64,000 bases of DNA from Pseudomonadota bacterium (lineage in GTDB: Bacteria; Desulfobacterota; Syntrophorhabdia; Syntrophorhabdales; Syntrophorhabdaceae). A model generated the notes under the pieces. That model had not been told where the DNA came from. It did not search any database and saw nothing but the letters and a program-made list of their open reading frames with translations. Within the stretch, counting starts at the first letter, position 1. Every line of letters starts with the position of its first letter. Location of the stretch: the NCBI GenBank assembly GCA_026388275.1, contig JAPLKB010000058.1, positions 676 through 64,675 on the forward strand. The letters are read 5' to 3'. Position numbers and translations under genes: made by a program. Below, piece after piece: positions 1 through 64,000 of the stretch.

Positions 1-11
1 AGTGTACGGTT

Positions 12-33
12 TAATCCCGCTTAATGCGGGACA
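12..33. repeat. Short perfect hairpin, intergenic
   Basis: CCCGC-TTAAT-GCGGG forms a perfect five-base-pair stem just downstream of the broken four-helix-bundle gene. The right arm with its flank (GCGGGACATA) nearly recurs at 31104-31124, where the left arm is imperfect. It may be a small dispersed palindrome or a terminator remnant, but there is no clear T-run. Function unknown. Confidence 0.4.
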
Positions 34-36
34 TAG

Positions 37-421
37 TTAAAGACATTTTATTAATCCAGTAATCATTTTATTTATTGCGTTAATATCAGCTTGAATATCC
101 CTGTTTTTATCTTTCTTCAAAAAACCCAATTCCTCAGAAAGCAGCACCTGAGTTTCCAGCTCTGCTAATGACCCGAGTGCTATATACAAAAACTGTTTAT
201 ATTCCTTATTATACCTTCTCATGAAACCTTCGGCTATGTTTGAAGTTACTGACACAGCAGATCTCCGCATCTGACTTATTATTCCGTAAGTCTCTTTTGC
301 AGGAAAAGAATCTGTTTCTTGATAAATAACCTTTGCTAATTCCATACTAGTTTGCCATATCTTCAAATCTACTAGTTTGCCATATCTTCAAATCCTTGAA
401 ATTTTTAATCTTATCTTCCAT
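37..421 (-). pseudogene. Four helix bundle protein (S23/IVS family), frameshifted by a 25-bp duplication
   Basis: The body encodes a small helical protein of the four helix bundle family, recognised from its opening IWQTSMELAKVIY and the later segment SVTSNIAEGF. Relatives are about 115-125 residues, often start MxxKIKNFKDLKIWQ, and are found free-standing or in 23S rRNA intervening sequences; their role is unclear. Here the expected ATG at 421 begins a reading frame MEDKIKNFKDLKIWQTS that runs into a tandem copy of the same 25 bases (345-369 and 370-394 on the plus strand). Because 25 is not a multiple of three, the frame shifts and stops within eight codons. The remaining frame could start only at TTG 366 or ATG 345. 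Most likely a recent inactivating duplication. Confidence 0.7.
345..394. repeat. 25-bp perfect tandem duplication
   Basis: The two units, 345-369 and 370-394, are identical and directly adjacent. They lie inside the 5' end of the four-helix-bundle gene and account for its frameshift. A slippage or recombination duplication is the simplest explanation; removing one unit restores a continuous reading frame from ATG 421. Confidence 0.85.
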
Positions 422-1126
422 TTTTTACTATTCACTAAATACTATTCACTGTTCACTGCTTTTTTATGATTTAACTTAAGATGCCCCGACAAAAGATGTA
501 CTTACAAAGATGTGCTTTAATTTATAAACATGTATTGTAATAGATACACTATATCAAATATTATTTTCAAGAATATTTTTACAAAAAAATACAAAATATT
601 CAAAAACTTTTATCCGGCCTTTCCCTGTGATCCCTGTGAGAGACAAATGCATTTGTAGTTTTTCCTCAAGGCTTGGGTATTATAATAGGTATTGTCAATA
701 GTTGCATGAAAAATTGGTTCACAGAATGAATATATACAAGCTTTTACAAAGAGAAAACAGGGGGAGGGAGAGCAACAAATTGAAGATGGAAAAATTTGCC
801 CCCTTGTTTATTCCGGATTCACATAATCGTATATGTGAATCCGGGTTGAGTGGGTTGCGGCATGTCGGGGATGTTGCAGATGTGGATGGGCTGTGAGATT
901 TGCAGGCCGCAGACGTACTGAACGTACGTCGGAGGATCGCAAGGCGAAGCAGAACGCCGCAGATCAATATCCCCGAACATGCCGCAGACCGACCGAGAGA
1001 AAAGAGCTAAAAATACTCAAAGAGGAGCTTGTTCGACAGGGAATTTAAAGTTGAGAAAAGGGAAGATCAGATGAACAAAAAAGGCAGGGCTGAATTGACC
1101 CTGCCTCGATGATTGATCGTTTATGA
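422..1126. other. Intergenic region with one structured repeat
   Basis: No supportable gene is seen. The possible short frames here lie within the structured repeat at 813-985 on both strands and have no family features. The rest is AT-rich with no clear terminator or promoter. Confidence 0.6.
813..985 (+). repeat. Dispersed structured repeat, family 1, copy 1
   Basis: The element opens with a 13-bp inverted repeat, CCGGATTCACATA (813-825) with TATGTGAATCCGG (832-844). The body is closed by a long stem: GCGGCATGT (857-865) pairs with 977-985 and GGGGAT (867-872) with 969-974. At its centre is a perfect hairpin GACGTAC-tgaac-GTACGTC (912-930). The same architecture recurs inverted at 56732-56909, with conserved internal blocks such as GTCGGAGGATCGCAAGGCG. 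It carries no open frame of note and no transposase. The stems differ in sequence between copies but remain paired. Confidence 0.85.
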
Positions 1127-2023
1127 TTACTTTGTGAATCTTCTCCTTATTGCTGCAATACCTGCAAGGCCGGGGGCGAGAAGCAGAAGGCCGGATGGCA
1201 GGGGCACGGGGTGGGAATCAACAAGCGTGGCATAGTAGAGCCCGCCCACATCGACACTTGTGAATGATGGGTCTAATCCTTCCGCTAATCCTCCCGGAGC
1301 AAAAGAGATCAGGAGGCGCGGGTCGCCGTTAAAATGCACACCGGTAAAGGTCATAATCGTCACGGGAGTAAGGTCACTCCACGTGCTGGTGTCGGTAGAA
1401 GCAAAGTAGCCCAACTGTAATTCCGTCTTGTCAGGGTCAGGGTCAGGTTTGTAGTTGAGTTCCAGTCCGCCCGAGGTACCCATATAACTGCCGCCGCCCT
1501 TGCCAAGGACTGACAAACCATTTGCGCTATATTCTTTCCATCCTATGATGTCTTGACCTGAGGGGTTTACGGCCCGGGAAATGAGGAAATAGGGATTGGA
1601 CGCAACGCCGCCCACCCAGTCACCAATGGCCAGAGTGATTGAAGGAGGCGGATTCGTGCCCCCTGAGGCAAAATTCCCGGAATGTTCAAAGTTGAAGAAG
1701 GTCAAGCCGGCCCCGAAGTAGCCTGAAAAGGTGTTCTTTGTCACGAGCCTGGCGCGGTCATAGTTAGCGGTTCCGTATCCTTCCGCATGGAGCACATAGT
1801 TCGACGGGGAGTTCAAAATGCTTGGCCGGACGCTGAGATAGTTGGTAGTGCCGCCCGGCATCCACTTGTCAGTATCGATGTACCCTTTCCAAAAGTTGTC
1901 ATATGTATTGATAGTTGCGGCAGAGGCACCCTGTCCCAGGGAGAAAAGGATGACAAAAATGATTGCAAAGGTGAGTACCCAAGCGCTCCGCGCTGTCTTA
2001 ATGCTTCTCGATACGGTTTTCAT
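1127..2023 (-). CDS. PEP-CTERM-like exported surface protein
   Basis: This 298-residue protein has a long N-terminal signal peptide (basic start, hydrophobic stretch about residues 15-35, cleavage near GASAA). It ends with a tripartite sorting tail: the motif VPLPSG, a hydrophobic helix (LLLLAPGLAGIAAI) and a basic cluster RRRF. That layout is the PEP-CTERM type recognised by exosortase, with a variant motif. The middle is rich in Gly, Ser, Thr and Asn, as expected for a secreted or surface-retained protein; no enzymatic domain is recognised. Start: ATG 2023 behind a strong AAGGAGG. It stands alone, and no exosortase lies in this window. Two 19-bp direct repeats lie about 220-260 bases upstream. 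Confidence 0.8.
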   Translation of the reverse strand: MKTVSRSIKTARSAWVLTFAIIFVILFSLGQGASAATINTYDNFWKGYIDTDKWMPGGTTNYLSVRPSILNSPSNYVLHAEGYGTANYDRARLVTKNTFSGYFGAGLTFFNFEHSGNFASGGTNPPPSITLAIGDWVGGVASNPYFLISRAVNPSGQDIIGWKEYSANGLSVLGKGGGSYMGTSGGLELNYKPDPDPDKTELQLGYFASTDTSTWSDLTPVTIMTFTGVHFNGDPRLLISFAPGGLAEGLDPSFTSVDVGGLYYATLVDSHPVPLPSGLLLLAPGLAGIAAIRRRFTK

Positions 2024-2240
2024 TATGATATCCTCCTTAATGGAATATTATTGCTCTTTCGACTGTCGAAAAAATAGCGCTGCACCATAGCCTGCAGCAC
2101 ATCTTCGGCAGCCGGCTGTCTTCTCGTGAGAACGCAAAAATATCTCTACCGAGACCCTTTAGCTTTCCATCCCGTCCTCGCGGATAGTTTGGTTTTTTCA
2201 TACTTACTTTAACAAAGTATGACAAATTTAATTTTTTGTA

Positions 2241-2282
2241 TGTAGGATAAGTACGACATGTTGTGTAGGATAAGTACGACAT
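2241..2282. promoter_or_regulatory. Two 19-bp direct repeats upstream of the PEP-CTERM-like gene
   Basis: TGTAGGATAAGTACGACAT occurs exactly at 2241-2259 and 2264-2282, a 23-base period (about two helical turns). A degenerate partial copy (AAGTATGACA) lies just upstream near 2214. The spacing would place two bound proteins on the same face of the helix. The binding protein and the regulated gene are not shown by the sequence; the PEP-CTERM-like gene and the MFS gene 174 bases away are the candidates. Confidence 0.45.
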
Positions 2283-2455
2283 TTATTATAATATTATGAC
2301 AGGATATTTTATGCCCTTTAGATTCTTACTTCTGACGATTCTCAAGACCCATGAAAATACTTGATTTCAAAACATAATTCACGATCAAAGCTAAAAGGCC
2401 ATATGCTCGAATTGTGAAAGAGGAGTTGTCCCAATAAGGACGGAAAGGGCGCATT

Positions 2456-4054
2456 TCAATCCGTAATGTCCTCTGCGATGAAATGTTTGACGATTTGGGG
2501 TTCAGAACCAGCATGAAAGGATCTGGCGAGATTCCATATCGCATGGTCTGATACAGTCATACGTTCATGCTGCCGCATATGCTCTCCCCATGATTCAACG
2601 ATAAAGGATTCAGTATAATTTTTTGGGTTTGCTATTTCGTGAAAGAGGTTCCACTTTATTGCACCGTCTCTCCGGCGTATTGTCTTTAATGCTTTCATTG
2701 CCTGTATGAACTCCTTTGACTGTGAAGGTTCAACACAATATTCCACAATAATAAGCACCGGCCCCTCGTCGGTTTCCGGTTCATTGGAGACAGTCAGTAC
2801 AGGCCAATGCTGGGATGGGGTGAGATCCAGACCTTCTCCGCTCGTGAGTTTGAACCGCAAGGTAAAAATGGCGCTGATAATAAGGCATAACGATATGATG
2901 GTGAGTGCCCAGGGTATGCCTCCTATGGTTGCCATTGATCCGCATAGAGCGCTCCCGGTTGCCATCCCTCCAAAGAAGATAAGCAGATATACAGACAAGA
3001 CCCGTCCCCGTACCCAGGATGGTATTACGGATTGTACAACCGTATTGAAAACTGAAAGCAGTATCAGCCAGGTTATGCCGCCTGCTGCCATGGTTATACC
3101 GAGCAATATAAACGATTTGACATAAGCGAGTGAAATTATGGCCAGTGCAAAAATGATTTTAGCCGTCAATACAAGTAGATTCAAAGAAATTTTATTTCTC
3201 AGCAAATTTAGAAGAGCTGCACCTGAAAGTCCGCCTATACCGAAAAGCCCCATCAGAATTCCATAACCCAATGAACTCAATCCAAGGTCTTTCCGAGCTA
3301 TAATCGGCAGAAATGCCCAGAGAGAACTGCTGAAAATAGAAAAGAATATAGAATGGATTAAAACAGCCCGTACCTGAGGTGCATTTCTCACATATCTTAT
3401 CCCGGTCTTTATGGCGCCGATCAAACGTTCTTCGGGAAGTGTATTTTTTTTGTACTCTCTTTTCCAACCTTTCAGAACAATGATTACCCCGAGAAAAGAT
3501 GCGCCGTTTAAAAGAAAAGTTGCGCCTGTGCCGATAGCTGCTATTACAATGCCGCCAAGAGTAGGGCCTGCGACTCTTGCTATATTAAATCCGGCTGACG
3601 TAAGGGTGATGGCTGAAGGCAAATCATCACGATGGACAATTTCCGGGATTATAGCTTGCCAGGCAGGGGCATTTATTGCAGCACCCAAAGAGAGAAAAAA
3701 AGTAAAGAAAAGTAAAATTAAGGGTGTTGTTAAACCAAAAACCGTTGTTATACCCAGACATACAGACACACAAAGCATCCATATCTGGGCAATAATAAGA
3801 AGGCGCCGCCTGTCAAAAATATCAGCCAGTGCGCCGGCAGGGAGGGAAAGCAAAAAAAAGGGCAAAGTAGTGGCTGTTTGAACCATAGCAACCATAAAAG
3901 GAGAGGGCGCAATTGTTGTCATAAGCCAGGAAGCTCCGACCTCATGCATCCACGTTCCTATCAGCGATACCACATTGGTAATCCAAAGCATCCTGAAAAA
4001 AGGCTGTTTGAGGGAATTCCAGACTGGTGTTGTTGAATGTCCTTTTTGTAACAT
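2456..4054 (-). CDS. MFS exporter with C-terminal monooxygenase-like domain
   Basis: A 532-residue major facilitator transporter. About twelve hydrophobic segments fill residues 20-400, including the usual loop motif GALADIFDRRR near residue 80. A soluble C-terminal stretch (about 425-525, with IIVEYCVEPSQSKEFIQAMK and MTVSDHAIWN) resembles the ABM/Dabb ferredoxin-like domain. That arrangement is typical of the transmembrane secretion effector family (PF05977, MFS_3), which includes EntS-like exporters. It probably acts in the inner membrane as a drug, siderophore or metabolite exporter; substrate unknown. Start ATG 4054 has no obvious Shine-Dalgarno, so the N-terminus is less certain. It appears monocistronic. 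Confidence 0.8.
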   Translation of the reverse strand: MLQKGHSTTPVWNSLKQPFFRMLWITNVVSLIGTWMHEVGASWLMTTIAPSPFMVAMVQTATTLPFFLLSLPAGALADIFDRRRLLIIAQIWMLCVSVCLGITTVFGLTTPLILLFFTFFLSLGAAINAPAWQAIIPEIVHRDDLPSAITLTSAGFNIARVAGPTLGGIVIAAIGTGATFLLNGASFLGVIIVLKGWKREYKKNTLPEERLIGAIKTGIRYVRNAPQVRAVLIHSIFFSIFSSSLWAFLPIIARKDLGLSSLGYGILMGLFGIGGLSGAALLNLLRNKISLNLLVLTAKIIFALAIISLAYVKSFILLGITMAAGGITWLILLSVFNTVVQSVIPSWVRGRVLSVYLLIFFGGMATGSALCGSMATIGGIPWALTIISLCLIISAIFTLRFKLTSGEGLDLTPSQHWPVLTVSNEPETDEGPVLIIVEYCVEPSQSKEFIQAMKALKTIRRRDGAIKWNLFHEIANPKNYTESFIVESWGEHMRQHERMTVSDHAIWNLARSFHAGSEPQIVKHFIAEDITD

Positions 4055-4181
4055 GTCGGCTGCTACAGTATATCAGATTTGAATGATACTTAAGCGTATT
4101 TTATACGGCATATATTTAGAAACAAGATTGAGTTTACATCTAAGGCTGTTGCCTGAAGCTGGCGCCATGCCCCGAAATATC

Positions 4182-4210
4182 TTGATAATTTGGGAAGTTG
4201 TGTTTATAAT
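4182..4210 (+). promoter_or_regulatory. Sigma-70 promoter of tig-clpP-clpX
   Basis: TTGATA (4182-4187) and a perfect TATAAT (4205-4210) are separated by 17 bases, followed after about 25 bases by the trigger factor ribosome-binding site and ATG 4237. Confidence 0.75.
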
Positions 4211-4236
4211 ACATAATCTGACAATGGAGGATTTGG

Positions 4237-5514
4237 ATGAAAGTAGAAGTGGTAGAAATTGATCGTGTAAAGAAAAAGGTTGAGGTCGTATTTCCCGAAG
4301 AGAAGTTTGCGGAGACGAGGGAAGGGGTATATGAAGAACTGAAAAAGCATGCCAAGATAAAAGGTTTCAGACCCGGAAAGGTTCCAAAGTCAATTCTGAC
4401 AACCTATTACAAGGACTATATCGATGATGAAGTAAAAAAGAGACTTTTAGAAGTTTCAATGGCAGATGCCATTTCTGAGGCAAAGATTGAACCGATTACT
4501 GAACCCATAGTGGATTTTATCGAAGAAGACGGACGTTATGGCTATACACTTGAATGTGAAGTTATGCCCGAAATAGAGATACCCGTTTATAAAGGTGTTG
4601 AGGTTGAGGTTGATGCTATTGAGGTAACGGATGAAGATGTTGAAAAAAGGTTGAATAGTTTAAGAGAAATGCATGCACAGATGTCAATAAAGGAGCCTGA
4701 TGCAGTGGCACAAAAAGGCGATTTTGTTATTATTAAGTATCAGGGGTATATGAACGGGAAGCCTGTAAAAGATATCATTACTGAAGGCTACCCTATGGAA
4801 CTCGGTTCTCCCCAATCAATGCCTGAGTTTGAAAACGGGGTTTTCGGTATGAAATCCGGTGAAGAGAAAGATATAAGCGTAGATTTTCCGGAGGATTACC
4901 CGAATAAGGATATTGCAAAAAAGACGATTCTATTTAAAGTGATGATAAAGGAGATTCGCGAGAAGAAACTCCCTGAGATAAACGATGAATTTGCAAAAGA
5001 CATTAATTTTGAAAATATGGAAAAGGCCAGAGAAGGTTTGAGGGAAGAGATTAAAAAGGAGAAAGAGAATTCGAGGAATCAGTTTATATCACAGAGAATA
5101 ATTGAGACTTTGATTAATGGTGCCGATATCCCCGTTCCGGAGAGACTTCGCGAAAAACGCATAGAGGGTATGATGAGTGATGCGTTATCACGCTTTGACG
5201 TAAATAAATTTTCTGCTGAAGATCTCCAGCAGTTTGAAAAAAATATCAGAATAGATTTTGAAAAAAAGGCTGAGGAAAGGATTAAAGCAGACTTTGTACT
5301 TTCGAAGATAGCAGAAAAAGAAGGGATAAAACTGGAAGAAAACGAAGTATACGAAAAGATGAAAAAACTTGCCGACGAAACGAAAAGGTCTTATGATGAT
5401 GTGAAAAGCTTTTATGAAAAGAACGGACTTATGGGTTATGTAGAGGGCAGCATTGTACAGGAAAAGACAGTTAATTTTTTGAGAGAAAACGCTGTCATTA
5501 AGGAGAAGGTATGA
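4237..5514 (+). CDS. tig: Trigger factor (ribosome-associated chaperone/prolyl isomerase)
   Basis: This 425-residue protein folds nascent chains at the ribosome exit tunnel. The N-terminal ribosome-binding signature GFRPGKVP is at residues 43-50. An FKBP-type peptidyl-prolyl isomerase domain follows at about 155-245 ([11 protein letters not shown], then [17 protein letters not shown]), and a helical chaperone domain extends to the end. Length matches the family. ATG 4237 is preceded by GGAGG and by the promoter at 4182-4210. It overlaps clpP by ATGA, so the three genes form the widely conserved tig-clpP-clpX operon. Confidence 0.97.
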
Positions 5515-6095
5515 ACCTTGTACCAATTGTCATAGAGAAGGATGGAAGGGGTGAAAGGGCTTACGATATATATTCAAAACTCCTTAAAGAAAGGATTGTT
5601 TTTCTCGGGACAGCTATTGATGATAATGTAGCCAATATTGTTATTGCGCAGCTCCTTTACCTTGAATCTGAAGATCCTTCAAAGGACATATATCTATATA
5701 TTAATTCTCCCGGCGGGCATATTACCAGCGGTCTTGCCATATATGATACGATGCAGTATGTGAAATCTCCTATTGTAACAATGTGTTTAGGCCAGGCGGC
5801 AAGTATGGGCGCAGTTCTCCTTACGGGTGGAGCAAAAGGCAAACGATATGCCCTGCCTCATTCGAGAATCCTTATTCATCAGCCGCTCGGCGGCGTGCAA
5901 GGGCAGGCGACAGATATTAACATTCAGGCAAAAGAGATTTTAAGGATGCGTGAAGAGATCAACAAGATTTTTACGGAGCACACTGATCAACCTATTGAAA
6001 AAATTGCCCTTGATACAGAAAGGGATTTTTATATGAACCCCGAGCAGGCTAAAGAATATGGTATTATTGATGAAATTGTGGAGAAAAGACGATGA
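5511..6095 (+). CDS. clpP: ATP-dependent Clp protease proteolytic subunit
   Basis: A 194-residue ClpP, the serine peptidase that forms a tetradecameric barrel fed by ClpX. The catalytic triad is visible as Ser98 (GQAASMGAV), His123 (RILIHQP) and Asp172 (TERDFYMN). The short N-terminal sequence [20 protein letters not shown] is typical, with the axial loop and little propeptide. It overlaps tig and clpX by four bases each (ATGA), indicating translational coupling. Nothing unusual is seen. Confidence 0.97.
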
Positions 6096-7351
6096 CAATG
6101 ATTAAAAAACCTAATGGCAGGGCAATGAAATTGTACTGTTCATTTTGTGGTAAAAGTCAGGATGAAGTAAAAAAACTTATCGCAGGACCCATGGTATACA
6201 TTTGTGATGAATGTATAGGATTATGCAATGAGATTATACAGGAAGAGGTAAAAAAAGAAAGATTTGATTACATAAAAACATCCATACCGAAACCGCATGA
6301 GATCAGAAAACTTCTCGATGAATATGTTATCGGACAGGATTATGCAAAAAAGACCCTTTCTGTAGCTGTATACAATCATTACAAGAGGATAGAATCCAAG
6401 CTCAGCTTTGATGAGGTTGAGATTCAGAAGAGCAACATTCTCATGATCGGACCAACGGGTTCCGGCAAAACCTTGCTGGCGCAGACACTTGCAAGGGTCC
6501 TTCATGTCCCGTTTACAATAGCAGATGCAACTACGCTTACCGAGGCCGGATATGTTGGTGAAGATGTAGAAAACATAATACTGTATCTTCTTCAGGCTGC
6601 AGATTATAATGTGGAAAAGGCAGAAAAAGGCATTGTCTATATAGACGAGATAGATAAAATTTCAAGAAAAACGGATAGTCCGTCGATAACGAGAGACGTA
6701 TCGGGAGAGGGCGTTCAGCAGGCGCTTTTAAAGATTATAGAGGGTACAGTTGCGAATATACCGCCAAAGGGCGGCAGGAAACATCCTCAGCAGGAATACA
6801 TTAAGGTAGATACATCAAATATACTTTTCATATGCGGCGGCGCTTTTAACGGTGTAGATTCGATTATTGCAAACAGAATCGGGAAAAAAGGAATTGGCTT
6901 TGGAGTTGATGTAGAGGGCGGACGCGATAAAAGATACTCAGAACTGATTAAGGAAATCCAGCCGGAAGACCTTTTGAAATACGGGCTTATCCCGGAGTTT
7001 ATAGGAAGACTTCCTATAATAGCTACGCTTGACGAACTGACCGAAGATGTGCTTGTAGAGATTTTGAAAAGGCCGAGAAACGCTATTATTAAGCAGTATA
7101 AAAAACTTTTTGAACTGGAGAACGTAAAGCTTACTTTTACAGAGGGGGCTATCAGAGCAATCGCAAAAGAGGCCATGAAGAAAAAAACCGGCGCCAGAGG
7201 TTTGCGCTCAATCATGGAAAAGACTATGCTGGACGTAATGTATGAGATACCCGAACTCCCCAATGTTAAAGAGTGCGTTTTAAGTGAAGATGTAATTATA
7301 AACAGGGAACGTCCGATTTTCATATACGAAGAAGAGGCTGAGATAGCCTGA
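6092..7351 (+). CDS. clpX: ATP-dependent Clp protease ATP-binding subunit ClpX
   Basis: A 419-residue AAA+ unfoldase that delivers substrates to ClpP. The N-terminal zinc-binding domain has Cys16, Cys19, Cys38 and Cys41. Walker A GPTGSGKT is at residues 120-127, the pore loop GYVG at 153-156, and Walker B IVYIDEID near 181-188, followed by the arginine-containing sensor regions. The start overlaps the clpP stop (ATGA). The first 11 residues precede the zinc domain, so translation could also begin at ATG 6098 or at the codon for Met12. Last gene of the operon; no convincing terminator follows. Confidence 0.97.
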
Positions 7352-7455
7352 AAAACCGAAAATTAAAGAAATGAAATTGTGAGATATGAATTTGACAATA
7401 TGTTCTATTACCTCTCATTTTTCTTTCTCATTACGGGATTTTGACTTTGAACAGT

Positions 7456-7484
7456 TTGACATTTAAAAATGAACCTGCTATATT
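7456..7484 (+). promoter_or_regulatory. Sigma-70 promoter of the tRNA genes
   Basis: TTGACA (7456-7461), a 17-base spacer and TATATT (7479-7484) lie 10 bases before the mature 5' end of tRNA-Val. Confidence 0.75.
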
Positions 7485-7494
7485 AACCGAACAT

Positions 7495-7569
7495 GGGCGG
7501 ATAGCTCAGCGGGAGAGCATCGGCCTTACAAGCCGGGGGTCGCAGGTTCAAAACCTGTTCCGCCTACCA
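7495..7569 (+). tRNA. tRNA-Val (anticodon TAC)
   Basis: The 75 nucleotides fold as a normal cloverleaf. The acceptor GGGCGGA pairs with TCCGCCT, the D stem GCTC with GAGC, and the anticodon stem TCGGC with GCCGG around the loop CTTACAA (anticodon TAC, valine). The T arm is GCAGG-TTCAAAA-CCTGT. The CCA end is encoded. It sits directly downstream of a strong promoter and 7 bases before a tRNA-Asp-like sequence. Confidence 0.95.
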
Positions 7570-7576
7570 TTTAAGC

Positions 7577-7646
<70 letters not shown>

Positions 7647-7666
7647 TTTTATTTAAAAGGATGCAC

Positions 7667-9718
7667 ATGCATCTAATCATTTGTATTCATAATCATCAAC
7701 CAGTCGGAAATATGGATTTTATCCTCGAAGAGGCTTATGAAAAGGCTTATAAACCTTTCTTCGAAGTAATGGATGAATTTACGGACATCAAAATAAACCT
7801 CCATTTTTCGGGTTACCTCTTGATGTGGTTGAATCAGAATAAACCTGATTACATCAAATTATTGAAAAGACTTGTAAAAAAAGGGCGGATTGAGATTCTT
7901 TCCGGCGGTATGTATGAGCCCATACTGTCATTCCTGTCGGAAGACGATGGGATTTCTCAAATTAAAATGCATATGGATTATGCTGAAAGTATTTTTGGAA
8001 ACAGGCCGAAAGGGATGTGGCTTGCCGAAAGGGTCTATGAGCCTTATATGCCGAAAATCATAAACAAGGCCGGTATCCATTACACCCTTGTTGATGATAA
8101 CCATTTCAAGTCTGTCGGTGTTGCAGATGAAGACCTCTTCGGTTATTTTATTACTGAATATGAAGGAAAGAAGCTGTTTATTTTCCCGGGGCTGGAATCC
8201 TTGAGATATACAATCCCCTTTAAACCGATTGAAGATATCGATCTATATTTCAAAGGCGTTGAGAAAAGGGGAGGGGATCTGACAGTTTTTGGAGATGACG
8301 GTGAGAAATTCGGTCTTTGGCCTGGAACATATGACCATGTTTATACTAAAGGCTGGCTCAGAACGTTTTTTGCATACCTTCAGAAAAATAAGGCATGGCT
8401 GAAAACAACTACATTCAGTAAATACATGTCTGATAATCCTCCTAAGGGACGTATATATCTAAACTGTAATTCCTATAAAGAGATGGCAGAGTGGTGCCTC
8501 CCTGCATGTCAATCCGGAAAATACGATGCCTGTATAAACTGCGCAGAAGACAACTACAGAGATTTTTTAAAGGGCGGCTATTTTAAGTATTTTCTCATAA
8601 AATACGATGAGAGCAACGATATGCACAAAAAGATGCTCGATGTTACGCAAAAAGTTGGGCAGAATGAAGAAGCCCGAAGACATGTTTTCATGGGACAGAG
8701 CAACGACAGCTACTGGCATGGAGTATTCGGCGGTCTGTACCTTCCCCATCTGCGCGCATCGGTGTACGAGCATCTTATTGAGGCTGAGAAACTGCTGGAG
8801 CTTAAAAAACCCTTTGCTGAAGGTGTATTGAAAGATATAAATATAGATGGTTATGATGAGGCAATACTTGATAATAACGATATAAAAGCCTGTTTTTTTC
8901 TTAAAGAGGGCGGTGTCATGTATGAGCTTGATTACAAGCCTTCTTCGGTAAATATAATGGCAACGCTTCAGAGAAGATACGAGGGTTATCACGATAAGAT
9001 AAAAGCAGCTGTATCTGCTGATGTTGCCGATGGGACAAAGACAATTCATGATATGGTGATTGCCAAGGAAGAAGGTCTCAGTAAGTACCTCCATTATGAC
9101 TGGTACAGAAGAGCTTCCTTTATTGATCATGTAATGGGAAAAGATGTTGAATTTGATAGTTTTTACAAAAGCAGCTACTTTGAACCGGGTGATTTTGTGA
9201 AGGAGCCCTATGAAGCTGTAATAAAGAAAGAAAAGAATCTTGTAAGACTTTCCATGGAAAGAAAAGGTCGTTTTCTTAAACACGGACAAGACATTGCATT
9301 AAAAATAAAGAAAGACATTATTTTAATTAAAGGCGAAAACACAATTCTTGCCGATTATATGATTGAAGGCGAATTTGATGAGACATTTTACCTGGGTATT
9401 GAGTTCAATTTTTCTTTTCTTGGAAGCGGCGGCGACAGATATGTTGAGATAGATGGAGAAAGGTTATCTCTTACGACACAGGGTGTGTTGAAACCGTCCG
9501 GACGCGCGTTATTTCATGATCCCTACCAGCATATTGATGTTTCGCTTGACTTTGATGATCCTTTTGCTGTCTGGACCCATCCGGTGGAAGTTGTTTCGCT
9601 ATCCGAAAGCGGGTTCGAAAGAAATTATCAGAGCACCATGTTTATGCCTGTCTGGGGTATTAATCTCTCAGAAGGTCCGAAAAGAATAACAATAAGACTT
9701 CAATTGAATAAAGCGTGA
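7667..9718 (+). CDS. GH57 family 4-alpha-glucanotransferase / alpha-amylase
   Basis: A 683-residue glycoside hydrolase family 57 enzyme acting on alpha-1,4-glucans such as glycogen. The N-terminal motif HNHQP is at residues 8-12. The nucleophile region MWLAERVYEP has Glu121, and the acid/base region FGDDGEKFG has Asp210/Asp211. The C-terminal half matches the DUF1925/DUF1926 beta-domains seen in Thermococcus litoralis 4-alpha-glucanotransferase (about 659 residues). I chose ATG 7667 because AAAAGG ends six bases upstream. The frame is open back into the tRNA-Asp-like sequence, but ATG 7661 touches the AAAAGG. No signal peptide, so cytoplasmic. Transferase versus hydrolase cannot be decided from sequence. 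Confidence 0.9.
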   Translation: MHLIICIHNHQPVGNMDFILEEAYEKAYKPFFEVMDEFTDIKINLHFSGYLLMWLNQNKPDYIKLLKRLVKKGRIEILSGGMYEPILSFLSEDDGISQIKMHMDYAESIFGNRPKGMWLAERVYEPYMPKIINKAGIHYTLVDDNHFKSVGVADEDLFGYFITEYEGKKLFIFPGLESLRYTIPFKPIEDIDLYFKGVEKRGGDLTVFGDDGEKFGLWPGTYDHVYTKGWLRTFFAYLQKNKAWLKTTTFSKYMSDNPPKGRIYLNCNSYKEMAEWCLPACQSGKYDACINCAEDNYRDFLKGGYFKYFLIKYDESNDMHKKMLDVTQKVGQNEEARRHVFMGQSNDSYWHGVFGGLYLPHLRASVYEHLIEAEKLLELKKPFAEGVLKDINIDGYDEAILDNNDIKACFFLKEGGVMYELDYKPSSVNIMATLQRRYEGYHDKIKAAVSADVADGTKTIHDMVIAKEEGLSKYLHYDWYRRASFIDHVMGKDVEFDSFYKSSYFEPGDFVKEPYEAVIKKEKNLVRLSMERKGRFLKHGQDIALKIKKDIILIKGENTILADYMIEGEFDETFYLGIEFNFSFLGSGGDRYVEIDGERLSLTTQGVLKPSGRALFHDPYQHIDVSLDFDDPFAVWTHPVEVVSLSESGFERNYQSTMFMPVWGINLSEGPKRITIRLQLNKA

Positions 9719-9830
9719 TATTTGTTTACGATCTAAGGTTCAAAGTTAGCAATTTAAAAAATTATTGCTTTAATCCTAAATCCGCAATCCGTTTTTTAAA
9801 ACCCGACAAAAATAGAGAAGTTTCATAATA

Positions 9831-10664
9831 ATGAATAATTTGGTTTCAGTAATAATCACAACCTATAACAGGCGCAGTTTTCTCAAAGAAGCAGTTTTTT
9901 CTGTTGTAAATCAGGATTATCAGAATAAGGAAATTATAGTTATTGATGACGGCTCTACGGATGAATCTGTTAAAGAGATAGACGGGTTGCCTGTAAAGTA
10001 TATTTGGAAAAAGAATGGTGGAATCAGCAGTGCGAGGAATAAAGGTATTGAAGTCGCGCAGGGAGATTATATTGCTTTTCTTGATGTAGATGATTTGTGG
10101 AAGAATGGTAAACTTGCTGTGCAGATGAAACGAATGATGGAAGAGGGATTTTTAATTTCTTATACGGACGAAATTTGGATAAGGAATGGAAAAAGGATGA
10201 ACCAGAAATTGAAACACAGGAAATATTCAGGCTATATTTTTGAGAAATGTCTGCCTCTCTGCATTATAAGTCCTTCGTCTGTTGTGATAAAGAGAGAAAT
10301 GTTTGATAAGGTTGGTTTATTTGATGAGTCTATGCCCGTCTGTGAAGACTATGACTTATGGCTTAGAATTTCTGCACAATATCCTGTTTTATTTATTGAG
10401 CAGCCGCTGATTGTTAAAAGAGGCGGGCACGATGATCAGCTTTCGAAAAGCTATGAAGCAATGGATAAATTCAGGATTCAAAGTCTTGCCAATTTATTGA
10501 ATAGCGGAATATTGGATGAAACACAGAAAATCAAGGCAGCGGAAGAACTAAAGACAAAATGTCTGATAGTCGCCAACGGCGCAAAGAAAAGGGGTAAATC
10601 AGAGGAAGCGGAACATTACCTTAGACTTGCTGACATTGATTATATGTATCCTGTTATACCGTGA
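9831..10664 (+). CDS. Family 2 glycosyltransferase
   Basis: A 277-residue inverting GT-A glycosyltransferase. The opening VSVIITTYNRRSFLKEAVFSV, the nucleotide-sugar motif DDGSTD (residues 39-44) and the metal-binding DVDD (85-88) are typical of GT2, as is the later CEDYDLWLRI acceptor-side motif. No membrane segment is apparent. The donor and acceptor are unknown; such enzymes usually build cell-surface polysaccharide or protein glycans. ATG 9831 follows AGAGAAG. It stands between the GH57 gene and the convergent thi genes and need not share a pathway with either. Confidence 0.88.
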   Translation: MNNLVSVIITTYNRRSFLKEAVFSVVNQDYQNKEIIVIDDGSTDESVKEIDGLPVKYIWKKNGGISSARNKGIEVAQGDYIAFLDVDDLWKNGKLAVQMKRMMEEGFLISYTDEIWIRNGKRMNQKLKHRKYSGYIFEKCLPLCIISPSSVVIKREMFDKVGLFDESMPVCEDYDLWLRISAQYPVLFIEQPLIVKRGGHDDQLSKSYEAMDKFRIQSLANLLNSGILDETQKIKAAEELKTKCLIVANGAKKRGKSEEAEHYLRLADIDYMYPVIP

Positions 10665-10679
10665 TGTTGAAAAAAGACC

Positions 10680-11315
10680 TTATTCATCCATAATATCAAG
10701 AAAAGACCTGCAGGTTTGAGGAATATTGTCTGACATGGTAATGGCAGTTACAACTGCTATGCCGTGAGCCCCTGCTTCGATAACACTGCGGCAGTTACTC
10801 AGAGTTATTCCGCCGATACCGATAACGGGCAAACGGGTAATCTCACGTATGCGGGTAATTCCTTCAAGTCCGACACAGTCTCCCAGATCTTCTTTGGTAG
10901 CAGTTGGGAAAATACCATTGACCGCTAAATAATCTGCCCCGTTTTCCTCAGCATAAACAGCTTCATCCTCGGTTTTAACGGATATTCCGATAACCGCACC
11001 AGCGCCCAGAATATTCCGGGCTTCTTTAATAGATATATCCTCCTGGCCCAGGTGAAGTCCATCTGTCCCTACAGCCATTGCCACTTCAATGGCGTCGTTG
11101 ATTATCAAAAAAGCATCGTGAGCACGGGTAAGCTTCAATGCTTCCGAAGCCAGTTTAATGTAGTCCAGTATGGGCATTTTTTTTTCTCTTATCTGGATGA
11201 TCTTTACTCCTCCTATAAGGGCAAGCTCTACCTGTTCAAGCACAGAATAACCCTTGTTTAAAAGAGGGTCTGTTACCAGGTATAGCCGGAAATCATGCAA
11301 TAATGGTTTTTTCAT
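10680..11315 (-). CDS. thiE: Thiamine-phosphate synthase
   Basis: A 211-residue TIM-barrel enzyme joining hydroxymethylpyrimidine diphosphate to thiazole phosphate, giving thiamine phosphate. Recognised by IQIREKK near residue 40, DGLHLGQED for diphosphate/Mg binding, and the phosphate-binding PVIGIGGI toward the C-terminus. Length is typical. It starts eight bases after the thiM stop, so the two genes form a thiM-thiE salvage/synthesis operon. Confidence 0.95.
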   Translation of the reverse strand: MKKPLLHDFRLYLVTDPLLNKGYSVLEQVELALIGGVKIIQIREKKMPILDYIKLASEALKLTRAHDAFLIINDAIEVAMAVGTDGLHLGQEDISIKEARNILGAGAVIGISVKTEDEAVYAEENGADYLAVNGIFPTATKEDLGDCVGLEGITRIREITRLPVIGIGGITLSNCRSVIEAGAHGIAVVTAITMSDNIPQTCRSFLDIMDE

Positions 11316-11323
11316 AATGTTTG

Positions 11324-12172
11324 TTATGTTTCTTTTGGAACCGGTATTATTTTGAGACCTTCAAGTATTTTATCTTCGGAAAGGTTATAAAGCGCATCAT
11401 ATAAGGCCACTTGAAAGCTCCCTGGCCCTTTTGATATGCGAGCCGCTTCTTCTCCTGCAAGTCCATAATAACCGAGAGCTGCTGCTGTTGCCACAAGAGG
11501 ATCCGGTTCAACTGCACAAAAACAGGAAATAGCAGTAGTTGCGGCACAGCCCGTACCGGTAACCAACCCGAACATTGGATGCCCATTGTGCACTTCTATA
11601 GCATGTTCACCGTTTGTTATAAAATCAACCTTGCCAGTGACAGCAATAACCTTATTAAGTATTTTTGCCAGATGATGTGCGCCGTCACGAACAGCATCAA
11701 CTGTTTCAAGTGAATCCACTCCGCGAATTTTTATTTCTTCTTCAGGCGCTATTAAAGACATTATCTCGGACGCATTACCCCTGATGACAGTTACAGGTAT
11801 CTCTGCAATAATTCTTTTAACGGCTTCGGTTCTCATTGAGGTTGCTCCCGAACCTACAGGATCCAATATAATCGGGATGCCTCTTCTCCCCGCGGTTTTT
11901 CCTGCTATAAGCATTGAATCTATCCAGTACGGTGTTAAAGTACCTATATTCAGGTTAAGTGCGCCGGCAAAGGCAGACATTGCTTCCATTTCTTCATGGG
12001 CATGAGCCATAACAGGTGAGGCGCCTATTGCAAGCGTCACATTGGCTGTACTGTTCATGACGACAAAATTGGTTATATGATGAATCAAAGGATGTTTTAT
12101 TCTGATATCATTCAGTATTTTGACAGTTCTTTTTGAAAATTTATGCTCATTCAGTGAAATATATTCGTTCAT
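11324..12172 (-). CDS. thiM: Hydroxyethylthiazole kinase
   Basis: A 282-residue ribokinase-fold enzyme that phosphorylates 4-methyl-5-hydroxyethylthiazole for thiamine salvage. HHITNFVVMNSTANVTLAIG near the start and GTGCAATTAISCF (anion hole plus catalytic region) are diagnostic. It is slightly longer at the N-terminus than many ThiM proteins. A GAGGAG site precedes ATG 12172. It is first in the thiM-thiE operon. I looked for a TPP riboswitch upstream and found no matching core, so control by thiamine is not visible here. Confidence 0.95.
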   Translation of the reverse strand: MNEYISLNEHKFSKRTVKILNDIRIKHPLIHHITNFVVMNSTANVTLAIGASPVMAHAHEEMEAMSAFAGALNLNIGTLTPYWIDSMLIAGKTAGRRGIPIILDPVGSGATSMRTEAVKRIIAEIPVTVIRGNASEIMSLIAPEEEIKIRGVDSLETVDAVRDGAHHLAKILNKVIAVTGKVDFITNGEHAIEVHNGHPMFGLVTGTGCAATTAISCFCAVEPDPLVATAAALGYYGLAGEEAARISKGPGSFQVALYDALYNLSEDKILEGLKIIPVPKET

Positions 12173-12701
12173 AATGTTGTCTCCTCGGCTGCTTTTTCTT
12201 TTGTCTTTGTAATCAGGAACAGGGCCCTTTTTTCAACTGGTTTAAAATCTGATTATGTCCATTTTTCTTTGCTATATATTGCATCTTGCCGGCAAGCTTA
12301 AGCAGGTCTGAAGCCTGCTGGCCCTCTGTGGGTCTCCTTGAAAGAACTCTATTATCTTAAGATGCTGACGCTTTGGTTCCAGTTCTTGAATTAACTGCTC
12401 CCTTGTCTTTTCTTGATCTTCTATAAGCGTGTCCTTAAGAGAAACTATGTATGGAATGTTTGTGTATTCATTCCACCTGGTTATTCATTTGTTGAAATCT
12501 TACCATATAATCAGTATGAAGAAAAGCTTGTGAAGTACGGCACTTACTTTAAATTGCTATTTCCGGGGTTTACACTTGTCTTTCAAAGAGTTAGCGGAGG
12601 CGGACCACCCTTTCCCAACGGCAAAACTGTCTGGAATTTCGCAGGATTATTAATGTTTATCATTTTTACTTATAATAGATAATAAAATATTAAATTTTTG
12701 T
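12173..12701. other. Gene-poor region between thiM and the hppA promoter
   Basis: Apart from the possible kinase fragment at 12285-12420 and a small hairpin (AGCAGG/CCTGCT near 12300-12318), nothing is recognised. An 89-codon plus-strand frame exists at 12413-12682 but lacks a ribosome-binding site and any family resemblance. Confidence 0.5.
12285..12420 (-). pseudogene. Possible fragment of a PAS-type sensor kinase
   Basis: Read on the minus strand, the frame gives DQEKTREQLIQELEPKRQHL. This resembles the coiled-coil linker REQLIxELExLRQRxxELE common between PAS and kinase or GGDEF domains in deltaproteobacteria. The frame then degenerates and stops. No start, PAS or kinase domain remains. 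It may be a decayed gene remnant; the match is short and could be chance. Confidence 0.3.
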
Positions 12702-12730
12702 TTGACATGCAAAAATGATTGAGTTATATT
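12702..12730 (+). promoter_or_regulatory. Sigma-70 promoter of hppA
   Basis: TTGACA (12702-12707) and TATATT (12725-12730) are separated by exactly 17 bases. This would give hppA a leader of about 170 bases. The leader contains the inverted repeat TTGTCAATG (12834-12842) and CATTGACAA (12863-12871), about 20 bases before the ribosome-binding site. Confidence 0.7.
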
Positions 12731-12904
12731 TCACAAATGGAAGATTGGTTTACTGTCAAGGAGAAGATTAAATTATAATTCAGAAGTAAATGAGAAAGTT
12801 GATATCATGATATTTGAGTACTAATGAAGAACATTGTCAATGCTGGTTTAATAAAATAACGTCATTGACAAATATTTTATTCAATTTACAGGAGGATGTA
12901 TACA

Positions 12905-15460
12905 ATGATGAATCTACAGAACCTCTTTAAGAAATTTTCTAAAACATCCAGGCGTAATTATCTTATAGCAATGATGTTTTTCTTCGCAGGAGCATATCTT
13001 TTCTTACCTGGAACCTCTTTTACTCAGGCAGAAGCGACTGCATCTCATGAATCGGTTTTCAAACTGTTTTCGCTTTTCAGCGACCCCCGCTTCAAACCTA
13101 TTGAAATTTACGGGCTTCTTGCTGTCCTTTGTATCGCTATTGCAGGTTTGTTATATGCTGCCATGCTTGTTAAACAAGTAAGGAGAGCAGACCAGGGCAC
13201 AAAGCAAATGCAGGATATTGCCTCTGCAGTCCGTGAAGGTGCAAATGCCTATCTCAGAGCACAGTTTAAAAAGATCGGACCATTAATCATCATTATTACC
13301 ATTTTGTTATTTTTAACTTACACCGGTACAGTAGATCTATTTCGTTGGGGTCGTGCCGGCGCATTTTTTATCGGTGCACTGTTCAGTGGATTGGTTGGTT
13401 TTGTCGGTATGCGTCTGGCAACAGAAGGCAACCTCCGTGTTGCAGCAGCGGCAAAGCACAGTTATGGAGAGGCCCTTCAACTTGGATATAGAACAGGAAC
13501 CATAACGGGCATGCTCACAGATGGACTGGGTCTCCTTGGTGGAACCATGATTTTCATAATGTACGGTGAACAGGCATACGAAGCCCTCCTGGGATTCGGA
13601 TTCGGCGGTACGCTCCTTGCTTTGTTCATGAGAGTCGGCGGTGGTATTTATACAAAGGCCGCAGATGTCGGCGCTGATCTTGTCGGAAAGATCGAAAAGG
13701 ATATTCCTGAAGATGATCCGCGTAATGCCGCAACTATTGCCGACAACGTCGGCGACAACGTAGGCGACTGTGCCGGTATGGCAGCAGACATTTTCGAAAG
13801 CTATGAAGTAACTATTGTTGCTGCAATGATCCTTGGTATGGCAACTTTTGGTCATAAGGGTGTTATCTTCCCGCTTCTTGTTCGCGGTATCGGCGTGCTC
13901 GGCTCCATTATCAGTACCTATACTGTTAAGGCAGGTGCTGACGATACATCAGATACGGCATTGAAAAGCGTTCATCGTGGATTCTGGATCGGTTCTGTAA
14001 TTAGTATAATTGGGTTTGTCCTTATCGGATATTTTTATTTAAATTTTGACGCTGTCTATCTTACCGGTAACCCGACGGCATTAGCAGGCTTTCCGGGTGG
14101 CGATCCTTCTAAACTTGGATGGCTTGCAAATTTCGGCATTGCCGGATTGGATATGCGTCCGGCAATTACATGCCTCATTGGTATTTTTCTTGCTGTTGGA
14201 TTGAATAAAGTTACCAGCTATTATACACACACAAGTTATTCACCGGTAAAGAGTCTGGCAAAAGCCTGCCAAACCGGACATGCGACAAACATCATTCAGG
14301 GGTTTGCAGTAGGATATGAGAGCACTGTCGCAGCCGTTGGCGTCATAGCTGTTGCAATCTTCCTTTCAGTCCTGACCTATGCCGGGACACCTCCTCTCTT
14401 TATTGCTTATGGTGTTGCAATGACTGGTATCGGTATGTTGACCCTGACAGGCAATACTATTTCTATGGATGTATTCGGCCCTGTAGCAGACAATGCCAAT
14501 GGTATCGGCGAAATGGGGTACAATAAGGAAGAGATGGAGAAAGAGAGACCGGGCAGCTACAAACGTGCCCGTCAGATACTTGCCGATCTCGATGCTGTCG
14601 GGAATACTACAAAAGCTGAAACAAAGGGTATTGCAATAGGTTCTGCAGTTATCGCAGCAGTCTCATTGTTTGCAAGCTTTATCGCCGTCATAGCAGTTGG
14701 CAGCGAAGAAAAAATTCACTTAATGACTGTGTCGCAGTATGTTATTGAAGCTGGAAAGATCACTGTTGCAGATCCTACGGTTTTTATCGGATTCCTCCTT
14801 GGCGGGGCAGTTCCATTCCTCTTCAGCGGAATGTTGATCCGCGCTGTAGGACGCGCTGCATACTGGATTGTCAAAGAATGCCGTATTCAATTCCATGATC
14901 CTGATATATGGAATGGCACCAAAAAACCTGATTATGGTCGTGTAGTAGATATTTGTACACAGACTGCACAGAAAGAATTAATCGGCCCGGGTCTGCTTGC
15001 CATCGTGACGCCTTTGCTGGTAGGATTCCTGCTCGGCCCATATGCACTTGGCGGATTTTTAGCAGGCATGATCCTTGTTGGCCAGTTGCTTGCAGTTTTT
15101 ATGGCAAATGCAGGCGGCGCATGGGATAATGCCAAGAAGATGATTGAAGACGGCATATACGGCGGCAAGGGTTCAGAAGCTCACAAAGCAGCTGTCACAG
15201 GCGACACTGTCGGTGATCCGTTAAAAGATACAGCAGGTCCTGCGATCAACCCATTGATAAAGGTTATGAACATGGTCAGCTTGTTGACGCTTGGGTTGGT
15301 CCTTAAATATAACCTGATTGCCCCGCGGGTAGCACAGGAACAACTCGGTACATCGCGTATTGTCAGTGTTATTGTTATTGTTGTGTGTGTGGCTGCTTTA
15401 TGCTGGGCCATCTATCAGAGCAAACGCGATACCGGCGAATTGGTTGAGACGGAAGAATAA
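12905..15460 (+). CDS. hppA: Membrane-bound proton-pumping pyrophosphatase (K+-independent type)
   Basis: An integral membrane enzyme of 851 residues that couples PPi hydrolysis to ion pumping across the inner membrane. The substrate motifs DVGADLVGK (254-262) and DNVGDNVGDCAG (280-291) are intact, and many hydrophobic helices are present. In GNTTKA the Lys at 570 marks the K+-independent, H+-pumping subfamily (established from A/K substitution work on this family). The protein is longer than the usual 660-810 residues because of an N-terminal extension with an extra hydrophobic segment. ATG 12905 lies nine bases after GGAGG; ATG 12896 touches the GGAGG and is unlikely. Own promoter and terminator. 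Confidence 0.95.
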   Translation: MMNLQNLFKKFSKTSRRNYLIAMMFFFAGAYLFLPGTSFTQAEATASHESVFKLFSLFSDPRFKPIEIYGLLAVLCIAIAGLLYAAMLVKQVRRADQGTKQMQDIASAVREGANAYLRAQFKKIGPLIIIITILLFLTYTGTVDLFRWGRAGAFFIGALFSGLVGFVGMRLATEGNLRVAAAAKHSYGEALQLGYRTGTITGMLTDGLGLLGGTMIFIMYGEQAYEALLGFGFGGTLLALFMRVGGGIYTKAADVGADLVGKIEKDIPEDDPRNAATIADNVGDNVGDCAGMAADIFESYEVTIVAAMILGMATFGHKGVIFPLLVRGIGVLGSIISTYTVKAGADDTSDTALKSVHRGFWIGSVISIIGFVLIGYFYLNFDAVYLTGNPTALAGFPGGDPSKLGWLANFGIAGLDMRPAITCLIGIFLAVGLNKVTSYYTHTSYSPVKSLAKACQTGHATNIIQGFAVGYESTVAAVGVIAVAIFLSVLTYAGTPPLFIAYGVAMTGIGMLTLTGNTISMDVFGPVADNANGIGEMGYNKEEMEKERPGSYKRARQILADLDAVGNTTKAETKGIAIGSAVIAAVSLFASFIAVIAVGSEEKIHLMTVSQYVIEAGKITVADPTVFIGFLLGGAVPFLFSGMLIRAVGRAAYWIVKECRIQFHDPDIWNGTKKPDYGRVVDICTQTAQKELIGPGLLAIVTPLLVGFLLGPYALGGFLAGMILVGQLLAVFMANAGGAWDNAKKMIEDGIYGGKGSEAHKAAVTGDTVGDPLKDTAGPAINPLIKVMNMVSLLTLGLVLKYNLIAPRVAQEQLGTSRIVSVIVIVVCVAALCWAIYQSKRDTGELVETEE

Positions 15461-15476
15461 TATTATATAGAACTCA

Positions 15477-15522
15477 AAAAAATAAAGCCCGGTAGGTTTA
15501 TATCTGCCGGGCTTTATTTTTT
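15477..15522. terminator. Bidirectional intrinsic terminator
   Basis: A perfect stem of about 15 bp (AAAAATAAAGCCCGG with its complement) carries a T-run on both strands. It separates hppA from the convergent ABC export operon. Confidence 0.9.
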
Positions 15523-15524
15523 AG

Positions 15525-16691
15525 TCAGGCTTGTCGTAATGCATCAACGATATTCATCCGCGATGCTCTCAAGGCAGGAAGAACGCCGCCTACAAAACCC
15601 ATAATTAATGAAAATATGAGCGATTTGAAGGCAATATTAATGTTGAGAGAAAAAGAAAAGGCAAGTTCGGAAAATGTCTGGAAGTTCATGGTAGATATGG
15701 TAAAAAACTGTAGAAATGAAGCAAAAAATAATCCTGCAATTCCTCCTGCAAGGCTGAGAAGCAATGATTCCAAAAGAAAGGCGCCCATAATGCTCCTCCT
15801 TTGAAAACCCAGGGCGCGCATTGTGCCGATTTCTGCAACCCTGCTTGCTACAGATGCATACATGGTAATCATGGCGCCGATGACTGCCCCGAGGGAAAAT
15901 ATTATCGTCAATGACATTCCAAGAATACGTAGGAATTTTGCCATCATTTCCGACTGATCGGCATAATATTTTGTTTCTCTTTTAACTTCATGATTCATAC
16001 GGGGGTCTTTTTCAATACGTTCTTTCAATTTTCCAAATTCGGAAGACTCTTTTAATTTAAATAAAAGAGATGAATAAACCGGCCTTCGAAAGGCCTGCAT
16101 AAGCTGATCATTATCGCCCCATATTTCGGAATTGTAACCTGTATTACCTGCATCAAATATGCCTACAATATTCCAGTCACGCATACCGAATCTAAGCGTC
16201 ATGCCAATATCGACCCCCTTAAACCTTTTTACCACACTTCTACCTGCTGCAACTTCGGAAGAACCCTGTTTCGGCATACGTCCGTCTATAAGTTTTACCT
16301 GTGGACGTAGTTTTAGCGAGGCATTTCCTATACCCCTTATTGTTACATTTGATTGTTTGTTGTCGCCTTTTTTAGGGAGTGTTATGAGAATGTTTAATTC
16401 TTTCGCAAAAAGCGGTTTTCCGTCAATTCCGATTGCAACCTGAGGATCTGATTCGACAATAGAGGCTTGTGAACGGGAAACCCAGCTCATTAACTCAGCA
16501 CCAGATCCCTTGCGGATTACCATACCGTTATCATAAGAGCCGGTGTCTATAAGTGTTTTTTCAAGACCATGGGCCATCATCAAAATTGTTGTAAAAACGA
16601 ATACTACAAGAGCCATACCCGATGCAGTCAAAACGGTAGTTATCTTACGGGTCAGGAGATTTTTTATACTGTACGATAAAGGAATAAACAA
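15525..16691 (-). CDS. FtsX/MacB-type ABC transporter permease
   Basis: A 388-residue permease: one N-terminal membrane helix (about 20-45), a large periplasmic domain (MacB periplasmic core), then three C-terminal helices with the FtsX-family signature (GTMRALGFQRRSIMGAFLLES). It forms the translocation unit with the neighbouring permease and ATPase. The start is probably TTG 16691, because the upstream gene's GGAGG lies ten bases before it and the previous stop is two bases away; no nearer ATG fits the first helix. Last gene of the operon, ending at the shared terminator. Confidence 0.85.
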   Translation of the reverse strand: MFIPLSYSIKNLLTRKITTVLTASGMALVVFVFTTILMMAHGLEKTLIDTGSYDNGMVIRKGSGAELMSWVSRSQASIVESDPQVAIGIDGKPLFAKELNILITLPKKGDNKQSNVTIRGIGNASLKLRPQVKLIDGRMPKQGSSEVAAGRSVVKRFKGVDIGMTLRFGMRDWNIVGIFDAGNTGYNSEIWGDNDQLMQAFRRPVYSSLLFKLKESSEFGKLKERIEKDPRMNHEVKRETKYYADQSEMMAKFLRILGMSLTIIFSLGAVIGAMITMYASVASRVAEIGTMRALGFQRRSIMGAFLLESLLLSLAGGIAGLFFASFLQFFTISTMNFQTFSELAFSFSLNINIAFKSLIFSLIMGFVGGVLPALRASRMNIVDALRQA

Positions 16692-16692
16692 C

Positions 16693-17850
16693 TTAACCGA
16701 TCCTCCGCAAGCCGTCTGCGATAGGGATTTTTATGCTGTGATATGTAGGGATAATTGCTGCAAGTATACCGACAAGTATAGAGAATACAATATCCATAAG
16801 TATTGTATCTGCAGTAACATTAAAAGTAGGGAAATAAGAACCCACAGTATTTGCAAAGGCCTTGGCAGATGGGAATGTAAAGATGATGCCCATTGTACAT
16901 CCCATCATGGTTATGATAAGTGATTCGCCAAAGATTAATCCTGCTATGCGCCATCCTCCGAATCCAAGTGTCTTGAATACCGAATATTCACCGATGCGTT
17001 CACGGGCTGTCATGTTGATGGTATTTGCAACTACGGCAAGTATAATGAAAATAACTATGTAGGTCACCAGTCTCAAAGCGGTAATAATAGCATCAGACAT
17101 GGAGACAAAACCCAACTGAAAAGCCTTTTCCGTTTCTGTCAGCGTTTCAGCAAGGGAATTGTGAAAGGTTTTGTCGATCCTTAATGCAACATCAGCAACA
17201 ATGTCAGGGCTTGTAACTTCCATCATATAATAACCTACGTGGTCGGCCCTGGTAGGTGATGTCTTTTTAAGGGCCTCATTCAGATAATTGAAATGAAAGA
17301 AAAACTGGCTCTCATCGGTATTTTTATCCTGTCCCCTATAGATGCCGCGCAAAACAAATTCCCAATTTCCGGGATATATGGTTCCCTTCAGTGTCACTAT
17401 ATCACCTATTTTCCAGCCGAATCTCTTTACGAGTTTTGCTCCTGCAGCACATGATTTCTTATCACGAAGAAAGGCCGCTTTTTCGTCAGGTTGCAGTATA
17501 TACTCAGGGTATAACTCAAGGAAGCTTTTTGCCTCAACGGCAAAATTTGCAAAGAAATTTTTTTCCTCAATATAAAATCCGCCAAACCAGGTTCCATATG
17601 ATACAATTTTTACCCCTTCGATCTGACGGATCTTTTCTGTATAAGAGATCGGAAGTGTTAGCACCATTGATACGGCATGTCTTGTAACAAGCCTGATTAC
17701 AGACGATGCCTGAACCCCGGCATACCAAGCGTCAATGACCGTTCGCAAAAGACCGAAGGCTAAAATAGCAATAGCAACACTCAAAATAGTGAGGCATGTC
17801 CGAAGTTTGTGACGGAAGGTGTTTTTAATGAGCAGCTTGATTATATACAT
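16693..17850 (-). CDS. FtsX/MacB-type ABC transporter permease
   Basis: A 385-residue permease with the same layout as the next gene: N-terminal helix at about 15-35, periplasmic domain, three C-terminal helices, and the motif ARERIGEYSVFKTLGFGGWRI. Two different permeases imply a heterodimeric transporter of the LolCDE/MacB superfamily. Its ATG overlaps the ATPase stop (TAATG), so translation is coupled. The substrate is unknown; with the membrane-fusion adaptor first in the operon, export of a lipid, peptide or drug across the envelope is likely. Confidence 0.85.
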   Translation of the reverse strand: MYIIKLLIKNTFRHKLRTCLTILSVAIAILAFGLLRTVIDAWYAGVQASSVIRLVTRHAVSMVLTLPISYTEKIRQIEGVKIVSYGTWFGGFYIEEKNFFANFAVEAKSFLELYPEYILQPDEKAAFLRDKKSCAAGAKLVKRFGWKIGDIVTLKGTIYPGNWEFVLRGIYRGQDKNTDESQFFFHFNYLNEALKKTSPTRADHVGYYMMEVTSPDIVADVALRIDKTFHNSLAETLTETEKAFQLGFVSMSDAIITALRLVTYIVIFIILAVVANTINMTARERIGEYSVFKTLGFGGWRIAGLIFGESLIITMMGCTMGIIFTFPSAKAFANTVGSYFPTFNVTADTILMDIVFSILVGILAAIIPTYHSIKIPIADGLRRIG

Positions 17851-18539
17851 TATAGATTACTGTTAAAAATACCCTTGTCGAGATGTCTTAATACACGTGC
17901 TTTTCCTGCTGCACGGGGGTCGTGTGTTACTAAAATGATTGTTTTGCCCGATTCAATATTAAGGCGCTCCATTAGTGCCATGATTTCTTCTGCTGATGTA
18001 CGATCCAGATCTCCCGTCGGCTCATCAGCTACAAGTATCGTCGGGTCAGTTACAATAGCTCTTGCAATCGCTACACGTTGCTGTTGTCCACCGGAAAGCT
18101 GGCCTGGATAGTGATCCATGCGGTCGGCAAGGTTTACTACATTGAGCGCAATCTTGACGTGTTCTTTGCGCTCTTTTTTTGAAAGATTGGTCAAAAGTAG
18201 CGGAAGTTCCACATTGTCGAAAGCGGTAAGAACAGGAATAAGATTGTAGAACTGGAACACAAAACCGACGTTGACCCCGCGCCATCCGGCAAGTTCAGTC
18301 TCGGACAATGTGGTAATATCAACGCCGCCTACCCGGATTATGCCGCTATCAACTTTGTCAATGCCTGCAATAAGGTTTAAAAGTGTTGTCTTGCCTGAGC
18401 CTGATGGTCCCATGAGAGCAAGAAAGTCACCTTTATATATATTAAAAGTAATATTGCTCAATACCGGTATGATCTGATTTCCGCGGTTGTAAGATTTATT
18501 GAGGTTGATTACCTCTACAATAGGAACCGAATTATTCAT
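17850..18539 (-). CDS. MacB/LolD-type ABC transporter ATPase
   Basis: A 229-residue ATPase with Walker A GPSGSGKTT (44-52), Q-loop FVFQFYNLIPVLTAFDNVELP, signature LSGGQQQRVAIARA (148-161) and Walker B ILVADEPTGDLD (168-179). The GDLD ending is characteristic of the LolD/MacB/FtsE subfamily. It energises the two permeases that follow. Its ATG directly abuts the stop of the adaptor gene upstream. Confidence 0.93.
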   Translation of the reverse strand: MNNSVPIVEVINLNKSYNRGNQIIPVLSNITFNIYKGDFLALMGPSGSGKTTLLNLIAGIDKVDSGIIRVGGVDITTLSETELAGWRGVNVGFVFQFYNLIPVLTAFDNVELPLLLTNLSKKERKEHVKIALNVVNLADRMDHYPGQLSGGQQQRVAIARAIVTDPTILVADEPTGDLDRTSAEEIMALMERLNIESGKTIILVTHDPRAAGKARVLRHLDKGIFNSNL

Positions 18540-19757
18540 TTATCGCTCTATAACCTTTATTTTTGATCCATTCCTAAGTTTATTTGAAGGGGTTGTCACT
18601 ATTTTATCTCCTGCATTTATCCCGTTTGTTATCTCAATCATTTCGCCAAAGGTTCTACCGGTAGTCACAGGTGTTTGTGTAACACTATTTCCTTTAACGA
18701 GGAAAACCATTTTTTTGCCGCTAAGTTCAACAATGGCCTTATTCCCGATAAGTGTTCTCGGTTTTTCATCAGCTTCACTTACAGATTTTGAGAGGAAGGC
18801 TACCTTTGCGCTCATTTCAGGAAGTATGCGGATGTCTTTGCCAATAAAACGAACCTTTACCATTACTGTTGCTTTGCTTCTGTCAGCAGTAGGGACGATC
18901 ATGTGTATAATCCCGCGAAACCTTGAATCAGGAAAAGCATCGAGTTGGATTTCACAAGGCTGTCCTACCCTGATTTTCTCAAGATTAGACTCGGAAACAT
19001 CAGCCTCTACCTGCAGTGAATCCATATCAGCTATTGTTACAACAGCAGCCTTTGCATTTGCGGCTGCTCCCAGAGGGGTTATAATATCACCTATATCGGC
19101 ATTTTTTGTCAGCACGATGGCGTCAAAAGGGGCACGTATCGTGGCATACCCTAATGTTACACGGGTATTTTCGAGCGCTGCAGCATATGATTTTACCGAT
19201 GCTTCCCCGCCGGTAACTGCCGCCGCAGCTTTTTTGTAACGAGCTTCTGCTGAATCATAGGATGCTTTTGTAGTAAATTCTTTCTCCAGAAGGTTCTTTT
19301 CCCTAGTAAAATTGATGCCTGCATCTTTTAATTCTGCCTTGTACTGCTCAAGGTTTGACCGTGCAGCTTCAAGATTGGCAGCAGCCTGCTTCTCAAGAGC
19401 AACAATGTCATCATTTTCAAGCTTTGCAATGACCTCTCCCTTTTTGACCTTACTTCCTTCCTCTACGTGAAGGGATAAAATCTTGCCGGTTATTTTGGAT
19501 GCTACCGCAGCCTTACGTTGTGGCACAACATAACCACTGGCATTTAACAGGGCAAAGGTCTGAGCAGGGTAGACTTGCGATACAGTTGCAATATCAACCT
19601 GAACAGCGAAGGTGAATACCCCTTTTATATAGAGGAGCATGATTATTAAAATAAGAAATATTGCCGATATCCAATAGAACAATTTTTTACTTGATCCTTG
19701 CCGTATCGTTGTCTTAGATTTGTCTATCTTAAGTTTTGAAAGATCTTCATCAGCCAT
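18540..19757 (-). CDS. HlyD/MacA-type periplasmic adaptor (membrane fusion protein)
   Basis: A 405-residue adaptor anchored by one N-terminal helix (about 25-48). The halves of a lipoyl domain (around 70-110 and 190-225) flank a coiled-coil hairpin (LEKQAAANLEAARSNLEQYK). A beta-barrel domain and a membrane-proximal domain follow. Such proteins link an inner-membrane ABC unit to an outer-membrane channel. ATG 19757 follows GGAGT. First gene of the four-gene export operon (adaptor, ATPase, two permeases). No TolC-like channel lies in this window. Confidence 0.88.
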   Translation of the reverse strand: MADEDLSKLKIDKSKTTIRQGSSKKLFYWISAIFLILIIMLLYIKGVFTFAVQVDIATVSQVYPAQTFALLNASGYVVPQRKAAVASKITGKILSLHVEEGSKVKKGEVIAKLENDDIVALEKQAAANLEAARSNLEQYKAELKDAGINFTREKNLLEKEFTTKASYDSAEARYKKAAAAVTGGEASVKSYAAALENTRVTLGYATIRAPFDAIVLTKNADIGDIITPLGAAANAKAAVVTIADMDSLQVEADVSESNLEKIRVGQPCEIQLDAFPDSRFRGIIHMIVPTADRSKATVMVKVRFIGKDIRILPEMSAKVAFLSKSVSEADEKPRTLIGNKAIVELSGKKMVFLVKGNSVTQTPVTTGRTFGEMIEITNGINAGDKIVTTPSNKLRNGSKIKVIER

Positions 19758-19999
19758 TTATTGACTCCTTATGTACTTTTCTACTACTTTTCCTGAAAAA
19801 AATCATGCCGTACTGTCAAGGAATGCATTGAGATTCCGTCCTCATTTGCTTTTTTTCGCTCAATCCTGATAAATAAGGTATTATATTGTTGTATATTTGT
19901 AGCATTTTGTTTATTAATTATAGATAATTTACATTATTTAGATTGATGGTAACAACGAAAAAGGGAGAGGTTTACCAATATTCTTCATTGGAGGGGTGA

Positions 20000-20980
20000 G
20001 TGAAGGTATATTTCTGGGGGACACGGGGTTCATTGCCTGCTTCTTACACATCTGAAATAATAAGGAAAAAAATATTTAATATTATCAAGGCATCGCAAGG
20101 CCTAAGGCTTTGTAGTGATGAGGATATTGAGAAATTTATTTGCAACGATCCTATAAACAGAAACCTTAATTTCTCTGCAACCGGTAGTTATGGCAGCAAT
20201 ACCTCATGCATGGAAATAGACGGAGGCGACGATTATATCATCTGTGATGCCGGAACCGGGTTAAGAGACTTTGGAAACGATGTTATGAAATCTGCTGCTA
20301 AAGGACCCCAGGAAAAGTCTAATGTATTCCACATTTTCATATCTCATCTCCATTGGGATCATATACAGGGGTTCCCTTTTTTCGTACCCGCCTTTATCCC
20401 GGGGAACCAGGTGCATATATATGGATTTCATAAAGAACTGGAACATGCCTTTATAACCCAGCAGGAATATCCATTTTTCCCTATACCTCTTAAATCATTG
20501 AGCGCAGATATAAGATTTAACATGCTGGAAGAAAATAAAGAATATAAGATAGCCGGCTTTACCGTTAAAGGTATCAAACAGAACCATCCCGGGGATTCTT
20601 ATGGATACAGGTTTGAAAAAGATGGCAAAAGTATCGTGTACTCAACTGATTCGGAACATAAAGAGAATGCTTGCGACGAGGAATACAGTTTTAGAAATTT
20701 CTTCAAAAATGCCGATCTTCTTGTTTTTGATGCTCAATATTCCTTTGCCGATGCGACTTCTGCAAAGGAAAACTGGGGTCATTCAAATAATATTGTAGCT
20801 GTGGAGCTAAGCGTAAAGGCCGGTGTGAAACATCTGTGTATCTATCATAACGAGCCTACCTTCGATGATGAAGGTTTGGATGATTTTTTGGAGAATACAA
20901 GGCGGTATTTAAAAATTTATTCAGAAACATCTCAACTCACGATAGATATTGCTTATGACGGTATGCAGATTGGTTTATAG
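20000..20980 (+). CDS. MBL-fold metallo-hydrolase
   Basis: A 326-residue metallo-beta-lactamase-fold hydrolase. It opens KVYFWGTRGSLPAS, a glycine-rich start seen in PhnP/RNase Z-like members, and carries the dimetal motif HLHWDH followed by a later Asp and His (FDAQY, CIYHNEP). Substrate unknown; phosphodiester hydrolysis would be typical. The start is GTG 20000, supported by GGAGG (19990-19994) and because the conserved fold begins immediately. An N-terminal insert (residues 22-55) before the glycine-rich strand is unusual but seen in some relatives. Appears monocistronic. Confidence 0.82.
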   Translation: MKVYFWGTRGSLPASYTSEIIRKKIFNIIKASQGLRLCSDEDIEKFICNDPINRNLNFSATGSYGSNTSCMEIDGGDDYIICDAGTGLRDFGNDVMKSAAKGPQEKSNVFHIFISHLHWDHIQGFPFFVPAFIPGNQVHIYGFHKELEHAFITQQEYPFFPIPLKSLSADIRFNMLEENKEYKIAGFTVKGIKQNHPGDSYGYRFEKDGKSIVYSTDSEHKENACDEEYSFRNFFKNADLLVFDAQYSFADATSAKENWGHSNNIVAVELSVKAGVKHLCIYHNEPTFDDEGLDDFLENTRRYLKIYSETSQLTIDIAYDGMQIGL

Positions 20981-21051
20981 AAAAAATTTGTAATCTGCTT
21001 TACATAGTAGCTTTCCTGTGTTAAAAATTCCAAAAAGTCCTAAGGTGGAAA

Positions 21052-22038
21052 ATGATTACAGGAATAGGAAGTTTCCCTTTTACAGACATAGACGAGGCCA
21101 TTGATGTAATATTTTCTGTTTGTCCGGAAATACCTTTTTGGCCGCAGTTGCCTAAAAGATCTAATAGAGAAAATATGTACACAACTTTTCTTGAGGCAGT
21201 GCCATGCATTGTTCTTGATGATATTAACGGCACAGTTTTTATGAATACGGAAGAGACAAAAGGTATAGAACAATTCTATGAAGATTACTATAGCGGAAAT
21301 TTAGGGGTTTTCTCGCTTTCTAAGAAGGTGGCTCCAGGTTTTTACAAATTTTTAGAGAGACTTAAAGATATAAAGGAAAATGTTTGTTTTATTAAAGGTC
21401 AATTAACAGGACCTTTCAGCATGGGACTTGGTTTAAAGGATGAAAACGGCAAACCTATAATATACAATCATAGTTTTTTCGATATTATTAAAAAAGCCCT
21501 GAACATGAAGGCAAAATGGATGGTTAATGCCTTTAAAACAATGTATCCCGAAAAGGATGTGATTATTTTTTTTGATGAGCCCTACATGGTTTCATTTGGT
21601 TCAGCCTACGTGTCCATATCAAAGGAAGAGACAATTTCCCTACTGAATGAAACATTGGAAGGAATAGATGCAAAAACAGGTGTCCATTGCTGCGGGAATA
21701 CAGACTGGTCGGTACTATTTGGTGCTAATGTCGATATTGTAAACTATGATGCCTATAACTTTTTGGAGACAATATTTTTTTTCAAAGAAGATCTGTCAAA
21801 GTTTCTGAAAAGAGGCGGATGGATATCTCCTGGTTTTATTCCTTCATCTGAGGAAGTGTTAAATATATCAAAAGACGATATTATAAAACTTATGGACAGG
21901 TTTGCAGAGTTTATGATGAATCTTGACCTGAAGTCTGAAAGCAAGAACTGGCTTTTAACAACAAGCTGTGGACTTGGCAGCCTAAATATCCCTGAAGCCA
22001 AAAGGGCAATGGAACTGCTTAAGGAGATTTCATCTTAA
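21052..22038 (+). CDS. Core MetE/UROD-like methyltransferase
   Basis: This 328-residue protein belongs to the cobalamin-independent methionine synthase / uroporphyrinogen decarboxylase superfamily of TIM barrels. Candidate zinc ligands are visible: His and Cys in VHCCGNTDW and a Cys in TTSCGLGSL near the end. It is far shorter than classical MetE (about 750 residues) and lacks the N-terminal half, like the core-MetE proteins of anaerobes that use a methyl-corrinoid donor. Either methionine synthesis from a corrinoid protein or another methyl transfer is possible. ATG 21052 follows AAGGTGG. Confidence 0.7.
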   Translation: MITGIGSFPFTDIDEAIDVIFSVCPEIPFWPQLPKRSNRENMYTTFLEAVPCIVLDDINGTVFMNTEETKGIEQFYEDYYSGNLGVFSLSKKVAPGFYKFLERLKDIKENVCFIKGQLTGPFSMGLGLKDENGKPIIYNHSFFDIIKKALNMKAKWMVNAFKTMYPEKDVIIFFDEPYMVSFGSAYVSISKEETISLLNETLEGIDAKTGVHCCGNTDWSVLFGANVDIVNYDAYNFLETIFFFKEDLSKFLKRGGWISPGFIPSSEEVLNISKDDIIKLMDRFAEFMMNLDLKSESKNWLLTTSCGLGSLNIPEAKRAMELLKEISS

Positions 22039-22136
22039 AAAACTGTTTTATAGGCGATAAAAAACACTATCGTAAACCAGACAAATCTGCTCTTCAATAT
22101 TTACTACCTTCAAAATTTATATACTACATTCTCAAA

Positions 22137-22970
22137 TTATACGTTACGCCCGAACACAAATCCGCACCAGGCATTTTTCTTTTCTGTTTGTGTGAGTAAA
22201 AAAGGATGAAAAAGAGGAACCAGCTTTTTTCTTTCCTTCCACAATATGCCGGAGACGATGATGTACCCATATCTTTTCACGAATTCTTTTATCTTTTCCG
22301 AGTAACTGGTGAATGTCCTGATATCAAGGTTTGCCAATACAATATCATATCTTCCTGAAACATGCTGGAGATCTGTACAGGCGAGGGATATTTTTTCCGT
22401 ATTGTTGAGAGCGACGTTCTTTTTTGCAGAAAAAACCGTATCAGCATCATTATCAATTGAAGTGACTTTCCTTGCTCCGAGAAGGACAGCATTTATAGAA
22501 AGTATTCCTGAGCCACACCCGAGATCAAGAACTGTTTTGTCCTCCATGTTAATATGCTCCATAAGTTTCATCATTATTCTTGTTGATTCGTGCCTGCCAG
22601 TTCCAAAAGCCATTCCCGGATCAATGATGATCGATCTTCTATTTGTATTCTGTTTGTTCCAGGGAGCAAAGATAGTTATGTCGCCAATTTTTATTGGCCG
22701 AAAATATTTTTTTGTCAGCCCGGCATAGTCCTGTTGTTCTTCTTTTTTAATATCGGTTTTCTTAATATTAATTTTCAGCTTTTTGAGATATTCAAGGTAT
22801 ATTTCAATGTCTTCAGGATAGGATTTTATTACAATATCGTTGCCGTTTTCTTCAATCCATGTTCCGGAATTTGATAAAAGACTGTATATTTCTTCAGTAA
22901 ACAGTTCTTCTGTTCCTTTTTCTGTCAGGATGTCTACACGTGTTTTAAATGTTTTTTGTGTTTGTTTCAC
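22137..22970 (-). CDS. prmA: Ribosomal protein L11 methyltransferase (PrmA-like)
   Basis: A 277-residue SAM-dependent methyltransferase. The PrmA motif DPGMAFGTGRHESTR is complete. The SAM-binding loop LDLGCGSGILSINA follows, and VLANLDI takes the place of the usual NILA-type catalytic strand. The N-terminal ~80 residues correspond to the substrate-binding domain. It would methylate L11; some PrmA-like proteins have other targets. The start seems to be GTG 22970, as no in-frame ATG is near and no strong ribosome-binding site is seen. Confidence 0.85.
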   Translation of the reverse strand: MKQTQKTFKTRVDILTEKGTEELFTEEIYSLLSNSGTWIEENGNDIVIKSYPEDIEIYLEYLKKLKINIKKTDIKKEEQQDYAGLTKKYFRPIKIGDITIFAPWNKQNTNRRSIIIDPGMAFGTGRHESTRIMMKLMEHINMEDKTVLDLGCGSGILSINAVLLGARKVTSIDNDADTVFSAKKNVALNNTEKISLACTDLQHVSGRYDIVLANLDIRTFTSYSEKIKEFVKRYGYIIVSGILWKERKKLVPLFHPFLLTQTEKKNAWCGFVFGRNV

Positions 22971-23014
22971 AAATATTTGTCATTCAGTTGAAGAAATGGA
23001 TTTAAAGAACTTTC

Positions 23015-23887
23015 TCATACATTGGGATAAATTATATTACCCATTCTGGACGCATCATAGCCGGTAAAATCCTTAATGTGAGTATGCAGAACAGGTTGCT
23101 CAAAAAATGTCAGGAAGTTCTTTACATAGCTACTGAGGGAATGTTCCTTTGGAATGACCATGTCGAACCTTTCCCTGAATAAAGGGACAAAGTTTAAGCC
23201 GAGCATGTGGGCTAAATGTATAACACCAAAAGCAACATCAGCATTACCCTTTACAACATTCAAGCCTGCCTGAAGGTGCGATTCTACTTCGTTGTTGTAT
23301 CCTTTAATATCTGATGGATCTATCTTCTTTTCTCTGAGCAGAAAGTCGAAGAGAAGTCTGGTGCCTGACCCCTGGTTCCTGTTTATAAATGTTGCACCTT
23401 TAGCTGCAATATCCTCAATGGAGTTTATTACTTTTGAATTATTTTTCTGGAGATAAAGCCCTTGTTCCCTGAAGAACATTTGAATGACAATATAATCATC
23501 ACCTGAAAGGTATCTTTCTATATAAGAGGTATTATATTCTTTTTTTTCTATATCAAGAATGTGGACACAGGACATGGTTGCAGCGCCTTTTTTTAAGGCT
23601 TTTAATCCGTTGATGCTTCCGACAGGTGCATAGTAGATTGTAGAGCTGTTTTTGCTATTATACACATCAATAATCCTGCGTAACAGGATATCATCACTGC
23701 CTGCAATAAATATATTTTCTTCTCTTGCGGTACTTTCTAGTATCCATTTATCGATCGTCTCTTTTGTAAATGCTATCTTGCCGCCAATTTTTATATGCGG
23801 CAGTTTTGATTCCTGAACGAGTTTATAAATCTTTTTCTCGTTTATTTTTAAATACTTTGAAAGATCTCTTGCAGATATAATTTCCAT
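23015..23887 (-). CDS. HTH plus periplasmic-binding-domain regulator, probably molybdate/tungstate-responsive
   Basis: A 290-residue protein. Residues 1-50 are an excisionase/MerR-type helix-turn-helix (SARDLSKYLKINEKKIYKLVQ, then LPHIKIGGKIAFTKETIDKW). Residues 55-275 are a PBP-like ligand domain (PF12727 type) with a candidate oxyanion loop NRNQGSGTRLLFDF. It has no signal peptide, so it senses a small ligand inside the cell. It is divergent from the tungstate transporter cluster with 179 bases between, which suggests that it controls that cluster and binds tungstate or molybdate. The ligand is inferred from context only. Confidence 0.75.
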   Translation of the reverse strand: MEIISARDLSKYLKINEKKIYKLVQESKLPHIKIGGKIAFTKETIDKWILESTAREENIFIAGSDDILLRRIIDVYNSKNSSTIYYAPVGSINGLKALKKGAATMSCVHILDIEKKEYNTSYIERYLSGDDYIVIQMFFREQGLYLQKNNSKVINSIEDIAAKGATFINRNQGSGTRLLFDFLLREKKIDPSDIKGYNNEVESHLQAGLNVVKGNADVAFGVIHLAHMLGLNFVPLFRERFDMVIPKEHSLSSYVKNFLTFFEQPVLHTHIKDFTGYDASRMGNIIYPNV

Positions 23888-24066
23888 TTATTAATTATAA
23901 CTAAAAGAAAGAATATTATCAAATTTAAAATATAAGTTTTTTCAATAAATGCAGTTCTATAAAATATTTATTGTTAGTAATGTAGCATAAAGGTAATTAA
24001 ATATATTAAATGGTAATAATAAGGGTGTTTAAAGGCATTTTATAATGCAGTTGTCTTGATTTTACG

Positions 24067-25002
24067 ATGTTTATAGTATATTCTATAAAATTAACTGAAG
24101 ATATTAGCTATTCAGGGAGTGTCGAAATAAAATATTTCTTTTTCACAGTTGCATTATGCATCGTTTTTGTTTTGCCTCATTCCGGTAATGCGGAAAGTAG
24201 TAATTTTATCCTTTTGTCAAGTACAATAGGTCCTATCGATTCAGGTATCGTCAGTGTTCTGGAAGATCAGTTTGAAAAAGAGACAGGGATAAGGGTGCGC
24301 CACGTTGGTGCAGGGACCGGTGCCGCCCTGGATATTGCACGAAAAGGCAATGTTGATCTTGTCATGGTCCATGCCAAATCACTTGAAGAGAAATTTATAC
24401 AGGAGGGATTCGGAACAGAAAGGATTGACCTCATGTATAACGATTTTGTTATTGTAGGCCCCAAGGACGACCCTGCCGGTATCAGGGGAATGAAGCAGGC
24501 CACGGAAGCCATTAAGCAGGTTTCTGCAAAAGGTGCAGCATTTATTACAAGGGGAGATAAATCAGGAACACATATGGCAGAGATGGCGCTTTGGGAGAAG
24601 GCTGGTATAAAGCCTGCGGGCGCATGGTATGTAGCTTACGAAAAAGGTGCAGAGGGAAATGTCCCCACTCTTCGATTTACAGACCAGAAGGGCGCATATA
24701 CAGTCATCGACAGGGCAACATTTCTTTCGATTAAAGACTCAATCAAACTTTTAGTGCTTGCGGAAGGCGATGAAGTCCTTTTAAACTATATTTCTCTGAT
24801 CCCGGTAAATCCTAAAAAATTTACTGGAGTAAATGAGAAGGATACTGCAACATTTGTCCAGTGGCTCACAGCGACGGACAAAGGCCAGGCCATTATCAGG
24901 GACTTCGGCAAAGACAAATATGGCAGTCCTCTTTTCTTCCCGAATTCAAAGGAATGGAAGGATGCTCAAAGGGTAAAAAATAATATTCTTATAAAGGAGT
25001 GA
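24067..25002 (+). CDS. TupA-like periplasmic oxyanion-binding protein, divergent paralogue
   Basis: A periplasmic substrate-binding protein related to tungstate-binding TupA, next to a more orthodox paralogue. Similar blocks are DLVMVHAKS, FITRGDKSGTH and KYGSPLFFPNS. The binding motif is altered: SSTIGPIDSGI replaces TTTSTQDSGLLD. As written, ATG 24067 adds about 20 residues before a good signal peptide (KYFFFTVALCIVFVLPHSGNA) and has no ribosome-binding site. A fine AGGGAG (24114-24119) sits seven bases before an in-frame ATA (24127). The true start may be that ATA or a mutated ATG. First gene of the transporter cluster; ligand uncertain. Confidence 0.8.
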   Translation: MFIVYSIKLTEDISYSGSVEIKYFFFTVALCIVFVLPHSGNAESSNFILLSSTIGPIDSGIVSVLEDQFEKETGIRVRHVGAGTGAALDIARKGNVDLVMVHAKSLEEKFIQEGFGTERIDLMYNDFVIVGPKDDPAGIRGMKQATEAIKQVSAKGAAFITRGDKSGTHMAEMALWEKAGIKPAGAWYVAYEKGAEGNVPTLRFTDQKGAYTVIDRATFLSIKDSIKLLVLAEGDEVLLNYISLIPVNPKKFTGVNEKDTATFVQWLTATDKGQAIIRDFGKDKYGSPLFFPNSKEWKDAQRVKNNILIKE

Positions 25003-25007
25003 GAGTT

Positions 25008-25856
25008 ATGAAAAAATTGGTAAGTTTATCAATAATCTTATTGGCAATATTTTTATTGTCCGGCATTTCACCTGTTCAGGCTATAGATAAGAACATAATT
25101 ATGGCTACTACGACAAGCACCCAGGATTCAGGTCTTCTCGATGTACTTTTGCCTGTTTTTGAAAAGAAGACGGGCTATTTTGTGAAAACTATTGCTGTCG
25201 GATCAGGACAGGCAATGGCAATGGGCCAGAAAGGAGAAGCAGATGTACTGCTTGTTCATTCCCCGGCTGCCGAACAGGTGTTCGTGAAAGAGGGCTATGG
25301 TATCAACAGAAGACTTGTTATGCACAATGACTATGTTGTTGTGGGACCGGCCTCAGACCCTGCGAAAATCAAAGGCATGAAATCTACCATAGATGTCTTC
25401 AAAAAAATAGCTTCGACTGGAAATGTTTTTATGTCAAGGGGCGATAATTCCGGAACACATTCAAAAGAAAAGGATATCTGGAAAAAAGCCGGTGTGAAAT
25501 ATGAAGGTGAAAAGTGGTATCAGCAGACGGGTCTTGGTATGGGACAGACATTGAATGTTGCGTCAGAGAAAGCGGCATATACACTGGCTGACCGCGGCAC
25601 TTACATGGCATTAAAGAAAAGACTCAGCCTTGACATACTTGCCGAGGGTGACTCCGTACTTCTTAATATTTACCATGTAATCGAAGTAAATCCTTCAAAA
25701 TGGCCCAAAGTAAATGCTCCCGGAGCCAGAGCATTCGCAGATTTTATGGTATCAAAGGAAGTGCAGGACATTGTTAAGACATTTGGCGTGGACAAGTTCG
25801 GTTCTCCGCTTTTCTTCCCTGATGCAGGCAAAAAGGTAGAGGATCTTGGGAAGTAA
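25008..25856 (+). CDS. tupA: Tungstate ABC transporter substrate-binding protein
   Basis: A 282-residue periplasmic protein with signal peptide (MKKLVSLSIILLAIFLLSG, cleavage near PVQA). The TupA fingerprint TTTSTQDSGLLD directly follows the signal, with oxyanion-binding Thr/Ser residues, and SRGDNSGTH lies mid-protein. It captures tungstate, or possibly molybdate, for the TupBC transporter. ATG 25008 is eight bases after AAAGGAG; GTG 24999 lies inside that site. It begins right after the paralogue's stop. A terminator-like hairpin follows before the permease gene. Confidence 0.93.
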   Translation: MKKLVSLSIILLAIFLLSGISPVQAIDKNIIMATTTSTQDSGLLDVLLPVFEKKTGYFVKTIAVGSGQAMAMGQKGEADVLLVHSPAAEQVFVKEGYGINRRLVMHNDYVVVGPASDPAKIKGMKSTIDVFKKIASTGNVFMSRGDNSGTHSKEKDIWKKAGVKYEGEKWYQQTGLGMGQTLNVASEKAAYTLADRGTYMALKKRLSLDILAEGDSVLLNIYHVIEVNPSKWPKVNAPGARAFADFMVSKEVQDIVKTFGVDKFGSPLFFPDAGKKVEDLGK

Positions 25857-25932
25857 GTACAAAGATCTTAAGGATTACAAAATACTAATAAAATAAAAAA
25901 GCATATAGAATAATATTTTATTTACAGTTAAA

Positions 25933-25979
25933 CTTGCTTTACCTTGATTTGCTTTGCAGGGTAAAGCAAGATTTTTTTT
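25933..25979 (+). terminator. Intrinsic terminator-like hairpin between tupA and tupB
   Basis: CTTGCTTTACC (25933-25943) pairs perfectly with 25960-25970, followed by A and eight T. It lies inside the transporter cluster, so it probably causes partial termination, leaving the binding protein more abundant than the membrane subunits. Confidence 0.7.
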
Positions 25980-25994
25980 GTAACAGGGGTCAAG

Positions 25995-26693
25995 ATGGAC
26001 TTGATTTTTGAAGGAATTAAGAAGGCAATTCTATTGCTCTTTACCATGGACCGCGAAGTGCTGGAGATTACCTTCCTGTCTCTAAAGGTTTCCGGTATAG
26101 CAACTATAATCAGTCTGCTTATCGGTATATCAATCGGCACACTTGTTGCCCTTACACGATTCCCGGGAAAAAAAATAGTTGTGAGTCTTATCAATACTGC
26201 CATGGGATTACCGCCTGTTGTAGTTGGACTTTTTGTTTCAATTTTTTTATGGCGAAGCGGCCCATTAGGTTTTTTAGGACTTCTTTATACTCCATCAGCT
26301 ATTATTATTGCACAGTCTGTCATAGCTACCCCGATAGTGATGGGTATTACTGTTGCAGCTATGCAGCAGCTTCCAAAAAAAATGAGGCTTCAGATACTTG
26401 CCCTTGGCGCTAACAGGCTTCAGATGGTCTGGATGCTTATTAAAGAAGCAAAGCTTTCTTTACTGGCAGCAGTTATGGCAGGTTTTGGCGGAGTAATTTC
26501 AGAAGTAGGTGCTTCAATAATGGTCGGTGGAAACATAAAAGGTTATACACGTGTCCTTACAACAGCTACTGTAATGGAAACAAGCAAGGGCAATTTCGAT
26601 ATCGCTATCGCTTTGAGTATAATATTGCTTGCCCTGGCGTATTTTATAAATATTATTTTGACGTATGTGCAGCAGAGAGAAAGACCAAAGTGA
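25995..26693 (+). CDS. tupB: Tungstate ABC transporter permease
   Basis: A 232-residue inner-membrane permease with about five to six hydrophobic helices. The ABC-permease EAA-like loop lies at ALGANRLQMVWMLIKEAKLSLLAAVMAGFGGVISEVGA. Length and sequence fit the TupB/WtpB-type permeases that pair with TupA. Start ATG 25995 follows AGGGG. The gene is downstream of the terminator-like hairpin and upstream of the ATPase. Confidence 0.92.
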   Translation: MDLIFEGIKKAILLLFTMDREVLEITFLSLKVSGIATIISLLIGISIGTLVALTRFPGKKIVVSLINTAMGLPPVVVGLFVSIFLWRSGPLGFLGLLYTPSAIIIAQSVIATPIVMGITVAAMQQLPKKMRLQILALGANRLQMVWMLIKEAKLSLLAAVMAGFGGVISEVGASIMVGGNIKGYTRVLTTATVMETSKGNFDIAIALSIILLALAYFINIILTYVQQRERPK

Positions 26694-26752
26694 TAACAAT
26701 AATTAAGAATTTGGAATGTTAGAATTCATAATTATTGATGAAGGCCGTTACG

Positions 26753-27877
26753 ATGGATGAAAATAAAAATATATATATACTTAAAGCACTTAAAATTAAG
26801 GTCGAAAGAGGAAATACTATTCTTGTCGACATACCTTTTTTTGCTATAAGAGAAGGCGAGACTGTATCGCTTATCGGTCCTAACGGTGCAGGAAAAACAA
26901 CTCTCCTGCAAACCCTTTGCTATTTATTAAAACCTTTTGAAGGTGAAATATATTTCAGAGGTGACAGAGTAGGGGAAAAATATCCTTTGAACGGATACAG
27001 GCGCAAGCTTGCCATGGTTTTTCAGGAGCCTCTGCTTTTTGATACAACAGTTTTTAACAATGTTGCATCAGGTCTGAAATTCAGGGGGGTTAAAAGATCA
27101 GAAATCAAAAACATAGTTATGGATAATTTACGCCGCTTTGGTATTGAACATCTTAGTGACCGTTCGGCCAGAACGCTTTCAGGCGGAGAAGCGCAGAGGA
27201 CAAGCCTTGCAAGAGCATTTGCCACAATGCCGGAGATATTGCTTCTTGATGAGCCTTTTTCAGCTCTTGACCCTCCCACACGTGAAGCTCTGGTGGAGGA
27301 TGTGGAAAAAATATTAAAAAAATCCGGGATTACAAGCATACTTGTTACTCATGACCGGATGGAAGCATTAAGGCTTTCTCATCGCATTGCAGTAATGAAG
27401 GATGGACAAATTCTGCAGATAGGCTCTCCAGCTGAAATAATGAATCATCCGGCCAGTGAGTTTGTTGCTTCCTTTGTGGGTGTTGAGACAACGCTTGACG
27501 GAACAGTTGCAGGAAAAGAAGACGGTGTCCTTACAGTCTCAGTTGAAGGGCAAATTATTGAAGCTGTTGGAGATATGAATATCGGAGAACATGTAATTCT
27601 TTGCATAAGACCGGAACAGGTTGTTGTCTCACATAATTCCGTAAAAGGATCGACAAGTTTAAGAAATATATTTTCGGGAACCGTATTAAAAGTAACCCCA
27701 CTCGGGCCCTATCAGAAAATACATCTTGATTGCGGTTTCCCTCTGGTGGCGTATATTACGAACAGTTCAAACAGGAAACTTGCCTTAGAGGAAGGAAAAG
27801 AAATAACCGCGTCCTTTAAAGCAACATCTGTTCATGTAATAGCAGCAAAAGAATCTAATAATACACAAAAGGTATAA
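26753..27877 (+). CDS. tupC: Tungstate ABC transporter ATPase with TOBE domain
   Basis: An ATPase of about 374 residues. It shows Walker A GPNGAGKTT near residue 45, signature LSGGEAQRTSLARA, Walker B ILLLDEPFSALD and the switch His in LVTHD. From about residue 240 a regulatory extension ends in a TOBE-like domain (FSGTVLKVTPLGPYQKIHLDCGF), the module that binds molybdate or tungstate in ModC/WtpC. I prefer ATG 26753, with GAAGG eight bases upstream; ATG 26738 is possible. The TOBE domain could allow feedback inhibition by the oxyanion. Confidence 0.92.
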   Translation: MDENKNIYILKALKIKVERGNTILVDIPFFAIREGETVSLIGPNGAGKTTLLQTLCYLLKPFEGEIYFRGDRVGEKYPLNGYRRKLAMVFQEPLLFDTTVFNNVASGLKFRGVKRSEIKNIVMDNLRRFGIEHLSDRSARTLSGGEAQRTSLARAFATMPEILLLDEPFSALDPPTREALVEDVEKILKKSGITSILVTHDRMEALRLSHRIAVMKDGQILQIGSPAEIMNHPASEFVASFVGVETTLDGTVAGKEDGVLTVSVEGQIIEAVGDMNIGEHVILCIRPEQVVVSHNSVKGSTSLRNIFSGTVLKVTPLGPYQKIHLDCGFPLVAYITNSSNRKLALEEGKEITASFKATSVHVIAAKESNNTQKV

Positions 27878-28118
27878 TTCAGGATATTTTTCGAAATAAA
27901 TATTATTTTAGGATACGGTTAATTCAAATAGCGCAAAAAATGTTAACATGATTAACAACAGATAAATATGCATAATTATTATGATAATAGAAATTGGCCG
28001 ACTTGACAAGTAGTAAAATGTATGCTTAAACTAAAAAATATAGAAACTGTTCAGTGCCTCTTTAATTAGGTGTTATTGAGATACTGACAGAGTTTTAAAA
28101 AAAAGGAGGTATAGTATA

Positions 28119-28349
28119 ATGGCTGGGAAAATATTTTACAGAGAAAGGGAAAAAGTTGAAGAAGGTAAAAAACAGCCGAGATTCAAACTGGTTGCTGTGG
28201 CAGATGTGAGCTTGAAGATTTACGGTAAACATCTGAGGAAAAGCGAACTTGAACAGATTGCCCGGGCAGTTGGCGCAGAGCTTGTGCTGCTTTCGCATGG
28301 CGACAAAAAATATAAAGAAAATTCTGAAAATGTGGAGGTTGAGTCCTGA
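28119..28349 (+). CDS. Small protein encoded before the Mo storage protein
   Basis: A 76-residue, highly charged protein. It starts AGKIFYREREKVEEGKKQPRFKLVAVAD, with a predicted short beta-strand followed by helix KSELEQIARAVGAELVLLS and an acidic tail. A strong AAAGGAGG precedes ATG 28119. I do not recognise the family. It lies 60 bases upstream of the molybdenum storage protein gene, on the same strand and probably co-transcribed, so a role in metal storage or its assembly is a reasonable guess only. Confidence 0.7.
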   Translation: MAGKIFYREREKVEEGKKQPRFKLVAVADVSLKIYGKHLRKSELEQIARAVGAELVLLSHGDKKYKENSENVEVES

Positions 28350-28409
28350 CATAAGATGAGATTTATCACAAGAAGTATATAAGTAAATAAATCGCTGGAA
28401 GAGGTATAT

Positions 28410-29240
28410 ATGACCCTTATAAGAGAGAGGGATGGACGTCGTCTGCATATCAAAAGCAAGCTTATGGGTGAAAGCCTTGTAGGTAAAACCTTTGTCGAAG
28501 GTTTAGAAATAGCTCCACAGGAAAGACTTTTTCCTGATGTAAATATCATAAAAATTGGCGGTCAATCTATTTGTGACAGAGGTGCAAAGGCGCTTCCGCC
28601 GATTATTCAGGAAATTATAGAAAACAGCAAGAACCATAAGATGCTTTTAACAACAGGCGGTGGAACAAGAAGCAGACATATTTACACGATCGGTCTTGAA
28701 CTCGGCATGCCCACAGGCATACTTGCGAAATTCGGAAGTTCCATATCAGAGCAGAATGCATTGCTTGTTTCAATGCTCCTTGCTCAACATGGTGGTATAA
28801 AGATCGGCCACGATGAGATTGTCAAACTTGTTAATTATTTTGCACAGGGGTGTATTCCGGTTATGCACGGCATGCCGCCATATGATTATTTTGCATTGCC
28901 TCCGGCAAAGGGACGTATACCTGTTCATCGTACGGATGTCGGAACAATACTTATGGCAAATTTGATCGGTGCACGCAAATGTATCTTTATTAAAGATGAA
29001 AAGGGCCTCTACACGGATGATCCTAAGAAAAATCCCCAAGCTGAATTTATACCTGAAATAGGTGCAAAATCATTGATTGAGAAGGATCTGGAAGATCTTA
29101 TTATTGAACGTCCATGCCTTGAGATCCTTCAGAACAGTGAAGTGCTTAATGAAATCCAGATCATTAACGGTCTGGAAAAAGGAAATATAACACGTGCTCT
29201 TAATGGGGAACATGTGGGAACCACTATCTTCAAAGAGTAA
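28410..29240 (+). CDS. Molybdenum/tungsten storage protein subunit (MoSto)
   Basis: A 276-residue amino-acid-kinase-fold protein closely resembling MoSto subunits. It shows the ATP-side motif VNIIKIGGQSICDRG, the loop TTGGGTRSRHIY, and the nucleotide region FIKDEKGLYTDDP shared with UMP kinase. In Azotobacter, MosA and MosB form a hexameric cage that stores polyoxomolybdate or polyoxotungstate at the expense of ATP. Here there is only one subunit gene, which suggests a homomeric cage or a second subunit elsewhere. Its position after TupABC links uptake with storage. Start ATG 28410 follows GAAGAGG. Confidence 0.9.
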   Translation: MTLIRERDGRRLHIKSKLMGESLVGKTFVEGLEIAPQERLFPDVNIIKIGGQSICDRGAKALPPIIQEIIENSKNHKMLLTTGGGTRSRHIYTIGLELGMPTGILAKFGSSISEQNALLVSMLLAQHGGIKIGHDEIVKLVNYFAQGCIPVMHGMPPYDYFALPPAKGRIPVHRTDVGTILMANLIGARKCIFIKDEKGLYTDDPKKNPQAEFIPEIGAKSLIEKDLEDLIIERPCLEILQNSEVLNEIQIINGLEKGNITRALNGEHVGTTIFKE

Positions 29241-29320
29241 AGTTATAGACTTAATACCATGCTTATTTGAACAGGGAATTTCCGCAGAAGATTTAATTCC
29301 GTTTATAGGTTAAAACATCA

Positions 29321-29352
29321 AAAAAAAGGGAGGCATTCAGCCCCCCCTTTTT
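29321..29352. terminator. Intrinsic terminator after MoSto
   Basis: AAAAAGGGAGG and CCCCCCTTTTT pair around CATTCAG with one mismatch. A-rich and T-rich flanks let it act for the MoSto operon and for the convergent porin gene. Confidence 0.8.
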
Positions 29353-29375
29353 AACCGAATATATTCAAAGTATTG

Positions 29376-30722
29376 TTAGAACTTGAAGAGGAAATCCAAC
29401 TGTCCCAAGTTTTCCACAGACTGGTTGCCGTTTCTATTAGCGGCTGCTGGAACCGGTCGAACTGTCCAGGTATTGTAGTAATTCAGCCCGAGACTTATAT
29501 TTTTTGTCAAGCCGAAGGCAGCCTTAATCCTGTGACCCATCGCATTCGTGGCGCCGCCGTAAAAGCTTGTGTCAGGGAATATATCGAGCACGGAGTCTCT
29601 TTCATACCTGCGGAATGTGTATTCGAGGTTCCAGTCGGCAAAGTTTACAATGCTCGGATATCCTATGTTGAACCCGGCAAGATACGCCTTGTTGTCACGT
29701 CTGGGATCAGAGTTGGTAATATATCCGCCCAGAATGGCGAAATAAGGTATCATCTTTGAACCGAAGGGGTTCTTGAAGCCCAACTCGGTGCCGAAGGTGT
29801 ATGCATTGTACTCGTAGAGATAATTCCCTTTACTATTGAGCGTGTTGGTAGCTGTTGTCCCCGTAAAGGGAGTAAATCTTGCGACATTGTCGAAACCATA
29901 GTATCCGGCGGTGAGCCTCAGGGATGTATCCTTGGTGAAATTAAGCTTGATACCTGGCTGGGCCACATACATGATGGCATCAGGATCGGTTGTTCTCTCT
30001 GAAAGGAGATAGAATGCTCCGTCAAAAAAGAGATCGACATAGGGAGATACGGTACCGCTCAGTTTGATTGCAGCACCTTCAGGGTTTACTTCGCTGCATA
30101 GAAAAAAGTCTGAGGGCTGCCATACAGGGTTATTGAATTTACCGCCCATGATGGAGAACCACTTTGCCGGCTTGTACGTAACGTATGCAGTGTCTATCCA
30201 GACCGGTTTCCTGGTAAAGGAGTCGCTCAATGTCTGGTTTCCGGAGCGCGCATTGCCGTTTGCACCGGCTAAGGTACTGGCATATTCTCCACTGCCGAGC
30301 CCAAAGCCTACCGTAACCTGGTCGGTTATTGCTGTTTCAGCGCCCACTCTCAGTCTATACCGGAGTCTTTCACGCGTGCCCTTTGTGTTGTTCTCCAGCC
30401 TGTCACTAACTTCACCGCGCAGCCTGAGGTCTCCCTTGAATTTTGTATTCTTTAGCCAATCCGGTGTTTCCCATTCCTTTTTTGCTTCATCATTCTTTGC
30501 CAATGTTTGTTTTGTCGCTGCTTCCTCTTTTGCCTTTGCTGCCTCTTTGGCAGCAATCTCCTTGGTTTCTTTTGCAATACTTTGAGCTTCTGAAGACGTG
30601 ATGATCCCTTTTTTCTCGAGTATCTTCAGCAAAACCTCCATTTCACTGCTTGATCCATACGCGGAATGTGTAAAAAAGATTGCAATAAATAAACCTGTCA
30701 AAGCATAGAACCATTTTTTCAT
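29376..30722 (-). CDS. Outer-membrane porin with N-terminal coiled coil
   Basis: A 448-residue outer-membrane protein. The signal peptide (MKKWFYALTGLFIAIFFTHSAYG) is followed by a short helical segment (MEVLLKILEKKGIITSSEAQSIAKE) and an alanine/glutamate-rich coiled coil to about residue 85. A long beta-barrel of alternating Tyr/Phe/Gly strands then ends in Phe (FLFKF), the usual barrel-assembly signal. It matches the putative porin group (Porin_5-like). Probably a general diffusion or anion channel; no substrate can be assigned. Monocistronic. Confidence 0.85.
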   Translation of the reverse strand: MKKWFYALTGLFIAIFFTHSAYGSSSEMEVLLKILEKKGIITSSEAQSIAKETKEIAAKEAAKAKEEAATKQTLAKNDEAKKEWETPDWLKNTKFKGDLRLRGEVSDRLENNTKGTRERLRYRLRVGAETAITDQVTVGFGLGSGEYASTLAGANGNARSGNQTLSDSFTRKPVWIDTAYVTYKPAKWFSIMGGKFNNPVWQPSDFFLCSEVNPEGAAIKLSGTVSPYVDLFFDGAFYLLSERTTDPDAIMYVAQPGIKLNFTKDTSLRLTAGYYGFDNVARFTPFTGTTATNTLNSKGNYLYEYNAYTFGTELGFKNPFGSKMIPYFAILGGYITNSDPRRDNKAYLAGFNIGYPSIVNFADWNLEYTFRRYERDSVLDIFPDTSFYGGATNAMGHRIKAAFGLTKNISLGLNYYNTWTVRPVPAAANRNGNQSVENLGQLDFLFKF

Positions 30723-31153
30723 CTCTCTTCTCCTTTCTAATAATCTAACATTCTGTATTTCTTCCGAATGATCCTCTAAATTCCTGTTTTCATATTTTGC
30801 TACTACATTTCATAAAACTTTTGACAATACCCTAATGCTGAAAGTCATAATATAAAGTTTTTCTACTACAATATTTTTTTAATGTATCACAAAAAGGTAT
30901 TATTATCTATAATAAAGAAAATATGTAACTAATAATCAATATATGGATATTATCAAGTATTTAACTATCGAATATATATTCTTAGATTATCCCTCAATTA
31001 TTGTTGGAAAATATTTACAAAAGCATTGCCTGATGTATTATTTTGTAATTTTCCTGTTTTTACGGGGACAGGCTCAATATAAGCAGATAAAACAAAGCGA
31101 TATCCCACGTAGGCGGGACATACAATAATTTAAACTATATTTTTCATTGAATA
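30723..31153. other. Intergenic region upstream of the porin gene
   Basis: AT-rich leader and promoter region of the porin, on the minus strand. A partial copy of the small palindrome seen at 12-33 lies near 31104-31124 (GCGGGACATA). No gene is seen. Confidence 0.5.
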
Positions 31154-31186
31154 AAAAAAGGCCGTTCCTCTTTGCGAGGAACGGCC
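31154..31186 (-). terminator. Intrinsic terminator of the thiolase operon
   Basis: GGCCGTTCCTC and GAGGAACGGCC pair perfectly around a five-base loop. On the minus strand the stem is followed by seven T. Confidence 0.9.
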
Positions 31187-31244
31187 GAAGCAATGTGAGC
31201 ATGAACCTGAAAGCAGTTCCGGCTTATGCTCTTGTATTTCTGGT

Positions 31245-32456
31245 TTAGCCTACCTTAAAGATCATAGCAGCGCCGGTGTCGCCTGCTGCGCAGCCTGTCC
31301 AGAGACAATAGCCGCCACCGAGGATAACCATTTCCTCGAGCATCTCGGCAATAATTCTGCCTGCTGTCGGAGCCTGGGGGTGACCATAGATCAAAGAGCA
31401 TCCGTAGTTGTTCATCTTCATAATATCGTTGCCCATCTTCTTTGCGAAATTGAGATCGTTGGCTGTAAAAGGGTTGTGGCTCTTAATGGCCTTCATATCA
31501 GAGATCTTGAGGCCTGCATTGGCGAGAGCCATCTGAGCAGCCGGTACGGGAGCTGCAGCCATGAAACCAGGATCGACGCGGGTGTAACCGTAGGAGACAA
31601 TTTGTATTTCTATCTTTGGATCAGCACTCAACTCTTTTGCTTTGTCACGAGTGGTCACGATGAATCCGCAGTTGCCGTCAGCAGGGAATGTCTGTGCGCC
31701 GAAGCTGTGGATTCCACCCTTCTCAGCCGGTCCAAGCTTTGCCAGACCTTCTGCTGTGGTAGAGGTTACGCCTTCGTCTGTTTCTACAAGCATGGTTTTC
31801 TTCTTGGAAAGCTTTACCTCTGCAGGGAACATATATTTTTTCTGGAATTCTCTGTCGTTCTTAAGTGAGTCCTGATACTGCTCGTAGCGGCGTAGGACTA
31901 CTGCATCAGACTCTTCTTTGGTAAATCCACCTAACTTGGCTACATTCTCAGCAGTCCCTACCATCTTTGTAGGTGGCATAACATTTGGGTCAGCGTTGAA
32001 GTTGTCCATCAGCCAGTTCTCAGCGATTACTTCTCCACCTGGACCCATCGGGTTCGGCCAAATGGTGTGAGCCCCGTTGGAAGTGCGGTCGGTCATAAGG
32101 CCAAAGGCTACGTTCATAGAGCCCTGTTCTATAGCAAGAGCAGCAAGGTTAAGGATAGTGGTGGATGTGGTGCACGCCTGATTGATCATGAGGCCGGGTA
32201 CATTCTTTTTGTTGTCTGTCAACATGCCTGCTGCCCAGTTGTGGCTGTAAAACAGGTGATGCTGGTGAATGGTGATGCCAAAATACAGATAGTCAATGAT
32301 GCCCGGATCTATCTTCTTTTTCTCCAAAAACCACCTTCTTGCTGTTTTGGCGCCTAATTCAATGGCGTTCTCATTCTGCATACTTCCCTGCCAGCGGCAA
32401 AACGGTGTTGAGTAGTAGCCGTTGTAAGGTATATAAGCTTTTGTAAAAGTGTTCAT
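31245..32456 (-). CDS. Acetyl-CoA acetyltransferase (thiolase) family protein, distal paralogue
   Basis: A 403-residue thiolase-superfamily enzyme that should cleave or form a beta-ketoacyl-CoA. Nucleophile Cys95 sits in INQACTTSTT. The His motif is YGHPQAPTAGR, and the second catalytic Cys is in TGCAAGDTG near the C-terminus. The usual NEAFA motif is changed to NPFTAND. It is a close tandem paralogue of the preceding gene, with its own GGAGG site and a terminator-like hairpin between them. The variant motifs may mean a different acyl substrate. Last gene of the minus-strand hbd-crt-thiolase cluster. Confidence 0.85.
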   Translation of the reverse strand: MNTFTKAYIPYNGYYSTPFCRWQGSMQNENAIELGAKTARRWFLEKKKIDPGIIDYLYFGITIHQHHLFYSHNWAAGMLTDNKKNVPGLMINQACTTSTTILNLAALAIEQGSMNVAFGLMTDRTSNGAHTIWPNPMGPGGEVIAENWLMDNFNADPNVMPPTKMVGTAENVAKLGGFTKEESDAVVLRRYEQYQDSLKNDREFQKKYMFPAEVKLSKKKTMLVETDEGVTSTTAEGLAKLGPAEKGGIHSFGAQTFPADGNCGFIVTTRDKAKELSADPKIEIQIVSYGYTRVDPGFMAAAPVPAAQMALANAGLKISDMKAIKSHNPFTANDLNFAKKMGNDIMKMNNYGCSLIYGHPQAPTAGRIIAEMLEEMVILGGGYCLWTGCAAGDTGAAMIFKVG

Positions 32457-32569
32457 GTAATTACCTCCTGGTTAATTGATTTGAACTGCAAGGGATTTCT
32501 GTATACATAATTTTATTAAATTTTAAAATCTTTTCATTCTTAAAACAACTAAATTCCTTCATATTGATG

Positions 32570-32601
32570 AAAAAGGCTGTTCCTCGTAGGAAAGAACAGC
32601 C
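32570..32601 (-). terminator. Terminator-like hairpin between the two thiolase genes
   Basis: GGCTGTTC pairs with GAACAGCC; on the minus strand the stem is followed by TTTTTC. It resembles the main terminator at 31154-31186 in its stem (GGCxGTTC), which suggests that the duplication included the gene end. Confidence 0.65.
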
Positions 32602-32649
32602 ATGTTATGTGAAATGGACATATAAATCCATCTCCCGGAAATTGCCTTA

Positions 32650-33855
32650 TCAGCCTACCTTTACAATTAAAGTAGCAGCAGTGTCGCCTGCTGCGCAACC
32701 GGTGAACAGACCATATCCTCCACCGAGAATGGTCAATTCTTCTATCATTTCAATAATGCCCCTGCCTGCTGTAGGTCCCTGTGGATGTCCGTAAATAAGG
32801 GATGATCCATAGTTATTCATCTTCATAACATCTACGCCAAATTTTTTAGCAAAGTTAACATCATTGATTGCAAAGGGGTTGTGTGATTTAAACGATTTTA
32901 TATCGCCAATTTTCAAACCTGCATTGGCAAGTGCCATTTCGGATGCAGGCACAGGGGCTGCAGGCATAAACGCCGGTTTTGTTCTTGCAAAACCATAGGA
33001 AACGATCTGTATTTCTACACCGGGATCTGTACTAAACTCTTTAGCCTTGTCTTTTGTAGTAACGATAATACCGCAGTTGCCGTCGGCAGGGAATGTCTGT
33101 GCGCCGAAGCTATGTACTGCACCCGGACGTACCGGTTTCAGTTTTGCAAGTCCTTCTGCAGTGGTTGGAGTCCATCCCTCATCCACTTCCACGAGTTTTT
33201 TATTTTTTTTGTCAACAACGCATAACGGAGCAAACATATAACGCTTCTGAAATGCCCTGTCATTGGCAAGAGCATCCTGATACTGTTGATAGCGTTTCAA
33301 AACTACTGCATCGCACTCTTCTTTTGTAGCGCCTATTTCCTTGGCAACGTTTTCTCCTGTTTCTACCATAGCAACAGGCACGCGTGGATTACCGCCGAAA
33401 TTATCCATATTCCAGTCTTCACGATAGGGTTCGCCGCCTGGTCCAAGTGGGTTTCCCCAGACAGTGTGTGGTCCGTTTGAGCAACGATCAGTCATAAGGC
33501 CAAAAGCTACATCATATGCACCAAGTTCCATATCTTTGGCTGCAAGAGCAAGAATGGTTGTAGAGGTTGAACATGCCTGATGAATAAACAGGCCGGGTAC
33601 TAATTTCTTGTCGTCTGTCAATATTGCTGCTGACCATTGATGACTGAAAAACCAGTGATGCTGGGCAATGGTAGTGCCGTAGTACAGATAGTCAATTACA
33701 GTTGGATCCATTTTTCTTTTTTCCAGGAACCATCTCCTGGCTGTCTCAGCGCCAAGTGTAATGGAGTTGTCATGCTGCATGCTTCCCTGCCAGCGGCAGA
33801 AAGGAGAAGAATAGTAACCCCCGTAGGGTATATATGCTTTTGTAAAACTGTTCAT
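32650..33855 (-). CDS. Acetyl-CoA acetyltransferase (thiolase) family protein, proximal paralogue
   Basis: A 401-residue thiolase-superfamily enzyme, by eye mostly identical in layout to the distal copy. Nucleophile Cys95 is in IHQACSTSTT, with YGHPQGPTAGR for the His motif and TGCAAGDTA for the second Cys. NPFAIND replaces NEAFA. It probably converts acetoacetyl-CoA plus CoA to two acetyl-CoA in the pathway with the crotonase and dehydrogenase genes just upstream. Start ATG 33855 follows AGGAGG. Neither paralogue has a targeting sequence. Confidence 0.87.
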   Translation of the reverse strand: MNSFTKAYIPYGGYYSSPFCRWQGSMQHDNSITLGAETARRWFLEKRKMDPTVIDYLYYGTTIAQHHWFFSHQWSAAILTDDKKLVPGLFIHQACSTSTTILALAAKDMELGAYDVAFGLMTDRCSNGPHTVWGNPLGPGGEPYREDWNMDNFGGNPRVPVAMVETGENVAKEIGATKEECDAVVLKRYQQYQDALANDRAFQKRYMFAPLCVVDKKNKKLVEVDEGWTPTTAEGLAKLKPVRPGAVHSFGAQTFPADGNCGIIVTTKDKAKEFSTDPGVEIQIVSYGFARTKPAFMPAAPVPASEMALANAGLKIGDIKSFKSHNPFAINDVNFAKKFGVDVMKMNNYGSSLIYGHPQGPTAGRGIIEMIEELTILGGGYGLFTGCAAGDTAATLIVKVG

Positions 33856-33915
33856 AATAAATTGCCTCCTGAGTTATATAATTCAAGCCACTAGGGCATG
33901 TAAGATATGCAAAAT

Positions 33916-34695
33916 TTATTTGCCTTTAAAGGTCGGTTTCCTTTTTTCATTAAACGCCGCAAAGCCTTCTCTGCCGTCTTCTGAGACGTAGGTAATGACA
34001 AAGCAGTTATTCTCGTATGTGATCGCCGACTGAAGATCCATGTTTATACCGTTGTCAATGGCGTTCTTTAGAAGACTTAGAGCCACTTTAGGCTTTGCAG
34101 CGAGCTTCTTTGCCATTGCTTTTGCTTCATCCAGGAGCTTATCTTTTGGAACGACTTTATTTACCAGTCCTATGCGATATGCTTCATCACCGCTAACTGT
34201 ATCGCCCATAAAAAGAAGTTCCTTTGCCTTTGCAACCCCTATAAGCCTGGGCAGCCTCTGTGTGCCGCCCGAACCAGGTATAATACCAAGATTTACTTCA
34301 GGGCAGCCTATGTTTGCGTCGCTTGCTGCAATTCTTAGATCACAGGCAAGAGCAAGTTCACATCCACCTCCAAAAACAAAACCAAAAAGTACCGCAATTG
34401 TAGGTTTCTGAATACCAGCAACCTTATCAAGGCACATTCTGGAGATCCGTCCAAAGGCGAAATAATCCGGTATAGATTTACCTGCTACTTCTTTAACGTC
34501 GAGACCTGCTGCAAAGGCCTTTGCGCCTTCCCCTGTAAGTAGAATAACATTTACTGATTCATCATTTTCAAGATCGCAGAAGGCATTGTAAACATCAGTA
34601 TATGCCTGAGCATTCAATGAGTTGACAGGCGGTCTGTTCAGTTTGACTATTGCAACTCCTTCTTCTTTCTCAATTAATAAGGTTTCGTAAGCCAT
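33916..34695 (-). CDS. Enoyl-CoA hydratase/crotonase
   Basis: A 259-residue crotonase-family hydratase interconverting crotonyl-CoA and 3-hydroxybutyryl-CoA. The CoA/oxyanion region FAAGLDVKEV is present. Both catalytic glutamates are visible, in GGGCELA and in CPEVNLGIIPGSGGTQRL. Start ATG 34695 follows AAGGGGG. It lies 14 bases after the 3-hydroxyacyl-CoA dehydrogenase gene and upstream of the thiolases. The order hbd-crt-thl fits beta-oxidation of C4 intermediates, as in the lower benzoate pathway or butyrate metabolism. Confidence 0.93.
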   Translation of the reverse strand: MAYETLLIEKEEGVAIVKLNRPPVNSLNAQAYTDVYNAFCDLENDESVNVILLTGEGAKAFAAGLDVKEVAGKSIPDYFAFGRISRMCLDKVAGIQKPTIAVLFGFVFGGGCELALACDLRIAASDANIGCPEVNLGIIPGSGGTQRLPRLIGVAKAKELLFMGDTVSGDEAYRIGLVNKVVPKDKLLDEAKAMAKKLAAKPKVALSLLKNAIDNGINMDLQSAITYENNCFVITYVSEDGREGFAAFNEKRKPTFKGK

Positions 34696-34709
34696 ATTTA
34701 CCCCCTTAA

Positions 34710-35573
34710 TTATTTTTTTGGATAGTCATACCAGCCTGCCCCTGATTTCATGCCGAGACGGCCAGCCTTAACCATATCCTTCAAAAGACGAGGCGCTACC
34801 CACTTAAGTTCCTTGTTGTGTTCCTGGAAGAAATAGTTAACAACGTTCAAAAGGATATCAACGCCTGTGAGATCGATGAGTTCCAACGGTCCCATTGGGT
34901 AGTTTAGTCCAAGCTTTGCAGCCTTGTCAATATCTTCTTTTGATGCTACGCCTTCCTGGAGCAGACAAATGCCCTCAACCAGATGTGGCACCATGAGCCT
35001 GTTGACTACAAAACCGGGTACGTCTTTTTTTACTTCTATAGGTTCTTTACCGAGTTTTCTGGAAAGGTCCATACAGGTTGCAATGGTCTCATCGCTTGCA
35101 TAGTAGCTTCTGATAACTTCAACCAGCCGCATAAGTGGAACCGGATTAAAAAAATGCATACCTGCAACCTTATCCGGTCTCGATGTTGCTTTTGCGATTT
35201 CGGTAATCGACATTGATGATGTATTGCTGGTAATAATAGCCTCTTTCTTTGTAATCTCATCTAACTGTTTGAATACCTTTTTCTTTAGGTCCATTTCTTC
35301 AAGAACAGCTTCAACAACAAAATCGGCATCTTTCATGTCCGCTATATTTGTCGTTCCCTTGATTTTCCCCATAATCGTGGCCTTAACATCGGCAGTTATC
35401 TTGCCCTTTTCCACGCTCTTAGAAAGGAATTTGTCAATGTTCTTCAGGCCGTTCTGTACAAACTTGTCTTCGATATCGCACAATACAACATCATAGCCTG
35501 CCTGAGCAGCTATCTGTGCAATCCCGTTTCCCATTGTTCCTGCACCTAAAACGCCAATTGTCTTAATAACCAT
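34710..35573 (-). CDS. hbd: 3-hydroxybutyryl-CoA dehydrogenase
   Basis: A 287-residue NAD(P)-dependent dehydrogenase oxidising 3-hydroxybutyryl-CoA to acetoacetyl-CoA. Its Rossmann motif is IGVLGAGTMGNGIAQIAAQAG, Ser/Asn active-site region SNTSSMSITEIA, and catalytic His in MHFFNPVPLMRLVEVI. The C-terminal helical domain includes PGFVVNRL. Length is typical. First gene of the operon, with a strong AGGAGG before ATG 35573. An inverted repeat at 35606-35623 could be the operator. Direction of flux cannot be read from sequence; in a syntroph, oxidation is likely. Confidence 0.95.
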   Translation of the reverse strand: MVIKTIGVLGAGTMGNGIAQIAAQAGYDVVLCDIEDKFVQNGLKNIDKFLSKSVEKGKITADVKATIMGKIKGTTNIADMKDADFVVEAVLEEMDLKKKVFKQLDEITKKEAIITSNTSSMSITEIAKATSRPDKVAGMHFFNPVPLMRLVEVIRSYYASDETIATCMDLSRKLGKEPIEVKKDVPGFVVNRLMVPHLVEGICLLQEGVASKEDIDKAAKLGLNYPMGPLELIDLTGVDILLNVVNYFFQEHNKELKWVAPRLLKDMVKAGRLGMKSGAGWYDYPKK

Positions 35574-35605
35574 TATTTCCTCCTTTATTTATTTTGATTA
35601 TTTTA

Positions 35606-35623
35606 TGCATTTGCATAAATGCA
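35606..35623. promoter_or_regulatory. Operator-like inverted repeat upstream of hbd
   Basis: TGCATTT (35606-35612) and AAATGCA (35617-35623) flank GCAT. This 7-bp dyad lies 33-50 bases before the hbd start codon, where a TetR/FadR-type repressor could block the promoter. No regulator gene adjoins. Confidence 0.4.
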
Positions 35624-35932
35624 ATCAATCAGTTGTGCTATTTATGATTAATAATAATATAAAATAATTGATAAATAAGTAAAAAAATAACAAATAGATA
35701 ACAATTATCCCAATATTAATAGCATATAAGGTAAGCTGTATCAACAAAATAATAAAAATCCTATTTATTTTTGTAAAAATGATTCAATGAAAAACAATTA
35801 AGTTTGGTAGATTTGTGTCAATATATTTTCGATGGGATTAAATATTGCGGATGGCATCAATAACAACTGCTGATTCCAATTCACCTTCAATCATATAACT
35901 TTGTTGACTCCTCCTTACGCTCCTCTATTTCT

Positions 35933-36019
35933 GGGGCTCACGTCGCCCCCTCCACCGGCATTAAGCCACGACCCGCAAGCGGGTACCCCGGCCTCCCCTT
36001 CTCGCTCACTGTGTGAGCT
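35933..36019 (+). repeat. Dispersed GC-rich repeat, family 2, copy A
   Basis: A GC-rich island in an AT-rich intergenic region. It shares two blocks with the inverted copy at 58303-58403: one around CGTCGCCCCCTCC and CCGGCA...AAGCC (35933-35967), the other GCCTCCCCTTCTCGC plus CTGTGTGAGCT (35991-36019). Between the blocks lies a small hairpin ACCCGC-AA-GCGGGT (35971-35984). No open frame or transposase is present. Function unknown. Confidence 0.7.
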
Positions 36020-36144
36020 AATACCTGCGTTGGCTCGTCGTCGTCGCCTCGTTCTATTTATGAATCCGAATTGGTATAATATCTGATTTATTCAGCTAAT
36101 TATGCATAGACAATGGGAAGTAAAAGACGTTTTCCGATGATTGT

Positions 36145-38172
36145 TTAGTTTTTGTCGAGTTCTTGTCTTACGGCTATGCCTATATTTTCTATGGTATACG
36201 GTTTTTTTATATATTGACCGACACCCAGTTCTAAACATTTTGAAATCAGTTCTCCTTCAGAATAACCGCTCGCTATAATAGCTTTTTGATCCGGATGAAA
36301 TTCATGTATGCGTTTAAATGTTTCAAGGCCATCAATACCGGGAGCCATAACCATGTCAAGAATAATTAAATCAGCCTGATTTTTCCTGATGTACTCGACT
36401 GCTTCTTCTCCACAGGATGTTGTCGATACGGAATATCCTAACATTGTCAGAATCATTGATACCATTTGTCTTTGTTTTTCCACATCATCTACAACCAATA
36501 TTGACTCGCCCTTTCCTTTATACTCTCCAATCGGTATCCGACTACTTTTTTTGGTTAATTCCTGTCTGGTTGCAGGGAAATAAAGAGAGAAGGTAGTTCC
36601 TTTACCTGAAGAACTTGCTACGTTAATGTAGCCCTTATGATCTTCCATTGTTCCCCATACAACCGTCATACCCAAACCCGTTCCGCTTCTACCCATAATC
36701 TTATTTGTATAAAAGGGGTCAAATATTTTGTCTATATCCTCAGCGGATATGCCTACTCCGGTATCAGAAACTGTAAGAATTACATAATCACCTTCTTCAA
36801 TTTCCTTATTACCGCAACTTACCCTTATCCCTTTATCTACATATCTGTTTTCTGTGGATACAATAATTTTTCCACCATCGGGCATAGCTTCTGCAGCATT
36901 GAATATCAGATTCATGATTGTTTTTGACAGATGCGTTGGTGAGCCTGAGATATTGAGAAGATTGTTTTCGAGGATTGTTTCCAGATAAGTTGTCGAGTGA
37001 AATGATTTCAGTTTTTCACATTCAGGACTGTTTAGAAAATCAAAAATTATACTATTCAAATCAACCACTTCATTAGTGTTAACACCTCTTCTTGCCATAG
37101 TTAATAAATCCTGTACCACATCAGCCGCTTTTTTCCCCGATTCCTTAATAGTGAGTAAAATTCTCCTGTAAGAACTATCTGCTGGAAGTTCAAGTAACAA
37201 AAGATCAGGGTAACCTACTATAGCGGTTAAAATATTGTTCAGGTCATGTGCCACTCCTCCTGCAATGATTCCAATGGCCTCCATTTTTTGTATGTGCTGA
37301 AGTCTTTCATGGGCTTTTTTTAAATCGGAAGTACGTTCTTCTACCAAAGATTCAAGATGGTTTTGGTAGCTTTGTATTGCTTCTTCGGCGCGTGTACTTT
37401 CGGTTATGTCAGATATTAAAAGAATGGTTGTGTCGTCATCGTTTTTAAGTGGAAGTTTTTTTATAGATAATATTTTATTTTCAAGGTGCAGCGGTCCTTT
37501 CCAGTTAATAGTTGTGCTTTCATAGTTTTTGGATTTTATTATAGATTCAACCTTTGATTTTTCAGTTTCAACAAACAAAGATGATAGATTTACAGTCAAA
37601 AGTTGATATAGTGGCTTGCCTAAATTTGTTGCTGCAGCAGGATTAGCATAAACGATTTGTCCCTGGTAAATCTCGACTATACCTTGTGCGATACTGTCTA
37701 ATATTGTTTCGATATGGCAATATTTTTCCAAAAGTTCTTTAGTTATCTGTCGGGGATATACAGAATCAATCCCGATAATGGTACGAACTTCATCGTTGTT
37801 AAAAGGTTTTTCCAAATCTGCTATTGCAGAGAAAACATGTTCAGCAGTTTCTTTGAAAATTCCTTTTGCAATTAATGCGTTTGCACCTATTTTTGAAGCA
37901 TCAAGCTGTAATTCTTTTGCTGCGGCAGACATTACAACTATGCATATATTTTTTAAATTTTCCATATTGCGAATAATTTGACAAAGCTTATCGGCATTAA
38001 TATCCGGAAGAAAAAAATCCAGGAAAATGATATCCGGGGTATAATTTGCCAATTGATTGATTGCCGACATGCCTGTAGACTCTGTTAAAACTTCATGCCC
38101 GGTATCATTGAGCAATCTTTTCATATATGAGATAAAATGGGGATTATCATCTATTATCATTATTTTTTTCAT
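36145..38172 (-). CDS. Hybrid sensor histidine kinase/response regulator
   Basis: A 675-residue cytoplasmic protein. Domains in order: receiver (residues 1-120, phospho-Asp in DIIFLDFFLPD), PAS (about 150-265), coiled coil, dimerisation/phosphoacceptor domain with AGGVAHDLNN, HATPase (about 400-540, GRSGTGLGMTVVWG), and a second receiver (about 555-675, LIILDMVMAPG). A kinase with receivers at both ends can act as a phosphorelay hub. It overlaps the CHASE2 kinase gene by ATGA and is last in the four-gene signalling operon. No DNA-binding output domain is visible. Confidence 0.9.
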   Translation of the reverse strand: MKKIMIIDDNPHFISYMKRLLNDTGHEVLTESTGMSAINQLANYTPDIIFLDFFLPDINADKLCQIIRNMENLKNICIVVMSAAAKELQLDASKIGANALIAKGIFKETAEHVFSAIADLEKPFNNDEVRTIIGIDSVYPRQITKELLEKYCHIETILDSIAQGIVEIYQGQIVYANPAAATNLGKPLYQLLTVNLSSLFVETEKSKVESIIKSKNYESTTINWKGPLHLENKILSIKKLPLKNDDDTTILLISDITESTRAEEAIQSYQNHLESLVEERTSDLKKAHERLQHIQKMEAIGIIAGGVAHDLNNILTAIVGYPDLLLLELPADSSYRRILLTIKESGKKAADVVQDLLTMARRGVNTNEVVDLNSIIFDFLNSPECEKLKSFHSTTYLETILENNLLNISGSPTHLSKTIMNLIFNAAEAMPDGGKIIVSTENRYVDKGIRVSCGNKEIEEGDYVILTVSDTGVGISAEDIDKIFDPFYTNKIMGRSGTGLGMTVVWGTMEDHKGYINVASSSGKGTTFSLYFPATRQELTKKSSRIPIGEYKGKGESILVVDDVEKQRQMVSMILTMLGYSVSTTSCGEEAVEYIRKNQADLIILDMVMAPGIDGLETFKRIHEFHPDQKAIIASGYSEGELISKCLELGVGQYIKKPYTIENIGIAVRQELDKN

Positions 38173-40460
38173 GATCCCACCTTTCTTGAAAATATGATCG
38201 AAAAAATTGATCCATTACCGTATCTGCTTTCCAATGAGACCTCCCCGCCCTGTGCTTCTATTGCCTCTTTTACAAAAGTAAGACCAAGGCCGGAGCCTTT
38301 TATATTTTCATTGCCATCATATGATGCACGGTAAAATTTATCAAATACTTTGTCAACATCTTTTTCCTGAATACCAATACCATGGTCTATAACATCAACC
38401 TGTATCTGTTTAATCCCGTCAATAAGTCTTAATATAACATTTTTACCCGGAGGACTGTATTTAATTGCGTTCTCCACAAGGTTTATAATGCATTGTTTGG
38501 TAAGATCCCTGTCGATCATTACCGGATTTGTAACTACAGGCATTTCCGATTCTATTGCTATATTCTTTTCATCTGCAATTGATTTCAATTCAAGAGCTAC
38601 CTCTTTCACAACATCTGAAATGTCTGTGGAAGTAATCCTGATTTGCTGCTGGCCTTCCTCAATTCTTGAGATATCAAGAAATGTATTCAAGAATCGGATA
38701 AGTCTCTCTGACTCTTTATGGACAATGCCTGCAAACTCTTTCATTTCTCCCTCAAGGCTGTTGAAAAGAATTTCGCCGAATCCCTGAATGGATGTCATGG
38801 GTGTTTTTATCTCATGAGACACAAGCGAGACAACATGTGCTCTCAATATTTCAAGTTCTTTAACTTTTGTAATATCTGAAAATATAAAAAGAGGATATAT
38901 TTTTTCTTTGATTGAAAGGGATGATATATCAACTTTGAAATATTTTTTTTCCGGCAACGGAAAAGAAACATTAAAAGATAAGTATTTTTTACCGGAGTAT
39001 AATTGATCCAGATAGCTTTCAATATCAGGATTATCCAATAAGTATGACACCATATCTTTTGTCAATGTATCAATGGATGACATATCAAGTGAATTCTCTT
39101 TACATAATGCAACGGCAAGGTTGTTCGCGAGAACATTCATCCTGTCCGGTCCGAAAAGAAGTATAGCCTGGATATCACTGAAAATAGCTCTGTCTGTAAG
39201 TTCTTTTTCAAAAATGAGCTGATTTGTAATGTCGGATAGAACATGTGCCTTGGAATAAACCCCACCAGGTGTAAGTAACCCCTTTACACCCTTTTTAAAT
39301 TGCCTTTGCTTCTCAGTTTCATTATACCACCTCAAGTGAGAACTGACAACCATGTATGCCGCATCGAGCTTGATAACGGCATCATTAAATTTAAAAGCAT
39401 AACTTATTATAAAAGTGGAGAGAATGGTAAAAAGAAATATTGAAGGGGCAAGCCAGATATTGAATATAGAAAAAAATAAGTAGGCAATTACCGCAACAAA
39501 AAAAATTATGATGATGGCAGATATGGCTGTTCGCAGTTCATTCACTTTAAGAAAAATGAAATAAGAAAAAAGTGACAGGAAGATCGCGAGGAACCATCTG
39601 ACTAAATAAGGGATGATCCCGATTTCATTGCCGAGAAGAAGGGTATTCAGTATGTTCGCATGGACTTCAATACCCGGCATCCCTCGCCTTTCCTGTGAAA
39701 AGGGGGTCATGATTATATCACCGATGCCCGTTGCAGTGATGCCTACAAGACATATTCTGCCCTTGAAGTAAGTTGGAGGGTACATCCCTCCGAGCACATC
39801 GGATAAACTTATCCTGTCAAAAGTATCGGGGCCGCCGCAGTAATTGATATTCATTCTGTCAAGCTGAGTAATATTGTTTTTTTGTCCTTGGTATTGCTTA
39901 TGATATTCCCTTTTAAATGCTTTGCCGGCAGTAATTTCGTATATGACCGAGGAAAAAGATGGCAAAGAAGTATTATTATAAAAGAGCGTATGATAAGCCT
40001 CGCGTACAATCCCGTCAATGTCCTGTTCAAGATGGATGTGTCCTATGCGTTCAGGCGCAAAAGTTATGACAGGGTATTTTGTGGCAATTCCGGTTTCGAT
40101 GAGAACAGGTAGTATAACTTTTCCATATTGTCTTATAGCTTCTGAAAGTATTGCGTCATCCTTTGACGGTTCAGTCATAATAATATCAAAGGCAACTGCA
40201 TCCGCCTCCTTAAGCCATTTCAGAAGCGTTGCATAATGGATCCTTTTTATGGGCCATCTGCCGAGTTTTTCAAGAGTTTTGTTGTCTATTGCAATGATTA
40301 CAGTTTTTTTTGATAATTCTCCAGGCCCTCGAAGTCTGAAAAAAAGATCATAAAAATAATTATTTATGCCATTGAAAAGGCCGATATATTCAATAAAGAT
40401 GACAAAGACCATGAATACAACTAATACAATGACCTTCCCGTTTTGGCCGGTCGGTTTCAT
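38169..40460 (-). CDS. CHASE2-domain sensor histidine kinase
   Basis: A membrane kinase of about 763 residues. One N-terminal helix is followed by an extracytoplasmic CHASE2 domain (about 35-275, with LRGPGELSKKTVIIAIDNKTLEKLGRWP), then three membrane helices (about 280-360). A PAS-like region (400-530) precedes the HisKA domain with phosphoacceptor SHEIKTPM and the HATPase domain with NLVENAIKYSP and GSGLGLTFV. I use ATG 40460, four bases past the response-regulator stop; TTG 40472 is the alternative. The ligand is unknown. It is coupled to the FecR/LysM and response-regulator genes upstream. Confidence 0.9.
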   Translation of the reverse strand: MKPTGQNGKVIVLVVFMVFVIFIEYIGLFNGINNYFYDLFFRLRGPGELSKKTVIIAIDNKTLEKLGRWPIKRIHYATLLKWLKEADAVAFDIIMTEPSKDDAILSEAIRQYGKVILPVLIETGIATKYPVITFAPERIGHIHLEQDIDGIVREAYHTLFYNNTSLPSFSSVIYEITAGKAFKREYHKQYQGQKNNITQLDRMNINYCGGPDTFDRISLSDVLGGMYPPTYFKGRICLVGITATGIGDIIMTPFSQERRGMPGIEVHANILNTLLLGNEIGIIPYLVRWFLAIFLSLFSYFIFLKVNELRTAISAIIIIFFVAVIAYLFFSIFNIWLAPSIFLFTILSTFIISYAFKFNDAVIKLDAAYMVVSSHLRWYNETEKQRQFKKGVKGLLTPGGVYSKAHVLSDITNQLIFEKELTDRAIFSDIQAILLFGPDRMNVLANNLAVALCKENSLDMSSIDTLTKDMVSYLLDNPDIESYLDQLYSGKKYLSFNVSFPLPEKKYFKVDISSLSIKEKIYPLFIFSDITKVKELEILRAHVVSLVSHEIKTPMTSIQGFGEILFNSLEGEMKEFAGIVHKESERLIRFLNTFLDISRIEEGQQQIRITSTDISDVVKEVALELKSIADEKNIAIESEMPVVTNPVMIDRDLTKQCIINLVENAIKYSPPGKNVILRLIDGIKQIQVDVIDHGIGIQEKDVDKVFDKFYRASYDGNENIKGSGLGLTFVKEAIEAQGGEVSLESRYGNGSIFSIIFSRKVGS

Positions 40461-40464
40461 TGTC

Positions 40465-40845
40465 CTATCCAATAGATAAAAGTTTTATAACTTTTGGCAT
40501 AATATCGCCTGAGTTAAATGGTTTAGAAAGCCAGTCGTCCGGTCGATATTCAAGATCTTCAGATGCCATTCCCATCGGCTCACTCCCGGTGAGAAGCAGT
40601 ATCGGTATGTCAGATGTCTCAGAAGCTTTTTTCAATCTTTTTACAAGCTCATAACCATCCATAACCGGCATTTTGAAATCGCTGATAATCAGTTTGAATC
40701 TGTATTTATTTATCAATTCAAGAGCTTCAGCACCGTTTGCAGCCTGCATAACAATATGACCGGCCTTTGAAAGGATAAAATTCAATAAAAGACGTATATC
40801 CTTATCGTCATCAACAATAAGTATTTTTCCTGAGTTATCCGACAT
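40465..40845 (-). CDS. Single-domain response regulator
   Basis: A 126-residue receiver with no output domain. The acidic pocket ILIVDDDKD, the phospho-Asp in LIISDFKMPVMDGYEL, the Thr in LLLTGSEP and the Lys in WLSKPFN are all visible. It probably works as a phospho-carrier with the two kinases that follow. It starts seven bases after the FecR/LysM gene and ends four bases before the kinase ATG. Confidence 0.93.
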   Translation of the reverse strand: MSDNSGKILIVDDDKDIRLLLNFILSKAGHIVMQAANGAEALELINKYRFKLIISDFKMPVMDGYELVKRLKKASETSDIPILLLTGSEPMGMASEDLEYRPDDWLSKPFNSGDIMPKVIKLLSIG

Positions 40846-40852
40846 AAAATCC

Positions 40853-42523
40853 TTACGGTACTAACAGCAGGGTAATACCCACAGCAGTGAAAAATGCCAT
40901 TAAACCGTAAATAATTTTGCTTTTTATCTCAAAGGACTGAGGCGATGAGAAGTCGCCTTCGCGACCTTTCCTGTCTATGCTGCTTGTGCGAACATAGTAT
41001 TCACCGGAGTCTTCAGGCTTTTCGAAACTAATTTCAGACTTTTCAATCTTTTTATCAAGAATTACTTCTTTAAACTCCATATCTCTTGCAATCTGGAAAT
41101 GATAAGTTATGCTTTCGCCAAGGTTCTTCCATTTTAGAAAAATATTTTTTTCACTTACAGTCGGTTTATCAAGTTGTGGTGATGGCGGAGGGGGGACAAG
41201 CCTGAAAGGAACGATCTCGGACCAGCCTGCTTCATAACCGTCATCAGCAATAGAACTTACTCTCAAATAATATTGATTGAAGTCAAGGGCACCTGTTTTA
41301 TATGTTTCGCTACTATGGTCGGTTTTTTCTTCCATTATGGCTGCAAAATTTCTCTCAGATGCAACCTGCACATGATATTTTGCTGCATCTTTCACTTTAA
41401 GCCATTTAAATTCGGCTGATTTTCCGATAAATTCTGCTTCATCACCTTTTAAATGAATAAGCGGAGGAAGCGGATTGGCTTTAAGTTTTATTTCATAGGG
41501 CCGAGACTGGAAGCCCTCTATGCCGAGTTCATCAATCCCCTGGCAAAAGAGATAATAAGTGTCGTCAAGAAGGTTTATAAATTCAAGCGATTCCTTCTGC
41601 CTGATGATTTTTTCATCCATAATGTTCCTGCCTTCCCTATCTTTTGTAATCAAACCTCTTATAGATAAAAGACCGGGCATTTCCTTAAAGGTAAACTTAA
41701 GAGGCATATCTTTATAGATAGATCTGTGGTCGAGCAATTCAGGCGGAGGAAGAAGTTTTGCAGGCTGGGTGGGCGCGGAACCTTTCTGTACATATGTGCC
41801 TTCGCCTTCCTTCAATTTGATTGTTTTTTTCATAGCTGTGACGCCGACAATTCCGGTGAGCACTTCTGTTCGCATTGATTCTGCCTGATCCACAGAAACC
41901 CTGAATTCTGTTCCCCTGACTGCGGCAGCAGCCGAAGGTGTGTTGATTGTTATACGTGAATCGCTGCCTGTGGCTTCTTTTATTTTTGTTACAACCCTGC
42001 CGGTTTTCAGATAGAAATTATTTACAGTATAATTTGAACCTTTTTTCTCGGATGTAATGATACCCAGCGTTGTATCGGATTTTATAAAAATTGAATTTTT
42101 ATCCTCAAAGGTTATTTCAGCAGAACTTGCTTTGCCTGTTTGTATTCTACTTCCACGAGAGACTGAATCTCCAATCCTTAGCTTAGCCCATTCAGATATT
42201 TCGTTTTTTTGAATTTTTACATCACCGTAAATAAAGGTAGTCCTTCCGTCAAGGGGAACGCCCTGGATAAGCCTTGCAGGTATTTTTATTCTTTGACCCG
42301 GGAGGATAAAATCCGGATTTTCCATGCGGTTAAACTTTGCAACCTCACGCCACTTTGCGGGATTTGAAAGATATTTATTACATATGTTTATAAGCTTATC
42401 GCCCTTTTCAACTCTTAACTCTACATAATCATTATCTGAAGAAGCTACAGCAGGAAGACACATGAACAGGCATAGCATCATGGCCACAAAAATATAAAGT
42501 GTAAAAAAAAGAGCTTTTTTCAT
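40853..42523 (-). CDS. LysM-FecR domain exported protein
   Basis: A 556-residue exported protein. A signal peptide (MKKALFFTLYIFVAMMLCLFMCLPAVA) is followed by a LysM peptidoglycan-binding module (about 33-85, ending LPGQRIKIPARL). Next is a FecR domain (about 100-250, with the conserved TPSAAAAVRGTEFRV) and several fibronectin-like beta repeats (about 270-520). A hydrophobic C-terminal helix (IIYGLMAFFTAVGITLLLVP) could anchor it. FecR/LysM proteins are often encoded beside CHASE2 proteins, and it may present a signal to the CHASE2 sensor. First gene of the four-gene operon; GAGG precedes ATG 42523. Confidence 0.88.
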   Translation of the reverse strand: MKKALFFTLYIFVAMMLCLFMCLPAVASSDNDYVELRVEKGDKLINICNKYLSNPAKWREVAKFNRMENPDFILPGQRIKIPARLIQGVPLDGRTTFIYGDVKIQKNEISEWAKLRIGDSVSRGSRIQTGKASSAEITFEDKNSIFIKSDTTLGIITSEKKGSNYTVNNFYLKTGRVVTKIKEATGSDSRITINTPSAAAAVRGTEFRVSVDQAESMRTEVLTGIVGVTAMKKTIKLKEGEGTYVQKGSAPTQPAKLLPPPELLDHRSIYKDMPLKFTFKEMPGLLSIRGLITKDREGRNIMDEKIIRQKESLEFINLLDDTYYLFCQGIDELGIEGFQSRPYEIKLKANPLPPLIHLKGDEAEFIGKSAEFKWLKVKDAAKYHVQVASERNFAAIMEEKTDHSSETYKTGALDFNQYYLRVSSIADDGYEAGWSEIVPFRLVPPPPSPQLDKPTVSEKNIFLKWKNLGESITYHFQIARDMEFKEVILDKKIEKSEISFEKPEDSGEYYVRTSSIDRKGREGDFSSPQSFEIKSKIIYGLMAFFTAVGITLLLVP

Positions 42524-42798
42524 TTTTTCGGCCTCACTTGATTTTGGATTATTATATTAAAGCGAAACATATCTTATAGTTAATCATGGTTTATTCCTTA
42601 TATTCAAGGGAAATTCAAACAGGCGATGATAACAAAACATTAATTATAAATCCCTTGATAATCTTTACATTATACAGTAATTTTAGAGAATCTGGAATTG
42701 AGGAAACATTACCTGAAACAGGTTCTGGAATATAATGTGGTCTGAATTCCGGATTCAAAAAAATCGTGCTTCACGCATCGTTAAAAACAGGAGGCAAA

Positions 42799-44508
42799 AT
42801 GCTGCTTTCAAAGATGTTTATCCCTACAATGAAGGAAGTTCCGAAAGAAGCTGAAGTAATTAGCCACAAATTGATGTTAAGGGCTGGATATATCAGAAAA
42901 TTATCGTCCGGAATATATACATGGCTGCCTTTGGGCTTAAAGTCTGTGCGAAAAGTAGAAAATATCATTCGTGAAGAAATGAACAGGAAGGGAGCACAGG
43001 AGATACTGATGCCTCTTGTTCAGCCTAAGGAATTGTGGGTGGAAAGTAAAAGATGGGATAAATACGGGAAGGAATTACTGAGGTTTCATGACAGAAATGA
43101 CAGGGAATTTTGCCTTGCCCCAACCCATGAGGAAGTTGTAACTGATCTTGTAAGAAGAGAGGTAAGGTCATATAAGGAACTGCCCTTGAGTCTGTATCAG
43201 ATACAGACAAAGTTCAGAGATGAAATACGGCCGAGATTCGGAGTTATGAGAAGCAGGGAATTTTCCATGAAGGATGCCTACAGTTTTGACATGGACGAGG
43301 CTGGTGCGGAAAAGAGCTATATGGAGATGTATGATGCCTATAATAATATATTTAAAAGATGCGGGTTCCGTTTCAGGCCTGTAGAGGCAGATACCGGCCA
43401 GATAGGAGGGAGTTTTTCCCATGAATTTATGGTACTTGCTGAAACAGGAGAGGACGTTATCGTGTCATGTGATACATGTGATTATGCAGCCAATCTTGAA
43501 AAAGCAGAGGCAGGCAACAGAGGTGGTGCTTTCACAGGCAAAAAAGGCAACTACAGGCGTGTTGAGACGCCTAATCAGAGAAAGGTTGAAGAGGTGGCGT
43601 CATTTCTGAATGTTGACCCGCACAAAATTCTGAAAACAATGATCTACAATACAAATAAAGGTGTTAGCGGTGTATTGGTCAGAGGAGACAGGGAAATCAA
43701 CGAAACAAAACTTGTAAATATTTTATCCCTTGATTATCTGGAACTTGCAGACAAGTATACCATAGAAGAACATACAGGCGGGCCGCTTGGTTTTTCCGGA
43801 CCGATAGGACTTAAAATACCCCTCTATGCGGATAGCGATGTCCAATATATGGAGGATTTTGTAATTGGCGGAAATGAGGAAGATGTCCATGTTGTCGAGG
43901 TTAATACAGGCGATTTTAAAGTTGAAGGTTTTTTTGAGTTAAAAACAGTACGCGAAGGAGACCCCTGCCCGAGATGCAACGGCAGGTTGTTGTCCACAAA
44001 AGGAATTGAGGTGGGACATATCTTTAAACTGGGTTTGAAATACAGCGAAGCCATGACGGCAACTTTCCTTGATAAAGATGGAAAAGAGAGAAACATGGTG
44101 ATGGGGTGCTACGGTATTGGAATTGGAAGAACTGTGGCAGCAGCAATTGAGCAGGGATATGATGAGAATGGAATAGTAATGCCTATGGCTATTGCACCAT
44201 TTGAAGTAAATGTGCTTCCTGTAAACAATTCACATGCTGAAAGCATGGAACTGGCCGATACAATATACAGGGCACTAATGGATAAAGGCATAGATGTTGT
44301 AATGGATGACAGAGATGAACGTCCGGGGGTAAAGTTCAAGGACTGCGACCTTATCGGCATACCATTGAGAGTTACAATCGGTGAAAGGAATCTGAAAGAA
44401 GGACTTGTGGAACTAAAGATGCGTAACGAGAAAGAATCTCAGCGGATCAGCAAGGAAGATATTGTCAGGAGGGTAGTAGGCTATGTTGAAGAACTTAAAC
44501 ATATGTGA
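42799..44508 (+). CDS. proS: Prolyl-tRNA synthetase
   Basis: A 569-residue class II synthetase of the bacterial type charging tRNA-Pro. Motif 1 surrounds SSGIYTWLPLGLKS, motif 2 is FRDEIRPRFGVMRSREFSMKDAYSF, and motif 3 MVMGCYGIGIGRT. The bacterial editing insertion (about 225-375) lies between motifs 2 and 3. The C-terminal anticodon-binding domain begins near VNVLPVN. ATG 42799 is chosen because AGGAGG (42789-42794) sits five bases before it; the frame is open further upstream. It overlaps the downstream peptidase gene by 26 bases. Confidence 0.97.
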   Translation: MLLSKMFIPTMKEVPKEAEVISHKLMLRAGYIRKLSSGIYTWLPLGLKSVRKVENIIREEMNRKGAQEILMPLVQPKELWVESKRWDKYGKELLRFHDRNDREFCLAPTHEEVVTDLVRREVRSYKELPLSLYQIQTKFRDEIRPRFGVMRSREFSMKDAYSFDMDEAGAEKSYMEMYDAYNNIFKRCGFRFRPVEADTGQIGGSFSHEFMVLAETGEDVIVSCDTCDYAANLEKAEAGNRGGAFTGKKGNYRRVETPNQRKVEEVASFLNVDPHKILKTMIYNTNKGVSGVLVRGDREINETKLVNILSLDYLELADKYTIEEHTGGPLGFSGPIGLKIPLYADSDVQYMEDFVIGGNEEDVHVVEVNTGDFKVEGFFELKTVREGDPCPRCNGRLLSTKGIEVGHIFKLGLKYSEAMTATFLDKDGKERNMVMGCYGIGIGRTVAAAIEQGYDENGIVMPMAIAPFEVNVLPVNNSHAESMELADTIYRALMDKGIDVVMDDRDERPGVKFKDCDLIGIPLRVTIGERNLKEGLVELKMRNEKESQRISKEDIVRRVVGYVEELKHM

Positions 44509-45685
44509 TCTCACGCCTAAAGCGGAAATCGAAGACCGAATAGAGAAACTTAAGCAAAGAATGGCTGAAAATGACATTGATTTTGCAGTTATTTTACAGA
44601 ATGTAGATATGTTCTATTTTACAGGTACATTGCAGAAGGGTGTCCTTGTTGTGCCTGTTGGAGGAGATCCTTTACTTTTTATTGAAAAGACCATGGAAAG
44701 GGCGGTTTACGAGACACCTCTCAATATAATACCCATCAAGAGAGATAAGGACGTAAAAGCCATCCTTGCAGAAAAAAAGGTATTGAAGGGTAGGGGGGCA
44801 ATGGAGTTTGACGTATTACCCGTTTCTATCTTTGAGCGCTGGAAGGGTTTGCTCGGATTTGAGAACTTTGTAGACCTTTCTTTATTGATTAAGGATGTAA
44901 GGTTGATAAAAAGTCCCTTTGAGATAGAGCAGATCAGGAAATCAGGTGAGATTGTGACCCATGTTTTTGAACAGGCAAAGGATGTTGTTAAAGAAGGCAT
45001 GAGCGAGGTAGAGATTGGCGCCATACTGGAAACCAAGGGGAGAATTTTCGGTCATCAGGGATTTTTGCGTATGAGGGGTTTGAACCAGGAAATGATGAAT
45101 ATGTATATAAGTCATGGTTATTCAGGCACCATTCAATCACATGCGGATGTGCCTATTTCAGGCGCAGGCGTTACCCATGCCGTTGCCCAGGGACCTTCAA
45201 TAAACAGGATTAAAAACGGTGTGCCTGTGCTTATTGATTACGGCGGAGGATACAACGGATATATTACTGACGAAACAAGACCTTATGTGGCAGGAAAGAT
45301 GAAAGATGTTTTTCGCAAAGGATACGATATTGCAAAGGAAATTATTGAAGATACAGGAGTATTTGCACGGGAAGGGGTGAACGGAACAGAAGTTTTCATG
45401 AGGGCAATGGATAAGGCAAAGAAGGCACAACTCGAAGAATATTTTATGGGTTATGGAGCCGGTAAAGTTAGTTTCATCGGACACGGACTTGGCCTTGAGA
45501 TTAATGAGCTTCCTGTTATTACGCCGAGGCATGATACTATTCTTAAAGAAGGGATGGTTTTTGCATTTGAGCCTAAATTTATCATCCCCGGAGAAGGGGC
45601 GATAGGTATAGAGGTTGATTTTATTGTCCGCAAAGACGGGCTGGAAAGAGTGACGGACTTTCCGATAGATATTGTATATGTTTAG
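44483..45685 (+). CDS. M24-family Xaa-Pro aminopeptidase-like protein
   Basis: A 400-residue pita-bread-fold metallopeptidase: creatinase-like N-terminal domain (about 15-150), then the M24 catalytic domain. Metal ligands are visible as the Asp pair in LIDYGGGYNGYITDETR, His in FIGHGLGLEINELP, and Glu in FAFEPKF and GIEVDF. It would remove N-terminal residues before proline, though some members have other amidase activities. Start ATG 44483 lies inside the end of proS, with GGAGGG ten bases upstream, so translation is coupled. Pairing with proS may supply proline for charging. Confidence 0.87.
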   Translation: MLKNLNICDLTPKAEIEDRIEKLKQRMAENDIDFAVILQNVDMFYFTGTLQKGVLVVPVGGDPLLFIEKTMERAVYETPLNIIPIKRDKDVKAILAEKKVLKGRGAMEFDVLPVSIFERWKGLLGFENFVDLSLLIKDVRLIKSPFEIEQIRKSGEIVTHVFEQAKDVVKEGMSEVEIGAILETKGRIFGHQGFLRMRGLNQEMMNMYISHGYSGTIQSHADVPISGAGVTHAVAQGPSINRIKNGVPVLIDYGGGYNGYITDETRPYVAGKMKDVFRKGYDIAKEIIEDTGVFAREGVNGTEVFMRAMDKAKKAQLEEYFMGYGAGKVSFIGHGLGLEINELPVITPRHDTILKEGMVFAFEPKFIIPGEGAIGIEVDFIVRKDGLERVTDFPIDIVYV

Positions 45686-45732
45686 CCCACAATTACTGGT
45701 CTGGTCCCTGGCGTAAGTGTCAGGTCAGGCCG

Positions 45733-47082
45733 TCAAAACTTTATAATTGTTTTTGCAAAGGAAAGTTTCGAATCGATGGTTTCCTTTTTATCTTCAAGAC
45801 CCTTTTTACCCATAATTGCCTTTGTATAAATCTTTCCCTGTTCTACGCCGGGCTGGTCAAATGGATTGACTTCGTAAAGATATCCGAGATAGGCAATAAC
45901 CATTTCATACAGCATGAAGAGCGCACCCAGATTATACCCGCTGATTTTGTCAATGATGATAATAAGGTTAGGAGTGTTGGATTCAGTGATTGAAAGAGTA
46001 GTCCCGAGGAATTCAGCATAAAAAAGATCACGCAGATTTTTCCCTGCAAGATAATCAATGGATTCGATGTAAGTGAATGAATTAGGAATGGTCCGGTCAT
46101 CATCGGCGCTGTATATGAGGGTGATGAATTTGTCTTTTGGACCGTCAATATACAGTTGGAGCTGTGAATGCTGGTCAGTAACGCCTATGGATTTTAATGG
46201 GGTAGGTCCCTTCATATTTTTTCCGAGACTCTCCCCTTCAAGCTGCCTGAACCAGTCTGCAAAACCGGAAAGTCTTTCACAGTAAGGCATCATAACATGG
46301 ATGTTCTTGCCCTGTTTGTCCATAAGGTAGAGGATACTCGCAAGAATAATAGCCATATTTTCATTGTGAGATTTCTCTTTAATGTGCTGAGCCATATCTT
46401 TGGCTCCTTCCATTATCTCATCGATATCAATGCCCATGACGGCTGCTGGAAATATGCTGACAGGGGTAAGCACGGAAAACCTTCCTCCTACGCCATCAGG
46501 AACGTTCAGGACAGGATAACCTTCTTTATTGGCTATTTCCTTGAGAATCCCCTTCTCTTTGTCGGTTATTACGACTATTCTTTCCTTCGCATTGCCAAGC
46601 AATTCCTTGAAAATCATAAATTGAGATATTGTTTCAGGTGTTTCGCCTGATTTGCTTATTGCTACTAAAAGGGTATCTTCTTTTTCAGGCGTGATGATAT
46701 CGATAATCATATTTATTTTATTGGGATCTATATTGTCGAGTATGAAATACTTCGGTTTATCGCCTCTTGCCGTATCACTAAGATTATGGAAGGGTTTAAG
46801 CAGGGCGTTAAAAATAGTCTCAGTGCCGAGAGAAGAGCCTCCGATGCCGAGAAGAACAATGTTCTTCAGCTTTTTCGTGTTCAGAACTTCGCAAAGTTTC
46901 TTCATTTCAGAAAATTGAAATTTGTTTACAGGCAGGTCCATAAAAGGGTAAGGTTTTGCCCAAAGCTCCCTGTTGTAGTAGTGGAGTTTTTCAGAGATAG
47001 TTGTTATTGAAGAGTTTTCGAGACCTTCTTTATTGACTGCAGTTGAAAGCACATTTGTAATATCAAAAGATATGCTGTTCAT
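45733..47082 (-). CDS. pgi: Glucose-6-phosphate isomerase
   Basis: A 449-residue enzyme interconverting glucose-6-phosphate and fructose-6-phosphate, similar in length to the shorter bacterial form. The sugar-phosphate loops GIGGSSLGTET and VAISKSGETPET and the catalytic Glu region WFRQLEGESLGKN are present. Its ATG overlaps the accA stop (ATGA), placing it at the end of the dnaE-accA-pgi string. Nothing unusual is seen. Confidence 0.96.
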   Translation of the reverse strand: MNSISFDITNVLSTAVNKEGLENSSITTISEKLHYYNRELWAKPYPFMDLPVNKFQFSEMKKLCEVLNTKKLKNIVLLGIGGSSLGTETIFNALLKPFHNLSDTARGDKPKYFILDNIDPNKINMIIDIITPEKEDTLLVAISKSGETPETISQFMIFKELLGNAKERIVVITDKEKGILKEIANKEGYPVLNVPDGVGGRFSVLTPVSIFPAAVMGIDIDEIMEGAKDMAQHIKEKSHNENMAIILASILYLMDKQGKNIHVMMPYCERLSGFADWFRQLEGESLGKNMKGPTPLKSIGVTDQHSQLQLYIDGPKDKFITLIYSADDDRTIPNSFTYIESIDYLAGKNLRDLFYAEFLGTTLSITESNTPNLIIIIDKISGYNLGALFMLYEMVIAYLGYLYEVNPFDQPGVEQGKIYTKAIMGKKGLEDKKETIDSKLSFAKTIIKF

Positions 47083-48038
47083 TTTTCCTCCATGAATACA
47101 CCCATTTTTCTGAATTTATTATATCGCTGTATCCGTAGTTCTTCTTTTGAAATTTCCAGCAATTCTTTTAAATTTTTAGCAAAAACAGTTCTTGTATTAA
47201 AAAAAGTTTCTTCCCAGTTTCTATGGGCGCCGCCAAAAGGTTCATTAATAATATCATCAATAACATCCAGTTTCTTAAGTTCAAAAGCAGTAGGCTTTAA
47301 GGCATCGGCAGCCAAAGCTCCTTTTGTTCCGTCTCTCCAGAGGATAGCTGCACAACCCTCAGGTGATATTACTGAATAGGAAGCGTTTTCGAGCATGAGA
47401 ATCCTGTTGCCTACGCCTATTGCAAGCGCGCCTCCGCTGCCTCCTTCGCCGATTACTATTGAAATTATTGGAACGGAAAGGGAGAACATAAAATAAATAC
47501 TCGATGCAATCGCTTCTGCCTGGCCTCTTTCTTCAGCGCCGATTCCCGGAAAAGCTCCTGGTGTATCGATAAAAGTAATAATAGGCTTTCCAAGTCTGTT
47601 GGCCATATCCATAATTCTCACTGCCTTTCTGTAGCCCTCCGGGTGAGCCATGCCAAAATTTCTGTTGGCCATCTCCCTTGCGTCCTTTCCTTTCTGCTGC
47701 CCCACAACTGCAAGGGAAATATCCTCGTATCTTGCAAAACCGGCCACAATAGCCGGATCATCTCTGAATTTCCTGTCCCCGTGAAGCTCTGTGAAATCTG
47801 TAAAAAGATAGTTAACGTAATCAAGAGTGTGTGGTCTGTTTAAATGCCTCGATATCTGAGACCTTTGCCAATTGCTGAGCTCACCGTATGTCTCCTTTTC
47901 AACCTTGGAAATCTTTTTTGAAAGAGACGTAACCTCTTTTGAGTAGTGAGGGTCGTTTATATCGTAGAATCTTTCAATTTCATTAATCCTTCTCTCCAGG
48001 GGTTCAAGTCTCTTCTCAAAATCAAGATAAAATCTCAT
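47079..48038 (-). CDS. accA: Acetyl-CoA carboxylase carboxyltransferase subunit alpha
   Basis: A 319-residue subunit that, with AccD, transfers carboxyl from biotin to acetyl-CoA for fatty-acid synthesis. Recognised by the N-terminal LEPLERRINEIE helix, LHGDRKFRDDPAIVAG, and the crotonase-type oxyanion regions FIDTPGAFPGIGAEERGQ and GEGGSGGALAIG. It overlaps dnaE by 17 bases and pgi by four. The dnaE-accA order is widely conserved in proteobacteria. Confidence 0.96.
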   Translation of the reverse strand: MRFYLDFEKRLEPLERRINEIERFYDINDPHYSKEVTSLSKKISKVEKETYGELSNWQRSQISRHLNRPHTLDYVNYLFTDFTELHGDRKFRDDPAIVAGFARYEDISLAVVGQQKGKDAREMANRNFGMAHPEGYRKAVRIMDMANRLGKPIITFIDTPGAFPGIGAEERGQAEAIASSIYFMFSLSVPIISIVIGEGGSGGALAIGVGNRILMLENASYSVISPEGCAAILWRDGTKGALAADALKPTAFELKKLDVIDDIINEPFGGAHRNWEETFFNTRTVFAKNLKELLEISKEELRIQRYNKFRKMGVFMEEK

Positions 48039-51000
48039 TTTCCACCTCGAATGTTATACCATCTGTAAAATGTTTATACAAAACAGTCATTTTATTATGG
48101 TCAACACATAAGTCTTGTATGTTTAACAATCGGTTTTCACCGTTCAGTTGTAATTCAATAGATACCTTTGATTTGCCTTTCAGGCCATAAAGAATGTCTT
48201 TCAACAGTTTCAATCCATTCTCTGGAAACAACTCGCAGTTAATTTTAATTTTTACAGCCTTTCCCATATCACGGGTAATATCTTCAAGCAGTGTAATGTT
48301 TTTTACCCTTATTTTAGCGTTTCCTTCTTCGGACTTTTCAACTGTCCCGTTGATTATCAAAGGTTTGTCTTCCTTCAATATATTGGGGCATTTTGAGAGC
48401 AAATCAGGGAAGACGATTGTCTCAACAGTGCCGTTTGTGTCTTCTATTGTGACATAGGCCATTCTATCGCCGCGTCTTGTAACAACCTCCCGATATGCGC
48501 TTACAACGCCTACAATATCCACATCCTCTGTGATATCCATCTCTTTTATGTTTTGTGTATTGTACGGTGTAATCGCACCTATAATATGTTCATACGATTG
48601 CAGGGGATGGCGGCTGAAATAAAAACCGAAGGCTTCTTTTTCCGCCCTCAGCATTTCATCATGGGTAAGTTCCTCCATATCAGGGATGTCAATAACATTG
48701 TTCATGCCGAAGTTATCCCCGAACATATCCATTTGCTGGCGGCCGTTTTTATCTTCCTTTTTTTGAAACCTGTCCAATTTTTCTTTCAGCAAATAAAGAA
48801 TTTGTGATTTCTTCAGGCCCATATTGTCGAAACATCCGGCCTTGGCAAGGCTCTCAAGAACTTTTTTGTTTGATTTTCTTGAATCAACAACACCTAAGAA
48901 TTCTGTAAAAGATTCAAATCTGCCGACTTTACTGCGCTCATTTAGAATATAATCAATGGCAGCGTCTCCGACATTTTTGATCCCCGACAGCCCAAATCTG
49001 ATTTTATTGTTTTCTATGGAAAAAGGTTTTTTGCTTTCATTTATGTCGGGCGGAAGGATCTCTACACCTGATTCCCTGCACTCCTTGATGTATTTAAACA
49101 GTTTATCCGTATCGTTTATCTCAACTGTGAGCATGGCGGTAAGGTAATGGGTATAATAATGGGCTTTTAAATAAGCAGTTTGGTATGAAATCAGACCATA
49201 GGCCGTACTGTGCGACTTGTTGAAACCGTATTCCCCAAACCGTTGGATGACGTCATATGTTTTTGAAGCTATTTTGGTTGGTACTTTATTAGCCTCTGCG
49301 CCCGCAATGAAGCTTCCTTTATATCTTTCGAGCTCTTCAGGGATTTTTTTGCTCATGGCCTTTCTCAAGGCATCGGCATCCTTCAGTGAAAACCCGGAAA
49401 GAGCGCGAGCGATTTTCATTATCTGTTCCTGGTATATAATTACTCCGTATGTATCATGAAGAACTTCTTCGTGCACCGGTGTTTCATATTTTACAAGGGA
49501 AGGGTTATTTTTTCTCTTAATAAATTCATCAACCATTCCGCTTTTTAAAGGACCGGGTCTGTAGAGCGCGATAAGGGGCATGATGTCTTCAAACTTGGAA
49601 GGTTTTAACTTTCCGAGAAGCTCCCTCATTCCCCTGCTTTCAAGCTGAAACACGCCCGATGTATCGCCTGAAGAGAGAAGCTCATATGTTTTCTTGTCGT
49701 CGAGAGGGATATTTGTAATATCTATTTCTATGCCCTTGGATTTCAGCAATTGAAGGACATTATCTATCAGGGTAAGGGTTTCAAGACCAAGAAAGTCTAT
49801 TTTGATAAGACCGATTTTTTCAATAGTTTTCATAGTAAATTGAGTGACGGTCTCACCCTTTTGACCCTTGTAGAGCGGAAGATGTTCGGTGAGCAGTTTA
49901 TTTGAAATCACGATGCCTGCCGCATGGGTTGAGGCATGTCTTGCAAGCCCTTCAAGGACCATGGCATTATCGAGAAGTTCCTTTATGTTGCTGTCTTTTT
50001 CGTATAACTCTTTGAGTTGTGGTTCATCCTCAATAGCGTTTTTAATCTCCTTGCTCATTGCCGGTATGAGTTTGGCAATCTTGTCGACTTCCGCATAGGG
50101 CAGTCCCAGTGCCCTGCCTACGTCCCGGACAGCGGCTTTTGACTGCATTGTTCCAAAGGTAATTATCTGGGCTACATTATCTTTGCCGTATTTTTCCGTT
50201 ACATATCGGATGACTTCTTCTCTTTTATCTTTGCAAAAATCAACGTCGATATCGGGCATACTGATTCTTTCAGGATTTAAAAATCTTTCAAAGATCAGAT
50301 CATATTTTATGGGATCAATATCTGTAATGCCGAGGCAATAGGCTACAAGGCTTCCGGCTGCAGAGCCTCTTCCAGGTCCAACGGGAATGCCGTTTGATTT
50401 TGCATAGTTGATGAAATCAGCAACAATGAGGAAGTATCCTGAGAAACCTGTATTTTTAATGACTCCGAGTTCGTATTCAAGTCTTTTCTTATATTCCTGT
50501 GAAAGTCCTTCAGGAAATGATTCATAGAGTTTCCTGATCTTGGGGATTCTCTGTGTAAGACCAATACGGCAGAGCTCTTCCAGGTATTCATTCAGTTCCA
50601 TTTCCTTTGGCGGTTTAAACTCAGGAAAGTGATATACGCCTGTTTCGATGGTTACATTGCACATTTCGGCAATTTTCATGGTATTCGACAGGGCTTCAGG
50701 GTAGTTTGCAAAGGCCGACTCCATGCGTTCGGAGCCTTTGAAATAAAACTCGTCACTTTTAAAGCTGAGCCTGTCCTTGTCGAGCATTGTTTTGCCTGTC
50801 TGGATGCACAAAAGAAGCTCATGTGCCTTTGCTTCTTCTTTTCTCAGGTAGTGGCAGTCGTTTGTCGCCACATAGGGTATGTTGTAATGCGAAGATAACT
50901 CAACGAGCCTGTTGTTGATGATTTCCTGTTCCTTCAGGCCGTTGTCCTGCAATTCAAAAAAAAGCCTGTCTCCGAAGATCGAGTAATATTCTTCTATAAG

Positions 51001-51471
51001 ATCTTTCAGGTGCCTTTCGTCGCCCTTCAGGATTGCGTTGGGTATTTCGCCTTTAATGCAGGCAGTGAGACATATAAGACCCTCATGATGAGATTTTAAC
51101 AGCTCTTTGTCTATTCTCGGCACATAGTAGAAACCTTCAAGCTGTGCAGAGCTTATCATTTTTATCAGGTTTTTATATCCTGTGTTGTTTTGCGCCAGAA
51201 GAATGATGTGGTAGGCATTGTCCTCGCCCCTGCCTTTTTTATCAAAACGTGATTTTGGGGAGATGTATGCCTCACAGCCGAGGATCGGTTTAATGCCTGC
51301 TTGTTTTGCAGCAAAATAAAAATCGGCAACGCCGAACATATTTCCATGGTCTGTTATGGCGCATGCATGCATTTTATATGTATGGGCAAGATCAAAGAGA
51401 CGGTCGAACCTGATTGCGCCGTCAAGGAGACTGTACTGTGTATGCACATGGAGATGGACAAAGTCTTTCAT
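48022..51471 (-). CDS. dnaE: DNA polymerase III subunit alpha
   Basis: This 1149-residue replicative polymerase has an N-terminal PHP domain (HLHVHTQYSLLDGA, residues 6-19). The polymerase core carries catalytic aspartates in MPDIDVDFCKDKR and GPGRGSAAGSLVAY. A helix-hairpin-helix region follows and an OB-fold lies near residue 985 (VDIVGVVSAYREVVTRRGDRMAYVTIED). Length is typical of DnaE1. It starts the dnaE-accA-pgi string. No frameshift or intein is seen. Confidence 0.97.
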   Translation of the reverse strand: MKDFVHLHVHTQYSLLDGAIRFDRLFDLAHTYKMHACAITDHGNMFGVADFYFAAKQAGIKPILGCEAYISPKSRFDKKGRGEDNAYHIILLAQNNTGYKNLIKMISSAQLEGFYYVPRIDKELLKSHHEGLICLTACIKGEIPNAILKGDERHLKDLIEEYYSIFGDRLFFELQDNGLKEQEIINNRLVELSSHYNIPYVATNDCHYLRKEEAKAHELLLCIQTGKTMLDKDRLSFKSDEFYFKGSERMESAFANYPEALSNTMKIAEMCNVTIETGVYHFPEFKPPKEMELNEYLEELCRIGLTQRIPKIRKLYESFPEGLSQEYKKRLEYELGVIKNTGFSGYFLIVADFINYAKSNGIPVGPGRGSAAGSLVAYCLGITDIDPIKYDLIFERFLNPERISMPDIDVDFCKDKREEVIRYVTEKYGKDNVAQIITFGTMQSKAAVRDVGRALGLPYAEVDKIAKLIPAMSKEIKNAIEDEPQLKELYEKDSNIKELLDNAMVLEGLARHASTHAAGIVISNKLLTEHLPLYKGQKGETVTQFTMKTIEKIGLIKIDFLGLETLTLIDNVLQLLKSKGIEIDITNIPLDDKKTYELLSSGDTSGVFQLESRGMRELLGKLKPSKFEDIMPLIALYRPGPLKSGMVDEFIKRKNNPSLVKYETPVHEEVLHDTYGVIIYQEQIMKIARALSGFSLKDADALRKAMSKKIPEELERYKGSFIAGAEANKVPTKIASKTYDVIQRFGEYGFNKSHSTAYGLISYQTAYLKAHYYTHYLTAMLTVEINDTDKLFKYIKECRESGVEILPPDINESKKPFSIENNKIRFGLSGIKNVGDAAIDYILNERSKVGRFESFTEFLGVVDSRKSNKKVLESLAKAGCFDNMGLKKSQILYLLKEKLDRFQKKEDKNGRQQMDMFGDNFGMNNVIDIPDMEELTHDEMLRAEKEAFGFYFSRHPLQSYEHIIGAITPYNTQNIKEMDITEDVDIVGVVSAYREVVTRRGDRMAYVTIEDTNGTVETIVFPDLLSKCPNILKEDKPLIINGTVEKSEEGNAKIRVKNITLLEDITRDMGKAVKIKINCELFPENGLKLLKDILYGLKGKSKVSIELQLNGENRLLNIQDLCVDHNKMTVLYKHFTDGITFEVENEILS

Positions 51472-51578
51472 TAATTATGACCAATTAAAGTTTTTATGAT
51501 TCATTTCATTTATTTTCATTTATCCTTCTTTGGATTCGCAATTCAAAATTCGCAATTAAAAATTCAAAATTGCTGTTA

Positions 51579-53123
51579 TTATTCCCATTCTATTGTGCTG
51601 GGCGGTTTAGATGATATATCATAGACAACACGGTTAACACCGGGGACCTCGTTTATTATCCTTCTCGCCACCTTGTCAAGTGTTTCATAGGGGATACGAG
51701 CCCAGTCTGCAGTCATTGCGTCTTCGCTCTCAACGCATCTTAAGGCTATAACGTGGGCGTATGTTCTTTCATCGCCCATGACTCCTACTGTTTTTACCGG
51801 TATCAATATGGCAAAAGACTGCCAGATATGGCGGAAATGTACGTCTCTTTCGATATCCTGTCTGATGATATCATCTGCCTCTTTTAAGGTGTGGAGTCTT
51901 TCTTTTGTCACATCCCCGATGATTCTTATAGCAAGGCCCGGTCCGGGGAAAGGTTGTCTGTAGACCACATTATCAGGCAATCCGAGTTCTTTTCCGACTA
52001 TCCTTGTTTCGTCTTTAAAAAGCTCTCTCAACGGTTCCAGGAGTTTAAGCTTCATCTTTTTCGGGAGTCCCCCTACATTATGATGGCTTTTAATTGTTGC
52101 AGACGGACCCTTGAAAGATGTGCTTTCTATTACATCAGGGTATAGCGTGCCCTGTGCAAGATATTTTGCATTGCCGAGCTTTAATGCCTCTTCCTCGAAT
52201 ATTTTGACAAAAAGCCTGCCGATGATTTTTCTCTTCTTTTCAGGGTCTGTTACACCTTTTAAGGCATCAATAAATTTCTCTTCTGCGTCTACATATCTCA
52301 GATTGAGATGGAGCCTGTCCTTAAAAAGATCGAGCACTTCCTGAGCCTCGTTTTTTCTGAGCACACCGTTATTTACAAAAACACAGGTCAGCCTGTCGCC
52401 GATAGCCTTATGAATTAAGGCAGCAACAACCGAAGAATCAACACCGCCGCTGAGACCGCATATGACACTCTCATTACCGACCGCTTTCTGAATCTTTTCT
52501 ATTGAAAGCTCAACAAAAGATTTTGGGGAAAAAAGTCCCTTTGCTTTACAGATATTGTATAAAAAGTTTTTCAGGATGCGTTTTCCCTTTGGTGTGTGGT
52601 GCACTTCAGGATGAAACTGGACTCCGTATATATTCTCATTTTGTTTTTTTATCGCAGCATAAGGTGAATTATCAGATTTGGCAATGGAGATAAAACCTTC
52701 CGGCATTTTAAAAATCCTGTCCTGGTGGCTCATCCATATAATATCGTTATCTTTTATCCCTTTCAGCAGGCCATCGGGTTTTTCAATGAAAATATGTGCC
52801 TTCCCGTACTCCCTCTTTTCCGACTTGTCCACCTCGCCGTTGTATAGTTTTGTGATAAGCTGGAGGCCGTAGCATATCCCCAGTATCGGAATATGTAATC
52901 TAAAAATATCGTTGTCACATATGGGTGCATCGGATTCGGATACGCTTTTAGGGCCGCCTGACAGGATGATACCCCTGGGTTTCAATGTTTTAATAGCATT
53001 AAGATTCATGTTGTATGGATATATTTCGCAATATACGCCAAGCTCCCTGACCTTTCTTGCTATGAGCTGGGTATACTGGGAGCCGAAGTCAAGTATTAAG
53101 ATAATTTCCTTATGATAATCCAT
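51579..53123 (-). CDS. guaA: GMP synthase (glutamine-hydrolysing)
   Basis: A 514-residue enzyme making GMP from XMP. The class I amidotransferase domain (1-190) has the catalytic Cys in GICYGLQ and the His/Glu pair in [10 protein letters not shown]. The ATP-pyrophosphatase domain has the P-loop [16 protein letters not shown], and the dimerisation domain ends [10 protein letters not shown]. It begins six bases after guaB, forming the usual guaB-guaA operon. Confidence 0.97.
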
Positions 53124-53129
53124 ATTTCC

Positions 53130-54596
53130 TCATTCAATTCTGTAGTTGGGAGCTTCTTTTGTGATAAACACATCGTGAACATGACTTTCTCTTAATCCGG
53201 CAGAGGTTATCCTTATGAATTTGCATCCGGTCCTGAGTTCTTCCAAATTAGTACATCCTGTATATCCCATCCCGGCCTTGAGCCCGCCAACGAGCTGTTG
53301 AATACAGATAGAGAGGGAGCCTCTGTATGGGACTCTGCCCTCTATGCCTTCGGGAATTATTTTGGATTCTATCTCGTCTTCTGCGATGCAATATCTGTCT
53401 CTTGTTTTTCCTTCTTTCATGGCCTCAAGAGATCCCATGCCTCTGTATACCTTATAGGTACGCCCCTGATACAGGACCGTTTCACCGGGAGTCTCATCTG
53501 TTCCTGCGAAAAGATTTCCTATCATTACGGTATTGGCGCCTGACGCAATGGCCTTTGTTATATCGCCGGAAAATTTGATGCCGCCGTCGGCAATAGTCGG
53601 TATCCCGTGTTTTCTTGCTGCCCTTGACACTTCAGCGATGGCTGTAACCTGCGGGACGCCGATGCCTGCAACGATTCTTGTGGTGCATATCGAGCCCGGT
53701 CCGACGCCGATCTTTACACCGTCGCAGCCTGCCTTAATGAGGGCTTCGCATCCTTCTGCCGTTGCTATATTTCCTGCTATGATTTGAACATTTTTAAAGT
53801 TCTTTTTGACATCAATGATTGACTCGATGACATTTCTTGAATGTCCGTGGGCAGTGTCAATGATGATTACATCGCATCCTGCCTTTAAAAGCGCATCAAC
53901 GCGGGCGTCCCGGTCCTTGCTTACGCCTACGGCTGCTCCGGTTCTGAGTCTGCCGAGATTATCCTTGCAGGAATTAGGGAATTTTCTCATCTTTTCAATA
54001 TCTTTTATGGTAATCAATCCTCTAAGGTTGTATTTCTTATCAACTACAAGGAGCTTTTCAATTTTGTGTTTATGAAGGATTTTTTTCGATTCCGAAAGGC
54101 TGATGCCTTCTTCTACAGTGATCAGATTATCCTTTGTCATGACATTTTCTACAGTTTCTTCAAGGTTGGTTTCAAATCTCAGGTCTCTATTGGTTATGAT
54201 GCCGACGAGTTTCTTCCCTACTGTTACCGGAATACCGGATATGCTGTATTTTGACATGAGGTCGAGGACATCTTTAATTTTATTTTTAGGTGATATGGTA
54301 ATGGGATCAACAATCATCCCGCTTTCGGATTTTTTTACCTTTTCTACCTCATGGGCCTGATCTTCAACGCTCATATTCCTATGTATAATGCCTATGCCTC
54401 CCTCCTGTGCAATACAGATGGCTGCTTTTGCATCTGTTACAGTATCCATGGCAGCACTTAAAAGAGGAATATTCAGTTTTATCTCCCTCGTTATATGGGC
54501 TGACACATCTACGCTCTTAGGCATTATTTCACTGTATGACGGCACCAGGAGGATATCGTCAAATGTAAGGCCTTCTTTTATGCTTTTTTCATCCAT
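53130..54596 (-). CDS. guaB: Inosine-5'-monophosphate dehydrogenase
   Basis: A 488-residue TIM-barrel enzyme oxidising IMP to XMP, the committed step to GMP. Two CBS domains (about 95-205) are inserted in the barrel. The catalytic Cys lies in [15 protein letters not shown], followed by the flap region [11 protein letters not shown]. Length is typical of the CBS-containing bacterial enzyme. First gene of guaB-guaA. Confidence 0.97.
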
Positions 54597-54788
54597 AACG
54601 ACTCCTTGTTGTAATTGTGTATCAGGTATGCTTCTTTTCTATTAATAGATTCCGGTAGTTTTATCAAATTCATAACTTGTATATTATTTGTATAAACAAA
54701 GAAGATAAACGTTATAGCCTATAAAAGGCTTGCCATTTTTTATTGGTTTAGTATAATGCATAGGGTTAAAATAATCAAAGGGATTTTT

Positions 54789-55754
54789 ATGAACGAGCCT
54801 GCAATCAGTGTAACAGGATTAAATACATCATTTATAACGGATTCTTATATAGTCCGGGCTGTTGAAGGCGTCAGTTTTGACATTATGAAAGGTCAGATAT
54901 TCGGACTGGTAGGAGAGAGCGGGTGTGGAAAAACAATGATATCCCTTTCAATTATGCGTCTTGTGCCTTCTCCGGGAAAGATAACCGAAGGTCAGATTAT
55001 CTTCGAAGGCAGAGACCTTGTTCAATTAACCGGGACTGAGATGGAAAGCATAAGAGGCGACAGGATCGGAATGGTTTTCCAGGAACCCATGACAGCTCTG
55101 AATCCGGTCATAAGGATAGGGGAACAGATAAGCGAAACAATAGTGATACATAAACATGTCCAGATGAATGAAGCAAAAGAACGGTCAATCGATCTTTTAA
55201 AACAGGTCGGTTTCGATGAACCGGAAAAAAGATATATGCAATATCCTCATCAGTTAAGCGGCGGCCAGAGGCAGAGAGTGTTGATTGCCATTGCAATATC
55301 CTGCAACCCCTCTCTGATAATAGCGGATGAGCCGACGACAGCCCTTGATGTTGTCACAGAATCACAGATACTTTTTCTGCTTAAGGAGCTGGTGCGGCAA
55401 TATAATACCTCGATGCTTTTCATAACGCACAATCTCAATATTGTCAGAAAATTATGCAATATAATAAGCATCATGTATGCGGGACGGATACTTGAGCAAA
55501 GCTCTGTTGATGATTTTTTCAAAGAGCCTCTGCATCCTTACAGCAAAGGGTTGTTGAATTCTGTTTTCGGATTTGGAGGCACTGAAAAAAGGTTGACGGC
55601 AATCCCCGGTTTTGTGCCGAAACTGTCGGAAATCCCTGAAGGATGTAAATTCCATCCGAGATGTACATCCGTTATGCCGATATGCAAGGAGAAAGAGCCG
55701 CTGATGATTGAGAAAAGTGAGGGCAGGTGTGTGAGGTGCTTTCTCTATGAGTGA
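54789..55754 (+). CDS. Oligopeptide/dipeptide ABC transporter ATPase (OppD/DppD type)
   Basis: A 321-residue ATPase of the peptide/nickel family. Walker A is GESGCGKT, signature LSGGQRQRVLIAIA, and Walker B LIIADEPTTALD. The C-terminal oligo_HPY region has a cysteine cluster (CKFHPRC, then MPIC and GRCVRC). ATG 54789 follows AAGGGA by about six bases; upstream in-frame ATG 54756 lacks a site. It overlaps its partner ATPase by eight bases. No permease or binding-protein gene adjoins, so the membrane part must be elsewhere or lost. Confidence 0.9.
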   Translation: MNEPAISVTGLNTSFITDSYIVRAVEGVSFDIMKGQIFGLVGESGCGKTMISLSIMRLVPSPGKITEGQIIFEGRDLVQLTGTEMESIRGDRIGMVFQEPMTALNPVIRIGEQISETIVIHKHVQMNEAKERSIDLLKQVGFDEPEKRYMQYPHQLSGGQRQRVLIAIAISCNPSLIIADEPTTALDVVTESQILFLLKELVRQYNTSMLFITHNLNIVRKLCNIISIMYAGRILEQSSVDDFFKEPLHPYSKGLLNSVFGFGGTEKRLTAIPGFVPKLSEIPEGCKFHPRCTSVMPICKEKEPLMIEKSEGRCVRCFLYE

Positions 55755-56688
55755 AGTGCTTTCTGTATCAGAACTGAAAAGGACATATGAAGTCAAAAAA
55801 AGTGCCTTTTCTTACGCAAAGGAAACAATAAAAGCGGTTGACGGCATATCTTTTAGTGTGGATAAGGGGAAAACCCTTGGTGTTGTCGGCGAAAGCGGTT
55901 CAGGAAAAAGCACCCTGGCGCGATGTGTCATGTTCCTTGAAAGACCGGACTCCGGGAATATTGTTTTCCAGGGAAATAACCTTAATGACATCAATGGGCA
56001 TGATTTAAGGAAATTACGAAGAGAAATGCAGATTATATTTCAAGACCCATACTCCTCCCTTAACCCGAGAATGAAGATTTTCGAAACTCTGGCAGAACCT
56101 GTTCTATTCCATAAAGCTGCGCAAAAAGACCATGTCATGGACAGGGTTGAAGAAATACTTGAGATTGTCGGGCTCAGCAACGACTTTCTCAACAAATACC
56201 CCCATGAAATGAGCGGAGGACAGAGACAGAGAGTTGCAATAGGCCGGGCACTCACGACAAATCCCTCATTGATTGTTGCTGATGAGCCTGTATCGTCTCT
56301 CGATGTGTCAATCCAGGCGCAGATAATAAACCTTTTTATGGATATAAAGGAAAAAGCCGGGATAACGATGCTGTTTATATCACACGATTTGAATGTTGTA
56401 AGATTTTTATCAGATGAAATTATTGTCATGTATAAGGGTAGGGTGGTTGAAGCAGGGAAGGGGGATGAAGTATTTTATAACCCACTCCATCCTTATACAA
56501 AAATGCTCATAGATTCCGTAAAGGGTGAGTTTGCAAAAAGGGCAGGGGATGATGGGCAGGCAGCAGGTGGGTGTCCATATTATCCGAGGTGCGAGAGGCG
56601 GCAGAGTGAGGTGTGTTTGGCAGCAGAGCCGGGGTTGGACGCATTCTCCACCAATAATCATGCTGCGGCATGCTTCCTCGTGGAGTGA
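55747..56688 (+). CDS. Oligopeptide/dipeptide ABC transporter ATPase (OppF/DppF type)
   Basis: A 313-residue ATPase. Walker A is GESGSGKST, with Q-loop IIFQDPYSSLNPRM typical of OppF/DppF, signature MSGGQRQRVAIGRA and Walker B LIVADEPVSSLD. The C-terminal cysteine region (GGCPYYPRCERRQSEVC) is present. It is translationally coupled to the OppD-type gene by an eight-base overlap. Together they would energise uptake of peptides or nickel. The pair ends just before a dispersed repeat, which marks the edge of accessory DNA. Confidence 0.9.
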   Translation: MSEVLSVSELKRTYEVKKSAFSYAKETIKAVDGISFSVDKGKTLGVVGESGSGKSTLARCVMFLERPDSGNIVFQGNNLNDINGHDLRKLRREMQIIFQDPYSSLNPRMKIFETLAEPVLFHKAAQKDHVMDRVEEILEIVGLSNDFLNKYPHEMSGGQRQRVAIGRALTTNPSLIVADEPVSSLDVSIQAQIINLFMDIKEKAGITMLFISHDLNVVRFLSDEIIVMYKGRVVEAGKGDEVFYNPLHPYTKMLIDSVKGEFAKRAGDDGQAAGGCPYYPRCERRQSEVCLAAEPGLDAFSTNNHAAACFLVE

Positions 56689-56731
56689 CCGGGCCTTTGC
56701 TATGTGTTATTTCCATGTTTTCTCTTTAGCC

Positions 56732-56909
56732 GGACATCGGCATGTTCAAAAATTTTGATCTGCGGCGGTCTGCTGCGCCTTGCGATCCTCCGACGTACAT
56801 TAAGTACGCCTCCGGCCTGCAAGACTTACAGCCCATCCACATCTGCAAAATTTCCGAAATGCCGATGTCCACTCAACCCGGATTAGCATAAGCGTTTATG
56901 CTAATCCGG
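56732..56909 (-). repeat. Dispersed structured repeat, family 1, copy 2 (inverted)
   Basis: Inverted relative to the copy at 813-985, with the same order of parts. The outer stem GGACATCGGCAT (56732-56743) pairs perfectly with 56859-56870. The central hairpin is CGTAC-attaa-GTACG (56794-56808). The terminal inverted repeat is CCGGATTAGCATAA (56878-56891) with 56896-56909. Conserved unpaired or internal blocks include CCGGGTTGAGTGG and GCAGATGTGGATGGGCTGT on the minus strand. The stem sequences differ from copy 1 but stay complementary. Confidence 0.85.
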
Positions 56910-56974
56910 AAAATGAAAAGACATAGATTGTTTTTCATATCTTCTATTTCATTCCACTATTTTATTATAAAAAC

Positions 56975-57190
56975 TTGAATATATTATCATGTAACCTTGC
57001 GAGAGAAATGGAACTTGTGGCAAGGGAAGAAGGCAAGCCTATCAGCGCATTGATTCAGGATGCTGTAAGGATTTCGCTGAAAGAAAGGCAGAAAAAGGAA
57101 TTCTATCAAATTAAGTATATTGTGAGAAACGCAATACTTTTGGCAGACTTGACAAACAGCATACAATCACATATAATCGAATATAGTTAA
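56975..57190 (+). pseudogene. RHH (CopG-type) antitoxin remnant
   Basis: The frame LAREMELVAREEGKPISALI and VRISLKERQKKEF is the helix-helix part of a ribbon-helix-helix antitoxin. The N-terminal beta-strand expected before it (such as RTTISLPEE) is missing. The only start is TTG 56975 with no ribosome-binding site, and the tail after the RHH part is not typical. It ends four bases before the Fic gene. A PIN-toxin fragment lies beyond Fic at 58404-58535, so this may be half of a former RHH/PIN pair. It could instead be a short but still used partner of Fic. Confidence 0.5.
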
Positions 57191-57194
57191 CAAT

Positions 57195-58259
57195 ATGCAA
57201 AAGGCAATGACTAAACTCGACAGAAGACTATCCCCCATTCCTTCTGAGGTTTTATCGAAAATAGCCAAAATTGATGAAATTAAAGGGCGTTGGATTGGCG
57301 GGCTGCAAATTAACCCTCAAGCTTTAGGCCGCTTAAAACGGTCTGTTTTGGTTACTTCCACCGGAGCTTCTACCCGTATTGAAGGGGCGAAACTCACTGA
57401 TAAAGAAATTGAAAAGCTGATGCAGGGCATAACTACAAAAAAGTTTACTGATAGAGATTCACAGGAAGTGCAAGGATACTATGAACTGCTTCATAATGTA
57501 TTTGATTCCTGGAAGTCTATCAAATTCAGTGAAAGCACAGTCAAACACTTTCACAATCAGTTGCTCAAATATGTAGAGAAGGACGAAAGACATCGAGGGG
57601 ATTATAAGAAGACAGAAAACACTGTCGAAATGTTCGATCAAAACGGCAAGAGTATCGGTACCGTATTTGAACCTACCAAAGCCTATCTTACCCCTAAAGA
57701 AATGCAGGAACTTATGGAGTGGGCAACGCAGGCACTTGAAGAAAAGAAATATCACCCCCTCCTTATAATCGGCAACTTTCTGGTTGAATTTCTCAAAATT
57801 CATCCTTTTCAGGATGGTAATGGAAGGGTTTCCCGTATTCTGACAAACCTGCTTCTGCTTAAAGAAGGCTATGCCTTCATGCCCTATGTTTCGCATGAGA
57901 AGATAGTGGAAGATAATAAAAACAATTACTATTTAGCGCTTGTAAAAAGTCAGAAAAGTTTCAATAGAAAAACCGGGAATATTTTTCCATGGCTTAATTT
58001 CTTCCTTGATGTTTTGCTCAAACAGTCCGAGATAGCCATCAAACTAATGGGAAGCGAGGATGTGGAAAAGCTGCTTTCGCCGAAACAAATGGAAGTCTGG
58101 AACTATCTGCAAAAAGTTCCAGAGGCAGCGCCTATTGAAATTTGCCGGGAAACCAAAATAGTAAAACCTACGGTGCTTCAGGCTCTCAACAGGCTGGTTG
58201 CTCTCAGAAAGGTTGAAAGAATTGGAATGGGAAGAGGAACGAGATATAGGAAACTGTAG
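57195..58259 (+). CDS. Fic family protein (class II, self-inhibited AMPylator)
   Basis: A 354-residue Fic protein, which usually transfers AMP to Tyr, Ser or Thr of target proteins. The catalytic motif HPFQDGNGRVSR is intact around residue 200. An N-terminal inhibitory helix carries the S/TxxxEG motif as STRIEG near residue 60, marking a class II protein with its own antitoxin-like helix. A winged-helix domain at the C-terminus (about 295-354, ending ALNRLVALRKVERIGMGRGTRY) suggests DNA binding and self-regulation. Start ATG 57195 is uncertain; ATG 57207 is also possible. It lies between fragments of an RHH/PIN module. Confidence 0.9.
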   Translation: MQKAMTKLDRRLSPIPSEVLSKIAKIDEIKGRWIGGLQINPQALGRLKRSVLVTSTGASTRIEGAKLTDKEIEKLMQGITTKKFTDRDSQEVQGYYELLHNVFDSWKSIKFSESTVKHFHNQLLKYVEKDERHRGDYKKTENTVEMFDQNGKSIGTVFEPTKAYLTPKEMQELMEWATQALEEKKYHPLLIIGNFLVEFLKIHPFQDGNGRVSRILTNLLLLKEGYAFMPYVSHEKIVEDNKNNYYLALVKSQKSFNRKTGNIFPWLNFFLDVLLKQSEIAIKLMGSEDVEKLLSPKQMEVWNYLQKVPEAAPIEICRETKIVKPTVLQALNRLVALRKVERIGMGRGTRYRKL

Positions 58260-58302
58260 GCAAGTTCTATCAGAGAGCAATTCGTCAAATTTTCTGGTCA
58301 TA

Positions 58303-58403
58303 GATTGCCGCAAGCTCCCCTGCGGCAATCTACACAGTGAGCACAGCTCGCGAGAAGGGGAGGCTCACACGGCTTTGCCGGGGGAGGGGGCGACGCAAGC
58401 CCC
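58303..58403 (-). repeat. Dispersed GC-rich repeat, family 2, copy B (inverted)
   Basis: The minus strand repeats the two blocks of 35933-36019: CGTCGCCCCCTCC with CCGGCAAAGCC, then GCCTCCCCTTCTCGC and CACTGTGT. Its outer end is a perfect hairpin, GATTGCCGCA (58303-58312) with TGCGGCAATC (58321-58330). The element runs from 44 bases after the Fic stop exactly to the first codon of a truncated PIN-domain frame, so it, or the event that placed it, removed the front of that gene. Confidence 0.7.
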
Positions 58404-58535
58404 GGTAATAGTATAATTGAATGTGCCGTGTCGGGCAAAGCCGATGTAATTGTAACAGGCGACAAGGAGATGCTGAAATTGAAAGAATTTGAAGGGATCA
58501 GGATTATTAGTTTGAGAGAGTATTGGGAGAGTTAA
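58404..58535 (+). pseudogene. C-terminal fragment of a PIN-domain toxin (VapC-like)
   Basis: The frame gives GNSIIECAVSGKADVIVTGD, then KEMLKLKEFEGIRIISLREY and a stop. This is the characteristic last third of PIN-family toxins (TIGR00305 type), including the conserved DxIVTGD segment with an acidic active-site residue. The N-terminal two thirds, with the first catalytic Asp, are absent. The fragment begins abruptly at the edge of repeat family 2 copy B. With the RHH remnant at 56975-57190 it suggests a former toxin-antitoxin pair split by insertion of Fic and the repeat. Confidence 0.75.
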
Positions 58536-58562
58536 TAAGCGATGACTGAGTGAGGGGCCGAA

Positions 58563-58682
58563 GATCTTTTCGCGCCTGACCACGTTGCGCGTCGGACTGT
58601 GCTTCTTCGACGTACTAGTTTAGTACGCCTGCAAACCCCAGCCCTCGCGCGCCTACTCATCCATCGAAAATCCCTTTCGGGC
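58563..58682 (-). repeat. Diverged relative of structured repeat family 1 (copy 3)
   Basis: The central hairpin CGTACT-agttt-AGTACG (58611-58627) and its flanks (minus strand TTTGCAGGCGTACT and GTACGTCGAAGAAGCAC) resemble copies 1 and 2. The outer stem is GATTTTCG (minus strand of 58675-58682) with CGAAAA-g-ATC (58563-58572). Much of the sequence differs, but stem positions are comparable. It lies between the PIN fragment and the defence cluster. Confidence 0.55.
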
Positions 58683-58776
58683 AGAAGAACTGATGATTCA
58701 AAAAGTGTCGAAAGTTACGAACGTTGCCTACATATGTAGAATAATAGAAAGCCTCTAACGGTCGGATAGGTTCATT

Positions 58777-61197
58777 TTACTGCTTCCAATCGTAGGTCAA
58801 CTTGCCGCACCCACACCTAATTTTATTTTCCACATTGTCAAAGTATTTGATAGAAATAGACTTTCCACACTCATCACAGTAAAAGATAAGAATGGTTTTC
58901 TCAATGTCTTCCCATATTGCCGCCAAGTCTGCAATACTTTCATTGAACTCGTTGTCATGGGACGTGACATTACCGATAAACATTGGTATTCCCTTTAGTC
59001 TTTGAATGTTGGCCTTGTCCTTCAATTCGCTTCCTTTTTTTGAAATTCTACTGTGCACAGCATCCAATAGTTCGGGGGCCATTCTTTTTTCATTTATTTC
59101 ATTGTAACGAAAAGCCACTTGTGCATCTATGTTGTTGGCGATTTCTTTCATTATCTTTTCAGTATAAACCCTGATATCGTTACCAAGTCCATTAGTGTTT
59201 TTGTCCTCAAATTTTTTAAGAATTCGTTCTTTGATATCGGTTGTACCTTTTTCAATTCCTACCCCGTTCTCTTTTGACCATGTAAAATTTTGAATTAGCC
59301 ATCCTTTGTTCTTGACATCACTGGCTACTAGTTCAAAGAATCCCTGATCGTGTGTGAGCAACAGAATTTGGTATTCGCCGAACTTATCAGTTAGCAATTT
59401 TGCAAACCTCGTTCTGTGTGGTCTGTCGAAACTGGAAATCACATCGTCAAGAATAAAAAGCTCGTTCTGCTTATTGAATGCTTTCACGGAAGCTAAAAAA
59501 AATGATAGGCCAAGACAATTGATGTGACTTTCACTTAAATAAGCGATTGGTGGCGTTTTGGTCTCATCAAAGAAGCTATACTCGATTGTTATTCCGACTA
59601 AGTCATCGTTTTTATCCTTGATTGGCACAAGCTTAATATCCTTAATCTTCTCATTGGGGTTCATGGCGGTGTAATATTCATCAATATTTGTGGAGAATGT
59701 CTTTAGAAAGACATTTAAAGCTTCTTCTTGCCTTTTAATAAAATCTGCAAAAAGCACTTGAAATGTTATTTGTTGTTTCGTCAGTATTTCTTGCTGTCTC
59801 TTAATGCTTTGATATTGATTGTAAGCAGTAACTGTTTGAAATAGCTTGGTGTAAATCTGGAATTTTGTATTTGATCCCTTGCTTTCCGTGAGTTCCTTTG
59901 CCGTGTCTTGCGCTTGCTTGGCAAGCTCAGATATTTCTTTCTTATTAATTTGTATTTTGCTCGGCTCATGAATTGAGTCTTTAGCTATCAATTCCTTTTT
60001 TAGTTCATCAGTAAAGACATTCAAGGAGGTTCTAATTTGCTGAACCTTCTCAAGAAGTGTGGCTTGTTGTTCCTCTTTGAAAAGCTTCTCTTTGAGTAGC
60101 CCATCTATTGTATTGACGTTGACTCGCAGAGTATCCTTTAATTTCTGCCCTTGTTCTTTCAACTTATCTTTCTTTTGCTCCAGCGTTTCTAATTCTCTAA
60201 TCCTTTCTTCTAATTCTTTAATTAATTCTATTTTGCTCTTTTCTTGTAGACAGAGTGGGCAATAATCATCTTGGACAACATCGTTTTTCAAAACACTCTG
60301 CCCTTCTTTCAGTAAAGCAAGGAGTTGTAATTTTTGAATATTCTCAGGATCTTTTCGCAGTTCGGTGTATATTGTATGATAAGTTTTGTAGCTTGAATGT
60401 ATGTTATCAATGTTCCCAAAAATTTCCGTTAAGTTTTCTCCAACCTTAGTATAGAAACTTATTTGTTCCAAAAGAGCTGTATCTCCTTTGGCTTCAATTG
60501 TTTTTAGAACATCCTTGATATCTTTATGCGATTTGATGTCCTTTCCAATATGCAAAGGTTTTATCAACAGGTTTGCTCCTGCAAAAAGTTGGTCGTCGGT
60601 ATAAGCATTTTGCCCGAGGTTATCGAGAACAACAGTATGTTGGGCGTTTTTTTGATTATCAAAGTTGGCCGATTTAATGTTGCGGGCAATTCTTCCAGCA
60701 GACTTCTTAAGAAGACCACGGACATCAGCTACAGCGGAAAAGCCAATTATGTTTTGGAGTTTCTCTATCTTTTCCCCAGGGGTGGCGATAATGAATTCCA
60801 CCAAGTCTCTGTAGCGTAAAATTAAATTTTCAGATTGAGTAGCTAGCAGATATTCTTTGAAATTATCAGTCGTATTGGATACGGAAGTCCTTAATGAACC
60901 GTCAATACTTTTTGTTGCATTCAATTTATTATTGGAATAATGAATATTAACGAATGCATCTTCATTGTCAGGAATGAATAGATTGCGTAATGACCCTCTT
61001 CCTTTGGTTGCGCCAGTTTCTTTGCTAATCAAATGCTCAACACCATCTGAATAGTACCACTCAATAGCATCAGTTAAAGAACTTTTGCCCGATCCATTTT
61101 CACCAAATATCAGAATCGATTTATTATCCAGATTTAGCGGCAAAGGATCTTTGATACCCCTGATTCCGCTGATGTTGATTGATTTAATTTTTGTCAT
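58777..61197 (-). CDS. Rad50/RecF-like ATPase with zinc hook and C-terminal zinc ribbon
   Basis: An 806-residue SMC/Rad50-like ATPase. Walker A FGENGSGKSS is at 31-40. Coiled coils (about 260-500) are split by a zinc-hook motif CPLC (313-316). The ABC signature region is YLSESHINCLGLSFFLAS (553-570), with Walker B LFILDDVISSFD (580-591) and switch His616 in LLLTHD. A helical C-terminal domain has GNVTSH (742-747), reminiscent of HEPN-like GN/RN-x3-H motifs. The protein ends in a zinc ribbon (Cys774, 777, 795, 797). ATG 61197 is chosen because GAGGAA lies six bases before it. RloC-like anticodon nucleases share the hook, but their nuclease motif is not evident. Last gene of the cluster. Confidence 0.85.
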   Translation of the reverse strand: MTKIKSINISGIRGIKDPLPLNLDNKSILIFGENGSGKSSLTDAIEWYYSDGVEHLISKETGATKGRGSLRNLFIPDNEDAFVNIHYSNNKLNATKSIDGSLRTSVSNTTDNFKEYLLATQSENLILRYRDLVEFIIATPGEKIEKLQNIIGFSAVADVRGLLKKSAGRIARNIKSANFDNQKNAQHTVVLDNLGQNAYTDDQLFAGANLLIKPLHIGKDIKSHKDIKDVLKTIEAKGDTALLEQISFYTKVGENLTEIFGNIDNIHSSYKTYHTIYTELRKDPENIQKLQLLALLKEGQSVLKNDVVQDDYCPLCLQEKSKIELIKELEERIRELETLEQKKDKLKEQGQKLKDTLRVNVNTIDGLLKEKLFKEEQQATLLEKVQQIRTSLNVFTDELKKELIAKDSIHEPSKIQINKKEISELAKQAQDTAKELTESKGSNTKFQIYTKLFQTVTAYNQYQSIKRQQEILTKQQITFQVLFADFIKRQEEALNVFLKTFSTNIDEYYTAMNPNEKIKDIKLVPIKDKNDDLVGITIEYSFFDETKTPPIAYLSESHINCLGLSFFLASVKAFNKQNELFILDDVISSFDRPHRTRFAKLLTDKFGEYQILLLTHDQGFFELVASDVKNKGWLIQNFTWSKENGVGIEKGTTDIKERILKKFEDKNTNGLGNDIRVYTEKIMKEIANNIDAQVAFRYNEINEKRMAPELLDAVHSRISKKGSELKDKANIQRLKGIPMFIGNVTSHDNEFNESIADLAAIWEDIEKTILIFYCDECGKSISIKYFDNVENKIRCGCGKLTYDWKQ

Positions 61198-61393
61198 CTT
61201 TTTCCTCGGTTGCGCCAAGTTCTTCTTGAAATAGTTGTCCCATTGCGTTCTCGATGTTGGTATCGGTCAGTTTCCCTTCACTATACAAAAAAATCAGCTT
61301 CTCAACAGTCTTTTTGTCTACCCCTTCTATATCCATAACCTCTGCAAAAAACTCCTCAATTAGCTGCTTGCCGCTTTTAATTTCGTCACTCAT
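61184..61393 (-). CDS. Small acidic helical protein overlapping the ATPase gene
   Basis: A 69-residue protein, almost entirely helical and acidic (EIKSGKQLIEEFFAEVMDIE, then KKTVEKLIFLYSEGKLT, tail EEKDDKN). I do not recognise a family. Its stop lies 14 bases inside the ATPase gene, so the two are translationally coupled; ATG 61393 follows CAGGGG. A small partner made just ahead of a Rad50-like ATPase could be a subunit or inhibitor, but that is inference from arrangement only. Confidence 0.7.
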   Translation of the reverse strand: MSDEIKSGKQLIEEFFAEVMDIEGVDKKTVEKLIFLYSEGKLTDTNIENAMGQLFQEELGATEEKDDKN

Positions 61394-61416
61394 GATAAAA
61401 TGCCCCTGTTTTGTAT

Positions 61417-61881
61417 TTATTCAAAGTATGGCCAATTGATTATGAAGTTAGCCTTTAGTTTTTTATCTAATATCTCATACCCGGATTTATTGTTACAGAT
61501 AGGATACACACCGTATTTTTCAACGAAGTCTAGAATGAAATAGCTTTCGAGGTCTTCAACTCTGTTACTCCAGAATTTGCGAAGCATTTCGAAGTTAATA
61601 TAAGTAAAATAAAGTTGGTTCACTTTGCCGTAATTGATAAGCCCCCAGTTCTTACTTTTACCTTCAAAGTGTTCTGTTAGTCGACTACCGATACTGTTTG
61701 TTTTTTTCTCGCTCATTCCAATGTAGAGCAATCGAGATGTTTTGAAAGGGTATTGAATTCTCGTCTTATCATTAAAAATGAAATATAGTCCTGTTAGCCC
61801 CATAAGTGGCTTTATGTTCTGTATTTCAAATACCTTCGGGCTGTCAAAAAATATCTTAAGTTCTGCTGTTTCTTCGGTCAT
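61417..61881 (-). CDS. GIY-YIG nuclease-like protein
   Basis: A 154-residue single-domain protein. GLY (31-33) and YIG (53-55) give the two signature strands. Arg67 (IGSRLTEHF), Glu112 (EDLESYFIL) and Asn130/131 (PICNNKSG) match the remaining conserved residues of the GIY-YIG active site. No DNA-binding domain is attached, so targeting must come from partners. It is gene four of six on this strand, with small intergenic gaps of 44 and 23 bases. Restriction-type or abortive activity is possible. Confidence 0.72.
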   Translation of the reverse strand: MTEETAELKIFFDSPKVFEIQNIKPLMGLTGLYFIFNDKTRIQYPFKTSRLLYIGMSEKKTNSIGSRLTEHFEGKSKNWGLINYGKVNQLYFTYINFEMLRKFWSNRVEDLESYFILDFVEKYGVYPICNNKSGYEILDKKLKANFIINWPYFE

Positions 61882-61925
61882 CTTACTATATATCCAAATG
61901 TATTAAGTAAAGGGTGCGTTATTTT

Positions 61926-62153
61926 TTATCTTAGTTTTGACTCATATCCCTTTTTAACATATTTACTAATATAACTATTCAAACCTTTTCCGGCCACGGC
62001 AAGCAATTTCATTTGTTCAATATTTGCACTACTGGTACTTCTATGGGTATAGAGATAAACCCTGCCAGTACTGAATTGAACAGTGATAGAGTCATCACCA
62101 ATTTCATAGGCTAAGACTCCAGAATCTCCCCCTAAGTTCTTGTATCGTTCCAT
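61926..62153 (-). CDS. KTSC-domain protein
   Basis: A 75-residue protein matching the small KTSC domain (PF13619): a beta-rich half (GVLAYEIGDDSITVQFSTGRVYLY) followed by a helix and basic end (GKGLNSYISKYVKKGYESK). KTSC proteins are of unknown biochemical function; some occur with lysyl-tRNA synthetase, nucleases or phage genes and are thought to bind nucleic acid. AGAGGAA precedes ATG 62153, which lies 21 bases after the Shedu gene. Confidence 0.75.
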   Translation of the reverse strand: MERYKNLGGDSGVLAYEIGDDSITVQFSTGRVYLYTHRSTSSANIEQMKLLAVAGKGLNSYISKYVKKGYESKLR

Positions 62154-62174
62154 AATAAATTTCCTCTTGCTAGA

Positions 62175-63155
62175 TCACTCCCTCAAGCCGTTTTTTACTA
62201 TGAATTTGGCTCGTTCAAATAATTCGTCATACAAAACAATATCAATATTTCTCAAATTCCGCCTATACAGCTCAAGCGTCTTCAATTTTACAGCTTTTTC
62301 TTTGTCACTTCCCGATAACTCAGACCTGCTACCTATTATCAAAATACATTCAACGTCACGAGTAAGGTCTGTAATTTTGTTGCCTTCTGAAGTGTAATTA
62401 TCAGCCTGACTGTTAATCTCCCAATTTGCCTTCTGAGATAAAATCTGGCTGACAGCATCTGATAAATCATTTGATAAACACCATGCATCTGATCTATTTT
62501 TTCGATTTTTGAACAATGATGTACTTGGCTTCTTCAATTCTACCAGCTTTGTAAATCTCATGTCTGATAAAAGGAAATCTGATATAACCTCATTTCCTCC
62601 ATCTAAATCTGAACCTGAAACATGTGCCTCTCTTTGGAGTATTTTCAGATATCGGTACTTAAGGCCATAGCCAAATATCCATTCATTTTTTTCAAAAAAT
62701 ATCTGCCATTCTGGTTCAGTGATACTTTTGCCTTGTGACAATTTATTCTCAAATTCTATCAAAGACTCTTTTCTACCTAAAATAGTATTTATGTCATCTT
62801 GCGAAAGCTTGTTTCGGATAATATTCTTCAGGGCAGGAACTAGTGACGCTGTATCTGTAGCAGCAAGGAGGGACAAAATTCCTTCCGTATTGCCTGTTAT
62901 TTCTACAAACTTCCCCGTTTCCTTAGGTACGACTGATTTAATCATACTGTATTTATCAAGGTGATAATATAGATTTCCTAAGTCATTAATTGACAGGGAA
63001 CATGTAAACTTAGATACACCAGTAGTAGAATCGTATGCATAGAGATTGGCGGAAACTTCATCAATCTCATTTCCTCCTTTATTCAAGCCAGAAATGTTTA
63101 AGAACAATTTGCATCTTTCATCGCTTCCAATCTCAAAAGCATGGTCAATGCTCAT
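62175..63155 (-). CDS. sduA: Shedu anti-phage nuclease SduA-like protein (DUF4263)
   Basis: A 326-residue protein ending in the Shedu/DUF4263 nuclease domain (about 145-320). The entry motif WQIFFEKNEWIFGYG is present. The PD-(D/E)xK core is visible as Asp193 (VISDFLL) and Glu206-x-Lys208 (LVELKKP), with Gln237 in DAVSQIL. The first 140 residues form a separate N-terminal domain, probably sensing or oligomerisation, that I do not recognise. ATG 63155 is preferred, with GAAGG seven bases upstream; TTG 63161 would overlap the previous stop. Shedu is an established single-gene defence system. Here it is embedded in a longer operon, two bases after the WYL-like gene. Confidence 0.88.
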   Translation of the reverse strand: MSIDHAFEIGSDERCKLFLNISGLNKGGNEIDEVSANLYAYDSTTGVSKFTCSLSINDLGNLYYHLDKYSMIKSVVPKETGKFVEITGNTEGILSLLAATDTASLVPALKNIIRNKLSQDDINTILGRKESLIEFENKLSQGKSITEPEWQIFFEKNEWIFGYGLKYRYLKILQREAHVSGSDLDGGNEVISDFLLSDMRFTKLVELKKPSTSLFKNRKNRSDAWCLSNDLSDAVSQILSQKANWEINSQADNYTSEGNKITDLTRDVECILIIGSRSELSGSDKEKAVKLKTLELYRRNLRNIDIVLYDELFERAKFIVKNGLRE

Positions 63156-63157
63156 TA

Positions 63158-63493
63158 TCAAACCTTCGCTATGACATATTTATATCTATCCGATTCCGGA
63201 TTGTATTCAGGAGACTCCTTGAATGGAGTAACAGGTTCACAAATAGCAACATTTGAGAGATGTTCTATAAAAAACATTCGAAAGCTTGGTAGTATCTTTT
63301 CGCTGGCACTGTCACTAACCCCAGATGTCTGTAAAATGTCAACTTTAGTTGATTCAGTTCCGTCATTTTTGCGCATAATATATATGGCATGTGGATTACC
63401 AATTCGGCTACCAGATGTTTTACCGGGTTTGTTGTACTCAAATGATATTGCCACTTTCCTCTTTATTGCATCCTTAAGTGTTTCGATTATCAT
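63158..63493 (-). CDS. WYL-like small protein, first gene of the defence cluster
   Basis: A 111-residue protein resembling a stand-alone WYL-type domain: IIETLKDAIKRKVAISFEYN, then SGSRIGNPHAIYIMRKNDG, and a final SFRMFFIEHLSNVAI. WYL domains bind nucleic acid or nucleotide ligands and commonly regulate defence operons; no helix-turn-helix is attached here. ATG 63493 is chosen because AGGAGG stands five bases before it; an upstream in-frame start exists but has no site. It is two bases ahead of the Shedu gene and probably co-regulated with it. Confidence 0.68.
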   Translation of the reverse strand: MIIETLKDAIKRKVAISFEYNKPGKTSGSRIGNPHAIYIMRKNDGTESTKVDILQTSGVSDSASEKILPSFRMFFIEHLSNVAICEPVTPFKESPEYNPESDRYKYVIAKV

Positions 63494-64000
63494 TATTGTC
63501 CTCCTAGGTGGATCTAATACAAAGTTCACCGGAAGCCGATGGGGATGCTCAAAAATTATTAGCATCCCCTTGCAGCTGATTTGAAATGCAACGCCGAATA
63601 TTCCGATAGGTCATCGCTCCCCCTGTTAAATGCACTTTATGACCCGCAAAGTTGAATGGAATATTCTATTTAACTACTTTTATTAAGGTTTTATCAATTG
63701 TTTTCTTTTAACGAAAACTGTATTGGCAGGTAGACTCCGAGAAAAGGATCTCTCAGAATAAGAAGTATGTTGATGAGAATTGATGAAACAAAGACTGGCT
63801 TGGATTTGCATACGATTCTTAATTTTCAGCAACATTTGCTGAGAATTGGATGTCCGAACTATTAATATCTTACCTGCCGTTGGTTGGAGATACTCCAATG
63901 TGCTGTTCCCACCCCCCTCAAAATATTTGCTAACACAGTGTTAGCAAATTCCAATATTCTCGTAGAGCCAATATGGAAGAAGGTTTATACGAATTTACTT
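63494..64000. other. Upstream region of the defence cluster
   Basis: No supportable gene is seen. It should contain the promoter of the minus-strand cluster. Inverted 8-mers GGCAGGTA (near 63726) and TACCTGCC (near 63866) flank about 140 bases, and a long palindrome lies at 63925-63949. Confidence 0.5.
63925..63949. promoter_or_regulatory. 25-bp perfect palindrome
   Basis: ATTTGCTAACAC (63925-63936) and its exact reverse complement (63938-63949) flank a single A. The symmetry and length fit a dimeric repressor operator, or possibly a recombination site. No gene is visible next to it inside the window. Confidence 0.5.

Follow-up and report, generated by a model that had tools for sequence, protein, structure and literature searches.

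A probable MITE-like element family with a conserved, strand-favoured fold and Shine-Dalgarno-linked insertion

We describe a family of dispersed, structured elements for which the best explanation, and in our judgment a probable one, is a MITE-like non-autonomous DNA transposon of ~365 bp, inferred to be mobilised in trans, with selection on the fold of its + strand. That selection is evident in the sequences themselves; whether it acts on a leader RNA or on single-stranded DNA is unproven. The first-pass annotation of the DNA had left the choice between a mobile element and a structured RNA, and each option is correct in part. Terminal repeats and an 8-bp duplication bear out a non-autonomous transposon, and one strand's fold is selected, while neither RNA production, an RNA function nor a mobilising transposase has been shown.

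Small bacterial repeats are usually seen as relics. This family joins transposon ends, a covarying and strand-favoured fold, and insertion tied to the Shine-Dalgarno sequence, and so opens two questions to testing: how a transposon persists in leaders while the gene survives, and whether mobile elements are able to recognise the signals of translation start.

Copy number, ends and target duplication

The window, meaning the whole stretch analysed, comprises 64,000 nucleotides at positions 676-64675 of contig C58 of a 3.53-Mb genome (G000; 71 contigs, 99.5% complete), hereafter the own genome. The first-pass annotation had reported a pair of ~175-bp copies, at 813-985 and 56732-56909. Both copies are real; they lie on the + and - strands, and BLAST within the window aligns them over 194 bp at 81% identity (E 2e-49). 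Their stems differ in sequence yet stay complementary, the GGGGAT/ATCCCC stem giving way to an AT-rich pair and the GTAC hairpin being kept, just as had been described. The reported size was too short, since copy 1 runs from 688 to about 1021 and most two-ended copies measure about 360-376 bp. Nor are the copies merely a pair: a covariance model, the search that the annotation had proposed, finds 56 matches in the own genome (E<=0.01). BLAST scoring gives at least about 40 copies, and a full-element profile gives 58 entries after joining split matches, in 60 fetched stretches. The parts of the family that lie in the window are as follows.

688-1021, +: copy 1 as far as it can be recognised, without its 3' terminal repeat (matches positions 1-332 of 368 of the profile; L196)
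688-703, +: 5' terminal inverted repeat of copy 1, GGTATTGTCAATAGTT, 1 mismatch to the consensus (C58:1363-1378)
813-844, +: hairpin H1 of copy 1 (CCGGATTCACATA..TATGTGAATCCGG)
850-990, +: hairpin H2 of copy 1, the core common across the phylum (covariance model match C58:1486-1665 together with the limits of H2)
912-930, +: central GACGTAC/GTACGTC hairpin at the tip of H2, copy 1 (predicted pairs)
30816-30831, -: lone exact terminal-repeat sequence with no structured body nearby (C58:31491-31506; L204)
56707-56984, -: copy 2 as far as it can be recognised, without either terminal repeat (matches positions 43-323 of the profile; L197)
56732-56911, -: H1 and H2 of copy 2 (covariance model match C58:57407-57586, minus)

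Comparison of flanks showed that homology extends well past the limits first reported and ends in 16-bp terminal inverted repeats, GGTATTGTCAAAAGTT ... AACTTTTGACAATACC. Both ends are present in 18 own copies, which we call end-intact when they carry both repeats with up to 5 mismatches in each; the termini read GG...CC and a full copy is ~365 bp long, mostly 360-376 bp. At least 7 of 8 flank bases are identical in 6 of these 18 copies, versus 0.33% of mismatched pairs, and duplication lengths of 7, 9 and 10 bp are met in only 1, 1 and 0 of the 18. The terminal inverted repeats and the 8-bp target duplication therefore identify a non-autonomous, MITE-like transposon. The remaining 12 end-intact copies have no clear target duplication, which is to be expected if they are old, although their age is not proven. 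Both window copies are old, copy 1 being without its 3' terminal repeat and copy 2 without either, and for both the 3' neighbour is a convergent gene, so that no start codon lies there. Single terminal-repeat ends also occur on further contigs of the own genome (for example C22, C27, C34, C39 and C40).

The element holds no transposase gene within its ~365 bp, in agreement with the first-pass annotation; the only open reading frames overlapping copy 1 are of 51-82 amino acids (not compared with protein libraries). A peptide or coding origin was dropped, as copies differ by single-base indels that disrupt the reading frames. These indels speak against decay from a coding sequence, one of two outcomes that the annotation had named as refuting its reading.

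Some copies are variants in which modules of 80-90 bp replace the central hairpin, or which carry an internal duplication, and one derivative of 143 bp consists of the ends only. Two unrelated 80-90-bp modules take the place of the tip of the central hairpin, one set in L153, L159 and L161 and the other in L173, L174, L175 and L184. By eye, one such module resembles C-rich/G-rich inverted repeats in other flanks.

Mobilising enzyme and replication strand

We infer that a DDE-type transposase supplied in trans would have moved the element. No mobilising enzyme was identified: the transposase families searched in the own genome were PF01609 (IS4-type transposase) and PF01797 (Y1 transposase), and neither gave a match in this draft of 71 contigs. 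Mobilisation by Y1/RAYT was rejected, as the presence of Y1 and of element copies do not correlate across genomes; copies occur without any Y1 transposase in G044 and G045, and G032 has 8 Y1 matches and no copy.

The same distribution weighs on a second reading, in which an HUH (Y1/RAYT-type) enzyme recognises folded single-stranded DNA hairpins, as it does with REP sequences, and the element spread on one replication strand. We consider this unlikely, yet it has support. Structural selection on one strand is in its favour, head-to-head pairs occur in G027 and G042, and in some genomes the orientation of copies follows the replichore. In the complete genome G236, copies are arranged in two orientation blocks, with which 86 of 102 agree (0 of 2000 shuffles did as well) and which match the GC-skew halves, and gene strand bias in the samples from this genome is weak. 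The complete genome G321 has the same polarity (34 of 43 copies; 15 of 2000 shuffles). Because orientation follows the replichore in these two genomes, it points to DNA over RNA there. The block pattern recurs in G422 (15 of 16 copies; 30 of 2000 shuffles).

However, the pattern was not seen in G363, G140 or G317, and copies in the own genome, judged from short flanks, show no GC-skew or replication-strand bias. HUH enzymes of the Y1/RAYT type use the lagging-strand template, whereas it is the leading-strand template that holds the structured, more stable strand in G236 and G321. Such a bias could arise if copies with their stable hairpin facing the lagging-strand template were lost, although that is an inference. 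The own genome maintains its 56 copies without Y1, and those copies carry terminal repeats and, in part, 8-bp duplications, neither of which suits the single-stranded-DNA reading. The strand biases in other genomes nonetheless keep it alive, and we do not exclude it.

Placement before gene starts

A start codon preceded by a Shine-Dalgarno sequence lies 19-25 nt past the 3' end in 14 of the 18 end-intact copies, compared with 662 of 82,890 intergenic points in the same stretches (0.8%) and with none of 18 on the 5' side. AGGAGG (5 or 6 of 6 bases) stands exactly 12 bp past the 3' end in 10 of the 21 copies that have one, any other offset accounting for at most 2. The 3' neighbour is co-directional in 33 of the 50 own copies for which one was called, although the open reading frames behind this count, like those next to the window copies, the distant H2-only elements and the copies in G174, were called by a crude script and not by a gene finder. 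With one orientation and a position ~12 bp before the Shine-Dalgarno sequence in most end-intact copies, the structured strand would belong to the leader of the next gene.

In older copies the spacing varies (41-106 nt from a landmark), and for this reason we read the fixed spacing as an insertion preference; variable spacing in older copies fits targeting at the time of insertion better than it fits a kept function. Alternatively, the fixed spacing may reflect survival of harmless insertions, the gap between promoter and Shine-Dalgarno sequence being among the few tolerable places. In predicted folds, the freedom of the Shine-Dalgarno sequence is 0.559 with the element and 0.554 without it. 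A reversed element would hide the Shine-Dalgarno sequence (0.227; the real element scores higher in 28 of 31 leaders, p=2e-7), which partly explains the orientation. Relative to shuffled elements the gain is only weak (0.559 versus 0.491, with the real element ahead in 17 of 31; p=0.066), and self-folding was rejected as the reason for the structure.

Leader position and co-orientation with the gene could also arise if the element were a cis-regulatory RNA, riboswitch-like or a protein-binding leader, that controls downstream genes and spread for that reason, and the deep covariation and conserved inner nucleotides described below would suit such an RNA. We hold this to be quite improbable: terminal repeats and target duplications mark mobility, the downstream genes have no common theme (judged by eye only), and older copies have not preserved a set distance from the start codon. 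Rfam has no match over the element at gathering scores; at relaxed thresholds five distant H2 elements give no match, and copy 1 gives only mir-4716, over H1 (E 1, far under the cut-off). Among distant elements made up of H2 only, both flanking genes are opposite to the structured strand in 13 of 22 cases, and hence a leader-RNA role cannot be general; the mixed orientations in G174 also count against such a general role.

Building on the transposon reading, we put forward one further conjecture, which we regard as doubtful: that the integration complex reads the Shine-Dalgarno sequence at a fixed distance of 12 bp and in one orientation, that the folded strand (RNA or single-stranded DNA) is part of the machinery, and that new copies are in effect ready-made, translation-neutral leaders.

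Selection on the fold of one strand

The first-pass annotation had inferred selection on structure from two copies, and the family as a whole upholds this inference. Alignment A1 was made from sequence only and contains 39 own cores (6 of 58 entries were left out before cores were cut, and 13 of 52 cores before A1, 12 for long inserts plus L152). Compensatory change is found at 29 of its 59 predicted pairs, and the lack of covariation, the other outcome named beforehand as refuting, was thus, on counts of this kind, not what the 39 copies yielded. Standard pairs fill 96.9% of cells, and double-change cells number 174, against 48 in shuffled and at most 31 in slid controls. In the outer helix of H1, 6 of 8 pairs have compensatory change in A1.

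Of 59 pairs, 52 have compensatory change in the order-level alignment A3 (68 sequences from the own genome and relatives), where double changes number 725, compared with 187 shuffled and at most 132 slid; the input of A3 was limited to 55 of the 60 fetched stretches of relatives and 12 own stretches, at E<=1e-11. The H2-only set has compensatory change at 34 of 41 pairs (model-fitted, 27 rows including two opposite-strand matches). A3 and A4 were fitted to the model and lean towards it; A1 and A5 were not, and two opposite-strand rows of A4 were removed before A5 was made.

Imperfect pairs reveal the strand. Read on the + strand, mismatches comprise 239 G·U versus 15 A·C, or 25 versus 12 when distinct pair types are counted, and in the phylum set 60 versus 12. 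The asymmetry is partly inherited, certain G·U pairs being fixed throughout the family. It is not a product of the strand on which the structure was predicted: prediction on the reverse strand gives 211 A·C and 42 G·U, which is again G·U on the + strand. The + strand also folds more stably in 39 of 39, 68 of 68 and 24 of 24 sequences. An excess of G·U over A·C of this size means that the fold of one strand, the + strand, has been selected. Inner nucleotides are conserved, and inner loops and bulges are kept and are not symmetrical.

It is highly improbable that no selection acted and that template-switch repair, a process known for quasi-palindromes, kept the arms alike and produced the compensatory changes by mutation alone; such repair would account for arms that match within one copy and differ between copies, but it should leave G·U and A·C in equal number, contrary to both sets, and does not predict the conserved asymmetrical loops and bulges, so that arm-correcting repair is insufficient by itself.

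Under the transposon reading, two reasons for the selected fold can be inferred. A leader RNA may have to fold on itself, leaving the Shine-Dalgarno sequence free, for which there are no transcript data, or the + strand may be recognised during transposition.

Distribution across genomes

Within the order, a model built from the own genome detects the element in 13 of 46 genomes. For the phylum, a model that includes relatives, applied to no more than 6 candidates per genome, detects the core hairpin in 108 of 395 sampled genomes, representing 70 of 246 genera. Distant copies mostly consist of H2 alone, about 125 bp long. In a set of 36 genomes, 24 have matches at E<=1e-4, namely every one of the 18 phylum members chosen and 6 of the 18 genomes that were reached via named loci. 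Copy numbers reach 102 in one complete 2.75-Mb genome; Desulfovibrionaceae UBA6814 has 39, Desulfovibrio UBA4079 has 20, and Desulfobacteraceae BH30 and a Proteobacteria MAG have 4 each. The matches in Variovorax CAN15 (2 copies) and Mariprofundus (1) are both weak. From these names we infer that the phylum is probably Desulfobacterota. Of 118 stretches that had come up through chance matches to a 16-mer, 100 (up to 8 kb, from named and mostly unrelated genomes) were used as a negative control, and the order-level model matched none of these 100 at E<=0.1. One H2 element searched against plasmid and phage records had no match.

Matches to the terminal repeats are sparse among relatives (10 of 38 genomes). 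In G174 and G329 the same hairpin is flanked by their own, different terminal repeats, and the hairpin is therefore common to several sets of ends. The best explanation is that the core hairpin predates these terminal repeats of the own genome, and that related elements carry it across the phylum.

Two observations on relatives may be recorded here. Head-to-head pairs of elements, like composite repeats, are found at L296 (1135-1317 and 1364-1541) and L281 (1029-1250 and 1340-1526). Separately, L302 and L313 come from the assemblies of two different relatives, and their contigs are equally long (8432) with the element at identical coordinates, perhaps through cross-contamination in binning.

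Relation to known repeats

The likenesses and differences drawn here rest on passages of the cited sources. The element resembles bacterial MITEs, which are short and non-autonomous, with terminal repeats, target duplications and dozens of mostly intergenic copies, and which give stable stem-loop transcripts (PMC10969869); one of them, Chunjie of Geobacter uraniireducens, has 38 copies of 178-235 bp (PMC10969869). It differs from MITEs as that text describes them in its strand-specific covariation and Shine-Dalgarno-linked insertion, although its sequence was not compared with Chunjie.

Like ERIC and Correia/NEMIS, the element is small, folded and mobile, and its orientation matters; for those repeats, orientation affects the outcome for the mRNA, and NEMIS hairpins are proposed targets of RNase III (PMC2229807). 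Their termini are TA in the table of that source, whereas the element of the own genome has GG...CC and an 8-bp duplication; in the distant relative G174 many copies end in TA. The pneumococcal BOX, RUP and SPRITE repeats share a modular interior and insertion in leaders and operons, and their co-transcription has been reported (PMC3049150). They belong to another host, and that source has no mention of covariation or compensatory change; sequences were not compared.

REP and REPIN sequences with RAYT are likewise dispersed hairpins, sometimes in head-to-head pairs (PMC3116915, PMC2817692, PMC3733652). In contrast to them, the element is ~10 times the length of a 20-40 bp REP, has terminal repeats, and occurs in a genome without Y1 transposase; the survey of GTAG/CGTC REPs contains no delta-proteobacterial names in its text (PMC3733652). 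The multicopy nucleotide sequences of Geobacter are similar in being intergenic palindromic families, some of them predicted RNA elements (PMC2700814, PMC2996986). The one consensus quoted there, GRCGTAGCGCTGCTACGCC, differs from the element, and a link is not excluded.

Within the literature searched, core words of the element sequence led to no relevant paper, and nothing closer than the repeats above came to light. In the sources searched we did not find this MITE-like family described, and its strand-favoured conserved fold and Shine-Dalgarno-linked insertion are unusual.

Other features of the window

A c-di-GMP-I riboswitch lies at window positions 2104-2203 on the minus strand (Rfam; 48.2 bits, gathering score 35), upstream of a minus-strand open reading frame at 1127-2023. 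The C-terminus of this frame has what we take to be a resemblance to a PEP-CTERM sorting signal. Rfam also places an adjacent pair of tRNA genes at 7495-7643 on the plus strand.

Follow-up and report, generated by a model that had tools for sequence, protein, structure and literature searches.

The window, meaning the whole stretch of 64,000 nucleotides analyzed here, carries six consecutive ORFs on the minus strand (63493-58777), which encode, in order, a WYL-like protein, a Shedu nuclease, a KTSC-like protein, a GIY-YIG nuclease, the product of a small ORF and a Rad50-like ATPase. The last three genes are referred to below as the trio. The initial annotation had described the same run, and its layout was reproduced exactly, with gaps of 2, 21, 44 and 23 bases followed by a 14-base overlap between the small ORF and the ATPase gene. 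Internal promoters and terminators had been named as possible marks of independent units; terminator-like sites were absent from the six-gene run, and promoter-like sites were no commoner there than in shuffled sequence. An Rfam search found no RNA families in the region.

The flanking repeat is indeed present, as an intergenic element of ~70 bp at 58341-58411 of the window. With some 50 copies in the genome, it proved to be a common dispersed repeat and not specific to the island, and the flanking repeats were therefore rejected as element boundaries. In the same part of the window (56975-58535) lies a Fic-family gene (57195-58259; PADLOC SoFic, 143 bits), preceded by a short RHH-like ORF, and an apparent C-terminal remnant of a PIN toxin was recognized by eye around 58420-58535. 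A related Fic gene (287 bits) at locus L103 is likewise convergent to the ATPase gene of the trio there. Upstream of the operon, just past the window end (L039:5936-8331), DUF4160-like and nucleotidyltransferase-like ORFs and a small HTH/toxin-like pair were seen by eye.

The Shedu (SduA) nuclease is a 326-residue protein with a short N-terminal domain (62175..63155, minus strand). Its gene starts with ATG, a further TTG lies upstream at 63161, and it is unique within this genome. The assignment is certain, as the protein matches PF14082 with 100.3 bits against a cut-off of 27 and the PADLOC SduA profile (PDLC00382) with 497.5 bits over profile positions 1-321 of 336; solved relatives are 8ti8 and 8ps4. 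Directly upstream lies the gene of the WYL-like protein (63158..63493, minus strand), a stand-alone protein of 111 residues without an HTH. Both this protein (18.4 bits) and its homologue at locus L062 (20.1 bits) fall under the Pfam WYL cut-off of 21.8. The label given in the initial annotation was nevertheless upheld by the predicted fold: in a search with a model of modest confidence (pLDDT 64.7), the top 14 rows were all WYL proteins (Z 9.0-6.9), among them PafBC (Z 9.0), BrxR (9.0), DriD (8.8) and CapW (8.2). For DriD and CapW, some of the matched entries are structures with bound ssDNA.

The predicted effector of the trio is a GIY-YIG nuclease of 154 residues (61417..61881, minus strand), and the protein is taken up by its catalytic domain. 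Its Pfam score (18.6 bits) lies below the cut-off of 22.4, and relatives score 14-18 bits. The catalytic set G31/Y33, Y53/G55, R67, H71, E112 and N130 is, however, invariant in an alignment of 34 sequences, and the GIY-YIG label of the initial annotation was retained because this motif set outweighs the score. PADLOC gave just a weak match of 20 bits to PDC-M57B for this gene. The middle protein of the trio (61184..61393, minus strand) has 69 residues and is supported by homologous ORFs that precede the ATPase gene elsewhere; its stop overlaps the ATPase start. Three helix-like stretches were discerned in it by eye, and no recognizable homologue of known function was found, either in the sequence search of solved structures or in PADLOC with 36 such small proteins. 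Sequence searches of solved structures with the GIY-YIG and WYL proteins likewise returned nothing convincing.

The Rad50-like ABC ATPase (58777..61197, minus strand, ATG start) has 806 residues, and its family label, again as first annotated, is certain (Pfam SMC_N, 63 bits). Walker A, the CPxC zinc hook, the SESH signature, the LDD Walker B and the switch histidine are all invariant or nearly so; D583 and D584 of Walker B are invariant in 41 sequences, and among the related ATPases that were examined the hook is either CPLC or CPFC. The best PDB match of the AlphaFold model (pLDDT 83.8) was Rad50, with a Z score of 27.0 and an rmsd of 3.1 over 286 residues. Past residue 654, outside the fold matches, the protein continues with a helical domain that contains an invariant histidine and has weak Pfam matches such as DUF4145 and CTD11, and then with a four-cysteine zinc ribbon. 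The top PADLOC matches of the ATPase were to LmuB, with 84 bits. Viral contigs held only a C-terminal fragment of the ATPase, and neither Shedu, GIY-YIG nor WYL homologues were found in them.

Trio loci were collected by tblastn against plasmids and by searching GTDB genomes with an alignment of ATPases; the seeds of this genome scan were three ATPases, each with a GIY-YIG partner. The scan yielded 53 loci with related ATPases, spread over more than a dozen phyla, including Bacteroidota, Alphaproteobacteria, Desulfobacterota-type deltaproteobacteria, Planctomycetota, Chloroflexota, Nitrospirota, Elusimicrobia, Cloacimonadota and one archaeon (an Aenigmatarchaeote). Nearly all of them have an ORF of 58-79 codons ahead of the ATPase gene, in most cases overlapping its start. 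The ATPase start and sufficient upstream sequence are retained at 48 loci, and a gene of the same GIY-YIG family adjoins the ATPase module at 44 of these (29 on the same strand, 15 divergent), a figure that favors the clade of the GIY-YIG-bearing seeds. Because of this bias, the occurrence of the GIY-YIG family was assessed separately. Among 198 Bacteroidota genomes it was found solely in the seeded trio genome, on 72,556 plasmids it occurred once, beside a trio, and it was absent from phages; as far as tested, the family is thus specific to the trio. The divergent arrangement is nearly confined to alphaproteobacteria, with one planctomycete in addition, and it indicates that co-transcription is not obligatory for the trio. 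At one locus (L053:7684-7775) the GIY-YIG gene has decayed to its last codons next to an intact small ORF and ATPase gene, a possible case of effector loss.

ATPases 81-85% identical to that of the window are found in unrelated phyla and therefore point to recent transfer. Among 46 genomes of the window's class, no further one carries the full trio, and one has a distant ATPase relative. Dozens of genomes carry the trio without Shedu, and its three genes are a unit that stands alone and has been widely transferred. GIY-YIG nucleases also act in DNA repair, for example UvrC. Together with the Rad50-like fold of the ATPase, such repair roles would fit an SbcCD-like complex for DNA repair or for the maintenance of plasmids or other mobile elements, for which the island would be a mere place of residence. 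However, the patchy spread within the class, the recent transfer across phyla and the restriction systems and other defense genes among the neighbors of the trio all count against this explanation, which we regard as very improbable.

These neighbors are varied. Type III restriction systems lie directly beside or near the trio at three loci (L061, L066 and L079), and single loci have a Type IIG restriction system (L064), a Type II methylase (L055), Hhe/PDC-S37 (L083) or a Mokosh-like helicase (L069). Furthermore, a PDC-S06 (AAA_13, RloC-like) ATPase stands beside the trio twice (L077:693-6430 and L089:7365-12980), and the gene between the two is once WYL-like and once KTSC-like.

The KTSC-like gene of the window (61926..62153, minus strand) encodes 75 residues. 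Its name, taken from the initial annotation, is weak, as the window protein has no Pfam match to KTSC (PF13619) and its relatives reach 12.6-14.3 bits against a cut-off of 25. The gene nonetheless belongs with the trio. Of the 45 trio loci placed on the ATPase tree, 11 have it, the window among them, and at all 10 others it lies directly at the edge of the trio, from -31 to 118 bp before the GIY-YIG gene or 17-69 bp after the ATPase gene. Its distribution requires ~7 state changes on the tree, compared with 10.0 when the labels are shuffled, and 2% of the shuffles gave values as low. The KTSC-like gene is thus an optional accessory of the trio. A role as a partner of Shedu was also considered and was rejected, because the 10 other trio loci with a KTSC-like gene all lack Shedu. 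On plasmids, KTSC-like genes also adjoin other defense genes, and there the gene looks like a wandering small defense accessory. Five plasmid loci (L109-L113) have it beside an OLD-type endonuclease and a methylase, beside sbcD or beside a MukB-like gene.

More distant pairs of a small ORF and a Rad50-like ATPase gene carry no GIY-YIG gene (L050:4802-7466, L038:7224-9756, L033, L047, L048 and L049). One such pair sits between pglX and pglZ in the BREX-5 locus of a Halorhabdus plasmid, and another adjoins BrxC/PglY-like genes (L038, named by eye).

Shedu and the WYL-like protein form a second unit. The pair recurs in a marine biofilm genome (L062), again directly before the trio and in the same order, with the WYL gene directly upstream of Shedu as in the window. 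The two WYL proteins are 56% identical. The N-terminal domain of the L062 Shedu is conserved and recognizable, whereas its nuclease domain has diverged, which suggests, from sequence comparison, that the WYL protein acts together with the N-terminal part of Shedu. At L077 a more remote WYL-like gene stands ahead of the trio, where it follows the PDC-S06 ATPase, and beyond these three loci a search of 675 genomes found no relative of the WYL family. We conclude that the WYL-fold protein belongs with Shedu.

How the two units relate was left undecided in the initial annotation, which offered two options, a single composite system or Shedu accompanied by another system with the GIY-YIG or the 69-residue gene at its head. 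In the first case, a shared ATPase sensor would drive both Shedu and the GIY-YIG nuclease, and the WYL and KTSC-like proteins would act as regulators. The tight single-strand run without internal terminators is in keeping with such a system, as are the recurrence of WYL, Shedu and trio at L062, a locus whose ATPase branches well away from that of the window, and the near restriction of the WYL family to such loci. However, the closest relatives of the window ATPase (81-85% identical; L051-L054) have neither Shedu nor WYL in the sequence examined, Shedu/WYL is found at just 2 of about 45 trio loci, and the Shedu relatives in Bacteroidota have no WYL gene nearby. The composite system was rejected as the main reading because the trio mostly occurs without Shedu, and we consider it unlikely. 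It is the second option that stood. The possibility raised earlier that the homologues occur mainly apart from each other thus holds for Shedu with respect to the trio, and clearly fails within the trio. At the same time, the L062 recurrence and the rarity of the WYL family suggest that the Shedu/WYL and trio modules are linked more closely than random neighborhood in a defense island would produce, with a joint function as a conjecture. Given the distance between the two loci on the ATPase tree, the modules either joined twice or were joined anciently and then mostly separated by loss.

The gene content, the operon layout, the conservation of the trio, the catalytic motifs, the folds and the defense-island context were established here, and we rate the region as a nuclease/ATPase defense module beside a Shedu variant. 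We think it probable that two defense modules lie here in tandem and are transcribed together, module A consisting of Shedu and the WYL-fold protein, and module B of the trio with the optional KTSC-like gene; co-transcription and an anti-phage function are what we infer for both. The N-terminal domains of Shedu proteins are sensors of DNA ends, and binding of ssDNA is known for several WYL proteins (PMC12904381, PMC12409362), while Rad50 and Lamassu (LmuB-type) ATPases recognize DNA ends or secondary structures (PMC10586767, PMC12904381). In module B, dimers of the ATPase joined at the zinc hook may search for DNA in an abnormal state, for example ends, hairpins or recombination intermediates. 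Driven by ATP, the ATPase would engage on such DNA and thereby alter the small middle protein, which would hold or recruit the GIY-YIG nuclease in a putative complex, and the nuclease licensed in this way would cut the DNA of the invader or, less specifically, all DNA. In module A, the WYL protein may bind a signal in the form of nucleic acid, for example ssDNA, and then relieve or direct Shedu through the N-terminal domain of the latter.

The pair of small ORF and Rad50-like ATPase may be a general add-on to defense systems. A bolder extension, which we hold to be doubtful, would make the trio a new defense complex with an interchangeable sensor made up of the ATPase and the tiny middle protein. 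This sensor would combine with different effectors, GIY-YIG in the window and BREX genes at other loci, and the WYL and KTSC-like proteins would serve as interchangeable signal adaptors that tie it to Shedu, RloC-like or restriction modules in one cooperating unit.

The initial annotation knew of no described system that combines exactly these genes, and this still holds for the PADLOC models, none of which describes the trio, and for the open literature searched, where no paper on the gene set was found. Conserved across more than a dozen phyla and covered by none of the PADLOC models, the trio is a ready candidate for a novel type of anti-phage defense. Its nearest counterpart is Lamassu (ABC-3C; LmuA-LmuC-LmuB, DdmABC). 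Both have the order effector, small protein and Rad50-like ATPase (PMC10586767), which in the trio is found on one strand in the window and at the 29 same-strand loci, and both occur in defense islands of many phyla. LmuB is the top PADLOC match of the ATPase, and both ATPases have a zinc hook, a feature common to other Rad50-like families and thus unspecific. The trio could accordingly be read as a true, diverged Lamassu that acts by abortive infection, with the GIY-YIG nuclease as LmuA, the small protein as LmuC and the ATPase as LmuB. However, the Walker B glutamate of LmuB is generally replaced by glutamine (PMC10586767), whereas the trio ATPase has LDD without this change. LmuA combines an N-terminal effector with a C-terminal docking domain, and the GIY-YIG protein lacks the latter and consists of the catalytic domain alone. 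As these two tested features failed, the trio was not filed as Lamassu. Furthermore, the middle protein is only 58-79 residues long, the GIY-YIG gene is sometimes divergent, and the ATPase bears the added C-terminal helical domain and zinc ribbon. None of 36 small proteins matched LmuC in PADLOC, a search that short, fast-evolving proteins may escape. A true Lamassu is thus improbable in our view, and the trio, as a separate system, would extend a Lamassu-like design to a GIY-YIG effector.

GIY-YIG nucleases are known as antiviral effectors in SNIPE/PD-lambda-1 and PD-T4-3 (PMC13190303, PMC10952713), and the trio would share with them the use of such a nuclease in defense. SNIPE, however, unites DUF4041 and GIY-YIG in one protein, whereas the GIY-YIG nuclease of the window is a separate 154-residue protein tied to an ATPase, without DUF4041. 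PbeABCD/DndDE comprise a coiled-coil ABC ATPase with a cysteine hook, a small partner and a nuclease (PMC10853773), a combination that resembles the trio. The trio ATPase nevertheless matches LmuB and Rad50 best and not PbeC, and neither DndE nor an HKD nuclease-helicase accompanies it. BrxR, CapW, DriD and PafBC share the WYL fold with the 111-residue protein as its top structural matches; they are HTH transcription factors, whereas the window protein is a bare WYL domain encoded beside a nuclease. Finally, the Shedu of the window has the PD-(D/E)xK nuclease domain (DUF4263) of SduA. The described type I and type II Shedu are single-protein systems (PMC12409362), whereas the window version combines a short N-terminal domain with a separate partner gene of the WYL fold, and it thus represents a case in which Shedu appears to have acquired a separate WYL-domain sensor.
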